Of a DNA stretch of 64,000 nucleotides, positions 1 to 64,000 are shown in pieces. Position numbers and translations under genes: made by a program. This DNA is from Candidatus Krumholzibacteriota bacterium (GTDB lineage: Bacteria > Krumholzibacteriota > Krumholzibacteriia > Krumholzibacteriales > Krumholzibacteriaceae). The stretch is taken from assembly GCA_016932415.1 (NCBI GenBank), contig JAFGCX010000016.1:36404-100403 (forward strand), given 5' to 3'. The notes under the pieces are model-generated. The model was not told where the DNA came from. It was given only the letters and a program-made list of their open reading frames with translations, and did no database searches. How positions within the stretch are numbered: position 1 is the stretch's first letter; every line of letters begins with the position of its first letter.

Positions 1-920
1 CGATTTACGAGGAGATATTTTCCAGGCCTGAGATCGCCTTTGACCCGAGAGTAGGAGAGAAACTCCTTCTTGAAAGGGAAGTCGAGTGGCACTCCGAACT
101 CCTCAAGGATCTTCGAGGTCCGGAAAGAGACCTCGTCTCTCATTTTCTCGAAAAATATGAGATCGAGAACCTCAAGATTGCGTTGAGGATACGTGAAGGG
201 AAACGGGGGGGCGAAGACATGAAATACCTTGTGCGCCAGACCCTGCCCCATTCTCTTCCATACCAGGCTATTTCCGAAGCTGCGACGATCGAGGATGCCC
301 TTTCCTATATTTCCAGGACCCCCTTTTTCAAAGCTGTCAACTCGGTGATCGATGACTACAGGGAAAGAGGTACTCTTTTCCCCGTGGAAATAAACCTTGA
401 GATCGACTATTACCAGCGGCTTAAGGAAAAGATCGAAAAACTCTCAAAAAAAGACAGGGAGATCTCTCGAAAACTCGTTGGACTGGAAATAGACCAGAAG
501 AACCTCGGATGGCTGATCAGGTTGAAATTCTACTACGATGTGCCTGTAGGTGAATTGCTCGATTACAATATCCCGGGCGGTTTCAGGATGACAAAGGACC
601 GGATGAAACAGGCATTCAAGGCCGAATCGATTCAGGAGGTCCTCGCGGCAGCTCTGGATAAATCGCTGAGCAACCTGTCGGAGATACTCGTCAAGGGACA
701 GAATCTGAGCAAGCTTTATCTTCTAGAGATCATACTCTGGAATATCCTTATATCCCGGGCGAAGAAAACGCTGGGTGGATTTCCCTTTACAATAGGTACT
801 GTTCTGTCTTACCTGATACTGAAACGTACGGAGATCCGCAATATTATCACTATTATGAACGGCAAGATCTACAAAATGGATCGAGGAGAGATAGAAAGTC
901 ATCTGAGAGTCTCATTCTGA
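1..920 (+). CDS. atpC: V-type ATP synthase subunit C (partial, 5' end outside window)
   Basis: Subunit C caps the central stalk and connects the D/F rotor shaft to the membrane c-ring in V/A-type ATPases. The reading frame is open from base 3, so the gene starts upstream of the window; about 306 codons are visible out of the roughly 350 typical of the family. Near the start is the motif YEIENLKIALR, typical of subunit C, followed by repeated helical segments. The gene begins the order C-I-K-F-E-A-B-D, and subunit I follows after 10 bases, so one operon is likely. The TTG at 183 is internal and not the real start. Confidence 0.9.
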   Translation, partial: IYEEIFSRPEIAFDPRVGEKLLLEREVEWHSELLKDLRGPERDLVSHFLEKYEIENLKIALRIREGKRGGEDMKYLVRQTLPHSLPYQAISEAATIEDALSYISRTPFFKAVNSVIDDYRERGTLFPVEINLEIDYYQRLKEKIEKLSKKDREISRKLVGLEIDQKNLGWLIRLKFYYDVPVGELLDYNIPGGFRMTKDRMKQAFKAESIQEVLAAALDKSLSNLSEILVKGQNLSKLYLLEIILWNILISRAKKTLGGFPFTIGTVLSYLILKRTEIRNIITIMNGKIYKMDRGEIESHLRVSF

Positions 921-930
921 GGGTGGTCAT

Positions 931-2949
931 ATGTTCACTCCCGAAAAAATGCACCAGATCAATGTCATGGTATTTGAGACGGAAGTCGATGAGGTAGCGA
1001 AATCGATCGTGCGCCTCGGGATCCTCCATCTGGTTCAGCTTGATGACGCTCAGCCATGGGTGGAACAGCTCGGAACGTTCAACGCCGGCAAGATGAATGA
1101 AAAACTGGGCCGTCTCGATCAGAGAGTCACGTCGTTGATGAAAGACCTTGGGATCCGGGAATTGCCTCTGGAAGAACGCGACAGCAACCTTCTTGAAATA
1201 TCTGTCAATGATCTCGACGAGATGGAACGTGAGATGTCCTCTCTTGAGGCGAGAGTCCAGGAACTGGTGCTGCGCAGGAAAGAGATGGAAGTGCATTATG
1301 AAAGGATGCAGGGGATCTTCAACGAGATTTCTCCACTTGCCGAGGTCGGGCTTCCACACCAGAGCACTCCGTATACTTTTCTTGAGATCAGGTATGGACA
1401 GGTCAAGAGCGAGAACCTCGAATATATCAACGAAAAGATCCAGCACCTCGCGGCAGTAGTGCTTCCGCTGGCGCACAGGGAAGGATACGAGATCATCCTG
1501 CTGATAGGCTTGAAGACGGACAGACTCAAAATCAAAAAGATACTGCGGGAAGCGACCTTCGAGGAGATCGAGATGCCGGATGAGGGCCGCGATGATGGTG
1601 AAGGGGCGATTGTAATAGAGGGGCTTGAAGAAAAAATAGCCGGAATAAAGGAACAGATCAATCGACTTGACGCGGAGTTGCTCGAGATCAGGGGAAAACA
1701 CTCAGGGGCCGTAACGGACTATCACAGATCTATACGGGTCGCAGAACTTCTTGTCACGGTAAAGAATTATCTCAAGAAAACCAAGAAGACATATATCTTC
1801 TCGGGCTGGGTCCCGAGCGATCGAAAGCGCGACGTCGAACGTGAGATAATGAGATCGGCTCGGGGCAGGGCTATTATCGAGATCATCCCTCCCGAACAGA
1901 TCACGGGAACCGAAAGTGGCAAGGTCAATGTCCCGGTGATGCTGAAGCACCCGGGTTTTTTCCGTCCTTTTGAGATGCTGGTTTCCAGTTACGGCCTGCC
2001 CGAGTACACTTTCATTGATCCGACATTCTTTGTGGCGATAAGCTTTCTTCTGATGTTCGGGATGATGTTCGGTGACGTGGGACACGGCGCGGTCCTCGCC
2101 TGGGTAGGATGGATGCTGGGATTCAGGAAAAGCAGGCGCAATAGTACGGAAGGACCCGTACTCGTAGGGAAAATGGCTTTTTACTGTGGTCTTTCGTCCA
2201 TAGTGTTCGGGGTTCTCTACGGATCGATCTTCGGCCTTGAAGACCTGTTTCACGGGCTGTGGATGAAACCGATGCATAACGTGCTTTATTTCTTCAAAGT
2301 GGCGATCTATTTCGGAATAGCCCTGATATCGACAGGAATTCTTCTCAACGTGATCAACGCGATTCGCACAAAGGATTTCAAGGCGACATTCTTCGATCAG
2401 GCGGGGCTGGTCAGCGCCGTCATATACTGGTGCGGGATCGGCGCCGTCTCGATATTTCTCTCAAACAAGCCGATTCCCGTGAAACTGATATTGTTCGGTA
2501 TCGGGCTCCCAATCCTCCTGATCTTTCTCAGGGAACCTCTCCTGGCGCTGATAGGAAGGCGCAGGATCAGATTCGAAAAAGGTCTTATGACCTATATCAT
2601 GGAGACTGTAATCGAGATCATGGAGATAATAACCGGATATCTCGGTAATACTGTCTCGTTCATACGTGTAGCAGCGTTCGCCCTTGCCCATGTCGGATTG
2701 TTCATTGCTGTCTTCAGCCTGGTCGATATGGTGAAGGGTGGAGTATCGGGCGCGATATATTCGACCCTTATACTCGTTCTTGGCAACGCTGTCATTATAG
2801 CCCTGGAGGGCATGGTGGTAACGATTCAGGCCATCCGTCTGGAGTACTACGAATTCTTCGGCAAGTTCTTCATGGGTGGAGGAGTAGCTTATAAACCGAT
2901 AGGCCTGGGAGGCAGTCCCGGCCGGAAAGAACGAAAGGAGACAGGGTAA
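931..2949 (+). CDS. atpI: V-type ATP synthase subunit I (membrane stator)
   Basis: The 672-residue protein has the two-part layout of subunit I/a. A cytosolic, largely coiled-coil N-terminal half (about 1-340) would bind the peripheral stalk. A multi-span membrane half (about 350-650) would form the ion half-channels next to the c-ring. The motif MFGMMFGDVGHG around residue 375 and the segment FIRVAAFALAHVGL near residue 580 (with the conserved arginine) are characteristic. A GAGGG-like ribosome site precedes the ATG, and the stop is directly abutted by the start of subunit K. Confidence 0.93.
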   Translation: MFTPEKMHQINVMVFETEVDEVAKSIVRLGILHLVQLDDAQPWVEQLGTFNAGKMNEKLGRLDQRVTSLMKDLGIRELPLEERDSNLLEISVNDLDEMEREMSSLEARVQELVLRRKEMEVHYERMQGIFNEISPLAEVGLPHQSTPYTFLEIRYGQVKSENLEYINEKIQHLAAVVLPLAHREGYEIILLIGLKTDRLKIKKILREATFEEIEMPDEGRDDGEGAIVIEGLEEKIAGIKEQINRLDAELLEIRGKHSGAVTDYHRSIRVAELLVTVKNYLKKTKKTYIFSGWVPSDRKRDVEREIMRSARGRAIIEIIPPEQITGTESGKVNVPVMLKHPGFFRPFEMLVSSYGLPEYTFIDPTFFVAISFLLMFGMMFGDVGHGAVLAWVGWMLGFRKSRRNSTEGPVLVGKMAFYCGLSSIVFGVLYGSIFGLEDLFHGLWMKPMHNVLYFFKVAIYFGIALISTGILLNVINAIRTKDFKATFFDQAGLVSAVIYWCGIGAVSIFLSNKPIPVKLILFGIGLPILLIFLREPLLALIGRRRIRFEKGLMTYIMETVIEIMEIITGYLGNTVSFIRVAAFALAHVGLFIAVFSLVDMVKGGVSGAIYSTLILVLGNAVIIALEGMVVTIQAIRLEYYEFFGKFFMGGGVAYKPIGLGGSPGRKERKETG

Positions 2950-3354
2950 ATGTCACAGCAAGAGGAACGCAGGAAGAAGATGAGGAAATGGATTACTCTC
3001 TCTACTGCGGCGGTTTTTTCGACAGTGATCATAGTACTGCTGATCACTCTTATCAGCACCGCAGCGAATGTATACAGCCAGGGTCATGATCCCGCGGCGA
3101 CCGCGGCAGTACAGAAAGATTTTACTCCCGAAAGAGCGAAGATCATGATGTGGGGATTCGCCGCCGCGGCGTTTTCCACGGCAATAGGGAGCGTAGGCGC
3201 TGGTGTAGCGGTAGCTTATGTGGGATCGGCAGCCCTCGGCGCGATCGGTGAAAAACCGGAGCTTGCCGCGAGAGCGTTGATCTATGTCGGCCTGGCTGAA
3301 GGAATCGCTATTTACGGGCTGATCATTTCGATCATGATACTTACCAAGATCTGA
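2950..3354 (+). CDS. atpK: V-type ATP synthase subunit K (c-ring proteolipid)
   Basis: This 134-residue protein is the rotor ring subunit that carries the translocated ion. The C-terminal half is a single two-helix hairpin (about 66-95 and 106-132) joined by the loop GEKPE. The ion-binding glutamate is E117 in GLAEGIA. Unlike the four-helix K subunit of enterococcal Na+-ATPases, this is the short type. It carries an additional basic N-terminus and hydrophobic segment (about 15-42) that could be a signal peptide or an extra helix. I could not decide H+ against Na+ specificity from the visible residues. Confidence 0.92.
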   Translation: MSQQEERRKKMRKWITLSTAAVFSTVIIVLLITLISTAANVYSQGHDPAATAAVQKDFTPERAKIMMWGFAAAAFSTAIGSVGAGVAVAYVGSAALGAIGEKPELAARALIYVGLAEGIAIYGLIISIMILTKI

Positions 3355-3396
3355 ACTGGGGGACCAGGAGCGGTTACCGGGGAGAGATAGAGACTG

Positions 3397-3702
3397 ATGA
3401 ATTTCTACGTTATCGCAGACGAGAACACCATGACCGGATTCAGGCTCGTAGGGCTTGAAGGGGAAGTGGTCGAGACTGCTGAAGAGGCAAGGGAAGCCCT
3501 GGCCAAAGCATTTTCGTCCGAGGATATAGGGATTATCATAATCACCGAGAGGATCGCGGCCTCGATCCGCGATGAAATGGAAGAATTCATATTTGGTCAC
3601 TCTTTCCCTCTTATCATCGAGATCCCTGACCGGAAAGGGGCGCTTGAGGGAAGGATATCGATCCGGGAGATGGTCAACGCGGCAGTAGGAGTAAAGGTCT
3701 GA
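3397..3702 (+). CDS. atpF: V-type ATP synthase subunit F
   Basis: The 101-residue product matches the small rotor subunit F, which forms the central shaft with subunit D. The N-terminus MNFYVIADENTMTGFRLVG and the central segment GIIIITERIA are typical of the family's alternating beta-alpha fold, and the length is normal. A GGGGAGA ribosome site lies about 10 bases before the ATG. It sits between K and E as in many A/V-type operons. Confidence 0.9.
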   Translation: MNFYVIADENTMTGFRLVGLEGEVVETAEEAREALAKAFSSEDIGIIIITERIAASIRDEMEEFIFGHSFPLIIEIPDRKGALEGRISIREMVNAAVGVKV

Positions 3703-3769
3703 GCTATGATTCGCGGGGAAGTTAAAGCCGGAGTGAAGGGTGATATAAAAGAAAAAGGGAGTGGAGTCA

Positions 3770-4429
3770 TTGGTTGATAACGAATCAGTCGAAAGGATAG
3801 TCAGCCAGATATTCGAGGACGGTGAGAAAGAGATCGCTTCGATCATCGATAAGGCTCAGCGAACCGCATCCGAGATCACCGCCAAAGCCGAGAAAGCCGG
3901 CGAGGAGATCGCCGCCAGGATCCTCAAGGAATCCAAGGAGAAAGGCGACACGATCCACAGAAGGCTTCTCTCGAGCGTCAATATCGAGGTAAAAAGAACA
4001 AAGCTTAAAGCCAGAGAGGAGATAGTCGCTGCCGTAAACAAAAAGGTGCGAGATGGTCTTGAGGGTGTCAGATCCGGCAGCGATTACCCGGGGCTTCTGG
4101 CCGTTATGATAATCGAGGCGATCACAGCCCTTGATGGGGGGAGATTCCAGGTCTACGTCGACCGCGCTGATATAGACCTGCTGAGGAAAGAAGTCTTTGA
4201 TATCGTGAAGGAAAAGATCCGAAAGGAAGGCAGAGAGATCGAACTGCTTGAAGATATGGTCCTGGATAAAAGATCGATAGGAGGGGCGAGGGTAGGAGTG
4301 CCGGGAGGAAGGGTGATATACGACAACACTTTTGAAGCGCGCATGTACAGGATGCGTGATGAGATACGAAACATAATATTCGAAGAAGTCTTCGAACCGG
4401 AAGGAAGCGAGGGTTCGAACAGTGCTTGA
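3770..4429 (+). CDS. atpE: V-type ATP synthase subunit E (peripheral stalk)
   Basis: Subunit E forms the peripheral stalk that holds the A3B3 head still. The protein has a long charged helical N-terminal half (about 1-110, rich in K/E/A) and a globular C-terminal half ending in FEARMYRMRDEIRNIIFEE, as in the family. I prefer the TTG at 3770 over the in-frame GTG at 3761, because the AAGGGAG site ends right at the GTG but is well spaced for the TTG. The stop overlaps the GTG start of subunit A by 8 bases, suggesting translational coupling. Confidence 0.88.
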   Translation: MVDNESVERIVSQIFEDGEKEIASIIDKAQRTASEITAKAEKAGEEIAARILKESKEKGDTIHRRLLSSVNIEVKRTKLKAREEIVAAVNKKVRDGLEGVRSGSDYPGLLAVMIIEAITALDGGRFQVYVDRADIDLLRKEVFDIVKEKIRKEGREIELLEDMVLDKRSIGGARVGVPGGRVIYDNTFEARMYRMRDEIRNIIFEEVFEPEGSEGSNSA

Positions 4430-6191
4430 GATCATTGGAAAAGTCGATAAGGTAATTGGACCGGTGGTCCACGCGAGAGAGATCGATAAGGCGAGGATGC
4501 TCGATCTCGTCGAAGTGGGGGACGACCACCTGGTAGGCGAAATAGTCAAACTTGACAGGGACAGGGCCGTCATCCAGGTCTACGAGGATACGACGGGGCT
4601 CGCCCCGGGGACCAATATTTACAGCGCCGGTGTTCCCCTTTCAGTCGATCTTGGACCTGGCCTTATAGGGACGATATATGACGGGATACAGAGGCCGCTC
4701 GAGGTGATCCGTGATTCTTCTGACCAGTATATCCAGAAGGGGATCCACGTATCATCTCTCGACAGGGAGAAGAAGTGGCTGTTCAGTCCCGCCATAACAC
4801 CCGGGATCGATGTCTCCGGAGGAGAAGTCGTCGGGAAAGTCCAGGAAACGGTACTTATCGAGCACAGGGTGCTTGTTCCGCCGGGGCTTTCAGGAAAAGT
4901 GACGTGGGTGACGGAGGAAGGTGAATATACAATAGACGAGACTGTCGCGCGTATCGAAGATAAAGAAGGAAAATCTCTGGAGATCAAGCTGAGCCAGCGC
5001 TGGCCTGTCAGGAGAGGGCGCCCCGTCAGGGGAAGAATGCCCCTTACCATACCGCTTATAACCGGCCAGCGTGTGATAGACACTCTCTTCCCCGTTGCCA
5101 AGGGTGGAACTGTCGTAGTGCCTGGCGGATTCGGAACGGGCAAGACAATGATCCAGCATGCTCTTTCAAAGTGGAGCGATGCCGACCTCATAGTCTATAT
5201 AGGGTGTGGCGAGCGCGGCAATGAGATGACCGATGTCCTTATCGAATTCCCCAAGCTGATCGATCCTAGGACGAAGAGGCCGATCATGGAGAGGACGATA
5301 CTGATCGCCAATACATCGAATATGCCGGTCGCCGCGCGGGAAGCTTCGATATACACAGGTATTACGATGGCTGAATATTACAGGGACCAGGGATATCACG
5401 TGGCGATCATGGCCGATTCGACTTCCCGGTGGGCCGAGGCGCTTAGAGAGCTGTCGGGGCGAATGGAGGAGATGCCCGCTGACGAAGGGTATCCCGCCTA
5501 TCTCCCGACAAGGCTCGCTGAATTCTACGAAAGAGCGGGGATGGTCGAGACTCTTGGCGGAGCGCATGGATCGATCAGTATCATCGGTTCGGTCTCACCT
5601 CCGGGAGGAGATTTTTCAGAACCGGTGACCCAGCACTCGAAACGTTTCGTACGTTGTACATGGGCACTCGATCGGCAACTGGCCAACGCAAGGCATTATC
5701 CGGCTATCTCGTGGCTGGAAAGTTACAGCGAGTATGTGGAAGAGATAAGCGGCTGGTGGGATGAGAACTCGGGGGGGGAGTGGGCCGAACTGCGCCGCAA
5801 GATAATGGATCTGCTTCAGCAGGAAGGGAAACTGCAGCAGGTGGTGAAACTTGTCGGGCCCGATGTCCTGCCGGATACGCAGAGGATAGTCCTTGAGACC
5901 TGTACGATGTTCAAGAACGCTTTCCTGCAACAGAACAGTTTTGACAAGATAGATATGTTCTGCGTTCCGGAGAAGCAGGTAAAGATGCTCCAGGTGATCC
6001 TGGAATTCTACGACCTTGGAGTCGATAATATCAAAAAGGGAGCGACGATCCATCAACTCAAGAAAATGGAAGTCACCTCTGATATCATGAGAATGAAGTT
6101 TTCTGTCTCTAACGACGAGATCGAAAAAATCGACCGGATAAGGGACAAGCTGAACCGTTCGATGCAGCGTATAGGAGAGATGTTTGAATAG
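4422..6191 (+). CDS. atpA: V-type ATP synthase subunit A (catalytic)
   Basis: This is the ATP-hydrolysing or ATP-forming subunit of the A3B3 head. The 589-residue length is normal. The P-loop GGFGTGKT lies at residues 235-242; family members more often have GPFGSGKT, so the second residue is slightly unusual. Further catalytic-region motifs include YIGCGERGNEM and ADSTSRWAEALRE. The start is a GTG that overlaps the end of subunit E. A run of eight Gs at about 5771 is read through in frame, which bears on the homopolymer question raised for the kinase genes. Confidence 0.95.
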   Translation: MLEIIGKVDKVIGPVVHAREIDKARMLDLVEVGDDHLVGEIVKLDRDRAVIQVYEDTTGLAPGTNIYSAGVPLSVDLGPGLIGTIYDGIQRPLEVIRDSSDQYIQKGIHVSSLDREKKWLFSPAITPGIDVSGGEVVGKVQETVLIEHRVLVPPGLSGKVTWVTEEGEYTIDETVARIEDKEGKSLEIKLSQRWPVRRGRPVRGRMPLTIPLITGQRVIDTLFPVAKGGTVVVPGGFGTGKTMIQHALSKWSDADLIVYIGCGERGNEMTDVLIEFPKLIDPRTKRPIMERTILIANTSNMPVAAREASIYTGITMAEYYRDQGYHVAIMADSTSRWAEALRELSGRMEEMPADEGYPAYLPTRLAEFYERAGMVETLGGAHGSISIIGSVSPPGGDFSEPVTQHSKRFVRCTWALDRQLANARHYPAISWLESYSEYVEEISGWWDENSGGEWAELRRKIMDLLQQEGKLQQVVKLVGPDVLPDTQRIVLETCTMFKNAFLQQNSFDKIDMFCVPEKQVKMLQVILEFYDLGVDNIKKGATIHQLKKMEVTSDIMRMKFSVSNDEIEKIDRIRDKLNRSMQRIGEMFE

Positions 6192-6249
6192 GGAACCATA
6201 GATTGACGCGTATAACTGAAATGTCTAAATGAAAAACGGTGAGGGTATG

Positions 6250-7638
6250 ATGGAGAAGAATCTGACGCAGGGAAGGGAATATGTCGGGATCAGCCAGGTC
6301 TCGGGGCCGCTCGTAGCTGTCAAAGGGATCCATAACGTAGGATATAACGAACTTGCCGAGATCGTTGATCCGACCGGAAAAGTAAGGCTCGGAATGATCC
6401 TGGAAAGCAGCGAAGGCGCCGCGGTCATCCAGGTCTTCGAGGGGACTTCAGGCCTTTCGATCCCCGATACTAAAGTTAGGTTCAGGGGTGAGCCGCTGAG
6501 TTTCGGAGTAAGCAGTGAGATCCTCGGGAGGGTCTTTAACGGACTTGGCGAACCGGTCGACGGAGGACCGGCTCCCAGGGCTGAGATGAGGATGGATGTC
6601 AACGGACTCCCGATAAATCCGACCGCGCGTGAATATCCCAGGAAATTCATTCAGACCGGTATATCGGCTATCGACGGGATGAACACGCTGGTCCGAGGAC
6701 AGAAGCTTCCTATATTTTCCGGGACCGGACTTCCCCACAACAGGATCGTCGCCCAGATCACCCGCCAGGCGAAGATCATCGGCGAGGACACTTCATTCGC
6801 GGTAGTATTCGCCGCGATGGGTATCAAGCATGACGTCGCCCAGTATTTTATCAGGAACTTCGAGGAATCGGGAGTTCTCGAGAAGGTCGTTCTTTTCCTC
6901 AACCTGGCCGACGACCCTTCGGTCGAAAGGCTTGTTACTCCGAGGACCGCCCTTACCGCGGCGGAATATCTCGCGTTCACGATGAATATGCATGTTCTCG
7001 TGATACTTACCGATATGACGAATTACTGTGAATCATTGAGAGAGATATCGACGATCCGCGAGGAAATACCAAGCAGAAAAGGATATCCCGGTTATCTATA
7101 CAGCGATCTGTCGATAATATACGAACGGGCGGGGATGATCTCTGGAATAGAGGGTTCGATCACGCAGATGCCGATCCTTACGATGCCGAACGATGATATA
7201 TCTCACCCGGTGCCGGATCTTTCCGGATATATCACCGAAGGACAGATAGTCCTGGAAAGGGAACTGGATCACAGGAATATATATCCGCCTATCGCCGGGC
7301 TGCCGTCTCTGTCCCGACTGATGAAGGATGGTATCGGCGAGGGGATGACCCGCGAGGATCACGCGCACGTGGCAAGCCAGCTTTTTGCCGCCTATTCGCA
7401 TGTCAAGGATGTAAGGGCTCTTGCCGCGGTAATAGGCGCTGAAGAACTTACCCCACTTGACAAGGTGTACATGGATTTCGGCGACAGGTTCGAGAGGGAG
7501 TTCCTCAGCCAGGGAGAATATGAGGACAGGACCATAGAGGAGACCCTCGATACAGGGTGGAAAGTGATATCGTCGCTGCCCAAGGAAGAGCTATACAGGA
7601 TATCCGAAGAAGAGCTGAATAAATATTACGGCAAATAA
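6250..7638 (+). CDS. atpB: V-type ATP synthase subunit B (non-catalytic head subunit)
   Basis: Subunit B alternates with A in the head and forms part of the nucleotide site without a working P-loop. The position equivalent to the P-loop reads [11 protein letters not shown] and lacks the P-loop lysine, as expected for B. Other family signatures are [12 protein letters not shown] and [11 protein letters not shown]. Three in-frame ATGs exist (6229, 6247, 6250). The GGTGAGGG site at 6238-6245 best serves the one at 6250, giving a protein of about 462 residues. Confidence 0.94.
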
Positions 7639-7701
7639 CCGGTTGATCGGCCACCGTGGCGGAATCAGCGCTTGCGATAGTGTTTGGATGACGGTGATAA
7701 A

Positions 7702-8340
7702 ATGGCGCAGTATGAGATAGCCCCGACAAAAACGAATATGATGAAGATCCGCAGGGATCTTGGATTCGCGCTTGAAGGCTGGGAACTACTCGATCAGAAG
7801 AGAAAGATCCTTGTCGTTGAGCTGATGGGGCTTATCGACCGGGCGGTAGAAGCGCAGAAAGAAGTCGAATCGCGCATTGAAGAGGCATTCGAGGCTCTGG
7901 ACCAGGCGATCCTCCGTATGGGGCGCAGAGAGGTCAACCTGATCGCGCTCGGCATGAACATTGAATCCGAGATCTCGATAGCGCAGAGAAGGGTCATGGG
8001 TGTCTCGCTGCCCAGGGTCAAGGTGAGATTCGATGATAAATCACCTTATTTCGCCGCCGCTGAAAGCAGTATATGGATAGATGAAGCGATCCTGAAATTC
8101 AGGGAGATCCTCAAACTGCTCGGCACCCTCGCCGAAGCGAGGATATCCCTGATGCGCCTGTCGCGCGAAGTCTCCAAGACGATCAGGCGAGTGAACGCTC
8201 TGGAAAAGATCTTTATTCCGGATCATCAGGAGACGTTGAAATATATTGAAATGGCACTCGAAGAATCTGAAAGAGAGGCCTTCTTTGTCCTTAAACTGGT
8301 GAAGGACAGGCTCTCCCGGAGAAAAGGTGAAGCCCTATGA
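7702..8340 (+). CDS. atpD: V-type ATP synthase subunit D (rotor shaft)
   Basis: Subunit D is the long coiled-coil shaft turning inside the A3B3 head. The N-terminal helix contains PTKTNMMKIRRDL and the C-terminal helix RRVNALEKIFIPD, both strong family marks; length is about 212 residues. The ATG at 7702, preceded by GGTGA, is preferred to the upstream TTG at 7684. The last codons overlap the ATG of the next gene, a universal stress protein, so the operon continues. Confidence 0.93.
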   Translation: MAQYEIAPTKTNMMKIRRDLGFALEGWELLDQKRKILVVELMGLIDRAVEAQKEVESRIEEAFEALDQAILRMGRREVNLIALGMNIESEISIAQRRVMGVSLPRVKVRFDDKSPYFAAAESSIWIDEAILKFREILKLLGTLAEARISLMRLSREVSKTIRRVNALEKIFIPDHQETLKYIEMALEESEREAFFVLKLVKDRLSRRKGEAL

Positions 8341-8822
8341 ACGGACCGTTAAACAGGATGCTTTTGTATATTGACGGGAGCGAATCGTCAATAACTGCTG
8401 CGCAGATGGCTATCGCGATGGCTAAATCGTATGAGGCGTATCTGAAAGTGATATATGTGGTCAATGAAAATCTTCTGAACGAACTGCTCAAAGCGAAGAT
8501 ATTTGTCCAGGTCGAAAAGATGGATTATGAGCGGGATCTCGAAGAAGACGGCAAACGGTATCTTAATTACATCGTAAAACTTGCCGACAGGAAAGGATTG
8601 AAGATCGAAACAGTACTGCGCAAGGGGCTGGTACATGAGGAAGTGGCCAGGGAAGTGGAAGAATATGGAGCGGATCTCCTGGTTCAGGGCGAACTTGGCG
8701 AAGTCCTCAGTCTCAGGGATTCATTTTATGAAGAAGGTGAGCGGATACTGAGAAAATCCAAGTGCTGCGTAATGATAGTCAGGGGAAGCGATAAGATAGA
8801 CAGGATCTACGAGCAGATATAG
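8337..8822 (+). CDS. universal stress protein (UspA family)
   Basis: This is a single UspA domain of 161 residues. It has the N-terminal strand MLLYIDGSESSITAAQMA and, near the C-terminus, the segment SKCCVMIVRGSDK. The ATP-binding variant of the family carries GxxGx9GS near the C-terminus; here the corresponding region reads QGELGEVLSLRDSF and does not fit well, so nucleotide binding is doubtful. It overlaps atpD by four bases (ATGA), so it is probably co-translated with the ATPase. A role in adjusting the ATPase to stress is an inference from position only. Confidence 0.8.
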   Translation: MNGPLNRMLLYIDGSESSITAAQMAIAMAKSYEAYLKVIYVVNENLLNELLKAKIFVQVEKMDYERDLEEDGKRYLNYIVKLADRKGLKIETVLRKGLVHEEVAREVEEYGADLLVQGELGEVLSLRDSFYEEGERILRKSKCCVMIVRGSDKIDRIYEQI

Positions 8823-8940
8823 CGGGTCTGTGACGAGGCGTAAAGGGGTGAGGCAACGAGACCTTGCGCCGGGTCACCTTGTTGGTTATTATTCGTCGAT
8901 ATTCCAAGTATCGGGAAAGTCCCCGTGGGAGGCGTAAGAA

Positions 8941-9405
8941 ATGAGATTTGCAGATTATATCAAACCTGAATGTATCAATACCGATCTCGATGGAGAAGAC
9001 AAGAGTGAGATCATCGAGGAACTTGTCGGGATAATGGGGGAATCGTACACTGATGCCGATACTGACAGGATATACGAGGCGGTAATGGCGAGAGAGAGGG
9101 ATGGAAGCACTGGGCTGGAACTGGGTGTAGCCATACCACACGCGAAGTGTGACGCCGTTGGAGAACTCAGTATCGTAATAGGCGTTTCGAAGAAAGGCGT
9201 CGATTTTCAGTCTCTCGATGGCAATCCCGCCCATCTTTTTTTCATGCTGATAGCACCGACCTCCGAATCGGGTCCTCACGTGCAGGCGATTGCCAAGATC
9301 GTAAAGATGATAAAGATCGACAGTTTCAGGAAGCGCCTTCTCAAAGCGACAAAAAGCGAAGAAGTCATCGATGCCATTCGCAAGGTCGAGGATGGGGATG
9401 ATTAG
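8941..9405 (+). CDS. PTS EIIA domain protein, PtsN/fructose-mannitol type
   Basis: The 154-residue protein is a complete PTS EIIA type-2 domain. The phosphorylatable histidine is H67 in LGVAIPHAK, and the C-terminal half has the family pattern HLFFMLIAPTSESGPHVQ. A GGGAGG site precedes the ATG. No sugar-specific EIIB/EIIC gene is nearby, which favours a regulatory PtsN-like role over sugar import. The 118 bases before it contain no clear promoter that I could identify. Confidence 0.85.
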   Translation: MRFADYIKPECINTDLDGEDKSEIIEELVGIMGESYTDADTDRIYEAVMARERDGSTGLELGVAIPHAKCDAVGELSIVIGVSKKGVDFQSLDGNPAHLFFMLIAPTSESGPHVQAIAKIVKMIKIDSFRKRLLKATKSEEVIDAIRKVEDGDD

Positions 9406-9461
9406 GCGAACCCCTGCCGATCCGCTTTCTTTGAAGAATCCATCTTTTCAGGACTCTGCTT

Positions 9462-10208
9462 ATGATCCCCATTGGTGATTCGAGGCTTATAGGATATTAT
9501 GGATTTCCCCGCCGATGCCTTATAGCGGGAGTTAGGGAAGATCTTGGTCCCGACCTTGAACTGGTCGATCTTGATATCGATCACGGCGCCCCGGATTCGG
9601 GGCTTCTTCCCGTCACCACGTGCAGGATCATTTCGAATATAATGAATAACGCGATCCTTCTGAAAGACAGGCTGGAAGTCATAATCGCCGCCGTTGGAGA
9701 AGGTAAATGCGACAGAGGCAGGAATATCTCCTTTCTGCTGAAAGGCATGGGCCTGAGCGTGATCGAATCGAGATTCTGCGAGGAAGAGTGGGAGGACAGG
9801 GAACTTGTCTTCTCGACAGGCATGGGAACTCTGGCCGGCAGGATCGACAGAATAATGGCTTCGGTTACAGACCCGTCCATTTCTTCAGACCAGCCGCCGA
9901 AATGCCTTCCGACCCATGGTTTCTGGGGTGTCCCGCCGAACGATTACAGGATACTCGATCTTTTTCCTCCGACGACTCATCTATATGGATGGATAAGATG
10001 CGTCGAGGCAGGGAGACCCTCAGACATGGCACTGGAATCTTTCGTCGATAAGCAAGTGCCGACGGTCTTTTTCACGCAGAGTTTTTGCGCGAAACAGGAT
10101 CTTGCCCACTATCTCGCGGAGAAATACGGGGGTATAGCGGTCGATTGCCACAGGGAAATCAACGATTCCATACTGGCCAAGGTAGAAGCCTTTATAGCGC
10201 TTTCCTGA
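9462..10208 (+). CDS. cysteine-rich protein, putative partner of the adjacent HgdC-like ATPase
   Basis: I do not recognise this 248-residue protein with certainty. It has eight cysteines (C19, C54, C83, C106, C148, C180, C209, C229), several of which could hold an iron-sulfur cluster, and no signal peptide or membrane span. The next gene, 34 bases on, encodes a BadF/HgdC-like activating ATPase. Such ATPases act on cysteine-rich dehydratase or reductase partners of the 2-hydroxyacyl-CoA dehydratase type, so a partner role is a reasonable inference. It is much shorter than a normal dehydratase subunit (about 380-480 residues). Confidence 0.5.
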   Translation: MIPIGDSRLIGYYGFPRRCLIAGVREDLGPDLELVDLDIDHGAPDSGLLPVTTCRIISNIMNNAILLKDRLEVIIAAVGEGKCDRGRNISFLLKGMGLSVIESRFCEEEWEDRELVFSTGMGTLAGRIDRIMASVTDPSISSDQPPKCLPTHGFWGVPPNDYRILDLFPPTTHLYGWIRCVEAGRPSDMALESFVDKQVPTVFFTQSFCAKQDLAHYLAEKYGGIAVDCHREINDSILAKVEAFIALS

Positions 10209-10242
10209 GATAACGGGTCATGGATATCCACATGGAGCTGAT

Positions 10243-10911
10243 ATGCTGTTAGGAGATTGCGGATCAACCTGGACAAAGATGCTCGATACGGGAACGGGCA
10301 GGTACGAGATTATTCAGACAAGGGAGATGGTCAGGCGAACGGATATCTTTTTCGACATTGCGACAGGACACAGCGCCAGAAAAAGATGCGACCTTTTCCG
10401 TAACGAGCTGATATCCCTGGCCCAGGGCGCTCTCTCGCTCGTTGAAACTGATGATTTCTCCATTATCGATGTCGGTGGCCGGGATGTCAAATTTGTCGAA
10501 TTTGAAAAAAGAAAAGTAAAGAGACTCGACTGGAATCTTGCCTGTGGCTCCTCAACCGGGGCTACGATAGAACTTCTTGGCAGCTATTATGAAGTCGATT
10601 TCACCGATCTTGATCCATCGGAACGATGGATAAATGTGACCTGCGGCGTCTTCGGCATGGAGAAGGTGCTCGAACATGTCTCGACAGGCACGGGCGCCGA
10701 GGAGGCTGTCGCCATGTTCCTGCATGGGATGGTCCGGAATGTTTACGATTTCGCGGGAAGACCCCCGGTGATATACCTTTCCGGAGGATTCTGCGAAAAT
10801 AACTGTTTCTTGAAAACTTTCGACTCGTACTGTAATGTTATCCCGCTTGGACGGATGGTCCCTCTGGAGGGATTAAGATCGGAAGAGAGACTTTCCGGTA
10901 ATAACGTCTGA
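10243..10911 (+). CDS. BadF/BadG/BcrA/HgdC-family activating ATPase
   Basis: This 222-residue protein has the actin-like (ASKHA) nucleotide fold. The first phosphate loop is GDCGSTWTKM (4-13), the second is IDVGGRDVKFVEF, and the C-terminal adenosine motif is YLSGGFCENN. Two cysteines align with those that bridge a single [4Fe-4S] cluster between monomers in HgdC: C101 in LACGSSTGA and C134 in VTCGVFG. Known relatives (about 260 residues) use ATP to push a low-potential electron into a partner dehydratase or reductase. The likely partner is the preceding gene. The substrate cannot be predicted. Confidence 0.75.
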   Translation: MLLGDCGSTWTKMLDTGTGRYEIIQTREMVRRTDIFFDIATGHSARKRCDLFRNELISLAQGALSLVETDDFSIIDVGGRDVKFVEFEKRKVKRLDWNLACGSSTGATIELLGSYYEVDFTDLDPSERWINVTCGVFGMEKVLEHVSTGTGAEEAVAMFLHGMVRNVYDFAGRPPVIYLSGGFCENNCFLKTFDSYCNVIPLGRMVPLEGLRSEERLSGNNV

Positions 10912-10930
10912 TGATCTGGAGGAAAAACGT

Positions 10931-12745
10931 ATGAGTCAGCGAAGACTGTCCACAGCCTTTTTAATCGCCGTACTGGTCTTTTCGATGTACTCGTGCAGAA
11001 AGACTCTCTATTCCTCTATCGATATTTCCGACACGGGGCCTGCCCCCGGGGCGGGGGTGGAGATCGACGCGAGGTTTCTTTCCGATCCTGAAGAGATAGA
11101 AGATCTTTTCCATTCGTTTCTTCCTGATTCGGGAATCGTACCGATCCTTGTTGGCATAAGAAACAACGATACCGTTCCACTGCGGATACACAGTGCTAAT
11201 TCGCTAGATCTGCGAAGCGAGTTCGAAGGGTTTTCTCTCCTCATAGGCGGAAAAGAGATCGCGCCTGTCCATCCGGCACAGGTGATAGCGATGGTAAAGG
11301 GGCTTCGGCGGCCTGCCGATTACCGTAAATATGGAGGGAAGGAGATAGCCACCGGAGCCGTGATTCTTCCGCTTGGAGCATTTTACGCGTGGAAAGGATT
11401 CAAGGAATACAGGGAGTATCGTCCTCTTATCAAGGCTTCTCTTCTGCCGGCAGAACGTGGAGGGGTATTCAGGCCGTTGAGACTCGAACCGGGTGAGGAG
11501 GTCAATGGATATCTCTATTTTCCACTCTTACCATCTGAGGTACCTTATACTTCCGAAACAGTCCAGATCGTCAGATCGAGCAGAAAAAAAACGGAGTATC
11601 TCCGCGACCTGGACATCTCGCTAGTTCATGATGTCAGGCTTAAGGTAAAAGTTTCGGCAGCCCGAATCGAAGATATTCCACGGTATCAGCAGATCGTCAC
11701 GCGAGATACACTTGAATTATCCAGTGGTATATTCTGCCGCCGTGACAGGGAGATATTATCCGGTGTGCTACCAGGCAAATCCCGACGCGGGGTCTTTGGA
11801 ATAAGGCCGGGTTCGGGAGGAACATCCCTTGTTTATTTTGATTATGGAGAAGGAGACTTCAAATCGCCCCATGATGGCGATTTTGTTGAAATAAAAAAAT
11901 TCGGCGGTACAAGCGCCGATATAGCCGACGCCGAGGTCTTCGGTCAATACGCCGGTTGCGCAGTTGATTTCAAACGCCGCTCCAGGGTATTTATCCTCCG
12001 TAATGGCGAAGCAGGTGATAATCCTGAGATCGTCGCGGTGCGTGATTATGAGAGAAAAGCAAAGAGAATATTCCTTTATGAAGAGGGTTTTTTCGTTATC
12101 ACAGAAGATGCTTTCTGTTATTTCGAGGATTATACGGGGAAAAAGAGCTCGTACTGGAAACTCGCCAATGATTTTCAGGACGCGTATCTTCTTGACGACG
12201 GTACTTTTCTTCTTCTCGGGAAAAAGGGAGCGGTTCTTATTTCGGGAAACGATACGGGAAGATCGAGATCCCGGGTAAGCGTTTCTTTAGCTAATGCAGA
12301 CCGGAATATATGTGGGATTATCGATGAAGACGTGGTGTTCATTCAGAGAGGGAAGGGAGAATCAGGCGATACTCTCGTCATTTTCGACGCGTCCCGCCTC
12401 GAGGAGAAGGGAAGGATGCCGCTGGGAAGCCGCGCGGAGTCTTTTGGCATGGAAGGTGATCATATTCTGATGCAGCTTGAGGAAGGAACCGTGATCGATC
12501 TTGAAAAGAAAAGCAACCCTGAGTTCATCATCAATCGAAGCGCATGGTCGGAATCGCGGTTCGTTTCGATGACGCTTGATGGCCGGTCTTTTGAAGCGAT
12601 TACAGGGGAAGGTTTGATGCTTAGAGGGAGGATCGACCAAATGCTTCCACGGCCGGTATCTCCCGGTAATGATACATTTACCACGGTGGTCGGCACGATA
12701 TGCGCCGGGGAAGGTCCCGGATCGGTCAAGGGATCAACGCGATAA
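10931..12745 (+). CDS. large predicted lipoprotein of unknown function
   Basis: The 604-residue product starts with a basic segment, a hydrophobic stretch and a cysteine at about residue 22 (VFSMYSC), which looks like a weak lipoprotein signal. The rest is presumably periplasmic or outer-membrane-facing. The C-terminal half has repeating beta-rich stretches that could form a propeller, but I recognise no family. A strong GGAGG site precedes the ATG, and the gene follows the ATPase gene by 19 bases, so it probably belongs to the same transcript. Confidence 0.6.
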   Translation: MSQRRLSTAFLIAVLVFSMYSCRKTLYSSIDISDTGPAPGAGVEIDARFLSDPEEIEDLFHSFLPDSGIVPILVGIRNNDTVPLRIHSANSLDLRSEFEGFSLLIGGKEIAPVHPAQVIAMVKGLRRPADYRKYGGKEIATGAVILPLGAFYAWKGFKEYREYRPLIKASLLPAERGGVFRPLRLEPGEEVNGYLYFPLLPSEVPYTSETVQIVRSSRKKTEYLRDLDISLVHDVRLKVKVSAARIEDIPRYQQIVTRDTLELSSGIFCRRDREILSGVLPGKSRRGVFGIRPGSGGTSLVYFDYGEGDFKSPHDGDFVEIKKFGGTSADIADAEVFGQYAGCAVDFKRRSRVFILRNGEAGDNPEIVAVRDYERKAKRIFLYEEGFFVITEDAFCYFEDYTGKKSSYWKLANDFQDAYLLDDGTFLLLGKKGAVLISGNDTGRSRSRVSVSLANADRNICGIIDEDVVFIQRGKGESGDTLVIFDASRLEEKGRMPLGSRAESFGMEGDHILMQLEEGTVIDLEKKSNPEFIINRSAWSESRFVSMTLDGRSFEAITGEGLMLRGRIDQMLPRPVSPGNDTFTTVVGTICAGEGPGSVKGSTR

Positions 12746-12778
12746 TTACCGGGGTCACCGCAAGGGTAAGGATACGGG

Positions 12779-13420
12779 ATGGAAATCAAAAAGAAGAAAG
12801 CTGATATCGAGGATCTTCTCGCTACGTATGCCGATCATATAGCTGGCAATTATCCTGATCCGGAAGTTTTCAGGAGTAATATCAACAGTCTTCTCGAAGC
12901 GAAGAAAAAACGGATGGAAGCTTCAGAATATGTCGTCTCACTGGAGAAGAACATCGTCTTTCTAACCGACCTGGCGGTAGAAGGGGAGGCTTTTCTCGAG
13001 ATGCTTCTCTCCCAGGTAAATGATGAATCCCCCATCGACGTGAGTATCGAAAAATATCTTGAAGAGATGGAATCACAGGTAAGGGCAAGTACTCCGGGCA
13101 GGTACAGGGATATTTTCAAAGGTCCAGGGGCTGGGGAATTCGAAGAGCTTCTTCTCTCCAGAGAGGAAGATGAGGAAAAGTATCTTGAGAAACTGTCATT
13201 CAACTATATCTACCTGACGACATTGAGGATGCTTCTTTTTGAGTTCTTTAATCTTCTCTCGGTTGTGAGAAAGGAATATTTCATAGACAGGGTCGATTCA
13301 GCCGCTCCCCGCCATATCCTGAGCCATCTGGAAATGACGGCGAATTATTACCTGGGTAATATCGATGTAGCCGAGGTCTCCGGCGGGGATGAACAGACTG
13401 GAAGTAACATCTTGAAATAA
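12779..13420 (+). CDS. hypothetical helical protein
   Basis: The 213-residue protein is charged and strongly helical, with many K/E-rich stretches, no cysteines, no signal peptide and no clear membrane span apart from a moderately hydrophobic helix around residues 140-160 (YIYLTTLRMLLFEFFNLLSV). I do not recognise a family. AAGGA lies six bases before the ATG. It follows the lipoprotein gene by 33 bases and closes the four-gene unit that begins with the cysteine-rich protein. Confidence 0.5.
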   Translation: MEIKKKKADIEDLLATYADHIAGNYPDPEVFRSNINSLLEAKKKRMEASEYVVSLEKNIVFLTDLAVEGEAFLEMLLSQVNDESPIDVSIEKYLEEMESQVRASTPGRYRDIFKGPGAGEFEELLLSREEDEEKYLEKLSFNYIYLTTLRMLLFEFFNLLSVVRKEYFIDRVDSAAPRHILSHLEMTANYYLGNIDVAEVSGGDEQTGSNILK

Positions 13421-13513
13421 TGACCCGAAAAGAGTAGATTCTCAATATCCGCTTACCGGCATCGATGTGGCCGGAGAAAAGGCAAATGGTTGAAATACTG
13501 AAAGGGGTTCGGA

Positions 13514-14077
13514 ATGAATTCCGTAATGATGGTAACAGGTGAAAACGGTCTATCGTTGTCGACAGTCGATACGGTGAGGCGTCTCGCGAGAATTGCCGGT
13601 TTTGTGATATTTAGCGCTATCGCTGCTCAACTTGCCGTGAGATTACCGTATACTCCGGTTCCCGTCACGATGCAGACGCTCTTTGTCGTCCTTGCCGGAA
13701 TAGTGCTTGGACCCCGTGATGGTTTTTACGCTATGATCTCGTATGTAGCCCTCGGAGTGGCAGGGGCGCCGGTCTTCGCCGGCTTCAGCTTTGGTCCGGC
13801 TATAATAGTCGGTCCTACGGGCGGATATCTTATGGCATTTCCGATTGCTGCTCTTGTCGCAGGGTCCCTTTCACGTTCGCTCGGAGGTGGAAGAGTGGCG
13901 GTCCTAGCCTCTGCGGCTGTCGGCACATCGCTGATATTGCTTGCCGGGACGCTTTACCTCTCGATCTTGACCGGCCTGTCTCTTTCCATGGCAGTATCCC
14001 TGGGTATCACCCCTTTTCTGGCTGGAGCCTTTGTAAAAAGCTTATCCGCGATGGTAATCGCTGGCAGGAAGCGATAA
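13514..14077 (+). CDS. bioY: BioY-family biotin transporter substrate-binding subunit
   Basis: BioY is the membrane S component that captures biotin, working alone or with the ECF transporter module. The 187-residue protein has about six hydrophobic segments and the family motifs LPYTPVPVTMQTLFVVLAG, GAPVFAG and GPTGGYLMAF. AAAGGGG precedes the ATG with good spacing. No biotin biosynthesis gene or ECF ATPase lies nearby, so it may share a remote energising module or act alone. Confidence 0.88.
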   Translation: MNSVMMVTGENGLSLSTVDTVRRLARIAGFVIFSAIAAQLAVRLPYTPVPVTMQTLFVVLAGIVLGPRDGFYAMISYVALGVAGAPVFAGFSFGPAIIVGPTGGYLMAFPIAALVAGSLSRSLGGGRVAVLASAAVGTSLILLAGTLYLSILTGLSLSMAVSLGITPFLAGAFVKSLSAMVIAGRKR

Positions 14078-14181
14078 CGCCTCAGGTGGAGATCCGCAGG
14101 TGATGGCATTTTTACATGACCCTTTTGTATGATCTATCTGTAAGTTGGCTATTGAGTTACACTCCATCACCGATCAAATTG

Positions 14182-14210
14182 TTGAAAATCGCCTCTACTT
14201 GTGTTATAAT
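14182..14210 (+). promoter_or_regulatory. strong sigma-70 type promoter for a small RNA
   Basis: TTGAAA at 14182-14187 and TATAAT at 14205-14210 are separated by exactly 17 bases, and the -10 box is also preceded by TG (extended -10). Transcription would start near 14217 on the plus strand and run into the 3' end of asnB in antisense direction. Confidence 0.75.
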
Positions 14211-14216
14211 GGCCAT

Positions 14217-14334
14217 CGAGATTTACAGGTATCGCGAGGTCTGAGCCTGATGCGGTAACAACTCCGATTTAAAGTCCTCAGGGACCTTGAAGGGGGAAAG
14301 AGGGAGCGAATAGCCTGATTCGTTCCCTTTTTTT
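14217..14334 (+). ncRNA. candidate small RNA antisense to the 3' end of asnB
   Basis: A near-consensus promoter (14182-14210) is followed about 120 bases later by a strong terminator (14301-14334). There is no open reading frame longer than two codons with a start between them that I can see. An internal hairpin is formed by AAGTCC/GGACCTT with a TCAG loop around 14262-14278. The first base lies about six bases outside the asnB stop, so almost the whole RNA is complementary to the last part of asnB. I do not recognise it as a known riboswitch or housekeeping RNA. Confidence 0.6.
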
Positions 14335-16253
14335 GCCATGTCGGGCAGACCGCTCTTTTCCCACCAAAGGGCGAAGATCAATAATCCCCATATGAACCTC
14401 GAATTATTCAATCGGCCCGATTCAAATCCCCGCACCGCTTTTTCGACCTTGGCAGGATCGAGGATGCCCAATTTTTCGATATTTCTTCTTCCGAGGCAGC
14501 TGCCGAGAAGATCGTTAAGTTCTTTCCTTAGCCATCTGCCGACTGGTACTCCGAAACCTGTTTTTGGCCGTTCAAGAAGATTTCTCGGGAGGTGCCTGTA
14601 TGAGACGTCTTTAAGGATCGATTTAAGGACTCCGTGTTGACGCTTGAAGTCAATAGGTAGCGTTCCAGCGAACTCGACGAGCCTGTGATCGAGGAGCGGG
14701 ACGCGGACTTCAAGGGAGACGGCCATACTCATCCTGTCGACCTTCGAGAGTACGTCATCAACCATATATGTCTTCATATCTATGAGCATCAGCCTGTCGA
14801 GAGGGTGAAGATGGGCGGCGCGCCTGGCGATCTCCTGAAAGAATGAAGCGTCATAGAGAGCCTTGTCGGGGGCGTGTCTGAATATGTCGACTTCTCCCTG
14901 TTTCCATCCACTCATCCTCGAAAAATAGATCTGCGCGTATTCATCGTATGTAAGATCTCCGGCGATTCGCGATAATCTGTCAGGCAGCAACGTCCTGGCG
15001 GCTGAAAAGATCCCTTTCCTCACAAGACGGGGCATGCCATCAAATCTCAGCAGTTTTGCCATTGTAGCATATCTTTGATATCCACAGAATATCTCGTCTC
15101 CCCCGTCCCCCGAGAGCGCGACCGTTATCCCGTTCTTTTTCGCCAGATCTGATACAAACCAGGTCGGAACGACTGATGGATCGCCTGATGGTTCGTCAAG
15201 GTTGTCGACCACGTTGAGGATCATTTCTCTCGTTTTTTCTGGATCGAGAATATGGCCGGTGTGATCTGTACCGAGATATTCCGCAACTTTTCTGGCGTAA
15301 TGGCTTTCATCGAAATCATCGTCCTCGAATCCGATCGAAAATGTCCGCACTGGCCTGTCGGCGACCCGGCTCATATGCGATACAACAAGACTTGAGTCGA
15401 TCCCTCCACTTAGGAAGGCGCCGATCGGCACATCACTCATCATCCTGCCGGTGACAGAGTCTTTTACCAGCCGATCGACTTCCGTCAGGGCGTCGGTGTA
15501 AGATCCGCTGAATTGGCGGCGAGTCTCATTTTTATCGTCCTCAAGGGCCGGTGTTTCCCAATACCGGTATTTTGAAAGGATGCCATTACTGAATGTGGCG
15601 AAATGTCCCGGAAGGAGTTTCTCTATACCCTTGAAGATCGATCGGGGGGAAGGGACGTAAGAGAGGGTGAAGTACATCTCCATCGATCTCTCGTCTATTT
15701 CGGGAACGAACGCGGGGCAGGTCCGAATGGCTCCGAGCTCGCTGGCGAAGAGAAAGTCTCCCTTCTGAAGTCCCATGTATAATGGTTTGATCCCCAACCT
15801 GTCTCTTGCCAGGAGCATCTGCCGCACTTCCGCGTCCCAGATAGCGATCGCGAACATCCCTTGAAGCCTCTCAAAAAGACCGGTCCCCCACTGCTCGTAG
15901 CCGTGGACAAGAACCTCGGTGTCAGTTCTCGATCTGAAACTGTGCTCGCGTTCAAGTTGCTTTCTCAGAGCGGCAAAGTTATAGATCTCTCCATTGAAGG
16001 CGATCCAGACCCTGCCATTCTCGTTACTCATCGGCTGATGACCGGCGCTGGAGAGGTCGATTATCGACAACCTTCTATGGCCAAGGCCGACATTACCGCG
16101 AGAGAGGCTTTCAAGACTTGCCGGCCTGTCTTTCATCGTAAGATAGCAACCACCGTCGTCAGGACCGCGGTGTTTTATCGCCTGGTTCATCTTCTCGAGT
16201 GTCTCGCGACCAAAGGTATTATTATTTATAACAAAGCCGCATATTCCACACAT
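14223..16253 (-). CDS. asnB: asparagine synthase (glutamine-hydrolysing), AsnB type
   Basis: Class II glutamine amidotransferase fused to an ATP-dependent synthetase. C2 of MCGICGF is the glutaminase nucleophile, and SGGIDSS at residues 282-288 is the pyrophosphatase loop of the synthetase domain. The 676-residue length exceeds the usual 620-650. The last 32 or so residues, after LPDMAKK, look unlike the family and are encoded exactly over the antisense small RNA. A glycosyltransferase gene lies upstream on the same strand, so it could act either in asparagine synthesis or in amidating a surface polysaccharide or peptide. Confidence 0.9.
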   Translation of the reverse strand: MCGICGFVINNNTFGRETLEKMNQAIKHRGPDDGGCYLTMKDRPASLESLSRGNVGLGHRRLSIIDLSSAGHQPMSNENGRVWIAFNGEIYNFAALRKQLEREHSFRSRTDTEVLVHGYEQWGTGLFERLQGMFAIAIWDAEVRQMLLARDRLGIKPLYMGLQKGDFLFASELGAIRTCPAFVPEIDERSMEMYFTLSYVPSPRSIFKGIEKLLPGHFATFSNGILSKYRYWETPALEDDKNETRRQFSGSYTDALTEVDRLVKDSVTGRMMSDVPIGAFLSGGIDSSLVVSHMSRVADRPVRTFSIGFEDDDFDESHYARKVAEYLGTDHTGHILDPEKTREMILNVVDNLDEPSGDPSVVPTWFVSDLAKKNGITVALSGDGGDEIFCGYQRYATMAKLLRFDGMPRLVRKGIFSAARTLLPDRLSRIAGDLTYDEYAQIYFSRMSGWKQGEVDIFRHAPDKALYDASFFQEIARRAAHLHPLDRLMLIDMKTYMVDDVLSKVDRMSMAVSLEVRVPLLDHRLVEFAGTLPIDFKRQHGVLKSILKDVSYRHLPRNLLERPKTGFGVPVGRWLRKELNDLLGSCLGRRNIEKLGILDPAKVEKAVRGFESGRLNNSRFIWGLLIFALWWEKSGLPDMAKKGNESGYSLPLSPFKVPEDFKSELLPHQAQTSRYL
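14301..14334 (+). terminator. intrinsic terminator of the small RNA
   Basis: An 11-base-pair stem (14301-14311 with 14318-14328, one G-T wobble) closes a six-base loop and is followed by seven Ts (14328-14334). In the minus direction no T run follows the stem, so it acts on the plus strand. Confidence 0.8.
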
Positions 16254-16362
16254 ATGGTTTTTCCGGTTTAATCGATGGTGTAATGATCGCTGGGGATATT
16301 ATCGACAGAGTTCAAATTACACTTGACTCTTTTTCGGCAAGGAGATTTTCATTTCCGGGGGC

Positions 16363-16390
16363 TTGACAGAGTTGAAAAACCGACTAAGAT
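16363..16390 (+). promoter_or_regulatory. sigma-70 type promoter
   Basis: TTGACA at 16363-16368 and TAAGAT at 16385-16390 with a 16-base spacer, on the plus strand in the gap between two minus-strand genes. The start point would be near 16397. No plus-strand protein gene follows that I can support. Confidence 0.55.
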
Positions 16391-16396
16391 ATATAC

Positions 16397-16550
16397 AGGA
16401 TGAAGGGGCACGCGGGGAGTCAAGTTGTTGTTGAATCCCGACATTCAGAAGCGGGAGAGATTAAGCCCTTGCTGCCCGATCATCATTCTTCCATATTTCT
16501 GAGACGCCACGGATTCTCATATCGGATGGGAACCCGTGGCGGTTTTATTA
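16397..16550 (+). ncRNA. candidate small RNA in the asnB-glycosyltransferase gap
   Basis: The stretch runs from the promoter at 16363-16390 to a terminator-like hairpin at 16505-16550. An internal hairpin TCCCG/CGGGA lies around 16436-16457. The 104-codon open frame at 16400-16714 that covers it has no ribosome site, no recognisable family and runs into the antisense of the glycosyltransferase gene, so I read the transcript as non-coding. Family unknown. Confidence 0.45.
16505..16550 (+). terminator. terminator-like hairpin of the candidate RNA
   Basis: An eight-pair stem (16505-16512 with 16534-16541) is extended inwards by five more pairs after one mismatch, closing a nine-base loop. It is followed by TTTTATTATTT on the plus strand. 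No T run follows on the minus strand. Confidence 0.6.
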
Positions 16551-16646
16551 TTTCCCCGAAGATCTTTGAGCAGGATAACCCGGGTAAAGTGAGGGCCGTT
16601 CCCGTAAAATTAAAGAAGCGCGAAATATCATTGGAATGGATCGAAT

Positions 16647-17870
16647 TCAGCGTTCAGAAACGAGTTGGTCAAAGACCTCGAGCTCTTTTGACGTCCTCTC
16701 GTCCCAGGACATGAAATGATTTTTCGCGAAATCACTTGCCTGCCTGCCCAGTTTTGAAACCATCCCGGGATCGCCAAGCAGTGTCTCGATTTTCGCCGTC
16801 ATTCCATCTAAATCACCGGCGCTTACCAGGAGTCCCGTCTCGCCATCCCTGACTACCTCGGATGTTCCGGCTATATCGAATGCTACTACGGGCAGGCCGC
16901 ATAAAAGAGCTTCACACGGAGGCATCGACATATTTGTCAGTTCATTCGTTCCGACAAAGAAATCGCACGATTTCAGGAGCAGGGGTATCTCATTATACTT
17001 GACAGCTCCGGTAAAATAGACTTTTTCGAAGATCCCGAGTTCTCTGCTCAGTTTTTTGAGACTTTCCAGGTCGGGGCCGTCACCACCGATGACGACTGCC
17101 GCTTCATCGAGGAGTCTGCTGTCGACGGCAGCCATCGCTTTAAGAAAAAGATCGACGCGCTTCGACCTTACAAGCCTTGAAAAGGTCACAGCAAGCCGCT
17201 TGCCCTCCGGAAGGTGGAGAGCTCTTCTCGTTTTGACCCGGTCGATCTCAAGTTCCGCCCACCGAAGATCCATGCCGTTTGGAAGGAATGTTATTTTTTC
17301 CGGATCGATCCCTTTTTCAACCAGCGCGTCCCTGCCCTGGGTGCCGTCATTGAGGACGATGTAATGATCTACTTTATGTCTCAGAGCCGAAATCTGTTCA
17401 TGGTTATATCTCCTGTACTGTATCCATGGAAGATGATGATGGCGCAGGTACATGACACCGAAAAGTTTCACCGCAGTGGGAATCCCCGTTTTCATCCCGA
17501 TTTTTTTCAGCGGACCGAGGGAATAGTACGAATAACCGAGGATCAGATCGGGATCGTACTCGCGGACCAGTCGGCGAAGCACCGGCATCAGCCTGCTCAT
17601 GAAAAGCCCTGGCAGAACTATCCTCCTCAAAGGTCCAGGCAGGGGGTCGAGAGAGCGAAAGACATTGGGATAGGTATGATACCGAAGGCCCGGCCTCTGA
17701 TATTGAGCGGTCTTCCCCCGAGGTTCGGGAATGAGGTACTCGATCTCTATTCCCCGGCTTGTAAGCTTCTCGATAAAATGAAGTTCGTCGGGGACTCCGC
17801 ACCCTTCTCCAAGCGACCACATTTCGTCCCATATCGACAGGACCAGTATCTTTTCGAGTTTTTTTTTCAA
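16647..17870 (-). CDS. glycosyltransferase, GT4 type
   Basis: The 407-residue protein has the two-Rossmann (GT-B) layout of family 4 enzymes. A sugar-nucleotide binding half carries the EX7E-type region PPCEALLCGLPVVAFDIAGTSE around residues 330-352. No membrane span is evident, so it is probably a cytosolic or membrane-associated enzyme building a surface glycan. The apparent start is a TTG inside a run of nine As with only a poorly spaced AAAGG. If the run were eight As, an upstream ATG at 17910 would be in frame, so the N-terminus is uncertain. It lies between dsbD and asnB on the same strand. Confidence 0.85.
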   Translation of the reverse strand: MKKKLEKILVLSIWDEMWSLGEGCGVPDELHFIEKLTSRGIEIEYLIPEPRGKTAQYQRPGLRYHTYPNVFRSLDPLPGPLRRIVLPGLFMSRLMPVLRRLVREYDPDLILGYSYYSLGPLKKIGMKTGIPTAVKLFGVMYLRHHHLPWIQYRRYNHEQISALRHKVDHYIVLNDGTQGRDALVEKGIDPEKITFLPNGMDLRWAELEIDRVKTRRALHLPEGKRLAVTFSRLVRSKRVDLFLKAMAAVDSRLLDEAAVVIGGDGPDLESLKKLSRELGIFEKVYFTGAVKYNEIPLLLKSCDFFVGTNELTNMSMPPCEALLCGLPVVAFDIAGTSEVVRDGETGLLVSAGDLDGMTAKIETLLGDPGMVSKLGRQASDFAKNHFMSWDERTSKELEVFDQLVSER

Positions 17871-17931
17871 ACCGCTTGAGACCTTTCAAATCGCCTTTTT
17901 CGCGCTGCATATGAAAAAGGGTCCGGGTTTT

Positions 17932-19803
17932 TCACTCTTCCATCTTATCCTGCCCTCCGAGGGCGGCAGACATCTTCTCAAGCATGATACCCGGAGACAC
18001 GTATCCCGTTATACGCGATCCTTCAGGTTCCTTCCCCGTTTTGTCGTAGAAGATGATCGTCGGGACACCTTTTATCGAGAATTTTTTCTTGAAGGAATCT
18101 TCTGTCTCTCCCGACTTTGTAAGGTCGACTTTAAGCGGAACGAAACTCTTTGATTTTTCCAGTACACCGGGGGCGTTGAATGTGTTGTGTTCAAGTTCGT
18201 GGCAGGGAATGCACCAGTCGGCTGAAAAATCGATCATCACCGGCATTCTTTTCGACAGGGCATCTTCAAAAAGTTCCATGGTGAAAGGTTGCCAGACTAT
18301 TCCCGGTCTGAGCGTTTCTTCCCTGAAAGGACCTCCGGGGATGGCCAACACTATGATCGCCGCCAGAAGCCATAAACTGCCCAGGATCCGTCTGATAGTG
18401 AGGAAACTTTTTCCCATTCCGGGCACGCGCGCTATCCATCCCAGGAATAAGCCAGCTATTGCTGCCAGTATAGCGTACAGAAGGTAGGTCATAGTGTTCC
18501 CCAGCAGAGTCCTTGCGAAATATACCGCCATGATCAACAGGATGAAGGCAAAGACCTTTTTGATCCAGATCATCCAATTCCCCGAAGCGGGAAGGCTTCC
18601 CGAAGCGGTGCCGAGAGCTATAAAAGGGATCCCCATGCCCCACGCAAGGGTGAAGAACATGAAGAATCCGAGGACGGGACGCCCCATCTCACCGACATAT
18701 GTCAACAGTCCAAGGACGAATGGACCTATGCAGGGTGCCGCTACTATTCCGACTGTGAGTCCCATGAAGAGTGCTCCCCAGTATCCCTGCCGGGCTGTTC
18801 CCGTCCTTCTCGTGAGAAACATCGGAAGCCTGAACTCCCAGAGTCCGAACATAGAAGTGGAAAGGCCTATAAGGACTGCCGCGATAAAAAGCACAATCAC
18901 CGGATTCTGAAGAGCAGAACCGAAGAGGCTTCCCGTCATCGCCGCTATCATTCCTAGGATACTGTACGTGATCGACATCCCGAACACATATATCAGAGCC
19001 AGAAGAAATGCCCTTGAGGCTTTTCCACCGGCCTGCCCGCCGAAGTAACTGATCGTGATCGGAATTAGAGGATAGATGCACGGGGTCAGGTTCAGAGCGA
19101 GGCCGCCGAGGAATATCAGTATGAAGGCGAGGAAAAGCCCCTTTTCGCTGAAAGTATTTGAGAAAGATCCGTTTTCCCCTCGATCTGATCCGGCAGCGAC
19201 CGGATTCCCTTTGTCGTCGATGAAAGGAGGCGCGGAGAAGATCTCCGGATGAAGCGCTTCGGAAGTCTCGTTCATATTACCGACCCGGATCTTCGCGGGT
19301 ACTATGATCGATGCCGGTTCAAGACAGGTTATATTGTTACATCCCTGGTATCTAAATACGATCGATATATCATATTCTCCCGGCTCTACATCCTTTCCGA
19401 TTTTCACGGCAGTTCCGATGATTATCGTCCCGTGAAAAAGAGACATCTTTGAATCGCTGAATTCAAGCTTCTGAAGATCAGCTTCCGGATAAAATATCCC
19501 TGCCGATTCGATTCCATCGGGGAGATTCATCTCGAGGACAGTCGGAATAAGAAACCTGTCCAGGGGCGAATCTGAATTTATATGCCATTGATCCCTGATC
19601 GTAGCCCTGACGGCGATGTATGCCGTCGAGCCTGGATGAAAGAGGGAGATCGACGCCAGTGGTTCGGCGGTGACCAGATTGCCCGATTCAGTGAAGAATC
19701 CCTGCGCGGAAGCGGGGCCGAAAGGCAGCAGGAAAGCAGCGGCCACTGCTGGAATTAATACAGCAAACTGTGTAATCCTGTTAAAACCTATGAATTTCAC
19801 CAT
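17932..19803 (-). CDS. dsbD: thiol:disulfide interchange protein DsbD
   Basis: DsbD carries electrons from cytosolic thioredoxin across the inner membrane to periplasmic proteins. All three parts are present in 623 residues. First come a signal peptide and a periplasmic N-terminal domain with the cysteine pair in GCNNITC. Next is a membrane domain of about eight spans with the cysteines in LTPCIYP and APCIGPF. Last is a C-terminal thioredoxin domain with WCIPC around residue 530. AAGGAG precedes the ATG. Its presence implies a diderm cell with a reducing periplasmic pathway, for example for c-type cytochrome assembly. Confidence 0.93.
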   Translation of the reverse strand: MVKFIGFNRITQFAVLIPAVAAAFLLPFGPASAQGFFTESGNLVTAEPLASISLFHPGSTAYIAVRATIRDQWHINSDSPLDRFLIPTVLEMNLPDGIESAGIFYPEADLQKLEFSDSKMSLFHGTIIIGTAVKIGKDVEPGEYDISIVFRYQGCNNITCLEPASIIVPAKIRVGNMNETSEALHPEIFSAPPFIDDKGNPVAAGSDRGENGSFSNTFSEKGLFLAFILIFLGGLALNLTPCIYPLIPITISYFGGQAGGKASRAFLLALIYVFGMSITYSILGMIAAMTGSLFGSALQNPVIVLFIAAVLIGLSTSMFGLWEFRLPMFLTRRTGTARQGYWGALFMGLTVGIVAAPCIGPFVLGLLTYVGEMGRPVLGFFMFFTLAWGMGIPFIALGTASGSLPASGNWMIWIKKVFAFILLIMAVYFARTLLGNTMTYLLYAILAAIAGLFLGWIARVPGMGKSFLTIRRILGSLWLLAAIIVLAIPGGPFREETLRPGIVWQPFTMELFEDALSKRMPVMIDFSADWCIPCHELEHNTFNAPGVLEKSKSFVPLKVDLTKSGETEDSFKKKFSIKGVPTIIFYDKTGKEPEGSRITGYVSPGIMLEKMSAALGGQDKMEE

Positions 19804-19915
19804 TTTCTCCTTCTTTGCCCTGATTGCCGGAAAAGAACATATATAATATTCATGCTCGATCTGATTTATTAATCGTCTTCTATCACCCGGCTTGCGGGAT
19901 TATAAAAGATCTGTC

Positions 19916-21808
19916 TTACCGCTCGATATACCGGAAAATATAAACGCCTCCGGCCCCGCTCGCCAGATAAACAAAATTCTCGTCGGCAAATACACCTCTC
20001 GCGTCATCAGCCGATCTGTGCCTGGCAACTATGAATGGGTTGCCTGGATCGGATATATCTATCGCGGTGATCCCTTTTTTCTGTGAAGCGACGAATACCG
20101 TCCTGCCTCTGGCGTGGATCTCTCTGGCGATCGATCCGATGTCGACCGAACCGAGCATCCGCGGCTTTCTCCGGTCAGATATATCTGCTATATACAGTCC
20201 CTTACCCCCCTCGGCGAGATAGACCATATCGCCGTTCACGAAAAGGTCATCGTTCCATCCCGGCGTGTTGAACCCGGAGATATAGGTGACTGTTCCGCCA
20301 TCGATCCTGTATGTATGGAATCCTTCAAATCCGTCGGAGATATAAATATAATCGGTATCGGCGAAGACGCCCCTGACTTCGGAGAATTTTTCGCGCCAGA
20401 CAAGTTTCGGGCTTTCAGGTTCGCTGAAATCGACGATCTCCGCTCCTCCAAGCCCTCCGGCAAGTATTGCGAGAGATCCCTGCGTTACGACTGCAGAGAG
20501 GAAATATGGCGACGCATGGATCCCGACCTGAGCAGGAGCAGCCGGATTGGTGATGTCTATGATTTTCATCCCTTCGTTTCCGCTGGCAAGAATAAGCAGA
20601 TCTCCTGCTAAAGCTACATCCCTCGACTGCGGACTCTCAAGGTGCCCTTTCCATTCGATCTGTCCTTCCGCGTCGACCTTGCCAGTTCGCAGGCCATCCT
20701 GTCCGTTTGCCAGAAAGAGCCATCCATCCCTCGCTACAAGGTCGAAAGCGAACCCTCCGCTCGGGATCCTCGACACAGGATACATTACCTCCGCGTCGAG
20801 GCGGAACAGATATACTCCATCTTTCAGCCCGAAAATGGCGAGATCGCCGTCAGAGACTGCCAGGTCGTTTCCCGGAACGGTATGCGATATTTTTTTCCCT
20901 TTAAGGCGGGGCAGAAGATCCGGTTTCATTCCCGGCAGGTCGGGTCCATCGGAGATATCCGCGGTGAGCGGTTTTCCTTTCTTTATCTTTTCGCCAGAGA
21001 TGCTAAAGGGAACCAGCCTTCCCTCTCCGGTCAGTACGATCCCTTCACGATCGCCGAATCCGATCGACAAGATCTTTTTTATCGGCATATCGGAGATCTT
21101 TTCCGGAAACCGGCAATCGGTAATATCGTACCTTCTTGTCACCCCATCACTTCCCAGAATATAGAGAGTCGAGTCGTTTATATATCCCCTGCCGCTACTC
21201 CATGGAGATTCGATTCTTATCGGATCGGGAGCCAGGGCGATCGGACGGTTATGATCGATATCGAAGAGGATCGTTTTTTCCTCGTAAAAGACGGCGATGA
21301 TATCACCGGCCGAATCGAGCGAGAGAGCTCCCTTATCGATCCCGAATCTGCCCGTAAGCCTGGGTTTTGACGGATCTGAGAGACTGAAAAGATATAACTC
21401 TTCTCCCGAGACGGAGACTGTCAACCGGCCCGAATCTACGGTGATCCTCGAAGGTTGCTCTATTGCCGTTATGGCTGACTGGACGGGATTGGCCGGATCG
21501 GTGAGATCTATCGTGACAAGCCCGGAATTCCAAACGGAGGCGTATGCGTATCTTTCATGGAGATCGAGATCCCTGATCTCGCCCCCAAGAGGCAGTAACC
21601 TGTGATTCGATAGTGAATCGCGTGGTGATGCTATGGCAAGGGCAGCTCCTGAAGCCACTATCATCCCCCTGTCGAAGAAGATGACATCGGTAGTGTGAGC
21701 CTGGAGAAGAGTGCGTGAAAGAAGCTCGAATCTTCCTCCGGCGATCAGATCGCCGCTGGCGATTGAAAGAAACATGACAAGAAATATCGTCGACACTGCC
21801 CTTCGCAT
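19916..21808 (-). CDS. secreted LVIVD-repeat beta-propeller protein
   Basis: The 630-residue protein begins with a clear signal peptide (about 1-24, ending in IASGDLIAGG). It is then built from repeated units of about 40-45 residues of the LVIVD type, recognisable as I-DI-D---P--I or V-D-S-P-SPKLV (for example GMKIIDITNPAAPAQVG and GITAIDISDPGNPFIVA). These form a propeller in the periplasm or on the cell surface. No catalytic motif is visible. It is transcribed divergently from the phosphatase gene at 21946. Its role is unknown; binding or scaffolding is a guess from the fold. Confidence 0.75.
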   Translation of the reverse strand: MRRAVSTIFLVMFLSIASGDLIAGGRFELLSRTLLQAHTTDVIFFDRGMIVASGAALAIASPRDSLSNHRLLPLGGEIRDLDLHERYAYASVWNSGLVTIDLTDPANPVQSAITAIEQPSRITVDSGRLTVSVSGEELYLFSLSDPSKPRLTGRFGIDKGALSLDSAGDIIAVFYEEKTILFDIDHNRPIALAPDPIRIESPWSSGRGYINDSTLYILGSDGVTRRYDITDCRFPEKISDMPIKKILSIGFGDREGIVLTGEGRLVPFSISGEKIKKGKPLTADISDGPDLPGMKPDLLPRLKGKKISHTVPGNDLAVSDGDLAIFGLKDGVYLFRLDAEVMYPVSRIPSGGFAFDLVARDGWLFLANGQDGLRTGKVDAEGQIEWKGHLESPQSRDVALAGDLLILASGNEGMKIIDITNPAAPAQVGIHASPYFLSAVVTQGSLAILAGGLGGAEIVDFSEPESPKLVWREKFSEVRGVFADTDYIYISDGFEGFHTYRIDGGTVTYISGFNTPGWNDDLFVNGDMVYLAEGGKGLYIADISDRRKPRMLGSVDIGSIAREIHARGRTVFVASQKKGITAIDISDPGNPFIVARHRSADDARGVFADENFVYLASGAGGVYIFRYIER

Positions 21809-21893
21809 TTTCTCTCCATTCGGGATATCGGCCGTATGCCATTACAATTTGTAGATTCAGATTAAATAAAAGTTCCCTCGATAGCAAGGTATC

Positions 21894-21922
21894 TTGAGAA
21901 TTATTAACGATTCTGCTAGATT
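21894..21922 (+). promoter_or_regulatory. probable promoter of the histidine phosphatase gene
   Basis: TTGAGA at 21894-21899 and TAGATT at 21917-21922 with a 17-base spacer, 24 bases before the chosen ATG. It lies in the divergent gap between the LVIVD gene and the phosphatase gene. Confidence 0.5.
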
Positions 21923-21945
21923 GAATACCTTCGATGGAGGTCGTG

Positions 21946-22599
21946 ATGAAAGATATGACAAGAAAGGTCCACCTCGTCAGGCATGGAGAATCGAAGTGGA
22001 ACAGCGAGCGCAGGGTCCAGAAGAATACAGACGGAGTCCCGCTTAGCGACAGGGGGAGGCGTCAGGCGCAGCTTCTGGGGGCAAGGCTTGAGACTGTTCC
22101 CTTCGATCACGTTTTCTGCAGTGACGTTCAGAGAGCTGCCGAGACGGCGAGGATCGCCCTGGGAGAAAGCTATCCGATAGGATTTTCCAGTGAGCTCAGG
22201 GAGATCGCTTTAGGAGCCTGGGAGGGAAGGCTTGTCAGTGAGATAGAAGCAGAGACTCCCGGGATCATGGAGCGTTGGTTCAAGGCGCCTTCAACGGTGG
22301 AGATAGACGGGGCGGAGAAGTTTTTCGATTTTCATCGAAGAGTCGTCGATGAGGTCGAAAGAATAACCGGTTCGACCTCTGGAGATCTCCTTATAATCTC
22401 CCACGGGGGAGTGATCTGCACGTGGCTTACCTATATTCTCGGTATGGATCAGGATGGCCTCTGGTCGTTTTCTCTTCCAAACGCGTCTATCAGCACAGTG
22501 ATGCTTGAGTTCAGGCCGAGGCTGAGGCTCCTGGGCGACGCTAACCATCTCACCGACGGTTCACTCGGGTTTGACGGGATGCCTTCATCTGTCGGCTAG
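21946..22599 (+). CDS. histidine phosphatase family protein
   Basis: This is a phosphoglycerate-mutase-like phosphatase of about 217 residues. The phosphate-accepting histidine is in LVRHGES (RHG at 12-14), followed by the usual LSDRGRRQAQLLG. The second histidine is in LIISHGG. The ATG at 21946 is preceded by GGAGG at good distance, so I prefer it to the ATG at 21934. Substrate cannot be told: phosphoglycerate, cobalamin-pathway alpha-ribazole phosphate and sugar phosphates are all possible. The end overlaps the convergent radical SAM gene by 15 bases. Confidence 0.85.
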   Translation: MKDMTRKVHLVRHGESKWNSERRVQKNTDGVPLSDRGRRQAQLLGARLETVPFDHVFCSDVQRAAETARIALGESYPIGFSSELREIALGAWEGRLVSEIEAETPGIMERWFKAPSTVEIDGAEKFFDFHRRVVDEVERITGSTSGDLLIISHGGVICTWLTYILGMDQDGLWSFSLPNASISTVMLEFRPRLRLLGDANHLTDGSLGFDGMPSSVG

Positions 22600-23649
22600 C
22601 TCAGCTTCAGAACCGGGACGCGGCGCGCTTATCCCCGCATCCTCCCAGACTTCCCGGTCTTCCATGCTGAGATCGACCCGCGCGGGGGAGAAGTATTTCC
22701 TGATGATATCATCGATCTCCCGGTAGATCCTTATCCTCTCCGGTCTGTACAATCTCATTTTTCCTTCGCCGTCCCTGAAATATTCTCCCTTGAACAGGTT
22801 TGAACGCGAATCTCTCTTTCTTACCTTTTCCCACAGGCCCGGTGGGAATCTCATCACTCCGATCTCGAATCTGTGGATCATCGCGTGATCGACGGATCCG
22901 AAGATGATCCGGGCAAGCTTTTCGTATTCGTCTTTATCATAATACCATGGGATCACAGGATCGAACCTGATCGCGACCCTGATCCCGGCGGCAGAGGCGC
23001 GGGACATCGCTCCGATCCTTTCCTCTACTGAAGACGCGAGGTATTCCTCTCCCCTGATCGCGCCGGACGGAGCGATAGTCCAGGTAATAAGAAGATTTTC
23101 CGCGATGCCTGGATCACTTGCCATTCGATCGATTATGTGGCCGACGTTAGCGCTTTTTGTCCTTACTTCAAGGAGCGTGCCGGTCCCCCTGAAAAGAGGG
23201 AGTAACTCGAGAGTATGTCCGGTTATATGATCGATGGCGAGACTGTCGCTCATCTCCCCGGTGGTGAATCTTTGGACAGCCCTCGGCGAAAGGGCTTTCC
23301 GGATCTCTCTCTTCATCCTGTCGATATTCGTGAAGACTACGATCCTGCCGTGAGCGAGATACGATTGCAGGTAGCAGTAGGTACAGGCGAAGGGACAATT
23401 GAGCGTTGTTATGATATATTTTTCGCCGCATGGAGGGGCACCGGGTGTGGAAGGAAAATCCTTTACGAATTCTCCCTCATGTCGGGTAAGGATCAGAGAA
23501 TCGTCTTTCCCCGGTTTTTGAATAATCAGCGAAGGAATGTCATCAATGACTTCAACCGCGGCGGCGGGAAGATTGCCGATGATCCTTGCGGCCAAGCCAT
23601 CTTGCCGTGATTTCCCGTCTAACAGGATCCGGTTAAAATTGATATCCAT
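22585..23649 (-). CDS. radical SAM protein, spore-photoproduct-lyase-like
   Basis: The CX3CX2C cluster motif (C85, C89, C92 in CPFACTYCYLQSY) binds the [4Fe-4S] cluster of a radical SAM enzyme. The spacing, the following YLQ and the segment IVVFTNI resemble the spore photoproduct lyase (SplB)-like family. Many such proteins occur in bacteria that do not sporulate, with unknown substrates. The open frame extends upstream to a GTG at 23727 that overlaps the rhomboid gene. I chose the ATG at 23649, but its AGAGGG site abuts the start codon, so the N-terminus is uncertain. Confidence 0.78.
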   Translation of the reverse strand: MDINFNRILLDGKSRQDGLAARIIGNLPAAAVEVIDDIPSLIIQKPGKDDSLILTRHEGEFVKDFPSTPGAPPCGEKYIITTLNCPFACTYCYLQSYLAHGRIVVFTNIDRMKREIRKALSPRAVQRFTTGEMSDSLAIDHITGHTLELLPLFRGTGTLLEVRTKSANVGHIIDRMASDPGIAENLLITWTIAPSGAIRGEEYLASSVEERIGAMSRASAAGIRVAIRFDPVIPWYYDKDEYEKLARIIFGSVDHAMIHRFEIGVMRFPPGLWEKVRKRDSRSNLFKGEYFRDGEGKMRLYRPERIRIYREIDDIIRKYFSPARVDLSMEDREVWEDAGISAPRPGSEAELADR

Positions 23650-23693
23650 CCCTCTACCGCGTCTTTCGCAAGCCTGTCTCTTCACCTGCCTGA

Positions 23694-24422
23694 TCAGTAA
23701 TCTGTGAATCCGCCCTGCCTGAGCCACCGGACCTTATCTCCAGCCATGAGGAATATCAAAGCGATCCCTCCGAGAAATCCGCCTATATGAGCGAACCAGG
23801 CCACGCCTCCGCTGTGGCCGCCCAGCGACGCGAATCCGCTCAAAAGCTGGATTACGAACCAGAATATAATGATTACATAAGCGGGAACGACCATGAGCCT
23901 GATGAAGATAAAAAGGAACATCAGAGTAAGCACGCGAGCACGCGGATAAGTGATCAGATAAGCTCCGAGGATCCCGGCTATCGCGCCGCTCGCGCCGATT
24001 GTAGGGATTAGAGAGGAAGGATCTGACGCTATATGCATCGCGTGAGCAGTCAATCCGCCAAGGAAATAAAAGAGGAGGAATTTCAACGGTCCGAGGATAT
24101 CTTCGATATTATTCCCGAATATCCACAGGTAAAGCATGTTACCACCAAGATGAACTATGCTTCCATGCAGAAACATCGATGTAAAAAGGGTCAGGATTAT
24201 AGGCCTGGGGCCTTCGGCGTGAAGATAGTACCCGATCGGTCCTGTCAGATCCTTCAGCCGCGTTATCTCGAATGGAGTCGCACCGAGAGAAGAGATCAGC
24301 GCCTGTCCCTGGTGTCCGAGGGATATCTGGTAAAAATAGGCTAAGATGTTGATGACGATGAGCGATACGGTGATCACCGGTCTGTTGCGAGTTGGGTTTA
24401 TATCCTTGAGCGGTAGAAACAT
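23694..24422 (-). CDS. rhomboid family intramembrane serine protease
   Basis: The 242-residue protein has six or seven membrane spans and the complete catalytic set: S145 in GASGAIAG, H212 in AHIGGFLGG, and the oxyanion asparagine N95 in HLGGNMLYLW. It would cut transmembrane segments of membrane proteins inside the bilayer. It is transcribed with the downstream radical SAM gene but no substrate is suggested by the neighbours. Confidence 0.9.
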   Translation of the reverse strand: MFLPLKDINPTRNRPVITVSLIVINILAYFYQISLGHQGQALISSLGATPFEITRLKDLTGPIGYYLHAEGPRPIILTLFTSMFLHGSIVHLGGNMLYLWIFGNNIEDILGPLKFLLFYFLGGLTAHAMHIASDPSSLIPTIGASGAIAGILGAYLITYPRARVLTLMFLFIFIRLMVVPAYVIIIFWFVIQLLSGFASLGGHSGGVAWFAHIGGFLGGIALIFLMAGDKVRWLRQGGFTDY

Positions 24423-24493
24423 AAAGTAAATCTACATCCCCGTGCCTTTATTTCAAGAAAATATTTTCCCCGCGTCGATGAAATATTTAGTAA

Positions 24494-24522
24494 TTGTCAA
24501 ATACAACGGCAGAGCGTATGGT
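24494..24522 (+). promoter_or_regulatory. possible promoter of the LOG-family gene
   Basis: TTGTCA at 24494-24499 and TATGGT at 24517-24522, 17 bases apart, about 100 bases upstream of the ATG at 24623. The -10 box is weak. Confidence 0.35.
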
Positions 24523-24622
24523 CTTTGAATGAAAAGTTGAAGTAAATGGAACCGGACCCGCTTGACGGGATAGTGGTGAGAAGGTCGCCCTGTACGCGCG
24601 TTTGACAGCAACGGAGGAGAAT

Positions 24623-25291
24623 ATGGATCCGAAAAAAAGATACCTGATCGACGATTTCAATATCCAGGAATCGTGGAGGCTTTTCAGGATACTGGCAGAG
24701 TTCGTCGAGGGCTTCGACAGTATGGTAGAGCTGGGACCGGCAGTCACTTTTTTCGGTTCGGCCAGGCTGAAGGAAGATGACAGATATTATATAATGGCCC
24801 GCGAACTTGCCCGGGATCTTGCCGGAGAGGATTTCGCGATCATTACCGGGGGTGGCCCGGGGATAATGGAAGCGGCTAACAGGGGGGCGCAGGAGGGGAG
24901 CGGTGAATCGGTCGGCCTCAACATCGACCTGCCGTTCGAGCAGGAACCTAACCCGTATATTGACAAGATGATCACCTTCCGGTATTTCTTCGTCCGAAAG
25001 GTGATGTTCATAAAATACGCAATGGCGTTCGTTATATTTCCAGGCGGTTTCGGAACGATGGATGAGCTTTTCGAGGCCCTGACCCTCATCCAGACTCACA
25101 AGATAGCGCCTTTTCCTCTCTTCCTTATCGGCAGAGATTTCTGGGGGGGGCTGTTGGACTGGATCAAGAACAGGATGCTCGAAGACGGCATGATCTCCCC
25201 CGAGGACCTTGATATTATCCATGTCGTCGATTCGAAGGACGAGGTGATCAAGGAGATCAAGAGGATCCGTGATGTCGAGATGAGGACATAG
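24623..25291 (+). CDS. LOG family protein (TIGR00730), nucleotide 5'-monophosphate phosphoribohydrolase-like
   Basis: The family pattern is complete: a Rossmann-like segment with GGGPGIMEAANRGA and the catalytic PGGFGTMDELFE. Relatives split cytokinin-type or purine ribotides into base and ribose 5-phosphate, and were once labelled lysine decarboxylases. The ATG at 24623 has GGAGG at ideal spacing, so the upstream TTG at 24602 is not the start. The length of about 222 residues is normal. It is convergent with the menA-like gene. Confidence 0.87.
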   Translation: MDPKKRYLIDDFNIQESWRLFRILAEFVEGFDSMVELGPAVTFFGSARLKEDDRYYIMARELARDLAGEDFAIITGGGPGIMEAANRGAQEGSGESVGLNIDLPFEQEPNPYIDKMITFRYFFVRKVMFIKYAMAFVIFPGGFGTMDELFEALTLIQTHKIAPFPLFLIGRDFWGGLLDWIKNRMLEDGMISPEDLDIIHVVDSKDEVIKEIKRIRDVEMRT

Positions 25292-25354
25292 GAACTCCTG
25301 GTTTCCGGGGGCTGCCGAAACCGCGATCTGATGCCTCGAACGGGCAGAATTCCG

Positions 25355-26263
25355 CTAACTTGCGAAGATATATGCTGCTATAAGAAGGATTCCCGTAGCG
25401 AGGTGACAGATTATCGTCGATCCGTTAGCCGGCGTAAGAGCCTTCGGAGAGTCGTAGTTCGCTGCCACTGTCACCACTGCCCTGATCGCGATAGGAAGAG
25501 CGAGAAGACTGATCAGGGTCAACGTGGGAGTCAGGCCGATCGCCGTTCCGAATATCACCGGCCCCGCCACACCGGTCAGAATGACCGCGGCAAAGAGCCA
25601 TACCGCCTTTTTCCTTCCAAGCTTTACTACGAGAGTATTTTTTCCGGCAGAGCGGTCGGCATTCATATCCTGGAATTCATTGATGATGATTATCGCCGTC
25701 GTCAAGAGGCCGAGGGGAAGTGCCGCTATCACGGAATGAAACGTCAGTTCTCCTGTCTGAACGATATAGGCGCCTATACCGACAAGGGAATAACCGGCAA
25801 AGACTGCCGCTTCTCCAAGTCCGCGCGAGGCAAGCCTCACCGGTGGAGCTGTATAGAAGAATCCAAGGACTGTCCCGGTAATGCCGAGATAGATGACAGC
25901 AGGACCCGTCCGCAGAAACAGAAATATCCCGGCGACCGATGCGGCGCAAAAAAATATTATCGCGATCGTCAGGACGGTCCGGGGAGAGATCGCTTCCTCC
26001 TGGATAAGCCTGCTTCCGCCGGTGAAGGGCCTGGCATACTCGACATTGGCTTCGTCCGCCCCGGAAAGGTGATCGTAGTAATCATTCGCGGTATTTGTCC
26101 CGAGGTGGAGAAATATTACTCCGGCAAGGGTGAGCAGGTAGAGCCCCGGATCCCATGACCCCGTGTCGTATCTCGAAACAGCCACGGCAAGCGTTACGGG
26201 GAGTACACTGGCAGTCAGAAATTCCGCCCTCAGTTCCTTCAGGATCGTAGATACAGCGGCCAT
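25355..26263 (-). CDS. menA: UbiA-family prenyltransferase, MenA-like
   Basis: This membrane enzyme attaches a polyprenyl chain to an aromatic acceptor; the best match is 1,4-dihydroxy-2-naphthoate octaprenyltransferase of menaquinone synthesis. The first aspartate-rich motif is NTANDYYDHLSGAD, and about eight hydrophobic spans follow in roughly 302 residues. I chose the internal ATG at 26263 (after GAGAG) over that at 26305, because the family starts close to the first helix. No other men gene is in the window. Other UbiA acceptors cannot be excluded. Confidence 0.78.
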   Translation of the reverse strand: MAAVSTILKELRAEFLTASVLPVTLAVAVSRYDTGSWDPGLYLLTLAGVIFLHLGTNTANDYYDHLSGADEANVEYARPFTGGSRLIQEEAISPRTVLTIAIIFFCAASVAGIFLFLRTGPAVIYLGITGTVLGFFYTAPPVRLASRGLGEAAVFAGYSLVGIGAYIVQTGELTFHSVIAALPLGLLTTAIIIINEFQDMNADRSAGKNTLVVKLGRKKAVWLFAAVILTGVAGPVIFGTAIGLTPTLTLISLLALPIAIRAVVTVAANYDSPKALTPANGSTIICHLATGILLIAAYIFAS

Positions 26264-26474
26264 TGCAGGTCTCTCTATTGAAGTAAAAGGGCCAGATTGC
26301 AGCATCCGCCAAGTGGCGCGAAAAGATTTTCCAGAATATATTCCCCGGCAACGGTCTTGTAAAGGAGTAATCTTTATTTCAAAGGGTGAGGTAAGTGTTA
26401 CCCTGACATGCTGGCAGTAACAGTGGATAGGTCGAGACTCTCAGGCATTTTTCCCAGAACTGGTAGCGGGCATG

Positions 26475-26504
26475 AAAAAAGCGGGGAACTTTTCAGCTCC
26501 CCGC
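26475..26504 (-). terminator. intrinsic terminator of the 26-codon gene
   Basis: On the minus strand a ten-pair stem (26504-26495 with 26490-26481, one G-T pair) closes a GAAA tetraloop and is followed by six Ts (26480-26475). This is a textbook factor-independent terminator and separates the mini-gene from menA downstream. Confidence 0.88.
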
Positions 26505-26525
26505 TTTCCCCCTGCGTTCGGATCA

Positions 26526-26606
26526 CTACCAAACACTCTTGCCCCAGACACTCTTGCCAGCGATCATCAGGGCAACGATCAGCGCGATGTTTGAGAAGAA
26601 TAACAT
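26526..26606 (-). CDS. 26-residue hydrophobic small protein with a tandem GKSVW repeat
   Basis: ATG at 26606 is preceded by AAAGGAG with six bases of spacing, and the frame ends at TAG 26 codons later, 21 bases before a strong terminator. The peptide is MLFFSNIALIVALMIA followed by GKSVWGKSVW: one membrane-length hydrophobic helix and a short basic-aromatic tail made of a perfect five-residue duplication. The DNA duplication is 15 bases with one difference, which keeps the codons. I do not recognise a family. The size suggests a membrane regulator, a small toxin or a leader-type peptide; the choice is open. Confidence 0.65.
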   Translation of the reverse strand: MLFFSNIALIVALMIAGKSVWGKSVW

Positions 26607-26737
26607 GTCAGCTCCTTTCTTTGTGATCCCAGATGATTCCGTTTATTTATCATCGTTACTTACAGTCTATTGTTATAGCAGGTGGTGTGCCATAATTACC
26701 TGTTCTTCCCGATTATTACTCAAGCGGCCTAACTTGT

Positions 26738-26746
26738 ATTATAACA
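26738..26746 (-). promoter_or_regulatory. extended -10 promoter element of the small gene
   Basis: Reading the minus strand, TGTTATAAT occupies 26746-26738 and matches the extended -10 consensus fully. No good -35 box is visible upstream, as is common for extended -10 promoters. The leader before the ATG at 26606 would be about 125 bases. Confidence 0.45.
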
Positions 26747-26819
26747 ATAAGATAAGTTTTAAATTATTTTGAATCTATCTCTGGGGAGGGTGGTTGCACC
26801 AGCAAAGAACGTCAACAAA

Positions 26820-26918
26820 TATTTACATTATTCAAATAATAGCGTAACTGCAATAATAACAACAAAAGGATATGTAAACAATATATTACCAAAGCGTAAA
26901 TGATTATTTACTGTTTAC
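26820..26918. promoter_or_regulatory. AT-rich stretch with repeated TTTAC/GTAAA elements
   Basis: Five copies of TTTAC or its complement occur within about 100 bases (26822, 26874, 26896, 26907, 26914). Two of them form a perfect inverted repeat, GTAAAT-GATT-ATTTAC (26896-26911). The stretch lies between the end of the flippase gene and the promoter of the small gene. It has the look of a cluster of protein-binding sites; the protein is unknown. Confidence 0.35.
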
Positions 26919-26947
26919 TCTTTTCCGTCAGTTCAGCCCTGTTGTTG

Positions 26948-28513
26948 TCAGGGTCTTCTTTTTATTTTGTAAAGTATTGTAATAATTCCAGATATGATTC
27001 TCATTATGGCTGAATCGCCATTTGCCGAAACCGATTTCAGCGATTTATCAAGGTCTTCTCTCCGAATAAGTCCTGTCAGGCTGGCTAGGAGGGTATATAT
27101 GACCGATCCCGGTATCAGCACGATCAGGACCCTGAAGTAACTTGCTGTACCGGTGAAAATCGATCCGATCAGAGGGAATACAAGCGCTATGACAAGGGGA
27201 TGGATGATGTCACTTATACGCATTCTGATTCCGGCGACCGTGGCCATCATGCTCTGTAATATTATGCCCAGAACCAGGAAACTGGAAATAGTCGCTATAG
27301 CGGCACCCTCTATGCCGTACCGTGGAATGAGTAAAAGGTTCATCACGATATTAAGGAGCGCCGCGATGATATATGCTGAAGCTGCTCTTCCGCCGCTTCC
27401 ATAAGCGACGAGGGAAGCCCACGCCGTGCGGCAGAGTATGTCGATGAAACCTATGAATACGAGGATTCTCAGGACCGGGGCTGATGGGGCGTATCCCGGA
27501 AGGACGATTCTGTAGATGTCGGCAGCCAGCGTGTAGATGATCGCCGTCATCGGTACCAGAGCCATCAATCCCAATCTGTTCGTATTCCATACCTGTTTTC
27601 GAAAGAGGGATCTGTCACCTTCCGTCAGAGCCGCAGTGAGGGAGGGAATCAGTGCTGTCCCTGCCGTCGCGGAGATGACGCTTAGCGACGTGATGATGAG
27701 GGCTGCCATGGCGTAAAAGGCCAGTTCTTCGGAAGGAAGGTAGAATTTTACCATGATCCGGTCGGTAGAGTTGATGATATTCCAGCCGAGGCTGGCGAAG
27801 AAAAAGAGGAATCCGAATCCGAAGACCTCTTTCATTCCGCGCAGAATGTCGCCTGTCCTGCCGGCGAATTCGATGAGGACTCTTCTGTGGAAGATCACGG
27901 CGAACAAAATCGTTCCGATGATCTCAGCGGTGAGAAAGGCCCCGAGAATAAGAGTGACATTCTTCTTCCACAGGACGACAAGGATGGGGATAAGGATATT
28001 GAGGATGCCGTATATTATCGATATGCCGGCCCTGAGCCTGCCTCTCTGCGCGGCCAGATAAACGACGGCGTAAAAAGCGTTCATGGCAAAAAAGGGGATT
28101 ATCAGCGAGTAGATCCTGACAGGTCCTAGGGCTTCCGGCTGGTGGGCCACATCGACAGCGAGCCATCTGGAGAAGATCAGCATCATCGCGCTCCAGAGAA
28201 TACTCAGCGCGAGGGTCAATAAAGCGCTCGATCGATAGATCATTCGGGCAAGATCGCTCCTTCCCTGTTGCCTGTATCCGGGGATCAATCTGACGATCGC
28301 TGTGTTGAATCCGATATTGGAAAGCATGGTGAGGATCTGGACGTAGGGAACGGGTATAATAAGTATCCCGTACAGCGCGGGACCGAGGAGCCTTCCGAGA
28401 AGGATGCCGCGGACCGGTTTTAGAAGGTTCATCCCGATCTTCGCCGATGAGACGATCAACGTTTCGGAGATCACTTTTGAAGTCGAAAGATTTACGGGGC
28501 CTTTGCTGTCCAT
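26948..28513 (-). CDS. oligosaccharide flippase, Wzx/MVF-like
   Basis: The 521-residue protein has about 12-14 hydrophobic spans and the N-terminal pattern of polysaccharide exporters (GILLGRLLGPALYGIL). It would flip lipid-linked sugar units across the inner membrane. It starts 12 bases after the stop of gatD without a clear ribosome site, which suggests coupling to gatD translation even though the functions are unrelated. No polymerase or further glycosyltransferase is adjacent. Confidence 0.85.
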   Translation of the reverse strand: MDSKGPVNLSTSKVISETLIVSSAKIGMNLLKPVRGILLGRLLGPALYGILIIPVPYVQILTMLSNIGFNTAIVRLIPGYRQQGRSDLARMIYRSSALLTLALSILWSAMMLIFSRWLAVDVAHQPEALGPVRIYSLIIPFFAMNAFYAVVYLAAQRGRLRAGISIIYGILNILIPILVVLWKKNVTLILGAFLTAEIIGTILFAVIFHRRVLIEFAGRTGDILRGMKEVFGFGFLFFFASLGWNIINSTDRIMVKFYLPSEELAFYAMAALIITSLSVISATAGTALIPSLTAALTEGDRSLFRKQVWNTNRLGLMALVPMTAIIYTLAADIYRIVLPGYAPSAPVLRILVFIGFIDILCRTAWASLVAYGSGGRAASAYIIAALLNIVMNLLLIPRYGIEGAAIATISSFLVLGIILQSMMATVAGIRMRISDIIHPLVIALVFPLIGSIFTGTASYFRVLIVLIPGSVIYTLLASLTGLIRREDLDKSLKSVSANGDSAIMRIISGIITILYKIKRRP

Positions 28514-28525
28514 CAGTTGACCATA

Positions 28526-29923
28526 CTATTTCTTGTACTGGCTGATGAATTCCTCGACTTCAGGGATACCCCCCTGATAAATAAGGTATCCGTTGTGGGG
28601 TTCTCTCTCAGTTATCTCACCGGCGACAGGCGTGAGCATGATCTTTTTGACCTCTTCACGATCATGGCTCTGACCGAGAGCCCAGCCAAGTTTCACGTAG
28701 GCGACTTCGGGAAGCATATTGGAGGCGGGGATGACGCCGAGGTCCATGATATCGCGTCCGGTGTCGTAGACGTACATCTGAACATAACCCCATAGTGTCT
28801 GAACCGTCATGTAGATATGGATTCCCCTGTCGGCTGCTTTTTTAAGAGCGGGGTAGAGAGGTTTGTTCACGTGACCGAGGCCGGTCCCCGCTATGATGAT
28901 CCCCTTGTAGTCGTTGTCTATCAACGCTTCGAGCACATCGGGTTTCATATTCGGATAGTAGTAGAGGATCGAGACTCTCTCGTCAAATGCCGTATTGATC
29001 TTTACGTTTCTGTCGTCGCGGCGGCGCTTGTAGTCGTCCCTGAGCGGTACAAACCGGTCTTTTTCCACTATCGCGAGGGGGATGTCGCCTATCGTGCGGA
29101 ATGTGGAACGGTATGAGGAATGCATCTTCCTCACGCGGGTCCCACGGTGCAGAAGCCCGTATTGATCGCTTGTCGGTCCGAACATGCAGACCATCACCTC
29201 TGCGAAGTCGCTGTGAGCGGCCGTTCGTGTGGCGTTAATCAGGTTTATCGCGGCATCGCTCGACGGACGATCGCTTGAGCGCTGGGAGCCGACCATTACT
29301 ATCGGTACCGGGGAATCCTGGACCATAAATGAGAGGATCGCCGCCGTATGATGCATGGTATCCGTCCCATGCCCGATCACGACTCCACTCGTTCCCTTGG
29401 CGATCTCTTTTCCGATAGCTTCGGCAGTTCCCTTCCATTGCTCAGGACCCATGTTCTCGCTGAACACCCCGTAGAGTTTTTCAGTCTCGAGGTTGCATAT
29501 ATCGGCCAGTTCCGGGACCGATCCGTACAGCTCTCCGGGAGAGAAAGCGGGGATGACAGCTCCTGTCCTGTAGTCGAGCCTCGATGCTATCGTGCCTCCC
29601 GTTCCAAGGAGCTTTACGCTGGGTTTCTCGGGATCATAGGGGAATTCCTTCTCGGGGATCTTGTAATGAGCTTCCTTGCGGCCATGCTCGGTGATCGACC
29701 TGATAGTCTCTACGGCGAGGCCGACATTATAACCGGTGTTCATTTTAAGGACGATATGATTTTCATCGGCAGTCTCAGACCTGGGGAGAATAATACCCTT
29801 GAAATCGCCCCTGGTAGATTCGATCTCGACATCGCTCCATACGCCCGCGCCTTGTTCCTTGAGGCATTCGAGGGCTATGCCCCTGTACCCCTTGTATTTA
29901 TCCGAACTCAAGTAGAGGATCAC
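28526..29923 (-). CDS. gatD: glutamyl-tRNA(Gln) amidotransferase subunit D (archaeal type)
   Basis: GatD is the asparaginase-like subunit that frees ammonia from glutamine for GatE. The 465 residues hold a small beta-barrel N-terminal domain (about 30-60), then the asparaginase domain. The nucleophile threonine lies in LGTGGTIAS (T111) and the second catalytic group in GHGTDTMHHTA, the latter a GatD hallmark. The start is a GTG. GatD is known mainly from archaea, so its presence with GatE in this genome is notable. A stand-alone L-asparaginase would lack the N-terminal domain. Confidence 0.88.
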   Translation of the reverse strand: MILYLSSDKYKGYRGIALECLKEQGAGVWSDVEIESTRGDFKGIILPRSETADENHIVLKMNTGYNVGLAVETIRSITEHGRKEAHYKIPEKEFPYDPEKPSVKLLGTGGTIASRLDYRTGAVIPAFSPGELYGSVPELADICNLETEKLYGVFSENMGPEQWKGTAEAIGKEIAKGTSGVVIGHGTDTMHHTAAILSFMVQDSPVPIVMVGSQRSSDRPSSDAAINLINATRTAAHSDFAEVMVCMFGPTSDQYGLLHRGTRVRKMHSSYRSTFRTIGDIPLAIVEKDRFVPLRDDYKRRRDDRNVKINTAFDERVSILYYYPNMKPDVLEALIDNDYKGIIIAGTGLGHVNKPLYPALKKAADRGIHIYMTVQTLWGYVQMYVYDTGRDIMDLGVIPASNMLPEVAYVKLGWALGQSHDREEVKKIMLTPVAGEITEREPHNGYLIYQGGIPEVEEFISQYKK

Positions 29924-30131
29924 CTCGCTAGGGGATTGTAGTCCTTAAAAACCTGCGCCGCAGATCACAGAACAGGATCTCTGATCCAGGGCCGCTGCTT
30001 TACGGGGACTAATATAAGTGAAATAAATCGTTATAGGAAGGAAAAATAAATAAAGGTTACGGCTCTTTTTCCCGAAGAAAAGGGAGCAGCAGACAGTGGT
30101 AATGAAGCGTTAAAACTAACTGGAGGATGTT

Positions 30132-31634
30132 TTGAGTAGATTCAACACGAGATATATTTTGATGCTATTTCTCTATCTTATTGTTCTATCAGTATTTTCC
30201 AGTGTCTTTATGACAGCCGGAGTGGTAGCTTCGACGCTCAACGTCGCGATATCGGGCAGCCCGACATCGCGCGACCCGCGGAATATAACCGAATCCGTAT
30301 CTGTATCGATCCTCATGGACAATGTCTATGAAGCCCTCGTGAGCAGCGGAAGAGGAAATCATCTCACGCTGGAACCGGCCCTGGCCACCGACTGGCAGGT
30401 GAACAACGGGGGAAAAGAATGGGAATTCACGCTGCGCAAGGGAGTAAAATTCCACGATGGCTCGCTGATGGACGCCGAGGACGTAGTAGCTTCTTTCAGA
30501 GAAGTGCCTCAGTTCAAAGGAGTGATAGAGAAAACGGGTCCGTACAAAGTAAGGATCATCTTCACGGAAAAAAGAGCCGGTTTTCTCAAGACTATCGCTC
30601 AGATAACATATACGATCACGAAAAGGCAGGAGAATGGGATTCTGTTGGGTACCGGGCCGTTCAGGATAGAATCATGGGATCCCGAATCGATGATCAGATT
30701 GAAAAAGTTCGACCAGTACTGGGGATCGGTGCCTGATCTCGAAGAGGTCGTATACCACTGTTCGACCCCGGCCTGGAAGGCTCTTGATATGATGGCGGAG
30801 GACGAGATAGATGTAATAGATATTATTCCGCCATCGCTCGCCGATTCGCTCAGGGGAGTCGATGATATCGAACTTTCCGTTCTCGAAGGTGTCAATATAA
30901 GCTTTGTTCACATGAATCTTAATAATCCCCCACTTGATAACGTAGAATTCAGGCGCGCTCTTAACATGCTTATACACACCGACAAGATTATCAGGGATGT
31001 CCATTTCAATGAGGCCAGCGCCTGCAGGGGGGTGCTTCCTCCCGTTATCGGAGGGAAAAGCGAGGGGCCTCCGAGGATCGCGTATGACAGCAGGATCGCG
31101 AAAGAAATAATAGAGAAATTCCTTGACGACGACAGCAGGACGTTCAAGATGGTAGGGCTGCCTTTCGCCAGACCGTACTGCCCGACGCCGAGCGCGCAGG
31201 CGAGGTTGATCGCCGGCTACTTGAAGGGAGCAGGTCTGAAGATCAGTTATGTTCCTACTTCATCGATGGAGGAATACCAGCGATATATGGGTAGCGAAGA
31301 TTACGATTTCATCATATCGGGGTGGAATATCGATACGAGAAATCCCGATGATTTCTATTCGATGCTTTTCGGGCTCGGCGACACGAGATCGCCGTTCCAC
31401 GTGCACTGGGTCGACGAGGAGTTCGAATCGAACATACTTCAGGCCCGAACGACAATATCCCTTAAAAAGCAATGGGAATTCTACAACGCGGCAGACGACC
31501 TCTTTTTCACCAACTATCCCTGGATTATGATAGCGCATACGAATCAGCTTGGAGCGTTTCGAAAAGAGATCAAGGGATTGACCTTCAGTGCCACGGGGGA
31601 ACTGCATCTTAACAACGTCAGCAAAACGGAATGA
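30132..31634 (+). CDS. ABC transporter solute-binding protein, family 5 (peptide/nickel type)
   Basis: This is an exported solute-binding protein of 500 residues. A long hydrophobic signal segment (about 8-35) precedes the family body, which includes LEPALATDW, EWEFTLRKGVKFHDG and VEFRRALNMLIHTDKI. The start is a TTG with GGAGG five bases upstream; an ATG in between is out of frame and stops at once. No permease or ATPase gene is adjacent. It lies alone on the plus strand between gatD and gatE, so it must work with a transporter encoded elsewhere. Confidence 0.88.
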   Translation: MSRFNTRYILMLFLYLIVLSVFSSVFMTAGVVASTLNVAISGSPTSRDPRNITESVSVSILMDNVYEALVSSGRGNHLTLEPALATDWQVNNGGKEWEFTLRKGVKFHDGSLMDAEDVVASFREVPQFKGVIEKTGPYKVRIIFTEKRAGFLKTIAQITYTITKRQENGILLGTGPFRIESWDPESMIRLKKFDQYWGSVPDLEEVVYHCSTPAWKALDMMAEDEIDVIDIIPPSLADSLRGVDDIELSVLEGVNISFVHMNLNNPPLDNVEFRRALNMLIHTDKIIRDVHFNEASACRGVLPPVIGGKSEGPPRIAYDSRIAKEIIEKFLDDDSRTFKMVGLPFARPYCPTPSAQARLIAGYLKGAGLKISYVPTSSMEEYQRYMGSEDYDFIISGWNIDTRNPDDFYSMLFGLGDTRSPFHVHWVDEEFESNILQARTTISLKKQWEFYNAADDLFFTNYPWIMIAHTNQLGAFRKEIKGLTFSATGELHLNNVSKTE

Positions 31635-31681
31635 TCATTCTCTTCCGGTTCGATAACGGATAATCTCCGCGGGGAGTGACG

Positions 31682-33574
31682 TTATTTGATGAACCTGTCT
31701 GTAATCTCGAAGAATCTTTTCCCTGATGCCTGTCCCGGGAACTCTTCCTTGAGCCTTCCGATCAGATGATTGACAAGCTTCGTCCTGTCTATTTCGGGTA
31801 TTTTAAACGAACGCAGAAAATCTCCGGCTTTTTGCGCCAGGACCTTGTCGCTCATCTGTATGAATCCGGATACAGCTTCTTCAGGGGGCAGTTTTTCGCT
31901 TCCGCAGGTCTTTTCAAGAACGATCGGCAACGCTTCCGGGCGAAGTCCCTTTTTTCCGGCGAGAGATATCGTCATCTTAAGAAGCCCATCAGTCAGGTTG
32001 TCTATTCTCTTTTTTCTATTCAGCCGGTTGATGCCGTCGAGCAGGAATGAAGCGAGGTCCTGCGCGCTGAATTCCGATCCTTTCTGAATATTGTCGAATA
32101 TATCCCTGAACGGAGAAATACTCATCCTTTCTGCTGTTTCTTTTGTCAAACCCGACTTGATATATTTTTCCCTGCGCTCCCATGGGAGCTGAGGGAGGAT
32201 CGATTTGATCCTTTCGATCCGGTCTTCCGTTATGGCGATCGGAGGAAGATCAGTGTCGGGATACATCCGGTTGGGGCCCGGCAGGACCCTTTCAAACCCG
32301 GAGATCCCATTGGGCAATGCCTGCCTTGTCTCATCGAGCACGCCGTCGAGAGCCTGCTGGGCTCTTATAATGATCTCCCTGACTGCCGTATCGAGATCAT
32401 CCTCAGATCCCCACACGACTATAACAACATCCTTTTCACCTGCCGCCGCGTTGTTTTTGATCTTTATCCACTCCGAACTCGAGAAGGTTTCGGCCTCGGT
32501 GTCTGAATGCGCGATATTGGGAAGGATATCGAGGCAGGCGATGACACGGACCCTGTCGGAGATCTCCTTCGAGAAGGTAGTTTCCGGCTGCGTTCTGGTC
32601 GACAGTATCCCCCGGTACCCCCTTAGAGTCACAGCCCGTATTCCCATTCCTTTTTTGACAGCCTCGGCGACGGGATAATATTTCGTACTTTTGAGGATCT
32701 TTGTGACGTCAGTGGAACTTGCTTTGAAGGTCGAGTGTGTTATTCCCCTGGCGGCGAGCTCATCCATAATCTCTATCAGCGCGACTTGCCGGAAAGCCTC
32801 GTTATGTACAAGTAGCGGGATATCCTTGATCCTCGGGACTCCCTTGATCTCGACTCTCTGTCCGCGGTCTACGGAGACATTGACATCCTGCCGCGCGGCG
32901 CCGATCCCAGTCCTCACCTTGCCCGTCGAACGCGCAAGATATCTCAGTATCGTGGCGACGTCCGCGACTTCACGAGGGGTCCTCATCTCCGGATAAGTCA
33001 CCGTCTCGATCAGGGGGATCCCGAGCCTGTCAGTCCGGTATGTGCGCATATGGCCGATATCGCTGACTTCCCTGCAGGCGTCCTCCTCGAGCCCGAGCTG
33101 GATGATCCCTATCCGCCTGTCTCCGTATGGTATCGATCCGTCTATCCCGAGAATGGTAGTCCGTTGAAAACCTGTCGGTATTGACCCGTCAAGGTACTGT
33201 TTGCGGGCTATATGGATCTCGCCCACCAGCTTGCAGCCGAGAAGCATCGTGACTTCGATCGCGATATCGAGAGCCATCCTGTTGAGTTCGAAGGGAGGAG
33301 TGTCATCCATCTCGTACGTGCATACCGTCTCTTTGTTTATCTGGTAGATGATGTTTTTTTTGGTTTTGAACTCCATCAGGGCGGTGCCGTCATATTCACC
33401 CAGTTCGGAAAGGGTGGGGCGCATATGGCGCAGTATTTCGGCGTCGAATTTTTCACTGTACGGCTTGATCGGACAGCGGCAGAAAAGCTTTTTCTCCGTG
33501 TCGAGTTGCTGATGGATCTCGAGTCCGCTTTTCAGGCCGATAGCCTGATAATCTTCCAGAGAGAGATCTTCCAT
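31682..33574 (-). CDS. gatE: glutamyl-tRNA(Gln) amidotransferase subunit E (archaeal type)
   Basis: GatE binds Glu-tRNA(Gln), phosphorylates the glutamate and amidates it with ammonia from GatD. The N-terminal GatB-like motif GLKSGLEIHQQLDTEKKLFC is present. A GAD domain, the insertion that distinguishes GatE from GatB, follows in the middle (about 280-410, including GISGFERVLPGPNRMYPDTDLP). The C-terminus holds the helical tRNA-binding tail. Of the possible starts, the ATG at 33574 (AGGA just upstream) fits the family better than the TTG at 33622, which overlaps glnA. Confidence 0.9.
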   Translation of the reverse strand: MEDLSLEDYQAIGLKSGLEIHQQLDTEKKLFCRCPIKPYSEKFDAEILRHMRPTLSELGEYDGTALMEFKTKKNIIYQINKETVCTYEMDDTPPFELNRMALDIAIEVTMLLGCKLVGEIHIARKQYLDGSIPTGFQRTTILGIDGSIPYGDRRIGIIQLGLEEDACREVSDIGHMRTYRTDRLGIPLIETVTYPEMRTPREVADVATILRYLARSTGKVRTGIGAARQDVNVSVDRGQRVEIKGVPRIKDIPLLVHNEAFRQVALIEIMDELAARGITHSTFKASSTDVTKILKSTKYYPVAEAVKKGMGIRAVTLRGYRGILSTRTQPETTFSKEISDRVRVIACLDILPNIAHSDTEAETFSSSEWIKIKNNAAAGEKDVVIVVWGSEDDLDTAVREIIIRAQQALDGVLDETRQALPNGISGFERVLPGPNRMYPDTDLPPIAITEDRIERIKSILPQLPWERREKYIKSGLTKETAERMSISPFRDIFDNIQKGSEFSAQDLASFLLDGINRLNRKKRIDNLTDGLLKMTISLAGKKGLRPEALPIVLEKTCGSEKLPPEEAVSGFIQMSDKVLAQKAGDFLRSFKIPEIDRTKLVNHLIGRLKEEFPGQASGKRFFEITDRFIK

Positions 33575-33615
33575 TTTCCTGAGTTCACCCAATGCGATAC
33601 CTTCTTTGCTTCCTG

Positions 33616-35043
33616 TTAACAATCGAGATAAAGCTGGACCTCGAGGGGGTGCGTGCGGTTGCGCACCGGCATGACATCCTTCTCCATCTTCATCGCTATC
33701 CAGTCCTCGATCATCGTTTTATCGAACACTCCTCCCTCGAGAAGGAAATCGTGGTCCTTGGCGAGGGCGTCAAGAGCGCCGCTCAGATTTCCGGGCAGCG
33801 GTTTTATCTTTTTTCTTTCCTTCGCGGAGAGTTCGAAGACATTCATGTCGAACGGCCCGAACCCGAGCCTGCCCGGATCCATTTTCTTCCTGATACCGTC
33901 GAGTCCAGCCATAAGCTGCGCCGCCATTGCGAGGTAGATATTGCATGTGGCGTCGGGCGGCCTGAACTCGATCCTTTTCGACTCGGGAGTGCTGGCGTAC
34001 TTCGGGATCCTTATCGCCGCGCTGCGGTTTCCAAGGGAGAAGAAAGCGTTTACCGGCGCTTCGAATCCAGGCACGAGGCGTTTATAAGAGTTTGTGCTTG
34101 GATTGGTTATGGCCAGGAGAGCGGGAGCGTGATAGAGGAGTCCGGCGATATAATGAAGCGCTGTTTGGCTCAGACCGGCGTATCCGCTTTTGCTGTAGAA
34201 AAGCGGTTTTCCTTTTTTAAAAAGGTGCTGATGAAAATGGAGTCCATTGCCTGCTTCGTTAAAAAGTGGTTTCGGCATATAAGTAGCTATCTTTCCTTCA
34301 GAATGGGCAGTCATCCTCGAGAAGTATTTCACCATCATCCCTATGTCGCCCATCCTTTTCAGTGGAGCGAATTTCAGCTCGATCTCGACCTGGCCGTGTC
34401 CGCCGACTTCATGGTGATGATAATTCACCGGGATACCGGAATCTTCAAGCAGCGTGATTGTACGGTCTCTGATTCCCGCAACGGCATCCTCGGGTGGAAT
34501 CGCGTGATAGCCGCCTTTTGTCTTCAATCCGAATTTGCCGGCATCTTCACCCTCGCCAGGGATTATCTTATATCCAAAATTCATATGCGACATGCTTACA
34601 AGGACCTCGTCGAAGATATAATATTCAAATTCAGGTCCCCACATCGAAAGATCGGCGATACCTGTCTTCCTCATATATTCCGCCGACTTCTGGGCTATAT
34701 ATCTGGGATCCCTTGGAAAGGGATTCTTCGAATCGGCTTCTACGATGCTGCAGATGAATGAGACAGTAGGTATTTCACTGAAGGGATCCAGGAATCCGGT
34801 GGAGATATCGGGAACGAGAGAGAGGTCTCCGAGCTCGATCGTCTTCAACCCGGCGAAGTTCGATCCGTCGAATCCCAGTCCGTCGGCGAAAAGCTTTTCA
34901 TCCATGCTCCGCGCGGGGACGGTGAGGTGATGCCACTTACCGAGAAAATCGGTGAATTTAAGGTCGATAAGCCGGATATCCTGTTTTTTGATTTCCGCCT
35001 TGAGCTTTGTTATTGAGGAAAAGATTGTTCGACCTCCTGTCAA
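33616..35043 (-). CDS. glnA: glutamine synthetase, type I
   Basis: The enzyme joins ammonia to glutamate using ATP. Conserved pieces include the N-terminal FTDFLGKWHH, the substrate latch region GFDGSNFAG, the glutamate/metal site WGPEFEYYIFD, the ammonia-site NEAGNGLHFHQHL and the C-terminal RIPKY. At the site adenylylated in many bacterial enzymes (NLYDLPP) this protein reads NVFELSA, with Phe in place of Tyr, so adenylylation cannot occur there. The start is uncertain: TTG at 35043 follows AAGAGG, while an ideal AGGAGG lies seven bases before an ATC at 35025. gatE follows directly on the same strand. Confidence 0.92.
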   Translation of the reverse strand: MTGGRTIFSSITKLKAEIKKQDIRLIDLKFTDFLGKWHHLTVPARSMDEKLFADGLGFDGSNFAGLKTIELGDLSLVPDISTGFLDPFSEIPTVSFICSIVEADSKNPFPRDPRYIAQKSAEYMRKTGIADLSMWGPEFEYYIFDEVLVSMSHMNFGYKIIPGEGEDAGKFGLKTKGGYHAIPPEDAVAGIRDRTITLLEDSGIPVNYHHHEVGGHGQVEIELKFAPLKRMGDIGMMVKYFSRMTAHSEGKIATYMPKPLFNEAGNGLHFHQHLFKKGKPLFYSKSGYAGLSQTALHYIAGLLYHAPALLAITNPSTNSYKRLVPGFEAPVNAFFSLGNRSAAIRIPKYASTPESKRIEFRPPDATCNIYLAMAAQLMAGLDGIRKKMDPGRLGFGPFDMNVFELSAKERKKIKPLPGNLSGALDALAKDHDFLLEGGVFDKTMIEDWIAMKMEKDVMPVRNRTHPLEVQLYLDC

Positions 35044-35205
35044 ATCGCCTCTTTTTTCAACCCTGATAATGATGGGGCTGAATCGATTACGGGGTTCCAA
35101 TATAATTGTATGGAACCCCTTCTTTCAAGGACTATATTCATCGGTGGCCATGGAATCGATATCAGTCCGTGGCAGTGACCTGGGTCTGTGTCCGGCAAAT
35201 AAAAG

Positions 35206-35235
35206 TTGCGCGCCCTTATCGATTACTGATATACT
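35206..35235 (+). promoter_or_regulatory. probable promoter of the two-component cluster
   Basis: TTGCGC (35206-35211) and TATACT (35230-35235) with an 18-base spacer; TG lies one base before the -10 box (extended -10). It points at the kinase gene starting at 35331. The remaining bases between glnA and this gene show nothing else I can name. Confidence 0.45.
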
Positions 35236-35330
35236 CCCGCCTGAAGATACTGTGTGCAGTGCCGGTCCTATTATTTTCCAACAGATGTCTGCTGTTCTGT
35301 TTTTCGCCACCCGGGCTGTGGAGGTTGCTT

Positions 35331-36434
35331 ATGCCAGACAGCGCGACAATATTCAGGGAAATGTTCGACAAGATGAACAGCGGTATCGCCATTTACGATG
35401 CTGTCGATGATGGGGCGGACTTCATCATTCGCGATATCAACGACTCCGGGTTGAGGATCACCAATACAAAGAAGAGCGATGTAATCGGAAGACCGGTGAG
35501 CGAGGCCTTCGTGGGTGTAAAGGCCCTGGGACTTTTTGATGTCTTCCGGCGCGTTTGGAGGACTGGCGAACCTGAACATCACCCTGTTGCCGCGTACAAT
35601 GATGATAATGTCTCGCTCTGGGTCGACAACTACGTATATAAGCTTCCTAACGGCCGTATCGTAGCTGTTTACGACGATCTTACAAAACAGAAGAACACCG
35701 AGCGACAGCTCAACCAGTCGATGCAGATGTCCCACGATCTTGTCCGGTTCATACCATCGGGCATGTTTATTTATCTTTTCAGGGAACCGGACGGGTTCTT
35801 TCTGCTGCAGGCTAATGCCGAGGCGGAGAAGATCGCCGGCATAGACCTGGCGGACTGGAAAGGCCGGGAACTCCGCGAGATATGGCCCGGCGCGAGATCC
35901 GCCGGAATCACCGGCTCCTGCCTCGAAGTCATCAGGACTGGAGAACCATATTCGACCGAAGACCTCCGATACACGGGAGAGGAACTGACCGGGGCATATC
36001 GTATAAAGTTCTTTCTGTTGCCGGAGAACCGTCTTGCAGCGGTCTACGAGGATGTGACCGACAAGAAGAAGGCGGAGATCGAGCTGAGGGAATTCAACAG
36101 GCTTCTTGAAAGGCGCGTGCTGGAGAGGACCGAGGATCTGGAGGCTTTCACATATTCCGTCTCGCACGATCTCAGGGCGCCTCTGCGGGCGATAAACGGA
36201 TTCGCGGAACTGCTCAGGCAGAAACATTTCGACCTGCTCGAAGAGAATGGAAGGCATTACCTGGAAAACATCATTACCGCCAGCGTCCAGATGGGAGAGC
36301 TGATAGATGAGCTTTTGAGATATTCCAGGCTTGGAAGGACTTCCCTGAACATGAGAGATATCGATCTCGGGGAGATAATCGCCGAGGCAGCGGGCAACCT
36401 TGACAGCCTTCTGAGTGAAAAAAAGCCGAACTGA
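35331..36434 (+). CDS. PAS-domain sensor histidine kinase, N-terminal part (frameshifted)
   Basis: This part holds two PAS-like domains (about 1-120 and 130-245) and the dimerisation helix with the phosphorylated histidine in SVSHDLRAPLRAINGF. The ATG at 35331 has GGAGG at good spacing; the open frame upstream of it is not coding. The frame ends at 36434, soon after a run of seven As (36418-36424), and the catalytic ATPase domain continues in the -1 frame. No membrane span is seen, so the intact kinase would be cytosolic. The H-box and the arrangement with an Rcp1-like regulator resemble phytochrome-type kinases, though no chromophore domain is present. Confidence 0.85.
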   Translation: MPDSATIFREMFDKMNSGIAIYDAVDDGADFIIRDINDSGLRITNTKKSDVIGRPVSEAFVGVKALGLFDVFRRVWRTGEPEHHPVAAYNDDNVSLWVDNYVYKLPNGRIVAVYDDLTKQKNTERQLNQSMQMSHDLVRFIPSGMFIYLFREPDGFFLLQANAEAEKIAGIDLADWKGRELREIWPGARSAGITGSCLEVIRTGEPYSTEDLRYTGEELTGAYRIKFFLLPENRLAAVYEDVTDKKKAEIELREFNRLLERRVLERTEDLEAFTYSVSHDLRAPLRAINGFAELLRQKHFDLLEENGRHYLENIITASVQMGELIDELLRYSRLGRTSLNMRDIDLGEIIAEAAGNLDSLLSEKKPN

Positions 36435-36439
36435 AAGTA

Positions 36440-36829
36440 ATGGAGGGATTTCCGAAGATCAGCGGCGACAGGTCATTCCTCGTCCAGGTCCTGATCAATC
36501 TCCTCGTCAACGCACTGACCTATACCAGGCAGGGAGTAGATCCCGTAATCGGCATAACTCATCAGACGGAAGGAACAGATCTTGTAGTGACAATCGCCGA
36601 TAACGGGATAGGTATCGAGAAGGAATATCTTGCCAGGGTCTTCGAAGTATTCCAGAGGCTTCATAACCAGGAAGAATATCCAGGCACCGGGATAGGCCTT
36701 GCGATAGTGAGAAAGACAGTGGAGATGCATGGTGGAAAGGTCCATATAGAATCTGTCCCGGGCGAAGGCAGCAGAGTGATCATCCGTTTTCCGCTGCTGC
36801 CGGAATCTGTTGGACAGGAGGAGGGTTGA
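36440..36829 (+). CDS. histidine kinase ATPase domain (C-terminal part of the preceding kinase)
   Basis: The 129-residue frame contains the N-box (QVLINLLVNALTYT), the G1 box (IADNGIGIEKEY) and the G2 region (GTGIGLAIVRKTVEMHGG) of a complete HATPase domain. It has no H-box and no ribosome site of its own. Reading back in the same frame to the A-run at 36418 gives AELKVMEGFPKISGD, which joins the preceding fragment without a gap, so the two are one gene with a -1 shift. Confidence 0.82.
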   Translation: MEGFPKISGDRSFLVQVLINLLVNALTYTRQGVDPVIGITHQTEGTDLVVTIADNGIGIEKEYLARVFEVFQRLHNQEEYPGTGIGLAIVRKTVEMHGGKVHIESVPGEGSRVIIRFPLLPESVGQEEG

Positions 36830-36831
36830 GG

Positions 36832-37311
36832 ATGGAACACAAGTCTGCCAATATACTGCTGGTAGAGGACAACAAGATGGACATCGAGCTGACGCTCAAC
36901 GCTTTCAGGGACGCGAAGCTTATCAACAGGATAGAAGTGGCGAGAAATGGCAGGGAGGCTCTTGACCTTCTTAATGGTGAGGGGCAATATGCCGGCAAGG
37001 AGATCTTTACGCCCGACATCATACTGCTCGATCTCAAGATGCCGGGAATAGACGGGCATGAAGTACTCAAGACGATCAAGAATACGCGTGAACTTAAAAA
37101 GATCCCCGTTATAATCCTTACGTCCTCGAAAGAGGAGGGGGACAGGGAGATGAGCTACGATAATGGAGCTAACAGTTACCTTGTCAAACCTGTATCGTTC
37201 GAGGGTTTTATCAAGGTCGCCAGGATGGTCGGGGATTACTGGGTATCTCTAAATGTCGGGCCTACGATAAACAGATCCCCGGGTTCTGCCGGGGAGATCA
37301 AGCTGGGATAG
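36832..37311 (+). CDS. response regulator, Rcp1-like single receiver domain
   Basis: This is a stand-alone receiver of about 159 residues. The acidic pocket is in LLVEDNKMD, the phosphorylated aspartate in ILLDLKMPGIDG, and the conserved lysine in YLVKPVSF. The extended loop between the second and third helices is typical of Rcp1-type regulators that pair with phytochrome-like kinases. A GGAGG site precedes the ATG at 36832, two bases after the kinase stop. The partner is presumably the broken kinase just upstream. Confidence 0.88.
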   Translation: MEHKSANILLVEDNKMDIELTLNAFRDAKLINRIEVARNGREALDLLNGEGQYAGKEIFTPDIILLDLKMPGIDGHEVLKTIKNTRELKKIPVIILTSSKEEGDREMSYDNGANSYLVKPVSFEGFIKVARMVGDYWVSLNVGPTINRSPGSAGEIKLG

Positions 37312-37321
37312 GGCAGGTAGA

Positions 37322-38191
37322 ATGAGCGATAAGCTAAGAATAATCTACGTTGACGACTACAAGCTTGACAGGGAACTGGTAAGGGACGCGCTCCGATCTG
37401 AAGGAGACTCATTCTCCCTTCTTGAAGCCTCTTCGAAAGCAGAATTCGAGAAGTTATGGGCGCGGGGAAGATGCGACCTTGTCCTCACCGATTTTAATAT
37501 CAGCGGTTGGGAGGGCCTGCAGGTGCTTTCCCTCGTCCATAAGACCGATCCATCGATCCCTGTCATAATCGTCACCGGGACCGGGTCTGAAGAGATAGCA
37601 GTGGAGGCGATGAAACTCGGAGCGGCCGATTATGTAATAAAGACTCCGCGGCATATCAGGAAACTCCCGCAGGCGATCAGGGCAGCGATCGATAAAAATA
37701 GAGCGGAACAGGAGAAGATGGAGGCTCTCAGTGAACTGCGTTCGAGCGAAGAGATGCACCGGCGGATGATCGAAGGGCTGCACGAGGGGATATGGGTGAT
37801 CGACGCCGATGCCCGTACCACATACGCCAATCCAGCCATGGCGGCGATGCTCGGGTACGAAAGATCCGAAATGACAGGGATGCATCTCTTCTCTTTCATG
37901 GATGAATCAGAGATCGAAAAATGCAGCGAGAATCTCAACAGGAGAAAAGAAGGTATTCCGGAGCAGCACGAATTCAGGTTCAGGAAGAAGGATGGAGGAT
38001 CCCTTTTTGTATTGCTCGATACGAATCCGATGCTCGGTGATAATGGAGAATATCTCGGAGCGATCGCGGGGGTTATAGATATAACAGAGAGAAAGGAACT
38101 TCAAGCCGATCTTCTGCAGGCCCGGAAGATGGAAGCAGTCGGGCTCCTCGCGGGGGGATCGCCCATGATTTCAACAACCTGCTTACAGTGA
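37322..38191 (+). CDS. hybrid sensor kinase, N-terminal part: receiver and PAS (frameshifted)
   Basis: Residues 1-125 form a receiver domain (YVDDYKLD, LVLTDFNISGWEG). Residues 145-260 form a PAS domain (ANPAMAAMLGY). The dimerisation helix then begins with MEAVGLLAGG. At a run of six Gs (38152-38157) the frame departs from the expected AGGIAHDFNNLL and stops at 38191 after GSPMISTTCLQ. The missing histidine motif is present in the -1 frame and runs into the next open frame. Receiver phosphorylation plus PAS sensing suggests a phosphorelay component. Confidence 0.82.
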   Translation: MSDKLRIIYVDDYKLDRELVRDALRSEGDSFSLLEASSKAEFEKLWARGRCDLVLTDFNISGWEGLQVLSLVHKTDPSIPVIIVTGTGSEEIAVEAMKLGAADYVIKTPRHIRKLPQAIRAAIDKNRAEQEKMEALSELRSSEEMHRRMIEGLHEGIWVIDADARTTYANPAMAAMLGYERSEMTGMHLFSFMDESEIEKCSENLNRRKEGIPEQHEFRFRKKDGGSLFVLLDTNPMLGDNGEYLGAIAGVIDITERKELQADLLQARKMEAVGLLAGGSPMISTTCLQ

Positions 38192-39258
38192 TAAATGGAA
38201 ATGTCGAACTGCTTCTGATGGATATAGGGAAAGGGGATCCCCTGCGCAATGAGATAAACGAGATCCGTTCGGCAAGTCTCAGCGCTGCGAAGTTGACGAA
38301 GCAGCTTCTCGCCTTCAGCAGAAAACAACCAGTTCACATGAAGGTCCTTGATTTTGCAACGTTACTCGATGGGTCGAGAAGCATGCTCGAAAGGGTCCTG
38401 CGGGAGGATATAATCATATCATTGGAGGTCAAGGTCTCCGGCGGATACGTACTGGCAGATTCGTCCTTTCTTGAACAGATAATCCTCAATATGGCGATCA
38501 ACTCGCGCGACGCGATGCCTGAGGGCGGTACTCTTACATTCCTGCTCGACAGGATCGTTGCTGACGAACAGTTTGTCTCCGGCGGGGTCCTGATAAGCCC
38601 CGGGGAATACATACGGCTCAGGATCAGCGATACCGGGACGGGAATGACCGATGACTGCAGGGAGAAGATATTCGAACCGTTTTTCACGACTAAAACCAAA
38701 GAGAAAGGATCCGGTCTGGGGCTTTCAAGCGTATACGGAATGGTCAAACAGATGAAGGGGTTCGTTACCGTCGACAGCAAGGTAGGTGAGGGCGCGGTCT
38801 TCAGCGTATTTCTGCCCGCCGTCGATGGGATGCCGGAAAAAAAGGATGCGCCTGGCCGCCATAGACGGGATAAGGTAGAGAATGCGACTCTCCTTGTCGT
38901 TGAGGATGATCCGGCGGTTCTCCAGTTTCTCCAGAGAATACTGACAAGGCAAGGATACAAGGTATTGACCGCGATTGATGCCGATTCGGCTTTTGAAAGG
39001 TCCAGGTCGTACGAAAAAGCGATAGATATTGTGATAACGGATATCGTACTGCCAGGGATGAATGGAATAGACCTTGTTAAAAAACTTAAAAAGACAAGAC
39101 AGACTGTCAGGGAACTTTTCATCTCTGGATATTTTCAGGAAGAGGAGGAAGGTGATACGCTTTTGGTCCCGGGAGTAAACCTTCTTCAGAAACCTTTTGA
39201 GAGCGCGGATCTGATAAGGATCATCGACCAGCTCCTTTCATACCGGGATTCTCCATAA
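38188..39258 (+). CDS. hybrid sensor kinase, C-terminal part: HATPase and receiver
   Basis: This frame continues the preceding kinase. Read from the G-run at 38152 it supplies IAHDFNNLLTVINGN (the H-box). The ATPase domain follows (N-box ILNMAINSRDAMPEGG, G boxes SDTGTGM and GSGLGLSSVYG), and a C-terminal receiver completes it (VVEDDPAVLQF, VITDIVLPGMNG). The GTG at 38188 lies inside the H-box region, so translation from it alone would lack the histidine. The joined gene would encode REC-PAS-HisKA-HATPase-REC, about 645 residues. Confidence 0.82.
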   Translation: MINGNVELLLMDIGKGDPLRNEINEIRSASLSAAKLTKQLLAFSRKQPVHMKVLDFATLLDGSRSMLERVLREDIIISLEVKVSGGYVLADSSFLEQIILNMAINSRDAMPEGGTLTFLLDRIVADEQFVSGGVLISPGEYIRLRISDTGTGMTDDCREKIFEPFFTTKTKEKGSGLGLSSVYGMVKQMKGFVTVDSKVGEGAVFSVFLPAVDGMPEKKDAPGRHRRDKVENATLLVVEDDPAVLQFLQRILTRQGYKVLTAIDADSAFERSRSYEKAIDIVITDIVLPGMNGIDLVKKLKKTRQTVRELFISGYFQEEEEGDTLLVPGVNLLQKPFESADLIRIIDQLLSYRDSP

Positions 39259-39418
39259 GCTCCCCGATGCGATATCTGCCGGAAAAATGAATCATGTCCC
39301 GATCGCTCGCCGGTCTCATTAAAGCTGTAAGTGAGTATGAGGGAGCGGGTAAATTGAGATTGACTTATTTCCACAGTGGTGATATTGAGAAGCGTAACCT
39401 ATTTTGAGGAGGGAATGA

Positions 39419-40729
39419 ATGAGTGACGAGAAGGTGATGAACCGATGGCTGGTAGTCATCGGCGCCGTACTGATTCAGCTCTGTCTCGGCGCGATCTACG
39501 CGTGGAGCGTCTTTACAAAGCAGATCACCGCTGCTGACGGTATCTACCGGTTCAGCGCCCAGCAGGCAGCCTGGGTATTTTCCGCCGGCCTTGCTACCTT
39601 TGCGGTAGTCATGGTCATAGCGGGCAGGCTCCAGGCGAAGCTTGGCCCAAGGCCGATAGCCGTCGCGGGCGGGATCGTTCTCGGGCTGGGGTATATACTT
39701 GGCGGATTTCTTGGAAGCAGCTTCATAATGCAGCTTCTCTGTATCGGGATCATCGGCGGAGCGGGAATAGGTCTCGCGTATGTCGTACCGATCGCTGTCG
39801 GAGTAAAGTGGTTTCCCGACAAAAAGGGAATGATCGCGGGTCTTGCTGTCGCCGGATTCGGGTTCGGCGCGACTCTGTGGGTCAAGCTTGCCGGATCATG
39901 GTTCGGTGGGCTCCTCAATACGACAAGTCTTTTCGGGCTTCCGGGCGTGCAGAGCGTTTTCTTCATATATGGAGTAGTCTTCTTAATCTTTGTGCTTCTC
40001 GGGAGTATCGTCATGAAGAATCCCCCGGAAGGATACAGGCCGCAGGGGTGGGAACCGCCGGCGGCGGGAAGTACCGCTAAAGCTACAGGCGCCGTCGAAC
40101 TAACCAGCGGTGAGATGCTGAAGACTCCCCAATTCTATTTTATCTGGCTTATGTTCGTTGGATCGGGCCTCGCGGGACTTATGGTCATCTACTGCATCAG
40201 GCTCTTTGGAGTAGACGCGCTTCAGGCTTCGGGAGCGGCGACCGATGCCAAGGTCGCCGGCATGATAGCCGGTACGGCGATGGCGTGGTACGCGATCCTT
40301 AATGGCCTGGGAAGGATCGTCTGGGGGACGGTATCGGACAAGATCGGGCGCAAAATCGCTCTTTTCATGATGTGCCTCTTCCAGGGGATCATTATGCTCC
40401 TTTTCTTCAAGATGGGTCACTCCCGGATCGGCCTGATACTGGGAGCATGTATCATAGGATTCAATTTCGGCGGGAATTTCGCGCTCTTCCCGGCCGCCAC
40501 TGCCGATTTCTTCGGAAACAAGAATGTGGGCACGAACTATGGATGGGTATTCCTCGCGTACGGTGTGGCGGGAATAGCAGGTCCGCAGATCGCCGGGTAT
40601 TTCAAGGATGCCGCGAAGGGTGGAGATGTAAGCGCGTGGATGACTCCATTCCTTGTGGCGGGAATCTCCTGCCTGGTGGCTGCCGTCATCGGGCTTCTGC
40701 TCAAGGCTCCGAAGAGGCATGCCGCTTAG
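39419..40729 (+). CDS. MFS transporter, oxalate:formate antiporter (OFA) family
   Basis: The 436-residue protein has about 12 membrane spans and the OFA-family N-terminus (QLCLGAIYAWSVFTKQ), with the loop GLGRIVWGTVSDKIGRK between the halves. OFA members exchange small carboxylates such as oxalate, formate, lactate or pyruvate. AGGAGGG precedes the ATG. A strong terminator lies 39 bases after the stop, so it is a single-gene transcript. The substrate cannot be told from the sequence. Confidence 0.87.
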   Translation: MSDEKVMNRWLVVIGAVLIQLCLGAIYAWSVFTKQITAADGIYRFSAQQAAWVFSAGLATFAVVMVIAGRLQAKLGPRPIAVAGGIVLGLGYILGGFLGSSFIMQLLCIGIIGGAGIGLAYVVPIAVGVKWFPDKKGMIAGLAVAGFGFGATLWVKLAGSWFGGLLNTTSLFGLPGVQSVFFIYGVVFLIFVLLGSIVMKNPPEGYRPQGWEPPAAGSTAKATGAVELTSGEMLKTPQFYFIWLMFVGSGLAGLMVIYCIRLFGVDALQASGAATDAKVAGMIAGTAMAWYAILNGLGRIVWGTVSDKIGRKIALFMMCLFQGIIMLLFFKMGHSRIGLILGACIIGFNFGGNFALFPAATADFFGNKNVGTNYGWVFLAYGVAGIAGPQIAGYFKDAAKGGDVSAWMTPFLVAGISCLVAAVIGLLLKAPKRHAA

Positions 40730-40767
40730 GCGATAAACGAAAAGCCCTTGTCAGAAAACGTATGCTG

Positions 40768-40797
40768 GAGAGCGCCGGAAGCGGCGCTCTCTTTATT
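40768..40797 (+). terminator. intrinsic terminator of the OFA transporter gene
   Basis: A perfect ten-pair stem (40768-40777 with 40782-40791) with a GAAG loop is followed by TTTATTT on the plus strand. Confidence 0.85.
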
Positions 40798-40912
40798 TAT
40801 CAGGCAGATCGCTGACTCTCCGATCAAGCGTTATGGTACTTTTCATATCTCCTGCAGCATCAGCCGATTGGGCGCTCCCGGGAATTTTATTCTAAAAAGG
40901 TTCCCGCGACCT

Positions 40913-40941
40913 TTGAAAAATCAGCGGTAACGTGATACTAT
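40913..40941 (+). promoter_or_regulatory. promoter of folE
   Basis: TTGAAA (40913-40918) and TACTAT (40936-40941) with a 17-base spacer, plus TG one base upstream of the -10 box. It starts transcription about 35 bases before the folE ATG. A CGGGAA/TTCCCG hairpin lies just upstream (about 40879-40906) and may be an operator or the remains of a terminator. Confidence 0.6.
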
Positions 40942-40983
40942 GCGGACGATCGCGGCAGTAACGAATAACCTTGCGGGAGTAAT

Positions 40984-41547
40984 ATGATGGAAGAATACGT
41001 TCGCGGAATACTGAGATCCATAGGTGAAGACCCCGAAAGAGAGGGATTGAAGAGGACGCCGGAGAGAGTAAGTGAATCGCTTAAATTTCTGACGAGTGGC
41101 TATCATGAGGATATCGGAAAGATCATGGGAAGCTCCGTCTTCGAGGAAGAGCATGACGAGATGATTATCGCCAGGGATATAAGTCTGTACAGTCTCTGTG
41201 AACATCACATGCTTCCTTTCTTCGGCAAATGCCACGTGGCCTATATTCCGAAAGGCAGGATAATCGGCCTTTCAAAGATTCCGAGGATCGTAGAGGTCTT
41301 TTCGATGAGGCTGCAGGTGCAGGAGCGGCTTACCAACCAGATCGCGAAGACGCTGATGGAACATCTGAAGCCTTACGGAGTCGCCGTAACGATCGAGGCG
41401 GTGCATCTCTGCATGGCGATGAGAGGCGTCAGAAAACGCGATGCCCTTATAATAACGAGTTCGATGCTCGGCGCCTTTCGCAGCGATCCTAAGACCCGTA
41501 TGGAATTCCTCAACCTCATTAAAGGTAACGACCGGCATAAATGGTAG
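40984..41547 (+). CDS. folE: GTP cyclohydrolase I
   Basis: FolE converts GTP to 7,8-dihydroneopterin triphosphate, the entry step to folate (and in some bacteria to queuosine precursors). The zinc ligands C72, H75 and C143 are present in SLCEHHMLPF and AVHLCMAMRG. The catalytic region RLQVQERLTNQIA is intact and the 187-residue length is normal. GGGAG lies shortly before the ATG. It has its own promoter; lexA follows with another. Confidence 0.94.
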   Translation: MMEEYVRGILRSIGEDPEREGLKRTPERVSESLKFLTSGYHEDIGKIMGSSVFEEEHDEMIIARDISLYSLCEHHMLPFFGKCHVAYIPKGRIIGLSKIPRIVEVFSMRLQVQERLTNQIAKTLMEHLKPYGVAVTIEAVHLCMAMRGVRKRDALIITSSMLGAFRSDPKTRMEFLNLIKGNDRHKW

Positions 41548-41587
41548 TGGGCCGGGATGGGTTTTTTCAGGAGTTTTCTTTTTCTTC

Positions 41588-41615
41588 TTTACTTTCGGTT
41601 TTTTTTCGGTATTAT
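41588..41615 (+). promoter_or_regulatory. lexA promoter with a direct-repeat candidate operator
   Basis: TTTACT (41588-41593) and TATTAT (41610-41615) are 16 bases apart. The spacer holds a direct repeat TTCGGT (41594-41599 and 41605-41610) with a period of 11 bases, resembling in layout the direct-repeat LexA sites of alphaproteobacteria (GTTC-N7-GTTC). Self-repression by LexA is the usual case, so this repeat is a candidate LexA box; the sequence itself differs from known boxes. Confidence 0.4.
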
Positions 41616-41626
41616 ATGAATAAGCT

Positions 41627-41666
41627 CCCCGGGGGATGGCGGCGCATAGCCGCTTTCATCCCCGGG
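41627..41666 (+). promoter_or_regulatory. long stem-loop in the lexA leader
   Basis: A stem of about 15 pairs (CCCGGGG-ATG and GCGGC on the left, GCCGC and CATCCCCGGG on the right, with a bulge and a short internal loop) closes on GCATA. No T run follows, so it is not a terminator. It lies between the lexA promoter and the ribosome site and would be present in the mRNA leader. Confidence 0.5.
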
Positions 41667-41700
41667 AAAGATGTCCAGGCGGGGTTTTACAGGAGGGAAT

Positions 41701-42318
41701 ATGGTCTACCTTACAAGACGTCAGAAGGAGATACTCGATTTTATAGAGGCGTTCCAGGGAGAAAATGGCTACGCCCCGTCGCTCGAAGAGATAGCGGCTC
41801 ATTTCGGACTCTCGGCGGTCAGTACGGTCCACGAGCACCTTTCCAACCTTTCCGCCAAGGGGATGCTCATGCGCGGATCTAACAGGGCGAGGTCGATAGA
41901 GCCGGTTGTCAGCAAAAAAAGGCAGGGTTCTTCGACCGAAGTGATGCTTGCCGGGACTGTCGCCGCCGGTTCACCGATAGAAGCGCTTGAGGTTCCCGAG
42001 ACAGTTGCCCTCCCTCCCGGTCTTGCAGGCAGGGCGGAGACCTTTGCGCTGAGGGTCAGGGGGCTTTCGATGACTGGCGACGGGATACTCGACGGCGATA
42101 TGATAATCGTGGAAAAGGTAGAGAGGGTCAGCAACGGAACGCTTGCCGTCGCTCTGATAGATGGAAGCGAGGCGACCGTGAAGAGATTCTATCAGCGCGG
42201 CGCCGTGGTAACGCTGAGACCTTCCAATCCTGATATGGATGATATCGTCCTTTCCGCCTCGAGAGTGGAGATAATGGGACGGGTGACGGGGCTTATCCGC
42301 GATTACAGGCAGGGTTGA
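41701..42318 (+). CDS. lexA: LexA repressor
   Basis: LexA is the SOS repressor that cleaves itself when RecA is activated. The 205-residue protein has an N-terminal winged helix (about 1-68). The cleavage site is A84-G85 in MLAGTVAAG, and the Ser/Lys pair is S123 (GLSMTGDG) and K161 (ATVKRFY). The ATG at 41701 follows AGGAGGG at ideal spacing; the open frame upstream is not used. It is the first gene of a four-gene cassette ending in dnaE2, as in SOS mutagenesis operons. Confidence 0.95.
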   Translation: MVYLTRRQKEILDFIEAFQGENGYAPSLEEIAAHFGLSAVSTVHEHLSNLSAKGMLMRGSNRARSIEPVVSKKRQGSSTEVMLAGTVAAGSPIEALEVPETVALPPGLAGRAETFALRVRGLSMTGDGILDGDMIIVEKVERVSNGTLAVALIDGSEATVKRFYQRGAVVTLRPSNPDMDDIVLSASRVEIMGRVTGLIRDYRQG

Positions 42319-42319
42319 T

Positions 42320-42577
42320 ATGAAAGGCCTTTCGACGCGGGAGACGGTAAGAGAGAATATGGCGCTTGTCTACCGGAGGGTCGATATGATCCTTTCGTCA
42401 AACAGCCGCGAAGAGGTGCGCGAGGGTGATTGTCTCCTTCTGGAAACGGGACGCAGGCCGAAAAAAGGAGAGCTGGCGCTGATCCGTCGCGGAAGAGTGG
42501 AGACCCTCTGCCGGTGGGACGGCCAGGCGGAGGAAGACCTGCTGGGACTGGTTATAGGCGTAAGGCGAAGGCTTTGA
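42320..42577 (+). CDS. small S24/LexA-C-terminal-like protein lacking the catalytic pair
   Basis: The 85-residue protein starts one base after the lexA stop with AGGG upstream. The segment REGDCLLLETGRRPKKGELALIRRG followed by ETLCRW and LLGLVIGVRR matches the order of strands in S24 (LexA/UmuD) peptidase domains. The catalytic serine region is missing and the catalytic lysine position is C64. It occupies the place where imuA lies in classical lexA-imuA-imuB-dnaE2 cassettes. I infer an accessory or regulatory role in the mutasome; the fold match is by eye only. Confidence 0.5.
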   Translation: MKGLSTRETVRENMALVYRRVDMILSSNSREEVREGDCLLLETGRRPKKGELALIRRGRVETLCRWDGQAEEDLLGLVIGVRRRL

Positions 42578-42675
42578 TATCGCCGCCTCATGTGCGTCCC
42601 GATCCTCCTCGATCGCGGCCAGCGCGGGAGAAGAAGCAGGCAGGGGAGCGGCCAGGCGGCTGTGGGGGCTGATCG

Positions 42676-43887
42676 ATGCCGCGGCAGATATTCCATATAA
42701 ATACGGATGATTTCTATGCTTCGGCTATGAGGCTGCGCGATCCGCAGCTGAAGGGAAGGCCCGTGATCATATCAGGTCCCGCGCCGCGCGGTATCGTCCT
42801 CTCTGCTTCGTACGAGGCGAGGGGTGAAGGCGTCGAAAGGGGGATGAGCGTCGCGGAGGCGAAGAGGCTCTGTTCTGCGGGGCGGTTCCTTCCGCCCGAC
42901 TGGAGGTTCTTCGGCAAAGTGTCGAAAGGTATATTCGGCGTTCTGGAACGGTACAGCCCCGTTGTCGAAGTCGTATCCCTCGACGAGGGATATCTCGATT
43001 ATACGGGGTGCGCACGCGTATTCGGCGATGCGCTCGATATGGGTAGCAGGATAAGGAGGGAGGTCTTCGCCGATACCGGGCTTGATATATCGCTCGGGAT
43101 AGCGTCGAGCAGGCTTGTCAGCCATGTAGCGTCGCGAAGCGCTAAGCGGGCGAATATGATAGATGTATACCCCGGATGCGAACGAAGGTTCCTCGCGCCG
43201 GTGGATATCGGACGGTTCCCGATCGTCGCGGCGAAAGATATACCGGTTTTGCGCGAACTCGGGATATTCAGGGTGGGAGATATCCTGCGTTTTCCCGAAG
43301 AGCTTTTTTCCCTCTGTTTTGGCCGGTGGGGTGTCAGGCTCTATCGCGGGGCGGCCGGCGAGGATCCCAGCAGGGTCAGGAGGGGAAAGAGGGAGGACGA
43401 AAGGTTCAGGGCCGAGCAGCTGTTGCAGCCCGATCTTACAGATACCGGAGCGATTATGGCGGCACTTTACCGGCTGTCGGAAAGACTCGGGGAGAGCCTC
43501 AGGTCGGAAAGGTCGCTCGCCCGGTCGGTCAGGGTAGATATCCGCTATGCCGATTCCGTCGTGGCATCGGGAGTCAGGCGGCTGGAGGGCGAGACATCCG
43601 ATGATCTTCGCGTTTTCGATTCGGCCCGCGCGATCTTTGACCGCCTTTTTGTCAGGAGGGTGCGCCTCCGGTGGGTCTCGATAGCTGTTCCAGGGTACGG
43701 CCCCGAACCTCTTCAGATCGGGCTTTTTTATGAAAGATCTACGGTTACCGAAAAACGAAGGAAGATACTCTCCGTCCTCGACACTCTTCGCGGCAGCTTT
43801 CCCGAAGGGGTCGCGCCGGTATTCGGGAGGGCGATCGAGGCAGGCGATCGATCCCTGACAGGAAAGGCAGCGGATTTCACCGCGTGA
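42676..43887 (+). CDS. Y-family DNA polymerase protein, ImuB/DinB-like
   Basis: The 403-residue protein is collinear with DinB polymerases: FHINTDDFYAS at the N-terminus, VSLDEGYLD (D103, E104), a helix-hairpin-helix near residue 190 and a little-finger domain. The first of the three metal-binding acids, Asp in HxD of DinB, is Asn here (N9), while D103 and E104 are kept. ImuB proteins have lost these acids more fully. A clamp-binding-like motif QIGLF lies near residue 353. It sits between the small S24-like gene and dnaE2, the place of imuB. Confidence 0.85.
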   Translation: MPRQIFHINTDDFYASAMRLRDPQLKGRPVIISGPAPRGIVLSASYEARGEGVERGMSVAEAKRLCSAGRFLPPDWRFFGKVSKGIFGVLERYSPVVEVVSLDEGYLDYTGCARVFGDALDMGSRIRREVFADTGLDISLGIASSRLVSHVASRSAKRANMIDVYPGCERRFLAPVDIGRFPIVAAKDIPVLRELGIFRVGDILRFPEELFSLCFGRWGVRLYRGAAGEDPSRVRRGKREDERFRAEQLLQPDLTDTGAIMAALYRLSERLGESLRSERSLARSVRVDIRYADSVVASGVRRLEGETSDDLRVFDSARAIFDRLFVRRVRLRWVSIAVPGYGPEPLQIGLFYERSTVTEKRRKILSVLDTLRGSFPEGVAPVFGRAIEAGDRSLTGKAADFTA

Positions 43888-43905
43888 ATGAAAGGATCGT
43901 CCGAT

Positions 43906-46900
43906 ATGAAGGAGGAATTTACTCATCTGCACCTGCACTCCAATTTCTCGCTGCTATCGGGAACAGCGACCGTGGAGGAACTTGCCGGGGCAGCCGCCGC
44001 CTGTGGGATGAGAGCGCTCGCTCTGACCGATACTGACAATATGTGCGCTGTCGTACCCTTTGAAAAGGCCTGCCGGAAGGTTGGGATAAGGCCGATATAC
44101 GGTGCCATGATAACCGGGAGCGGAGGAAGGTACGCGGTTGCTCTGGCGCGCAACAACGATGGATACTCGGAGATATGCAGGCTCGTGACAGCCCGACGGC
44201 TCGATGACGATTTTTCCTTCACCGGCCGGATCAGCTCCCTTTCAGACGATCTTTATCTTCTTTGCGGCGACGGGAAGACCGTCTCGACGATGCGAGACCG
44301 TGAAAACCTGCGTGTGCCCCTTCCCGTAGCCGAGGGGATCGATTACGACAGGATAAGGTGGCGGCTAAGGGGTATGGCGCAAAGGTCCGGGGTCAGAACG
44401 GTTGCTGCTGGAGGAATATATTTCGTCGGCCCCCGGGATCATTCCATCCACCGCGTGCTTACCGCGATAAGGACCGGAACGACAGTCGGCAGGCTCGATG
44501 CCGGCGAAGTGGCGCCGCCGGGAGCTTTTTTCCGCGCGGCGGAAAGGGTGCGAAGGACTTTCGCCGATGACAGGGAATCGTTCGATGAAGCGGGGAGAAT
44601 AGCCCGCGACTGCACGGCCGATCCAGGGCTCGGCCGCCGACGGCTGCCGAGGTTTTCGGTACCTCCCGGAGAAAGCGCCTCTTCATATCTCAGGCGTATA
44701 GCATCGAGGGGGCTCGCCGAACGGCTCGGCGGACGGGCAGGGCCGGCGGAGACAGAAAGGGCCAGAGAGACTCTCGATCACGAACTCTCCGTGATTGGAG
44801 GGAAGGGGCTTGCCGACTATTTCCTTATCTGCTGGGATATCGTAAGGTTTGCCCGCGGCAGGGGGATATCTTCGGTCGGCCGCGGGTCGGCGGGGAACAG
44901 CCTCGTCTCGTACAGCCTTCGCATAACAGATGTCAACCCGTTGCGCCACAACATGTTTTTCGAGAGATTCCTCAATCCCGAGAGGGAACAGCTTCCCGAT
45001 TTCGATATAGATTTTGCCACTGGGGACCGTGAGAAGGTGCTCGAATATATATTCCGCAGATACGGAAGCGAAAGGGTGGCGATGATCGGCACTTTCAGCA
45101 CGCTGCGCGCCCGCGCAGCCCTGCGCGAGACGGCCAAAGCCCTCGGTATTCCGGAAGGGGAAGTAGCTCCTTTCATAAGACGGATCCCGTTCTACGCGGC
45201 GATAGACAAACTCGACCTGCTACCGGCGGCTTCGCCCGCCGCTGCCGGTCTCGACCCCGCGTTGGAACCTCTTCGGACCCTTCTTCCGATTGCCAGGCGG
45301 ATCGGAGGTTTTCCCAGGCATATGGCGACTCATCCGTGCGGTCTCGTGATCTCACCCGAGCCGATCACCTCCCTCGTCCCTCTTCAGAGAGGCGATAAGG
45401 GGTATGAGATCACTCAATGGTCGATGTACGATATAGAGGCGGCCGGACTTGTCAAAATCGATATCATCGGGCAGAAGGGGCTTGCCGTGATCGCCGAGAC
45501 GGCCGCGATGGCATCAGTGAACGAGGGGAGGCCTCTTCACAGGGAAAGGATCGATTACCTCGATGATCCTGCCGCCAGGAAGATCGTTCGGGAGGGCAGG
45601 ACGCAGGGATGTTTTTATATAGAATCTCCAATAATGATGCAGCTTCTGCGGCAGGCGCGCTGCGACGATTTCGAGGTCCTCACAGCCCTTTCATCGATCA
45701 TACGCCCGGGCGTATCGAGCCATGGAGGCAAGAAAAGCTATCTGCACAGGCAACTTGGGATCGAGCCGGTTCCGGAGATGCATCCGGCGGTCGCTGAAGT
45801 CCTTGCCGACACCTTTGGGTGCCTGATCTACCAGGAACAGGTCATAAAGATCGCCGTCAATGTAGCCGGAATGAGTTACGCGGAGGCCGACGGTCTGCGC
45901 AGGTGCATGTCGTTCAAGAACCTCGACGAGGAGACGATTGCCGGGTACCGCGATTCCTTCATCGGGGGAGCGCTCGGGCGCGGCATTCCCCCCGGGGTGG
46001 CCGATGATATATTCCGGCGGATAGCGGCCTTTGCCGGATACGCTTTCTGCAAGGCGCACTCGGCATCGTTCGCCCTCGAATCGTTTGAAAGCGCCTGGTG
46101 GAAGGCGCACTATCCGGCCGAGTTCATGGCGGCGGTGATATCGAACGGCGGCGGGTACTACTCGCACGAAGAATATCTTGAGGAAGCGAAAAGGCTCGGA
46201 TTGAAAGTGCTTCCTCCCTGCGTCAACGAAAGCGGGATAAGGCATCATGGAAAAGATGGTGTCCTGAGGATAGGGTTGATGCAGATCAAGGGCCTGAGGA
46301 GGAGTACGGCGGAGAAGATCGTCGAGGAAGCTGAAATATCTTCTTTTGTCTCACTTGAGGATCTTCTCGTCAGGGTCGGGCCTTCACGGGCGGAGACAGT
46401 ATCGCTGATCCGGTGCGGAGCGATGATTTCATTCGGGGCTTCGCGTCCTGAACTGATGTGGCAGATGCGTCTTCTGAATGCCTGCGAGGAGCAGCCTTCG
46501 CCGCGGGACTCTGCCCCCGCCCCGCGCTCGGTCGTAATGCGGATACTGGCATCAGGGATCCCCGAGATCCCCGATTATGACCTTCAAAAGAGTCTCGAGG
46601 CGGAAAGGGATATCCTTGACCTGTGCGTCAGCGGCCATCCTCTGGACATATTCGATGATTTGATATCGCCGCTTGCCGCGCGGCATCGCCTGGTAAAGTC
46701 GACTTCCCTGGCGCGGATGGAAGGGCGCGAGGTCGATATAGTAGGATGGAAAGTCACCGCGAAGGCGACAAGGACCGCCGATGAAGGATCGGAGATGATC
46801 TTTGTGACATTTTCTGACAGGTGGGGAAGATTTGAGGCTGTTTTTTTTCCGGAGGTCTACAGGAGGACTGCTAAAGAGCTTGTCCGGGGACGGGGACCGT

Positions 46901-46989
46901 TTCATATCCGCGGGAGGGTCGAAACCGAGCTGGGGGTCGAAAGCCTTGTAGTGAGCGGGGCGCGGTTTATGCGCCGCGGAGTGCGGTGA
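43906..46989 (+). CDS. dnaE2: error-prone DNA polymerase III alpha subunit DnaE2 (ImuC)
   Basis: DnaE2 is the catalytic polymerase of SOS-induced translesion synthesis. The protein of about 1027 residues has an N-terminal PHP domain (HLHLHSNFSLL), the palm acids in PDFDIDF around residue 365, a third acid in VKIDIIGQKG, a helix-hairpin-helix region and a C-terminal OB fold. This is the short DnaE2 length against about 1160 for replicative DnaE. In the PHP domain TDTDN replaces the usual TDHGN, so that metal site is altered. The ATG at 43906 follows AAAGGA; the ATG at 43888 abuts the previous stop. Confidence 0.9.
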   Translation: MKEEFTHLHLHSNFSLLSGTATVEELAGAAAACGMRALALTDTDNMCAVVPFEKACRKVGIRPIYGAMITGSGGRYAVALARNNDGYSEICRLVTARRLDDDFSFTGRISSLSDDLYLLCGDGKTVSTMRDRENLRVPLPVAEGIDYDRIRWRLRGMAQRSGVRTVAAGGIYFVGPRDHSIHRVLTAIRTGTTVGRLDAGEVAPPGAFFRAAERVRRTFADDRESFDEAGRIARDCTADPGLGRRRLPRFSVPPGESASSYLRRIASRGLAERLGGRAGPAETERARETLDHELSVIGGKGLADYFLICWDIVRFARGRGISSVGRGSAGNSLVSYSLRITDVNPLRHNMFFERFLNPEREQLPDFDIDFATGDREKVLEYIFRRYGSERVAMIGTFSTLRARAALRETAKALGIPEGEVAPFIRRIPFYAAIDKLDLLPAASPAAAGLDPALEPLRTLLPIARRIGGFPRHMATHPCGLVISPEPITSLVPLQRGDKGYEITQWSMYDIEAAGLVKIDIIGQKGLAVIAETAAMASVNEGRPLHRERIDYLDDPAARKIVREGRTQGCFYIESPIMMQLLRQARCDDFEVLTALSSIIRPGVSSHGGKKSYLHRQLGIEPVPEMHPAVAEVLADTFGCLIYQEQVIKIAVNVAGMSYAEADGLRRCMSFKNLDEETIAGYRDSFIGGALGRGIPPGVADDIFRRIAAFAGYAFCKAHSASFALESFESAWWKAHYPAEFMAAVISNGGGYYSHEEYLEEAKRLGLKVLPPCVNESGIRHHGKDGVLRIGLMQIKGLRRSTAEKIVEEAEISSFVSLEDLLVRVGPSRAETVSLIRCGAMISFGASRPELMWQMRLLNACEEQPSPRDSAPAPRSVVMRILASGIPEIPDYDLQKSLEAERDILDLCVSGHPLDIFDDLISPLAARHRLVKSTSLARMEGREVDIVGWKVTAKATRTADEGSEMIFVTFSDRWGRFEAVFFPEVYRRTAKELVRGRGPFHIRGRVETELGVESLVVSGARFMRRGVR

Positions 46990-47064
46990 GATCTGATTTT
47001 CCCATTATCCGGAAGGTGGTTGATAATCGCCGCGAGTCGCTTCACAGTGTCATATATGAAGACT

Positions 47065-47100
47065 GAAGTTGTTTTACACCTGTAAAAACTTCTTGTTTTA
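47065..47100 (+). terminator. probable terminator of the lexA-dnaE2 operon
   Basis: GAAGTTGTTTTACA pairs with TGTAAAAACTTC across a CC loop with small bulges (47065-47092), followed by TTGTTTTA. It lies 76 bases after the dnaE2 stop. The rest of the 260-base gap to nfnA shows nothing else I can name. Confidence 0.6.
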
Positions 47101-47251
47101 TCGGTCTCTATCTGATAGAAGTATAAACTGATTTTTTGCCGGTTTCCGATCTACCGCCGTTGTCTTCAACCCTGGTAGACGAATTCATAATCGAGTCTGA
47201 ATCCAATGACCGGAATTGTCCGGTACCTGAAAAAAGCATGAAAGGTTGTCT

Positions 47252-48076
47252 ATGAACAGGATCCTTGAAAAAGAGTTTATTACTTCAGAGGTCTTCTCCA
47301 TGAAGGTCGAAGCTGCCAACATCGCGAAAAAACGTTCAGCGGGACAGTTCATTATTCTGCGCGTAACGGAGGAAGGGGAAAGGATCCCCCTGACGATAGC
47401 AGACGCGGATCCGCGCGAAGGTTGGATCGAACTGGTTGTCCAGATTGTTGGAAAGACCACTAAAATACTTTCAATGCTGGAACCCGGAGAAGAACTCCTC
47501 GATCTTGTCGGCCCGCTGGGACGTCCGACTCATATTGAAAAGGTCGGTACGGTCGTCGTCATAGGAGGCGGAGTAGGGATCGCTCCCGCCCATCCGATAG
47601 CTCAGAGCATGAAAGAAGCGGGGAATCAGCTGATCGCGATACTTGGAGGCAGGACGAAAGAGCTCGTCATCATGGAAAAACAGATGCGCGCGGCCAGCGA
47701 CAGGATAATAATAACGACCGACGACGGATCTTACGGAATGAAGGGTCTTGTCACCGACGCGTTGCAGAAATTGATCGATGAGGGACTGAAAGTCGACCTT
47801 GTCGTCGCCGTTGGACCTCCGATCATGATGAAATTCGTCTCCCTGCTCACGAAAAAACACGCGATACCGACACTTGTCAGTCTTAATACGATCATGGTGG
47901 ATGGAACGGGGATGTGCGGAGCTTGCCGCGTAAGCGTAGCTGGCAAGATGAAGTTCGTTTGCGTCGACGGCCCGGAATTTGACGGGCATGAAGTAGATTA
48001 TGAAGAGATGATGCAGAGACAGCGAATGTACTGCCAGCAGGAAAAAGAATCGATGGAGAGATGCAAGTCTGAATAA
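47252..48076 (+). CDS. nfnA: NADH-dependent ferredoxin:NADP+ oxidoreductase subunit A (NfnA/SudB type)
   Basis: The 274-residue protein has an FAD-binding barrel, an NAD-binding half with VVIGGGVGIAP and a C-terminal [2Fe-2S] segment with the cysteines of MCGACRVSV and KFVCVDGPEFDGH. It resembles the electron-transfer subunit of dihydroorotate dehydrogenase, but pairing with a GltD-like subunit 34 bases downstream marks the bifurcating NfnAB (sulfide dehydrogenase) complex. The complex couples NADH, NADPH and ferredoxin pools. The ATG at 47252 is preferred over a TTG six bases earlier. Confidence 0.88.
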   Translation: MNRILEKEFITSEVFSMKVEAANIAKKRSAGQFIILRVTEEGERIPLTIADADPREGWIELVVQIVGKTTKILSMLEPGEELLDLVGPLGRPTHIEKVGTVVVIGGGVGIAPAHPIAQSMKEAGNQLIAILGGRTKELVIMEKQMRAASDRIIITTDDGSYGMKGLVTDALQKLIDEGLKVDLVVAVGPPIMMKFVSLLTKKHAIPTLVSLNTIMVDGTGMCGACRVSVAGKMKFVCVDGPEFDGHEVDYEEMMQRQRMYCQQEKESMERCKSE

Positions 48077-48110
48077 AGGAGGAAACGGCTTGTCGGGGGC
48101 CGCGTGAAAT

Positions 48111-49547
48111 ATGGAAGATAAAAAACTGACACCGAAAGAAAGATTGCAGATCCCTCCTCAACCGATGCGCGAGCAGGCTCCTGGGGACCGGGTCAGGAAT
48201 GTCGCGGAGGTACCGTTTGGATTTACCGAGGAACAGGCAAAAATAGAAGCAAGCAGATGTCTTCAGTGCAAGACGGCGCCCTGCGTGGCGGGATGCCCCG
48301 TCGAGATCGATATTCCCGCCTTTATTCAATTGATCTCCGACGGTGATTTCGAGGGTGCCGCCAACAAGATCAAGGAGACCAATATACTGCCGGCGATCTG
48401 CGGCCGTGTCTGTCCGCAGGAGGAACAGTGTCAGAAGGGGTGCGTGGTCGGTAAAAGCCGCAAGTCGGTCAATGAAGCGGTTCAGATAGGTAAACTCGAG
48501 CGGTTTGTCGCTGATTACCAGATGGCAAACTGCGAGCCGGAGACACCGGAGATCAAACCTTCAACCGGAAAGAAAGTGGCTATCGTCGGTGCCGGCCCCG
48601 CCGGACTGACTGTGGCTGCCGATGTCCGGAGGGAAGGGCATGATGTGACTGTGTTTGAAGCACTCCACAAACCGGGTGGAGTCCTTATCTATGGTATCCC
48701 GGAATTTCGTCTGCCCAAGGCGATAGTTGAAAGGGAAGTCGAGAACCTTAAGGCTATGGGCGTCGAGATGAAATACAACATGGTCATTGGAAAGATATTT
48801 TCAATCGATGAGCTTCTCGAAGGGGATTATGACGCCGTATTCGTGGCTACCGGCGCGGGACTGCCGATGTTCATGCGTCTCGACGGCGAGAATCTGAACG
48901 GAGTCTATTCAGCGAATGAATTTCTTACCAGGGCGAACCTGATGAAGGCATATTCCTTTCCCGAGACGGATACGCCTATTGCCAGGTCGAAGAATGTCGC
49001 TGTCTTCGGAGGAGGCAATGTGGCGATGGATTCGGCCAGGACAGCTTTGAGGCTTGGGGCGGAGAACGTCTATCTGGTATATCGCAGATCGAAAGCGGAG
49101 ATGCCAGCCAGGGTCGAGGAAGTCCACCATGCCGAAGAGGAAGGCGTGCAATTCCTGCTTTTACAGAACCCGATCAGGTTGATCGGAGATGACAAGGGAT
49201 GGATCAGGCAGGTCGAATGCATCAAGATGGAACTGGGCGAACCGGATGATTCGGGAAGACGCCGCCCGGTACCGATCGAGAACAGCGAGTTCACGATCGA
49301 TGTCGATACGGTGATAGTATCGATCGGGAATTCCTCAAACCCTCTTATTCCGGATACTACTCCCGATATCGAGACTAACAGGTGGGGGAACATAATCGCG
49401 GATGAAGTCACGATGAAGACGAGTAAAAAAGGAGTATTTGCCGGAGGAGATATTGTGCTGGGGGCTGCGACGGTGATTCTCGCGATGGGCCAGGGCAGGC
49501 TCGCCGCTATGGCTATCAATGAATATCTTGAGACCGGTCAGTGGTAG
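48111..49547 (+). CDS. nfnB: NfnB / glutamate-synthase small-subunit-like flavoprotein
   Basis: The 478-residue protein has an N-terminal pair of [4Fe-4S] clusters (CLQCKTAPCVAGCPV and CGRVCPQEEQCQKGC). Two Rossmann folds follow, with AIVGAGPAGLTVAAD for FAD and VFGGGNVAMDSARTA for NADPH, and a conserved closing GGDIVLGAATVILAMGQG. Paired with nfnA it forms the cytosolic NADH-dependent reduced ferredoxin:NADP+ oxidoreductase of anaerobes. On its own the sequence could be the small subunit of glutamate synthase, but no large subunit is nearby. Confidence 0.9.
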   Translation: MEDKKLTPKERLQIPPQPMREQAPGDRVRNVAEVPFGFTEEQAKIEASRCLQCKTAPCVAGCPVEIDIPAFIQLISDGDFEGAANKIKETNILPAICGRVCPQEEQCQKGCVVGKSRKSVNEAVQIGKLERFVADYQMANCEPETPEIKPSTGKKVAIVGAGPAGLTVAADVRREGHDVTVFEALHKPGGVLIYGIPEFRLPKAIVEREVENLKAMGVEMKYNMVIGKIFSIDELLEGDYDAVFVATGAGLPMFMRLDGENLNGVYSANEFLTRANLMKAYSFPETDTPIARSKNVAVFGGGNVAMDSARTALRLGAENVYLVYRRSKAEMPARVEEVHHAEEEGVQFLLLQNPIRLIGDDKGWIRQVECIKMELGEPDDSGRRRPVPIENSEFTIDVDTVIVSIGNSSNPLIPDTTPDIETNRWGNIIADEVTMKTSKKGVFAGGDIVLGAATVILAMGQGRLAAMAINEYLETGQW

Positions 49548-49589
49548 ATATCAGATCAGACGTGGTTGAAGAAAGAAGGATCAAATATT

Positions 49590-49618
49590 AATAGCCGTCC
49601 GGGTTACGGGCGGCTATT
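49590..49618 (+). terminator. stem-loop after nfnAB
   Basis: A 12-pair stem (49590-49601 with 49607-49618, one T-G pair) with the loop GGTTA lies 42 bases after the nfnB stop. It is not followed by a T run on the plus strand, so termination is likely but unproven; a role in mRNA stability is the alternative. Confidence 0.5.
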
Positions 49619-49708
49619 ATGATGATGGCCGCTGGATGGAGCAGATTTTCACCTTGAGATTTGCTGTTATGTAAGGCCTGATTACACAATGGTTTGGAGC
49701 CTGTTGAC

Positions 49709-52027
49709 ATGAGATGGAAAGAAATCAATAAAAGTATCAGGGTGAGAACCGCAATAGAAAGATTAAGACTGACTGTAAGGGGGCGCGTGCAGGGAGTGGG
49801 ATTCCGTCCGTCGGTCTTCCGTTTTGCCGCCGAGGCCGGGGTGACTGGAACAGTAAGGAATACGAATAGTGGAGTCATCATAGAGATAGAGGGGGAACCG
49901 GGAGCTATAGACCATTTCGGTACTTCTCTCACGGAACATCCGCCGCCTCTGGCCAGGCTCGATTCTGTCGATATCGAAATTGTTGAACCGGTGGGGGACA
50001 GGGAATTCGTTATCCTTGAGAGCGAGGAATCGGGCGATTCCGATACGATCTTTCCCGTCGACGCGGCGGTCTGCGGAGACTGCCTCGCCGAGATGAGAGA
50101 TCCAAGGGACAGGCGTTACAGGTATCCATTCATCAACTGCACGAATTGCGGACCGAGATTTACGATCATCGAGGGATTGCCTTATGACAGACCTCTTACA
50201 ACTATGAGCGATTTTGAGATGGACGCCCACTGCAGGGGGGAGTATACAGATCCTTCCGACAGGAGATTCCATGCAGAGCCTGTATCGTGCCCCGGATGCG
50301 GACCGAAGCTCTTGTTGATAGATGACAGGGGCGAAGCAATAGATGACGATCCGATAGACGGAGCGAGAAAGATAATTGCCGCGGGAGGCATTCTGGCGGT
50401 AAAGGGGCTCGGGGGGTATCACCTTGCCTGTCTCGCGACCGACGGTAAAGCTGTCGATCTGCTGCGGCAACGAAAAAGAAGGCCGGTAAAGCCATTCGCG
50501 CTTATGTTCAGGGATCTGGAAACAGTAAGGGAATTCTGCGTTGTGGGGGAGCGGGAGGCTCGACTTCTTGTTTCATCAGAAGCTCCGATCGTGATCCTGA
50601 GAAAATCCGGAGGAGGGCTTCCCGAAAATATAGCTCCCGGCAACGGATATCTGGGTGCTTTTCTGCCCTACACTCCGGTCCATCATCTTCTGATCGATGG
50701 TCTCGACCTGCTGATAATGACCTCTGCCAACTTTTCAGATGAACCGCTCATCTCGACGGAAGACGAACTTGAAGATATACTTGGGTCGATCGCCGACGCT
50801 GCGCTGATAAATGACAGAAAGATAGCCCATAAATGCGACGATTCGATCTTTTTCGTTCCTTCGGGGGCCGCTGTCCCGATACGAAGAGCGCGGGGGTATG
50901 TTCCGGAGCCGATAAGACTTCCGCAACTGGTATCGAGATCGATCCTCGGTACGGGGGGGCAGGAAAAGGGGACATTTACCCTGACTCGGGCTGAAATGGC
51001 TTTCGTTTCATCTCATCTCGGAGACCTGGGCGACCTCAGGGGGCAGCTTAACTACAGGGCAGAGTTCGAATCTTTCACCAGGATCCTCGGAATCAAACCG
51101 GAGATCGCGGTCTGCGACATGCATCCCGATTATTTTACGACGAGATTTGCCTCGGAACTGGGTTATCCAACTGTGATAAAGGTGCAACATCACCACGCGC
51201 ACGCCGTGAGCGTGATGGTCGAACATGGTATTGACGAACCGGTTATCGGGGTCTCTTTCGACGGAACCGGATATGGGACTGATGGAAAGCTCTGGGGGGG
51301 AGAATTCATCCTCGCCCGGCACCACGATTTTACCAGGCTCGCGCACCTGGGATATATTCCCCTTCCCGGAGGGGCCGCGGCCGTGCGAGAACCATGGAGA
51401 ATGGCCCTCATGTATCTACGATGTCTTTATGGTTGTGATCTTCTCGATCGAGCCGGTGAATTTCTGCCTCTTGAAAGGCTACCGGCCCGGGAGATCCTTC
51501 AGATGGCCGAACGCGGGATCAATTCGATCGAAACTTCCAGCATCGGCCGTCTTTTCGACGCCGTGGCGTCGCTGCTCAATTGTGGACACAGGGTCAGCTA
51601 TGAGGCTGAAGCGGCTGTAAGACTGGAGGAACTTGCTCTCAACGCTGGTACGACCGAGCGGCATTATACTTTCGATACTACATCGGGCGATCCGGTCAGG
51701 ATAGATCCATCCCCGGTGATAAAAGGAATCATCGAGGATCTCAGGGGAGGAAAAAGCCGCCAGGAGATCGCCGCGGTGTTTCATAATTCTGTGGCGCGTC
51801 TCGTGGTCGATCTTTCATACAATCTCTGTAAGAAAACTCAATGCGGAAAGGTCGTCCTGTCGGGGGGAGTATTCCAGAATAGATATCTGTGCGAGAGAAT
51901 ATCAAGACTGGCGGACGGAATACCCCCGGTCTTCTATCAGCACAGGATCGTTCCTCCGAACGACGGGGGAATATCCCTAGGGCAGGTACAGGCCGGCGTT
52001 GCAAAAATAATAAAGGGAATGATCTGA
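49709..52027 (+). CDS. hypF: carbamoyltransferase HypF ([NiFe]-hydrogenase maturation)
   Basis: HypF makes carbamoyl-AMP from carbamoyl phosphate and passes the carbamoyl group to HypE for the cyanide ligands of [NiFe]-hydrogenase. All parts are present in about 772 residues: acylphosphatase domain (RGRVQGVGFRPSVF), two zinc fingers (CGDC...CTNC and HC...CPGC), a YrdC-like domain and a Kae1-like domain with the histidines of QHHHAHAVSV. The start at the ATG 49709 is chosen because the family begins close to the acylphosphatase strand. hypE follows, but no hypABCD or hydrogenase gene is in the window. Confidence 0.93.
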   Translation: MRWKEINKSIRVRTAIERLRLTVRGRVQGVGFRPSVFRFAAEAGVTGTVRNTNSGVIIEIEGEPGAIDHFGTSLTEHPPPLARLDSVDIEIVEPVGDREFVILESEESGDSDTIFPVDAAVCGDCLAEMRDPRDRRYRYPFINCTNCGPRFTIIEGLPYDRPLTTMSDFEMDAHCRGEYTDPSDRRFHAEPVSCPGCGPKLLLIDDRGEAIDDDPIDGARKIIAAGGILAVKGLGGYHLACLATDGKAVDLLRQRKRRPVKPFALMFRDLETVREFCVVGEREARLLVSSEAPIVILRKSGGGLPENIAPGNGYLGAFLPYTPVHHLLIDGLDLLIMTSANFSDEPLISTEDELEDILGSIADAALINDRKIAHKCDDSIFFVPSGAAVPIRRARGYVPEPIRLPQLVSRSILGTGGQEKGTFTLTRAEMAFVSSHLGDLGDLRGQLNYRAEFESFTRILGIKPEIAVCDMHPDYFTTRFASELGYPTVIKVQHHHAHAVSVMVEHGIDEPVIGVSFDGTGYGTDGKLWGGEFILARHHDFTRLAHLGYIPLPGGAAAVREPWRMALMYLRCLYGCDLLDRAGEFLPLERLPAREILQMAERGINSIETSSIGRLFDAVASLLNCGHRVSYEAEAAVRLEELALNAGTTERHYTFDTTSGDPVRIDPSPVIKGIIEDLRGGKSRQEIAAVFHNSVARLVVDLSYNLCKKTQCGKVVLSGGVFQNRYLCERISRLADGIPPVFYQHRIVPPNDGGISLGQVQAGVAKIIKGMI

Positions 52028-52085
52028 CCCCGGGATGTGGCGGAACCGGTCCGTTCCCGGTATCATGAAGGGAGTTGGCAAGGCA

Positions 52086-53102
52086 ATGACAGGCAGTAAT
52101 GGCGAAAAGATCCTTCTGGCTCATGGCGGCGGAGGGATCCTCATGAAGGAACTGGTACGTTTCATCCTCGAGAGGCTTGGGGTGAAAAACGATCTGCCTC
52201 TCCAAGACAGCGCGATAATAGAGTCTTTTCCAGGAAAGATAGCGTTTACCACCGATTCTTTCGTGATCGATCCGGTATTTTTCCCCGGGGGAGATATCGG
52301 TCACCTCGCCGTCTGCGGGACGGTGAACGACCTGGCTGTCTGTGGAGCCGTTCCCCTGGCTATATCACTCTCTTTCATAATAGAGGAGGGGTTCGCGATG
52401 GCTGATCTCGGCAGAATAGTCGATTCTATAAGAATGACGTCTGAAGAAGCCGGGATATCGGTCATAACTGGAGATACAAAAGTCGTTGAAAAAGGCAAAG
52501 TTGACGGGATATTCATCAATACTGCCGGCATCGGCAATATCCCGGACGGGATCGGACTCTCATCGGCTTCAGCCAGACCGGGGGATGTAGTGATAATCAA
52601 CGGGACTATCGGCGATCACGGACTTGCCATCCTGAGCATGCGCGAAAACCTCGATTTCGGTAGCGCCCTTGAAAGTGACACTGCTCCACTGTCGACTTTG
52701 ATAGTCCCTCTTCTGAAAGAGACAGATGGGATAAGGGTGATGCGCGACGCGACGAGGGGAGGTCTTGCGGCAGTGCTCAACGAGATTGCCGAAGATTCAG
52801 ATGTATGTATAGAGATCGAAGAAGCGTCGATTCCTCTGAGGGATGCCGTCCGAAAGGGCTGCGAACTTATGGGATACGAGCCTCTGCACATCGCGAACGA
52901 GGGCAAGTTCGTCACAATCGTCGATCCCGGTCATGCCGGTGAAGTACTCGACAGGATGAGGAGGCACCCGCTTGGGAAGGATGCGGCGGTAATCGGATCT
53001 GTCAGGATGTCTCCCGGAGGGCATGTCATCATGAAGACTTTACTGGGGGGAGAAAGGGTCGTCGATATTCCCTACGGTGACCTGCTTCCGAGAATCTGCT
53101 GA
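52086..53102 (+). CDS. hypE: hydrogenase maturation protein HypE
   Basis: HypE receives the carbamoyl group on its last cysteine and dehydrates it to a thiocyanate for the active site of [NiFe]-hydrogenase. The protein ends in LLPRIC, with the essential C-terminal cysteine. It has the PurM-like ATP-binding fold (AHGGGGILMKELV, VITGDTKVVEKGK, RDATRGGLAAVLNE). I chose the ATG at 52086 because the family starts near this point; ATGs at 52035 and 52065 are in frame. It lies 58 bases after hypF. Confidence 0.92.
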   Translation: MTGSNGEKILLAHGGGGILMKELVRFILERLGVKNDLPLQDSAIIESFPGKIAFTTDSFVIDPVFFPGGDIGHLAVCGTVNDLAVCGAVPLAISLSFIIEEGFAMADLGRIVDSIRMTSEEAGISVITGDTKVVEKGKVDGIFINTAGIGNIPDGIGLSSASARPGDVVIINGTIGDHGLAILSMRENLDFGSALESDTAPLSTLIVPLLKETDGIRVMRDATRGGLAAVLNEIAEDSDVCIEIEEASIPLRDAVRKGCELMGYEPLHIANEGKFVTIVDPGHAGEVLDRMRRHPLGKDAAVIGSVRMSPGGHVIMKTLLGGERVVDIPYGDLLPRIC

Positions 53103-53143
53103 AAGACCTGTATATAAGAAAGGAGCGGAAAGGTCGCGGTGAT

Positions 53144-53839
53144 TCACCCGGAAGTGATCATAATGGCAGGCTGAGTCTTTTCTTTCCCGGAACCAGCGGT
53201 GAGGTTCATGCACGGGCAGGATTTCAGCAGGTTGTGAAAAAGTTGAGTCCTGTTATCGACCCCGAATTTTCTGTATATCTTCCACAGGTGATTTTTGACC
53301 GTCTTTTCGCTGATCTCCAGTTCTTCCGCTATCTCCCTGTTGTTGAATCCCCGCAGCATCGTATGAAGGATCTCGTTTTCCCTTCTGGAAAGGTCTTTCC
53401 CGGCGGGAATCCCTTCACGAGGGGAAGAAAGCCGTTTGACTTTCAATGGCGAATTCCGTTTTATCAATTCCCGGTTCTCTCTTAGAAGAAAAGAAGTTAT
53501 CTCATCTATCCGCTCGATCTCATCTATGCTGTCGACGAAATAGGAACACCCCGAATTCAGAGCCTGGCGAAGCGTCGATCGACTGGCGTCTATCTCGATG
53601 ATGATCGTAGACGGCACATGTTCGAGCCTATTGGCAAGATCGAGGAGTTCAAGGACATTGTCGAGGTCGAGCTCCCCGGCGAGAATGAAGACATCGAATA
53701 TCTCGCTTTCGAGCAGCTGTCCTGCTTCACCGGGAGTCTGGGCGGTATAGGGCTGATTCTCGCCTGCTCCAAGCCGCTTCCCGATCAGGTCGACCATAGC
53801 TCTGTTATGGCTGTATATCAGAATTTTCTCATCACGCAT
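53144..53839 (-). CDS. LuxR-type regulator with a degenerate receiver domain
   Basis: The C-terminal third is a clear LuxR helix-turn-helix (DLSRRENEILHTMLRGFNNREIAEELEISEKTVKNHLWKIYRKFGV). The N-terminal 120 residues follow a receiver fold, but the acidic pair reads SH, the phosphorylated aspartate position reads Ala (FILAGELDL), and the lysine position is lost, so ordinary phosphorylation is not expected. The ATG at 53839 follows AGGGAG. It is convergent with hypE and divergent from the PHP phosphatase gene. Its targets are unknown. Confidence 0.82.
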   Translation of the reverse strand: MRDEKILIYSHNRAMVDLIGKRLGAGENQPYTAQTPGEAGQLLESEIFDVFILAGELDLDNVLELLDLANRLEHVPSTIIIEIDASRSTLRQALNSGCSYFVDSIDEIERIDEITSFLLRENRELIKRNSPLKVKRLSSPREGIPAGKDLSRRENEILHTMLRGFNNREIAEELEISEKTVKNHLWKIYRKFGVDNRTQLFHNLLKSCPCMNLTAGSGKEKTQPAIMITSG

Positions 53840-53959
53840 TCTCAACTCCCTGTCCTGTGACATTTATTCGGACAGAGTGGAGGTTTCTTTAGCAAAAGAT
53901 CTCATCTTCGGGTGGGGATTTCTACGGTCCACGATATTCTTGCCGGCGCCAGGGATATC

Positions 53960-54796
53960 GTGTATCCTGCCGGTATGTTCGATTATCATATGCATGGAGA
54001 ATTCTGTGGACATGCCGAGGGGCCTCTTGAGGATTATGTGCTTGCTGCCATAGAAAGGAATATCTTCGAGATAGGATTCAGCGCGCATCTTCCACTCGTT
54101 ACAGCTCCCGATCCATACCATGCCATGGTGGAAGAAAGACTACCCGACTACGTCAGGATTGTCAGAGACCTTTCCCGCAAATACAGTGGAATTATGACGA
54201 TCCGGCTGGGGATCGAAGCCGACTACTTCCCCGGTCTGGAGGATAAGACAGGGAGACTCCTTCAAAGCGCACCTTTCGACTATGTTCTTGGATCGGTGCA
54301 TTTTCTCGGGGATTGGCATTTTACAAGCATGTCAGGGCGGGGAAAATATGCTGAAATGGATCCCGAAGCGGTCATCCCGGCCTATTTTGGTCTCGTGGGA
54401 CGATTGATCAATAGCGGACTTTTCGATATCCTCGCTCATCCTGACGCGATCATCAAAGAGGATTTCAGACCGGTCGCAGAGATGACCCCCTTTTATTCAT
54501 CTATCGCTGAGATGCTCGCGCGGGCGGGAATGTCGATAGAAGTCAATACAGCCGGGCTTCGGCGCGGAGCGGGAAAGATATACCCGGATTTTGAATTTCT
54601 CAGGAAATGCGTCGAAGCCGATGTTCCGGTGACACTTGGATCGGACGCCCATAGACCTTCGGATGTCGGTCGCGATTTCGACCTTGCCTTTGAACTTCTT
54701 GCCGAGGCGGGAGTCAATTCCCTTGCCGTATGGAAGAATCGCCGAATGACGATGCGCCCGATAGATAGAAAAGGCTGGCCGGAAAAACAGGCGTAA
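53960..54796 (+). CDS. PHP-family histidinol-phosphatase (HisJ/HisK-like)
   Basis: The metal-binding PHP motifs are present: DYHMHGEFCGHA at the N-terminus, FSAHLPL, LGIEADYFPG, LGSVHFLGDWHF and the C-terminal LGSDAHRPSDVG. These match HisK-type histidinol-phosphatases, which remove the phosphate of histidinol phosphate. No other his gene is nearby. Three starts are possible: GTG at 53912, GTG at 53960 (AGGGA upstream) and ATG at 53975. I favour the second with moderate confidence. Confidence 0.8.
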   Translation: MYPAGMFDYHMHGEFCGHAEGPLEDYVLAAIERNIFEIGFSAHLPLVTAPDPYHAMVEERLPDYVRIVRDLSRKYSGIMTIRLGIEADYFPGLEDKTGRLLQSAPFDYVLGSVHFLGDWHFTSMSGRGKYAEMDPEAVIPAYFGLVGRLINSGLFDILAHPDAIIKEDFRPVAEMTPFYSSIAEMLARAGMSIEVNTAGLRRGAGKIYPDFEFLRKCVEADVPVTLGSDAHRPSDVGRDFDLAFELLAEAGVNSLAVWKNRRMTMRPIDRKGWPEKQA

Positions 54797-54812
54797 AGAA
54801 CAGGGTCGATAA

Positions 54813-56390
<1,578 letters not shown>

Positions 56391-56419
56391 CAGTATTTTG
56401 ATCTGCCGTTGATAAAGAA

Positions 56420-57112
56420 ATGAATTCACATAAAGCTGAAGATAATCTGGCAGCATTGAAAAAAGGGTCTGGAGCAGGGTCGGTCGACATTCTGGCAAGC
56501 GCGAGGATCGATGATAAGGGCCTGCTTATCGATGAATCGATCCGCGAGACAGCCTCATCCCTTAAATACGCCGTTTCAATCGGGATAAGACTTTCCGCGC
56601 CCGTCCTTGACACAGTCCTGACAGCTCCCACGTGGACTTATTATTATCATTACAGGACGGTGAATTTCGCTCTCGATCAAGCGGCTCTCGCCATTTCGAG
56701 GCAATGCCAGAATATGGGATACAGGGCTATTCCTGTTCCAGCTTCACAGATCCTCGATTGGGACCGGTTGCTCGGTCATCTTTCGCATAGAGAGGTGGGG
56801 GGGTTCGCCGGTATAGGATGGATGGGAAGAAACAATCTTCTTGTCAGCGCTGAATATGGTTCGCAGGTGAGATACGCGACGATATTGACAGATATGCCTT
56901 TGCCCGATCAGGGAGCGGGTATCGATGCTGGAAGTTGCGGTTCCTGCAAAAGGTGCATCGATGTCTGCCCGGTCGGGGCTATCAAAGAGGACCCGAATGA
57001 CTTTGATCTGGACAAATGCGCCGCCCAGCTGAGAAGATTTTCAAAAAGCGAGAAGATAAACAGCCTTATCTGCGGATTATGTCTAAGGGTCTGCGGCGGA
57101 ACGGAAAAGTAA
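56420..57112 (+). CDS. 4Fe-4S protein related to epoxyqueuosine reductase QueG
   Basis: The 230-residue protein has the middle and C-terminal pattern of QueG-like proteins: GFAGIGWMGRNNLLVS, then two cysteine groups (CGSCKRCIDVCPVGAI and a later CGLCLRVC) for two [4Fe-4S] clusters. It is shorter than QueG (about 310-380 residues) and lacks the C-terminal HEAT repeats, so it may be a different reductase of the same family. folE elsewhere in the window belongs to the queuosine and folate entry step, but the link is weak. Confidence 0.72.
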   Translation: MNSHKAEDNLAALKKGSGAGSVDILASARIDDKGLLIDESIRETASSLKYAVSIGIRLSAPVLDTVLTAPTWTYYYHYRTVNFALDQAALAISRQCQNMGYRAIPVPASQILDWDRLLGHLSHREVGGFAGIGWMGRNNLLVSAEYGSQVRYATILTDMPLPDQGAGIDAGSCGSCKRCIDVCPVGAIKEDPNDFDLDKCAAQLRRFSKSEKINSLICGLCLRVCGGTEK

Positions 57113-57148
57113 AGGCGATCATTTAATTCGATCAAAGGCAGGTGGCAA

Positions 57149-58048
57149 TTGCCAAGGACACTTGAAAGAATAAATCAATCTATATGGGAATTACAGCAGA
57201 GACTTCAGGATGCGCCTGACAATTTCGATCTGCGGAAGAATCTTTTAAAGTTCTTTCATGAAAGCAGAATGTTTATAGAGCGTAATGCCGGTGTTCCTGA
57301 AAAAGACAGGTCATTTCTCATGCTGCAGGAAAATGAAGCTTCCTGTTGCGTCCTGATCCATGGGGCCGGCGGTTCTCCGGATGAGATGCGCGTTATCGCG
57401 GGGGACCTGTTTTCCAGGGGATACAGCGTGTATTCGATACACCTTTCGCTTGATCCAAAATCTGTCGATAGTGGATTAAGAGAATTTTTCACAAACAGGT
57501 TCAGTGGTAGAAAACCGCGGATCAGCGATGGTAAGAATGGAAATACGGGGTCCTCGTGGTCTGTCTGCCTTTCCGAATCGAGGGTCGCCCTGGAGACGGT
57601 CCTGAGCTACACACGCAGTGCCTATCTCGTCGGTTTGAGCCTTGGAGGGACGATCGCTCTGAACCTGATGAACAAATACCCGGTAAAAGGAACGGTCCTT
57701 ATAGCACCCGCCCTTTTTCCAGTGAAAAGCAAACGCTATCTGACAATGAGGCTCTTTCAAAAAGTGTTCCCGACGATCGCGAAAGAGGTCTTTCCCGTAA
57801 AATCAACAGTCATGGAGTTGATCGACAGGACCCGATCCGATTTCAAACCGATAGAAGGACCTGTTCTTGTGATCCAGGCTGTCGATGACAAAGTGGTAAG
57901 TTCCAGGGGGTTGAATTTTCTAAAACGGCACAGTAGAAATCCCCGTTCTAAATTCATCTGGCTCAGAGATGGAGGGCATCAGCTTGTACAGGGTGAAAAG
58001 GCGCGAGAAGTATCAGATATCTGCTGCGATTTCATCAGGGATCTCTGA
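57149..58048 (+). CDS. alpha/beta hydrolase, carboxylesterase-like
   Basis: The 299-residue protein has a helical N-terminal segment (1-60) and then an alpha/beta hydrolase domain. The oxyanion region is LIHGAGGSPDEM, the nucleophile serine is in GLSLGGTIAL, and the acid and histidine lie in VIQAVDDKVV and DGGHQLVQG. The start is a TTG with GGTGG upstream. The 3' end overlaps the convergent gene by 36 bases. The substrate is unknown; small esters or monoglycerides are typical for this type. Confidence 0.8.
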   Translation: MPRTLERINQSIWELQQRLQDAPDNFDLRKNLLKFFHESRMFIERNAGVPEKDRSFLMLQENEASCCVLIHGAGGSPDEMRVIAGDLFSRGYSVYSIHLSLDPKSVDSGLREFFTNRFSGRKPRISDGKNGNTGSSWSVCLSESRVALETVLSYTRSAYLVGLSLGGTIALNLMNKYPVKGTVLIAPALFPVKSKRYLTMRLFQKVFPTIAKEVFPVKSTVMELIDRTRSDFKPIEGPVLVIQAVDDKVVSSRGLNFLKRHSRNPRSKFIWLRDGGHQLVQGEKAREVSDICCDFIRDL

Positions 58049-58822
58049 ATCAGAAAGAAGATCAGGATCGAAATCAAACGATTGATCGAGTTTTTTCAAT
58101 TCCAGGGTCATTTGCACAAGCGCGCTTTTCGCCTCATCTGTTCTTTGATCGCGGAATCTTGAGTAGGCATCGAGGAATTCATCGTATTTTTTGCTGATCC
58201 GCGCTTTAAGGCTTTCCTGTTCTATACTTTTCCCGAGGTGGTAGAGTTCCCCCTGGGATATCCTGTCGTAGATATTGAAGTACTCGCTTCTCAACATCGA
58301 TATTACATTGATATATTTCTCGAAATTAAGCGAGAGTTTGCCGAGGATCTCGGTCATCGTACTTTTCCTGAGCGTGGTTTTTCGAAGATATGACTGCGCC
58401 AGGTCGTAATATGCCTTTCCTCTTCCGATGTAAGTATTGATCGAGAGATTCATAAACGAGGTGGAGTCAGGCCTTTTGCCTCTGGCATTGTTAAAAATGC
58501 CGATCGACATGAGCAGGAAGTCCGCGTTCATGCGATAAGTCATGTATTTGACCCTTGGATCCGGTTCGTTCCTGATAGATTCGAAAAGGGGCAGATCGTA
58601 CGGCACGACAAACTGTTTAACGGCCTCGTGGTATTCAGGACTCATCATCGATTCGAGCAGATATGCCAGGTAGACATTGACATCCTCATCGAACTGATCG
58701 CTGTTCGATGGATATCCGCTGTCTATACGGCTATAGAGCAGATTATTCATCATGAAAAAAGATATCGATGCCGGTTCTGGATCATTATCGCCGATAAGCG
58801 TATAGGTAGTGATCGAATCCAT
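58013..58822 (-). CDS. hypothetical protein
   Basis: I do not recognise this protein of about 269 residues. It is soluble, mixed helical, without cysteines or an export signal, and ends in an acidic tail (FDFDPDLLSDSEIPDEIAADI). The ATG at 58822 has GGAG eight bases upstream and is a better start than the one at 58897. It overlaps the hydrolase gene tail to tail and is divergent from the nitrilase gene. No function is suggested by the neighbours. Confidence 0.55.
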   Translation of the reverse strand: MDSITTYTLIGDNDPEPASISFFMMNNLLYSRIDSGYPSNSDQFDEDVNVYLAYLLESMMSPEYHEAVKQFVVPYDLPLFESIRNEPDPRVKYMTYRMNADFLLMSIGIFNNARGKRPDSTSFMNLSINTYIGRGKAYYDLAQSYLRKTTLRKSTMTEILGKLSLNFEKYINVISMLRSEYFNIYDRISQGELYHLGKSIEQESLKARISKKYDEFLDAYSRFRDQRTDEAKSALVQMTLELKKLDQSFDFDPDLLSDSEIPDEIAADI

Positions 58823-58955
58823 ATCGAATCTCCGTTGTATCGCAAAGATGTTTTTCCTGTTGTCTGTCAGAACCACAAATAGCAAAGAATGTGCCACCGA
58901 CTGGTACTTGAAAAAACGTAATATTTAAATTAATTGTTTATAATTTCCTGTTTTC

Positions 58956-58964
58956 TGGTATAAT
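58956..58964 (+). promoter_or_regulatory. extended -10 promoter of the nitrilase gene
   Basis: TGGTATAAT at 58956-58964 matches an extended -10 element; the upstream TTGTTT is 19 bases away, so the -35 box is poor. Transcription would start near 58971, about 50 bases before the ATG, with a small CCCGA/TCGGG hairpin in the leader. Confidence 0.5.
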
Positions 58965-59020
58965 CAGCCCCGATTATTCGGGTCGCTCGTCCTATTATTA
59001 ACAGAAAGATGAGGGGGATA

Positions 59021-59833
59021 ATGAAATTAGGATTCCTCCAGATGCGTTGCAAGTTCGGGGAAGTCAAATTCAATGTAAAAAAGGCTTCGACTTTGCTGAG
59101 CAAGGTCAGTGATGCCACAATCGTCCTGCCCGAACTGTTTAATACGGGATATCTATTCAAGAACAAAGCTGAACTGGGGAAGCTCGCCGAGAAGGTAAAA
59201 GGCGGATATACCACTACGGAGCTGAAAAAGGTCGCCAAAAAGAAGAACCTTCATCTTGTCTTCGGAATGGCAGAGAAATCGGGGAGAAATTTATTCAATT
59301 CAGCCGTTTATATTTCTCCAAAAGGCAAGATGGAGACTTACCGGAAGGTGCATCTTTTCGACAGGGAAAACCTGTTTTTCGATTCGGGGTCATCTTTCAA
59401 GACAGTCAATACAGACGAAGCGAAGCTCGGGATGATGATCTGTTTCGACTGGATATACCCGGAAGTCAGCAGGGTCCTCGCCCTAAAAGGGGCCCAGATC
59501 CTTGTTCATCCGGCCAACCTGGTCCTTCCGTGGGGGCAGGAGGGAATGAAGATCAGGTCGATTGAAAACGGTGTCTTTTCCGTTACCGCCAACAGGATCG
59601 GGACAGAGAAACGCGGCACGATGAGCCTTACCTTTACGGGGGGAAGCCAGATTCTCGGACCACGCGGAGAAGTCCTTGTTTCCGCGGGCGACCGGAGCGA
59701 ATCGCTCAAGGTCAAGGATATTGAAGTCATCGAAGCTGACGATAAGAACATAACGTCAGGCAATCATCTCTTCAGGGACAGGAAGCCCGCTCTGTACGCG
59801 CCGATCATCAAAAGCGCCAGAAGCAAAAAGTGA
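59021..59833 (+). CDS. carbon-nitrogen hydrolase (nitrilase superfamily)
   Basis: The catalytic triad is complete: E38 in LPELFNTGY, K109 in YRKVHLFD and C141 in MICFDWIYPE. The 270-residue length is typical of the amidase branches (omega-amidase, N-carbamoyl amidase). The ATG at 59021 follows GGGGGATA, so the ATG at 59009 is not needed. It would hydrolyse an amide or nitrile in the cytosol; the exact substrate is not clear. It appears to be a single-gene unit. Confidence 0.87.
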   Translation: MKLGFLQMRCKFGEVKFNVKKASTLLSKVSDATIVLPELFNTGYLFKNKAELGKLAEKVKGGYTTTELKKVAKKKNLHLVFGMAEKSGRNLFNSAVYISPKGKMETYRKVHLFDRENLFFDSGSSFKTVNTDEAKLGMMICFDWIYPEVSRVLALKGAQILVHPANLVLPWGQEGMKIRSIENGVFSVTANRIGTEKRGTMSLTFTGGSQILGPRGEVLVSAGDRSESLKVKDIEVIEADDKNITSGNHLFRDRKPALYAPIIKSARSKK

Positions 59834-59892
59834 CGCAATGGCAATATGGGCCCTGTACCCGGCCAAGAGCTGAAACAGATGGAATAGCGTTA

Positions 59893-59941
59893 AATATGCC
59901 TCAATCCGGTCTTTGCAAAAAGCATTGAGAGTTAGCATATT
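59893..59941. promoter_or_regulatory. inverted repeat, candidate activator site upstream of the sigma-54 promoter
   Basis: AATATGC-CTCAAT (59893-59905) mirrors ATTGAG (59924-59929) and GCATATT (59935-59941), a two-part inverted repeat. Its centre lies about 117 bases before the -12 element at 60034, the distance usual for enhancer-binding protein sites. It also lies after the nitrilase stop, but no T run follows, so a terminator is less likely. Confidence 0.45.
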
Positions 59942-60019
59942 CGTTCCTGAATTATCTCACCGTTCTTTGGAATTTCCTATAACTTCCTGTTAATACGTAG
60001 ATTTGGCTTAATTGTCGCC

Positions 60020-60035
60020 TTGGCATAATCTTTGC
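60020..60035 (+). promoter_or_regulatory. sigma-54 promoter of the MCP-like/CheA-like operon
   Basis: TTGGCATAATCTTTGC contains the -24 GG (60022-60023) and the -12 GC (60034-60035) exactly ten bases apart, with the flanking TTGGCA and TTTGC of the sigma-54 consensus. The start would fall near 60047, about 87 bases before the GTG of the first gene. Confidence 0.7.
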
Positions 60036-60133
60036 GGATTTCCCACCCGAGAATATTATTGCAGTTGGTCAAATGAAATCAAAATAAGGGCCAGAAGGTC
60101 GATTTTTATGCTTTATACGTTAAGGAGTTCATC

Positions 60134-62146
60134 GTGCGAGACTCTAATAAAAAGCCTGTACTTACGTCGCCATGGAAGATCGGTGTCTTTGTCGCCATGA
60201 TGCTGATGGTGACCAGTTTTGCCGTAGGATACTACATTACCCATGTCTACAACATTGACCTGACCTGGCTGAAGAACGGCGATTCGAAGTGGATCATTGA
60301 TTCATACAAGTTTTTCAAGGAACTCTATCCACTCGCCGCGGGAGTAGTCCTGATCTCACTTTTCTCATATTTTTTAATCGCTTCATCGGTAAGAAGGTAC
60401 AAATATTATCTTGCGTCAGGTCAGGATTACAGGAAAATGATCTCGCTTGCAGACAGCATTGACGATCTTACAAATCCCGCTCAGATCGCAAAACTCTCCG
60501 ATTTTCCCGAGTTGCAGAGCATCCTGAGAAATTATGGCGACCAGATCAAGGATATCTCTGAAGAGATGACCAGGATGGGAGAGGAAGAAAAATCGGTAGA
60601 TCTGGAGATGGAGATAGATTCGATCCTCAGCGGAAACGATATCCAGGAGACTATCATAGAGGGACGATGGTGGGCGTCGCTTGTGCGAAAGATAAGCTCG
60701 CATATCGCGGATCATAATGAGGAACTTGAATCGATCAGAAGGCAGATTGAGAATAATCGGAAGATAAATGGACAGACCTCGCTGTCTATTGGAAGGATAC
60801 TTGAATATGCCGAGGGCTCCAATGGGGATATTCTTGAGATCGTAAGATCCCTGGGTGGGCTGAACAGCGCCGCGAAACAGCTCGCTGATAATACAACGGG
60901 CAACCTTGCGGTAAGCGGGCAAAATGCCACGGGCGGAGCTATTACCGGTACGCGGGAGATCGAAGAGGCCCTTGAAAGGATTTGCGAATACAGCAGGGTC
61001 CTTGATTCCTTCGCGGAGGAGAATAACGGGCTGGCGCTTAATATCGCCCTTATGGCGGCAAGAGGTGAGATCTCCGAGCATAGTCTCGCCCAGTTTGCCG
61101 AAAAACTGAGGGGCACGGCGGAGAGATTCAACAGGTTGTCGAGAGAATCCGCCGATGCCGTGGGAATACTGAAGAGAAATATCAATGCCAGCGCGAAGAA
61201 CCGAGACAGTTCAGCGGTTGTTGGGATAGACACGGGCGGCATCAGTGCCTGTATTTCGGATATTTCGTCGAATATTGAGAAGGCAAGCCATTCTCTTCAG
61301 GACAGGGTCATCAATCTTGGAAATGAACTCGAAGCGCTCGACAGGAACCTGCACGCGATCATTGAGGATAAGAATACTGAAACGACGCGGCAGGCAGATG
61401 AAGAAGCCTGTGAGGAAGAAATAGAATATCTCGCTTCAGGGGACAAGGATTTTGTGACATTCGGCGAGGATAAGAAACCTTCCTCTGAAGATACAGGTCT
61501 GGTCATTGATCATGGAAAGATATGGGAAGGTGAACAGGATGAGGCGATAGATCCAGTCGGCCAGTATGAGGCTGATATGTTCGATCACGAATCGGCGCGG
61601 ATCGGCGAGCAGGAAGAGCTTGAGAAGATATCGATCATGGATAATTACGCCCATGTGGGAGAACAGGCCGGTATTGGCGACGAACCAGCGGTTGAAGAAG
61701 TTGAAGAGAGCCTGCAGGAGATTTCTCTTGAGAGCAGCAACGCCGTCGATCTTCCTGACGGATCGGTTGAGGACGATGATATATACGAGATCCCTGAAAG
61801 TGCCGAGATAAAAGAATCATCAGGTCCTCATGAGGGTGGGGACTGGATGGAGATGCCGGGGCATCAATGGGTGAAGATAGGTTCGGAGGAAGCCGGCAGC
61901 GAAGGATCATCCCCGACGGGATCAGCGGAATACTTTAAGCCAGAACAAAAAAATATGATCGGCGAGGGCCAGGATTCACCAGCTGATTCATTGGAAAGAG
62001 TCACCGATGCTATCCGCCTGGCAACCGGTCAGAATATTTCCGGCAAAGTGGAAAACGTTCCCGCCGGACAAGTTGCTGGTCTGAAAGAAGAAGAGGTCTA
62101 CGACCTTTTTGAACTTGGCGCTGTTGAATATGTGGAGAAAACCTGA
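60134..62146 (+). CDS. MCP-like membrane protein with a long acidic C-terminal tail
   Basis: The 670-residue protein has two membrane spans (about 15-38 and 68-90) with a small outer loop of only some 30 residues. A helical region follows with a methyl-accepting-type tip, EENNGLALNIALMAAR (LALN at 300-303), in place of the usual E-TNLLALNAAIEAAR. From about 420 on it is acidic and probably disordered. The start is a GTG after AAGGAG. A CheA-like gene follows 21 bases downstream. I infer a chemoreceptor-like protein that senses within the membrane or cytosol. Confidence 0.68.
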   Translation: MRDSNKKPVLTSPWKIGVFVAMMLMVTSFAVGYYITHVYNIDLTWLKNGDSKWIIDSYKFFKELYPLAAGVVLISLFSYFLIASSVRRYKYYLASGQDYRKMISLADSIDDLTNPAQIAKLSDFPELQSILRNYGDQIKDISEEMTRMGEEEKSVDLEMEIDSILSGNDIQETIIEGRWWASLVRKISSHIADHNEELESIRRQIENNRKINGQTSLSIGRILEYAEGSNGDILEIVRSLGGLNSAAKQLADNTTGNLAVSGQNATGGAITGTREIEEALERICEYSRVLDSFAEENNGLALNIALMAARGEISEHSLAQFAEKLRGTAERFNRLSRESADAVGILKRNINASAKNRDSSAVVGIDTGGISACISDISSNIEKASHSLQDRVINLGNELEALDRNLHAIIEDKNTETTRQADEEACEEEIEYLASGDKDFVTFGEDKKPSSEDTGLVIDHGKIWEGEQDEAIDPVGQYEADMFDHESARIGEQEELEKISIMDNYAHVGEQAGIGDEPAVEEVEESLQEISLESSNAVDLPDGSVEDDDIYEIPESAEIKESSGPHEGGDWMEMPGHQWVKIGSEEAGSEGSSPTGSAEYFKPEQKNMIGEGQDSPADSLERVTDAIRLATGQNISGKVENVPAGQVAGLKEEEVYDLFELGAVEYVEKT

Positions 62147-62167
62147 TCTTAAAAAGAGGTGTGAGCA

Positions 62168-63853
62168 TTGATCATTCTGAATGAAGAAAACAAAAGACTC
62201 TTTTGCGAGCAGGTCCTCGATCATATTGCCAAATTGAACGATCTGATGACTCATGGCTCAGGTGAAGGGTTAAAAACGGCTGTACTGCGAAAGAACAGAT
62301 TTGCCAATAGCCTGCTGGCGGGAAGTCTTAAGATGCTTGGTCTGGCTGAATGGAGCCGGACACTCACATCGTTCGGCAACCTCCTCGATAAGGCAGCGGC
62401 AAGTACCGGATGTTGGGATGAAACGCTTTCACAGATCGTTTCAGAGATCCTTGAGACAGAGGAGCAGGTCATCGAGGAAATGACAGGGGGAGAATCGGAA
62501 GATCCGGATCCTGACGGCGGATTTTCCGGAGTCCGGCAGGAGATAGAGGTATTGATCGACGAGGCGTATCAGGATGAAGGGGCTCCTGTTGTCGAAGAAT
62601 CGGTCCGGATTGAAACGTTGATCTTCGGCGCGGATCGGAACGACGCTGTAATGCCCGGCCTGGAGCCGGTCAAAGGTGATGAAAGTATTTCTGAATCTTG
62701 GGTCACCCTGCCGCGATCCCCGGCAAAAAACGATTCTGACAAGGTCGTAAGGGACGAATTCAATACGATGACGAGACTGATTTCGGCTCTTGAAAAAGTC
62801 GATGATAAACTCAACCAGTACCTTGCCGAACCGAGAGGCGAAGCGGGGATCAGAGATCTTGAGCTGGCTTTCGGAGAAAGCGAATTTTTTCTAGGGCTGA
62901 TCGAGAATATCCTCAGGCAGCTGGGCGGTAGAAACACAAAATTCCGAGCCAAGGTATCAAGCCAGACTGTCCTCGATGGAGTCAGGGATTTTACTGATCT
63001 TAACAACCGTATGCACGGATGGTCTTCGAATGTCGAATTGTCGACAGATTCCTTTTCTCTTGAGCGTAAAGCAGCTTCAGGATTGGCGAGTATTCTTGAG
63101 AGCTGCATTTTCGACATAAACAGGATGTATGACGACAGAGAAGACCTGGATCTTTCGATCAAGGTCGATATTAAAAGCGAAGGATCATATGTCGTTGCCA
63201 CGGTGTCTGATAACGGAACGGATTTTCTTTCCGACTCGCAGGTCGACAGGGATGACGCCGTAGCTTATTACAAGGGGCTTCTTGAAGTAAGAAGCATCAT
63301 CAGAAAATGGGATGGTCTTTTGTGGGTAGAGCCGGAAAGCGGCCAGGCGGGGAGATTCAGGTTCACCTTCCCGCGGACGACCGTTATGACCGATTATCAT
63401 CTCCTTTCCGGTTCAGGGAACAGTTTTGCCGTTCCATCCCGATCTATCGAGGGAGCCGTAGATATAAAGGATATTAAAAATGATGAGGGAAGTAACAGAA
63501 GATATGTGATCGTCTCAGGAAAATCAGTCCCTGTATGCCGCCTTGATGAACTGGCGGTCGAAGAGATGAAAAATTCGTCTGAAGGGGACAAGATCGTGAT
63601 TATCGGTCTGGCCGAAGAAAGAATAGGGATCATTACCTCCGGGCCGTGGCATAAAACAGAAGGAATTGTGGAACAGCTCGTAGAGGGAGCCTGGCCATCG
63701 ATCACAAGGCAGTCGCTGCATATTGGCGAGAAAGAGTATCCTGTGATCGATCCGGAACTGGTTCTTGACAGGTATGGAGTGATCTTTCAGGAAGAAGATT
63801 CGCTGGAAGTGGCCGGGTCTTATGTTGAAGACGGGGACGCGGTAAATATTTAA
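62168..63853 (+). CDS. CheA-like protein with degenerate kinase residues
   Basis: The 561-residue protein follows the order of CheA: a helical Hpt-like domain (1-110), a linker, dimerisation and ATPase-like region (about 200-400) and a C-terminal CheW-like domain (about 405-550). The histidine position of the Hpt motif appears to be N47 (ANSLLAGSLKMLGL). The N-box reads ILESCIFDI without its asparagine. The G1 region VSDNGTDF keeps only part of its glycines. Kinase activity is therefore doubtful. The start is a TTG after AGAGGTGA. The CheW part would allow docking to the MCP-like protein upstream. Confidence 0.7.
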   Translation: MIILNEENKRLFCEQVLDHIAKLNDLMTHGSGEGLKTAVLRKNRFANSLLAGSLKMLGLAEWSRTLTSFGNLLDKAAASTGCWDETLSQIVSEILETEEQVIEEMTGGESEDPDPDGGFSGVRQEIEVLIDEAYQDEGAPVVEESVRIETLIFGADRNDAVMPGLEPVKGDESISESWVTLPRSPAKNDSDKVVRDEFNTMTRLISALEKVDDKLNQYLAEPRGEAGIRDLELAFGESEFFLGLIENILRQLGGRNTKFRAKVSSQTVLDGVRDFTDLNNRMHGWSSNVELSTDSFSLERKAASGLASILESCIFDINRMYDDREDLDLSIKVDIKSEGSYVVATVSDNGTDFLSDSQVDRDDAVAYYKGLLEVRSIIRKWDGLLWVEPESGQAGRFRFTFPRTTVMTDYHLLSGSGNSFAVPSRSIEGAVDIKDIKNDEGSNRRYVIVSGKSVPVCRLDELAVEEMKNSSEGDKIVIIGLAEERIGIITSGPWHKTEGIVEQLVEGAWPSITRQSLHIGEKEYPVIDPELVLDRYGVIFQEEDSLEVAGSYVEDGDAVNI

Positions 63854-63939
63854 ACAGAGTTTTCGCGTGTATAGATAGACTTGAAGAGTTCCCGGCACGC
63901 AACATCCGGGGACAGACCCTGTAGCATGGAGAGGTTGTC

Positions 63940-64000
63940 ATGGTGAAACAACAGCAGCACGATTACGGCAGTATCATCATCGGTGGGCATGACGACATCA
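63940..64000 (+). CDS. start of an unidentified gene (cut by the window end)
   Basis: ATG at 63940 follows GGAGAGG at good spacing, and 20 codons are open to the end of the window (MVKQQQHDYGSIIIGGHDDI). It lies 86 bases after the CheA-like gene on the same strand, so it may belong to the same operon. Too little is visible for an assignment. Confidence 0.5.
   Translation, partial: MVKQQQHDYGSIIIGGHDDI

Follow-up and report, generated by a model that had tools for sequence, protein, structure and literature searches.

A degenerate S24-type protein between lexA and a Y-family polymerase gene in a DnaE2 cassette of Candidatus Krumholzibacteriota

The cassette and its putative LexA box

The window, a 64,000-nucleotide stretch from a 3.1 Mb, 95% complete genome of Candidatus Krumholzibacteriota, contains four genes on the + strand behind a single predicted promoter, in the order lexA, a small gene, a Y-family polymerase gene (polY) and dnaE2. 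A first-pass annotation, made from the sequence alone, had located the same four genes at these places, and the position at which it began the cassette, 41588, is the first base of the promoter. The features are as follows.

41588..41616, + strand: predicted cassette promoter, with -35 TTTACT at 41588-41593, a TTCGG-N6-TTCGG repeat at 41594-41609 and -10 ATTATA at 41611-41616
41701..42318 (frame open from 41671), + strand: lexA (TIGR00498, PF00717)
42320..42577, + strand: small gene, encoding a degenerate S24 C-terminal-domain protein of 85 aa, with a 72-aa core from the ATG at 42359
42676..43887, + strand: Y-family polymerase-like protein, 403 aa (PF00817 3.4e-41, PF11799 2.9e-12)
43888..46989, + strand: second DnaE, DnaE2-like, 1033 aa, with the polymerase carboxylates present (PDFDIDF)

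The surroundings are unremarkable, with an MFS-type transporter and folE on the 5' side and an NfnAB-type pair on the 3' side; folE is named from a family match, the transporter and the pair from resemblance only.

The lexA start at 41701 lies just behind an AGGAGGG and agrees with the start in relatives. The product scores 184.7 bits against TIGR00498, for which the cut-off is 110.95, and 1.5e-28 against PF00717, and in alignment it is intact, with the cleavage-region Ala-Gly, the Ser and the Lys all present. The promoter ahead of it is sigma-70-like and carries the direct repeat TTCGG-N6-TTCGG in the spacer between its -35 and -10 elements. All 11 cassette genomes have an element of the TTGACTTTCGGTTTTTGTTCGGGTATA type 5' of lexA, one half-site of the repeat being off by one base in G001. 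Where polY is detached from lexA (G033 and G047), it is preceded by its own copy of the element about 60 bp upstream, and G033 also has a near copy 5' of lexA. Across the ten genomes searched, every lexA is preceded by a perfect or one-mismatch copy of the repeat and the sole other perfect copy is that at G006:C131; other one-mismatch sites are only somewhat commoner than a reversed control, and none was found at the recA locus in any of four genomes. The known LexA boxes CTGT-N8-ACAG, GAAC-N4-GTTC and GTTC-N7-GTTC were not found 5' of lexA. Judged from this distribution, the direct repeat is most likely the LexA box, and the simplest reading is that it serves mainly the cassette operon, where we infer that LexA binds. 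A literature search returned no publication on the SOS response of Krumholzibacteriota.

The small gene and the fold of its product

The small gene starts 1 nt past the lexA stop and is found in 11 of the 25 genomes of the order, belonging to two families (E 1e-10 to 1e-51). Wherever the lexA-polY interval lies on one contig (11/11 genomes), the gene is placed directly between the two; three further cassettes are broken by contig ends right at this interval. Within the order it never occurs without polY, and it is absent from cassette-less genomes, though some of these (G002, G010 and G020) have LexA. G033 has lexA-dnaE2 and a Y-family protein carrying the Asn substitution described below (N8) but no small gene. 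A collection of genome contigs covering 84,980 species held seven small-gene loci, all of Krumholzibacteriota type, a scan of viral contigs returned no relative of the small protein, and the weak profile matches from other families within the phylum belong to longer frames, of which one is LexA-like. Values of dN/dS of 0.158/0.652 (0.24), 0.072/0.457 (0.16) and 0.013/0.149 (0.09) indicate, together with this conservation, a real gene under purifying selection and no chance ORF. The first-pass annotation had made its proposal depend on the small frame recurring in relatives, and it does recur, in the same slot in 11 genomes. Its description of an 85-residue protein fits the frame in the window, but the core conserved in all members spans about 72 residues from the in-frame ATG at 42359, and the 13-residue N-terminal extension is confined to the genus of the window, where the other member shares it. 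The C-terminus is basic, with a near-invariant [KR]R[KR], and an RW pair is invariant.

Evidence for an S24 origin of the small protein comes from profiles and from predicted structure. A profile of the 11 members aligns to the S24 C-terminal-domain profile with an hhalign E of 3.4e-6, which improves to 1.4e-8 when a divergent protein from G025 (below) is added. Against the S24 model the 11 natural proteins score 6.3-10.9 bits and 2600 shuffles at most 6.5, a margin that is thin for the weakest members. Scans of the single sequence with Pfam, NCBIfam and PADLOC gave no match to the small protein, PF00717 remaining below its cut-off; PHROGs gave weak UmuD-like matches for the most divergent member only, a PDB sequence search gave chance matches only, and the family scans gave no RecA-like match. 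AlphaFold2 predicted the 85-aa form with pLDDT 76 and pTM 0.63 and the 72-aa core with pLDDT 81 and pTM 0.67. In Foldseek searches of the PDB, the first 27 matches of the 85-aa model and the first 31 of the core were all LexA, CI or UmuD, with weak E-values (best 0.008), a probability near 1 and query TM-scores of up to 0.76. The predicted core aligned in VIA-align with top Z values of 8.2-8.8 over 68-70 residues, including Z 8.8 to LexA (2.1 A) and Z 8.7 to UmuD' (2.4 A, 70 residues), and the alignments start at residue 149 of M. tuberculosis LexA, residue 108 of E. coli LexA (108-199) and residue 49 of UmuD'. Because a Z near 8 may by itself reflect a common arrangement, the assignment to S24 rests on profile, fold and context together. 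On this basis the small protein is, as modelled, a trimmed S24 (LexA/UmuD) C-terminal domain, as the first-pass annotation had supposed when it named an S24-like fold as the point to check. Compared with LexA it lacks a DNA-binding domain, has no cleavage loop and is missing the stretch before the last strand; the model retains the C-terminal strand through which LexA dimerises.

The position of the gene raises a different origin, since a standalone ImuB-C occupies the same slot in the lexA-imuB-C-polY module of Geobacter (PMC6511836), and the small protein might be an ImuB-C diverged past recognition. We consider this very improbable: hhalign against nine PF20114 (ImuB-C) sequences gave E 0.7 with one column aligned, against 3.4e-6 for S24, PF20114 has no match in the genome at E<=1, and a recent survey describes the ImuB-C barrel as different from the SH3-type barrel of UmuD' (PMC12926913).

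The small protein appears to have lost its catalytic machinery. The dyad Lys is replaced in all 11 small proteins, by Cys, Arg or His. At the Ser position, ten residues N-terminal to the Asp in the GD motif, ten members have Ser, Ala or Gly and the eleventh another residue; an 'LS' is kept one position before the ungapped Ser site in 10/11 proteins, so the loss of the Ser is not fully certain. Self-cleavage in S24 proteins needs the Ser-Lys dyad, and with the Lys lost it is, by this known mechanism, not expected whatever residue stands at the Ser position. The small protein should therefore be protease-dead, a pseudo-enzyme and not a peptidase, and as regards UmuD-type features it has neither a functional dyad nor a cleavage region. 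The earlier view that an SOS mutagenesis cassette here contains a dead S24-like protein stands; the statement that both Ser and Lys are gone is borne out for the Lys in 11/11 members and is ambiguous for the Ser, given the adjacent 'LS' in 10/11.

Comparable genes occur elsewhere. In G025, of the same class and a different family, lexA is followed by a 92-aa frame that scores 31.1 bits over positions 48-116 of the S24 profile, enough for the Pfam cut-off, lacks both dyad residues and is closest to LexA proteins; an N8 PolY is placed directly after it across two contigs that overlap by about 131 bp (97-99% identity). As read from these contigs, the arrangement is the same as in the window, with common descent of the small genes unproven. 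The unrelated genome G086 has, after lexA, a UmuD-like protein of 127 aa in which Ser is changed to Ala and Lys to Arg, and then an active-looking PolY, which suggests that loss of the protease switch may have occurred more than once. A trimmed, protease-dead protein, closest to LexA in G025, could also be what is left of a lexA duplication, a relic with no function. The conservation and selection of the small gene refute this reading, to which we give next to no credence: the frame has stayed open in 11 genomes, which belong to two families, and dN/dS is 0.09-0.24.

The polymerase genes

In the Y-family protein, motif I reads [HY]-[VI]-N-[TS]-D-D-F in all 13 copies that include the site (HINTDDF in the window), and every one of them has Asn where E. 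coli DinB has D8, with D103 and E104 retained. The other DinB of the same genome has a canonical motif I. In Y-family enzymes the D8-equivalent Asp coordinates metal, so that the activity of the cassette protein is probably lost or strongly reduced by the substitution, although the loss of one carboxylate is no proof of inactivity and might be offset by the new Asp at position 11. A clamp-type motif, QIGLF in the window and Q-x-x-L-F/I nearly throughout the family, is accompanied in nearly all copies by a C-terminal segment that, judged by eye, resembles the RecA N-terminal (RecA-NT) motif described for UmuC and ImuB (PMC6511836). The tail past this segment is not conserved, and a UmuC-type docking site for UmuD' is therefore apparently missing. 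As an ImuB the protein was rejected, having no ImuB-C domain and retaining two of the three catalytic carboxylates; by sequence it is UmuC/DinB-like.

The DnaE of the cassette is the second copy in the genome, a 1144-aa DnaE1 being encoded elsewhere. In a tree built without published DnaE2B reference labels, it groups with DnaE proteins of Bacteroidota and of a Desulfosarcina plasmid, apart from both DnaE1 and the DnaE2 linked to ImuA/ImuB. A candidate ImuA was sought in the genome with the NF033429 model and discarded, the only answer being the 366-aa RecA, below the cut-off. The comparison first drawn with lexA-imuA-imuB-dnaE2 cassettes does not hold, as no ImuA was found and the Y-family protein is not ImuB, and ImuA-less modules are closer.

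Proposed role and comparison with known systems

We think it somewhat more probable than an even chance that the operon is a LexA-controlled, ImuA-less mutasome in which the small protein is a UmuD'-like small subunit. DnaE2 would be the active polymerase, and the Y-family protein would act mainly as a scaffold that reaches the sliding clamp through QxxLF and RecA through its RecA-NT-like tail. The 72-residue protein would be a permanently 'processed' UmuD'-like subunit that links the Y-family protein to DnaE2 or stabilises the two, a role modelled on that of the UmuD' dimer for UmuC (Pol V) and on the modelled ImuB-C in ImuA-ImuB-DnaE2. With neither a cleavable arm nor the dyad Lys, such a subunit would be controlled by transcription through the LexA box and not by RecA-driven cleavage. 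This proposal draws on the lexA-small-polY-dnaE2 linkage in 11/11 informative cassettes, the S24 fold and profile, D8N in 13/13 copies with the clamp and RecA-NT-like motifs, the G025 locus, where a dead S24 gene separates lexA from an N8 PolY, and the box copy retained by detached polY genes; the published DnaE2-iPolY-RecA modules and Geobacter lexA-imuB-C-polY offer precedents in architecture (PMC6511836, PMC12926913). Against it stand the seemingly missing docking site in the Y-family tail and G033, with lexA-dnaE2 and an N8 PolY in the absence of the small gene. The first-pass suggestion of a new mutasome accessory factor is thus also the one favoured here, with the role itself drawn by analogy and the cassette not of the ImuA type.

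The main rival to a mutasome subunit is a modulator of LexA, which the first-pass annotation had also named, with regard to LexA self-cleavage. Because the small gene adjoins lexA and its product keeps the C-terminal dimerisation strand, LexA could be the partner: the small protein would heterodimerise with it through this strand or compete for the RecA filament, and would tune LexA dimerisation, DNA binding or cleavage, slowing or speeding the SOS response by feedback. The 1-nt spacing from lexA, the LexA C-terminal fold and the absence of a conserved UmuD'-docking tail from the Y-family protein fit this idea; we nevertheless regard it as unlikely, because cassette-less G002, G010 and G020 have LexA without the small gene, the gene never occurs in the order without polY, and the published precedents for small beta-barrel subunits point to polymerases (PMC6511836, PMC12926913). 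The basic C-terminus and the invariant RW pair raise the possibility of another role, in which the small protein would be chiefly a DNA- or RecA-binding factor that brings the mutasome to lesions and would not bridge polymerases. The C-terminal domains of LexA and UmuD bind the RecA filament (solved structures 8gmt and 8gms are among the matches), and DNA binding has been proposed for ImuB-C (PMC3765255). As the small protein is trimmed at the cleavage loop of the domain, we hold this role to be improbable.

The small protein is real and conserved and, it appears, has not been described before, whereas the system to which it belongs is of a known kind. Small beta-rich subunits (UmuD', YolD/YqjX, ImuB-C) recur in bacterial mutasomes. 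We return to the mutasome-subunit proposal. The 72-residue S24 core without cleavage machinery would be a minimal natural case in which the structural role of UmuD' is parted from the protease switch; if the proposal is true, a self-cleaving SOS switch has been reduced to its structural part and all control shifted to transcription. The cassette is also a compact, one-promoter SOS mutagenesis unit from an uncultured phylum, with a putative LexA box that can be tested.

ImuA-less modules have been described by Timinskas & Venclovas, and in these the slot between lexA and polY can be taken by a standalone ImuB-C (PMC6511836; PMC12926913); examples are lexA-imuB-C-polY (Geobacter), iPolY-ImuB-C-DnaE2 (Kyrpidia, 'DnaE2X') and DnaE2-iPolY (Streptomyces) (PMC6511836). 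Their 2026 census distinguishes 11 module types (PMC12926913), and among the types published in the main texts of both papers we found none of the present composition (PMC6511836, PMC12926913). We see about an even chance that DnaE2, a PolY inactivated at one residue, RecA and a dead minimal LexA/UmuD C-domain make up a mutasome type outside these 11.

A close published parallel is the DnaE2B-iPolY-RecA module (gbDinB2/scDinB2), which combines an inactive-looking PolY carrying RecA-NT with an ImuA-independent DnaE2, often next to lexA (PMC12926913). The cassette has the corresponding parts, namely a D8N PolY, a RecA-NT-like segment recognised by eye, an operon with DnaE2 and no ImuA found; it differs in that just a single carboxylate of PolY is changed and in its conserved S24 remnant, where the main text reports no small subunit (PMC12926913). 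The Geobacter and Kyrpidia modules resemble the cassette in gene order and likewise have a small beta-rich protein next to polY (PMC6511836), whereas the small protein here is of S24 type and not ImuB-C. With the ImuA-ImuB-DnaE2 mutasome the cassette shares a LexA-linked operon that ends in DnaE2 and an apparently impaired Y-family protein, but ImuA and the ImuB-C domain were not found and the DnaE branches separately. Like UmuD' and HumD, the small protein has an S24 C-terminal-domain fold without the cleavable arm, is encoded in an SOS-type operon and has as its neighbour a Y-family protein that carries clamp and RecA-NT-like motifs; unlike them it has about 70 in place of about 115 residues, is trimmed before the last strand and has lost the dyad Lys. 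In contrast to Pol V, the partner polymerase appears impaired, has DnaE2 alongside and shows no conserved UmuC-type C-terminal tail. The fold and strand order are also those of the LexA C-terminal domain, from which the small protein differs in being shortened and without DNA-binding domain, cleavage loop and Lys. On the Desulfosarcina plasmid with the related DnaE, the middle gene encodes a DUF72 protein; with an S24 remnant here and ImuB-C in Geobacter, the slot between lexA and polY appears to be filled differently by lineage.

Reach of the putative LexA box and cassette spacing

41594-41609, putative LexA box (direct repeat TTCGG-N6-TTCGG)
42578-42675, 98-bp gap between the small S24-like gene and polY

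No second perfect copy of the putative LexA box was found in a search of the window's genome, and the box was not found at the recA loci examined in four genomes. Because of this single perfect box and its absence from those recA loci, the sequences hint that the LexA regulon may be nearly limited to LexA's own operon. Within the cassette, the 98-bp gap is almost missing from the sister genome G001, in which the polY start comes 4 nt after the last sense codon of the small gene.

S24 proteins with altered or seemingly altered dyads in other genomes

L154:3319-5597 (genome G086), lexA, then a UmuD-like gene, then a Y-family polymerase gene
L153:2350-3027 (genome G040), full-length LexA-like protein

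The G086 locus is a second case, seemingly of separate origin, of a dead S24 gene between lexA and polY. This genome comes from outside the window's class; its UmuD-like protein is changed at both dyad residues (Ser to Ala and Lys to Arg), and the accompanying Y-family polymerase looks active, with a RecA-NT-like tail. The G040 protein, possibly a non-cleavable LexA paralogue, carries VLIRRFF in place of ATVKRFY, with the dyad Lys seemingly replaced and the Ser seemingly intact.

Further polymerase-like frames and a plasmid variant

G000:C38:11956-14511, 945-aa C-family polymerase-like frame
L201:1228-7003 (Desulfosarcina ovata plasmid), lexA, DUF72, degenerate Y-family protein, DnaE

The 945-aa frame, with ~25% identity to DnaE2, is apparently a third C-family polymerase-like protein of the window's genome, and similar frames of 900-1100 aa are also present in relatives. 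The Desulfosarcina ovata plasmid presents another variant of the cassette, in which the middle position is taken by an unrelated gene (DUF72).
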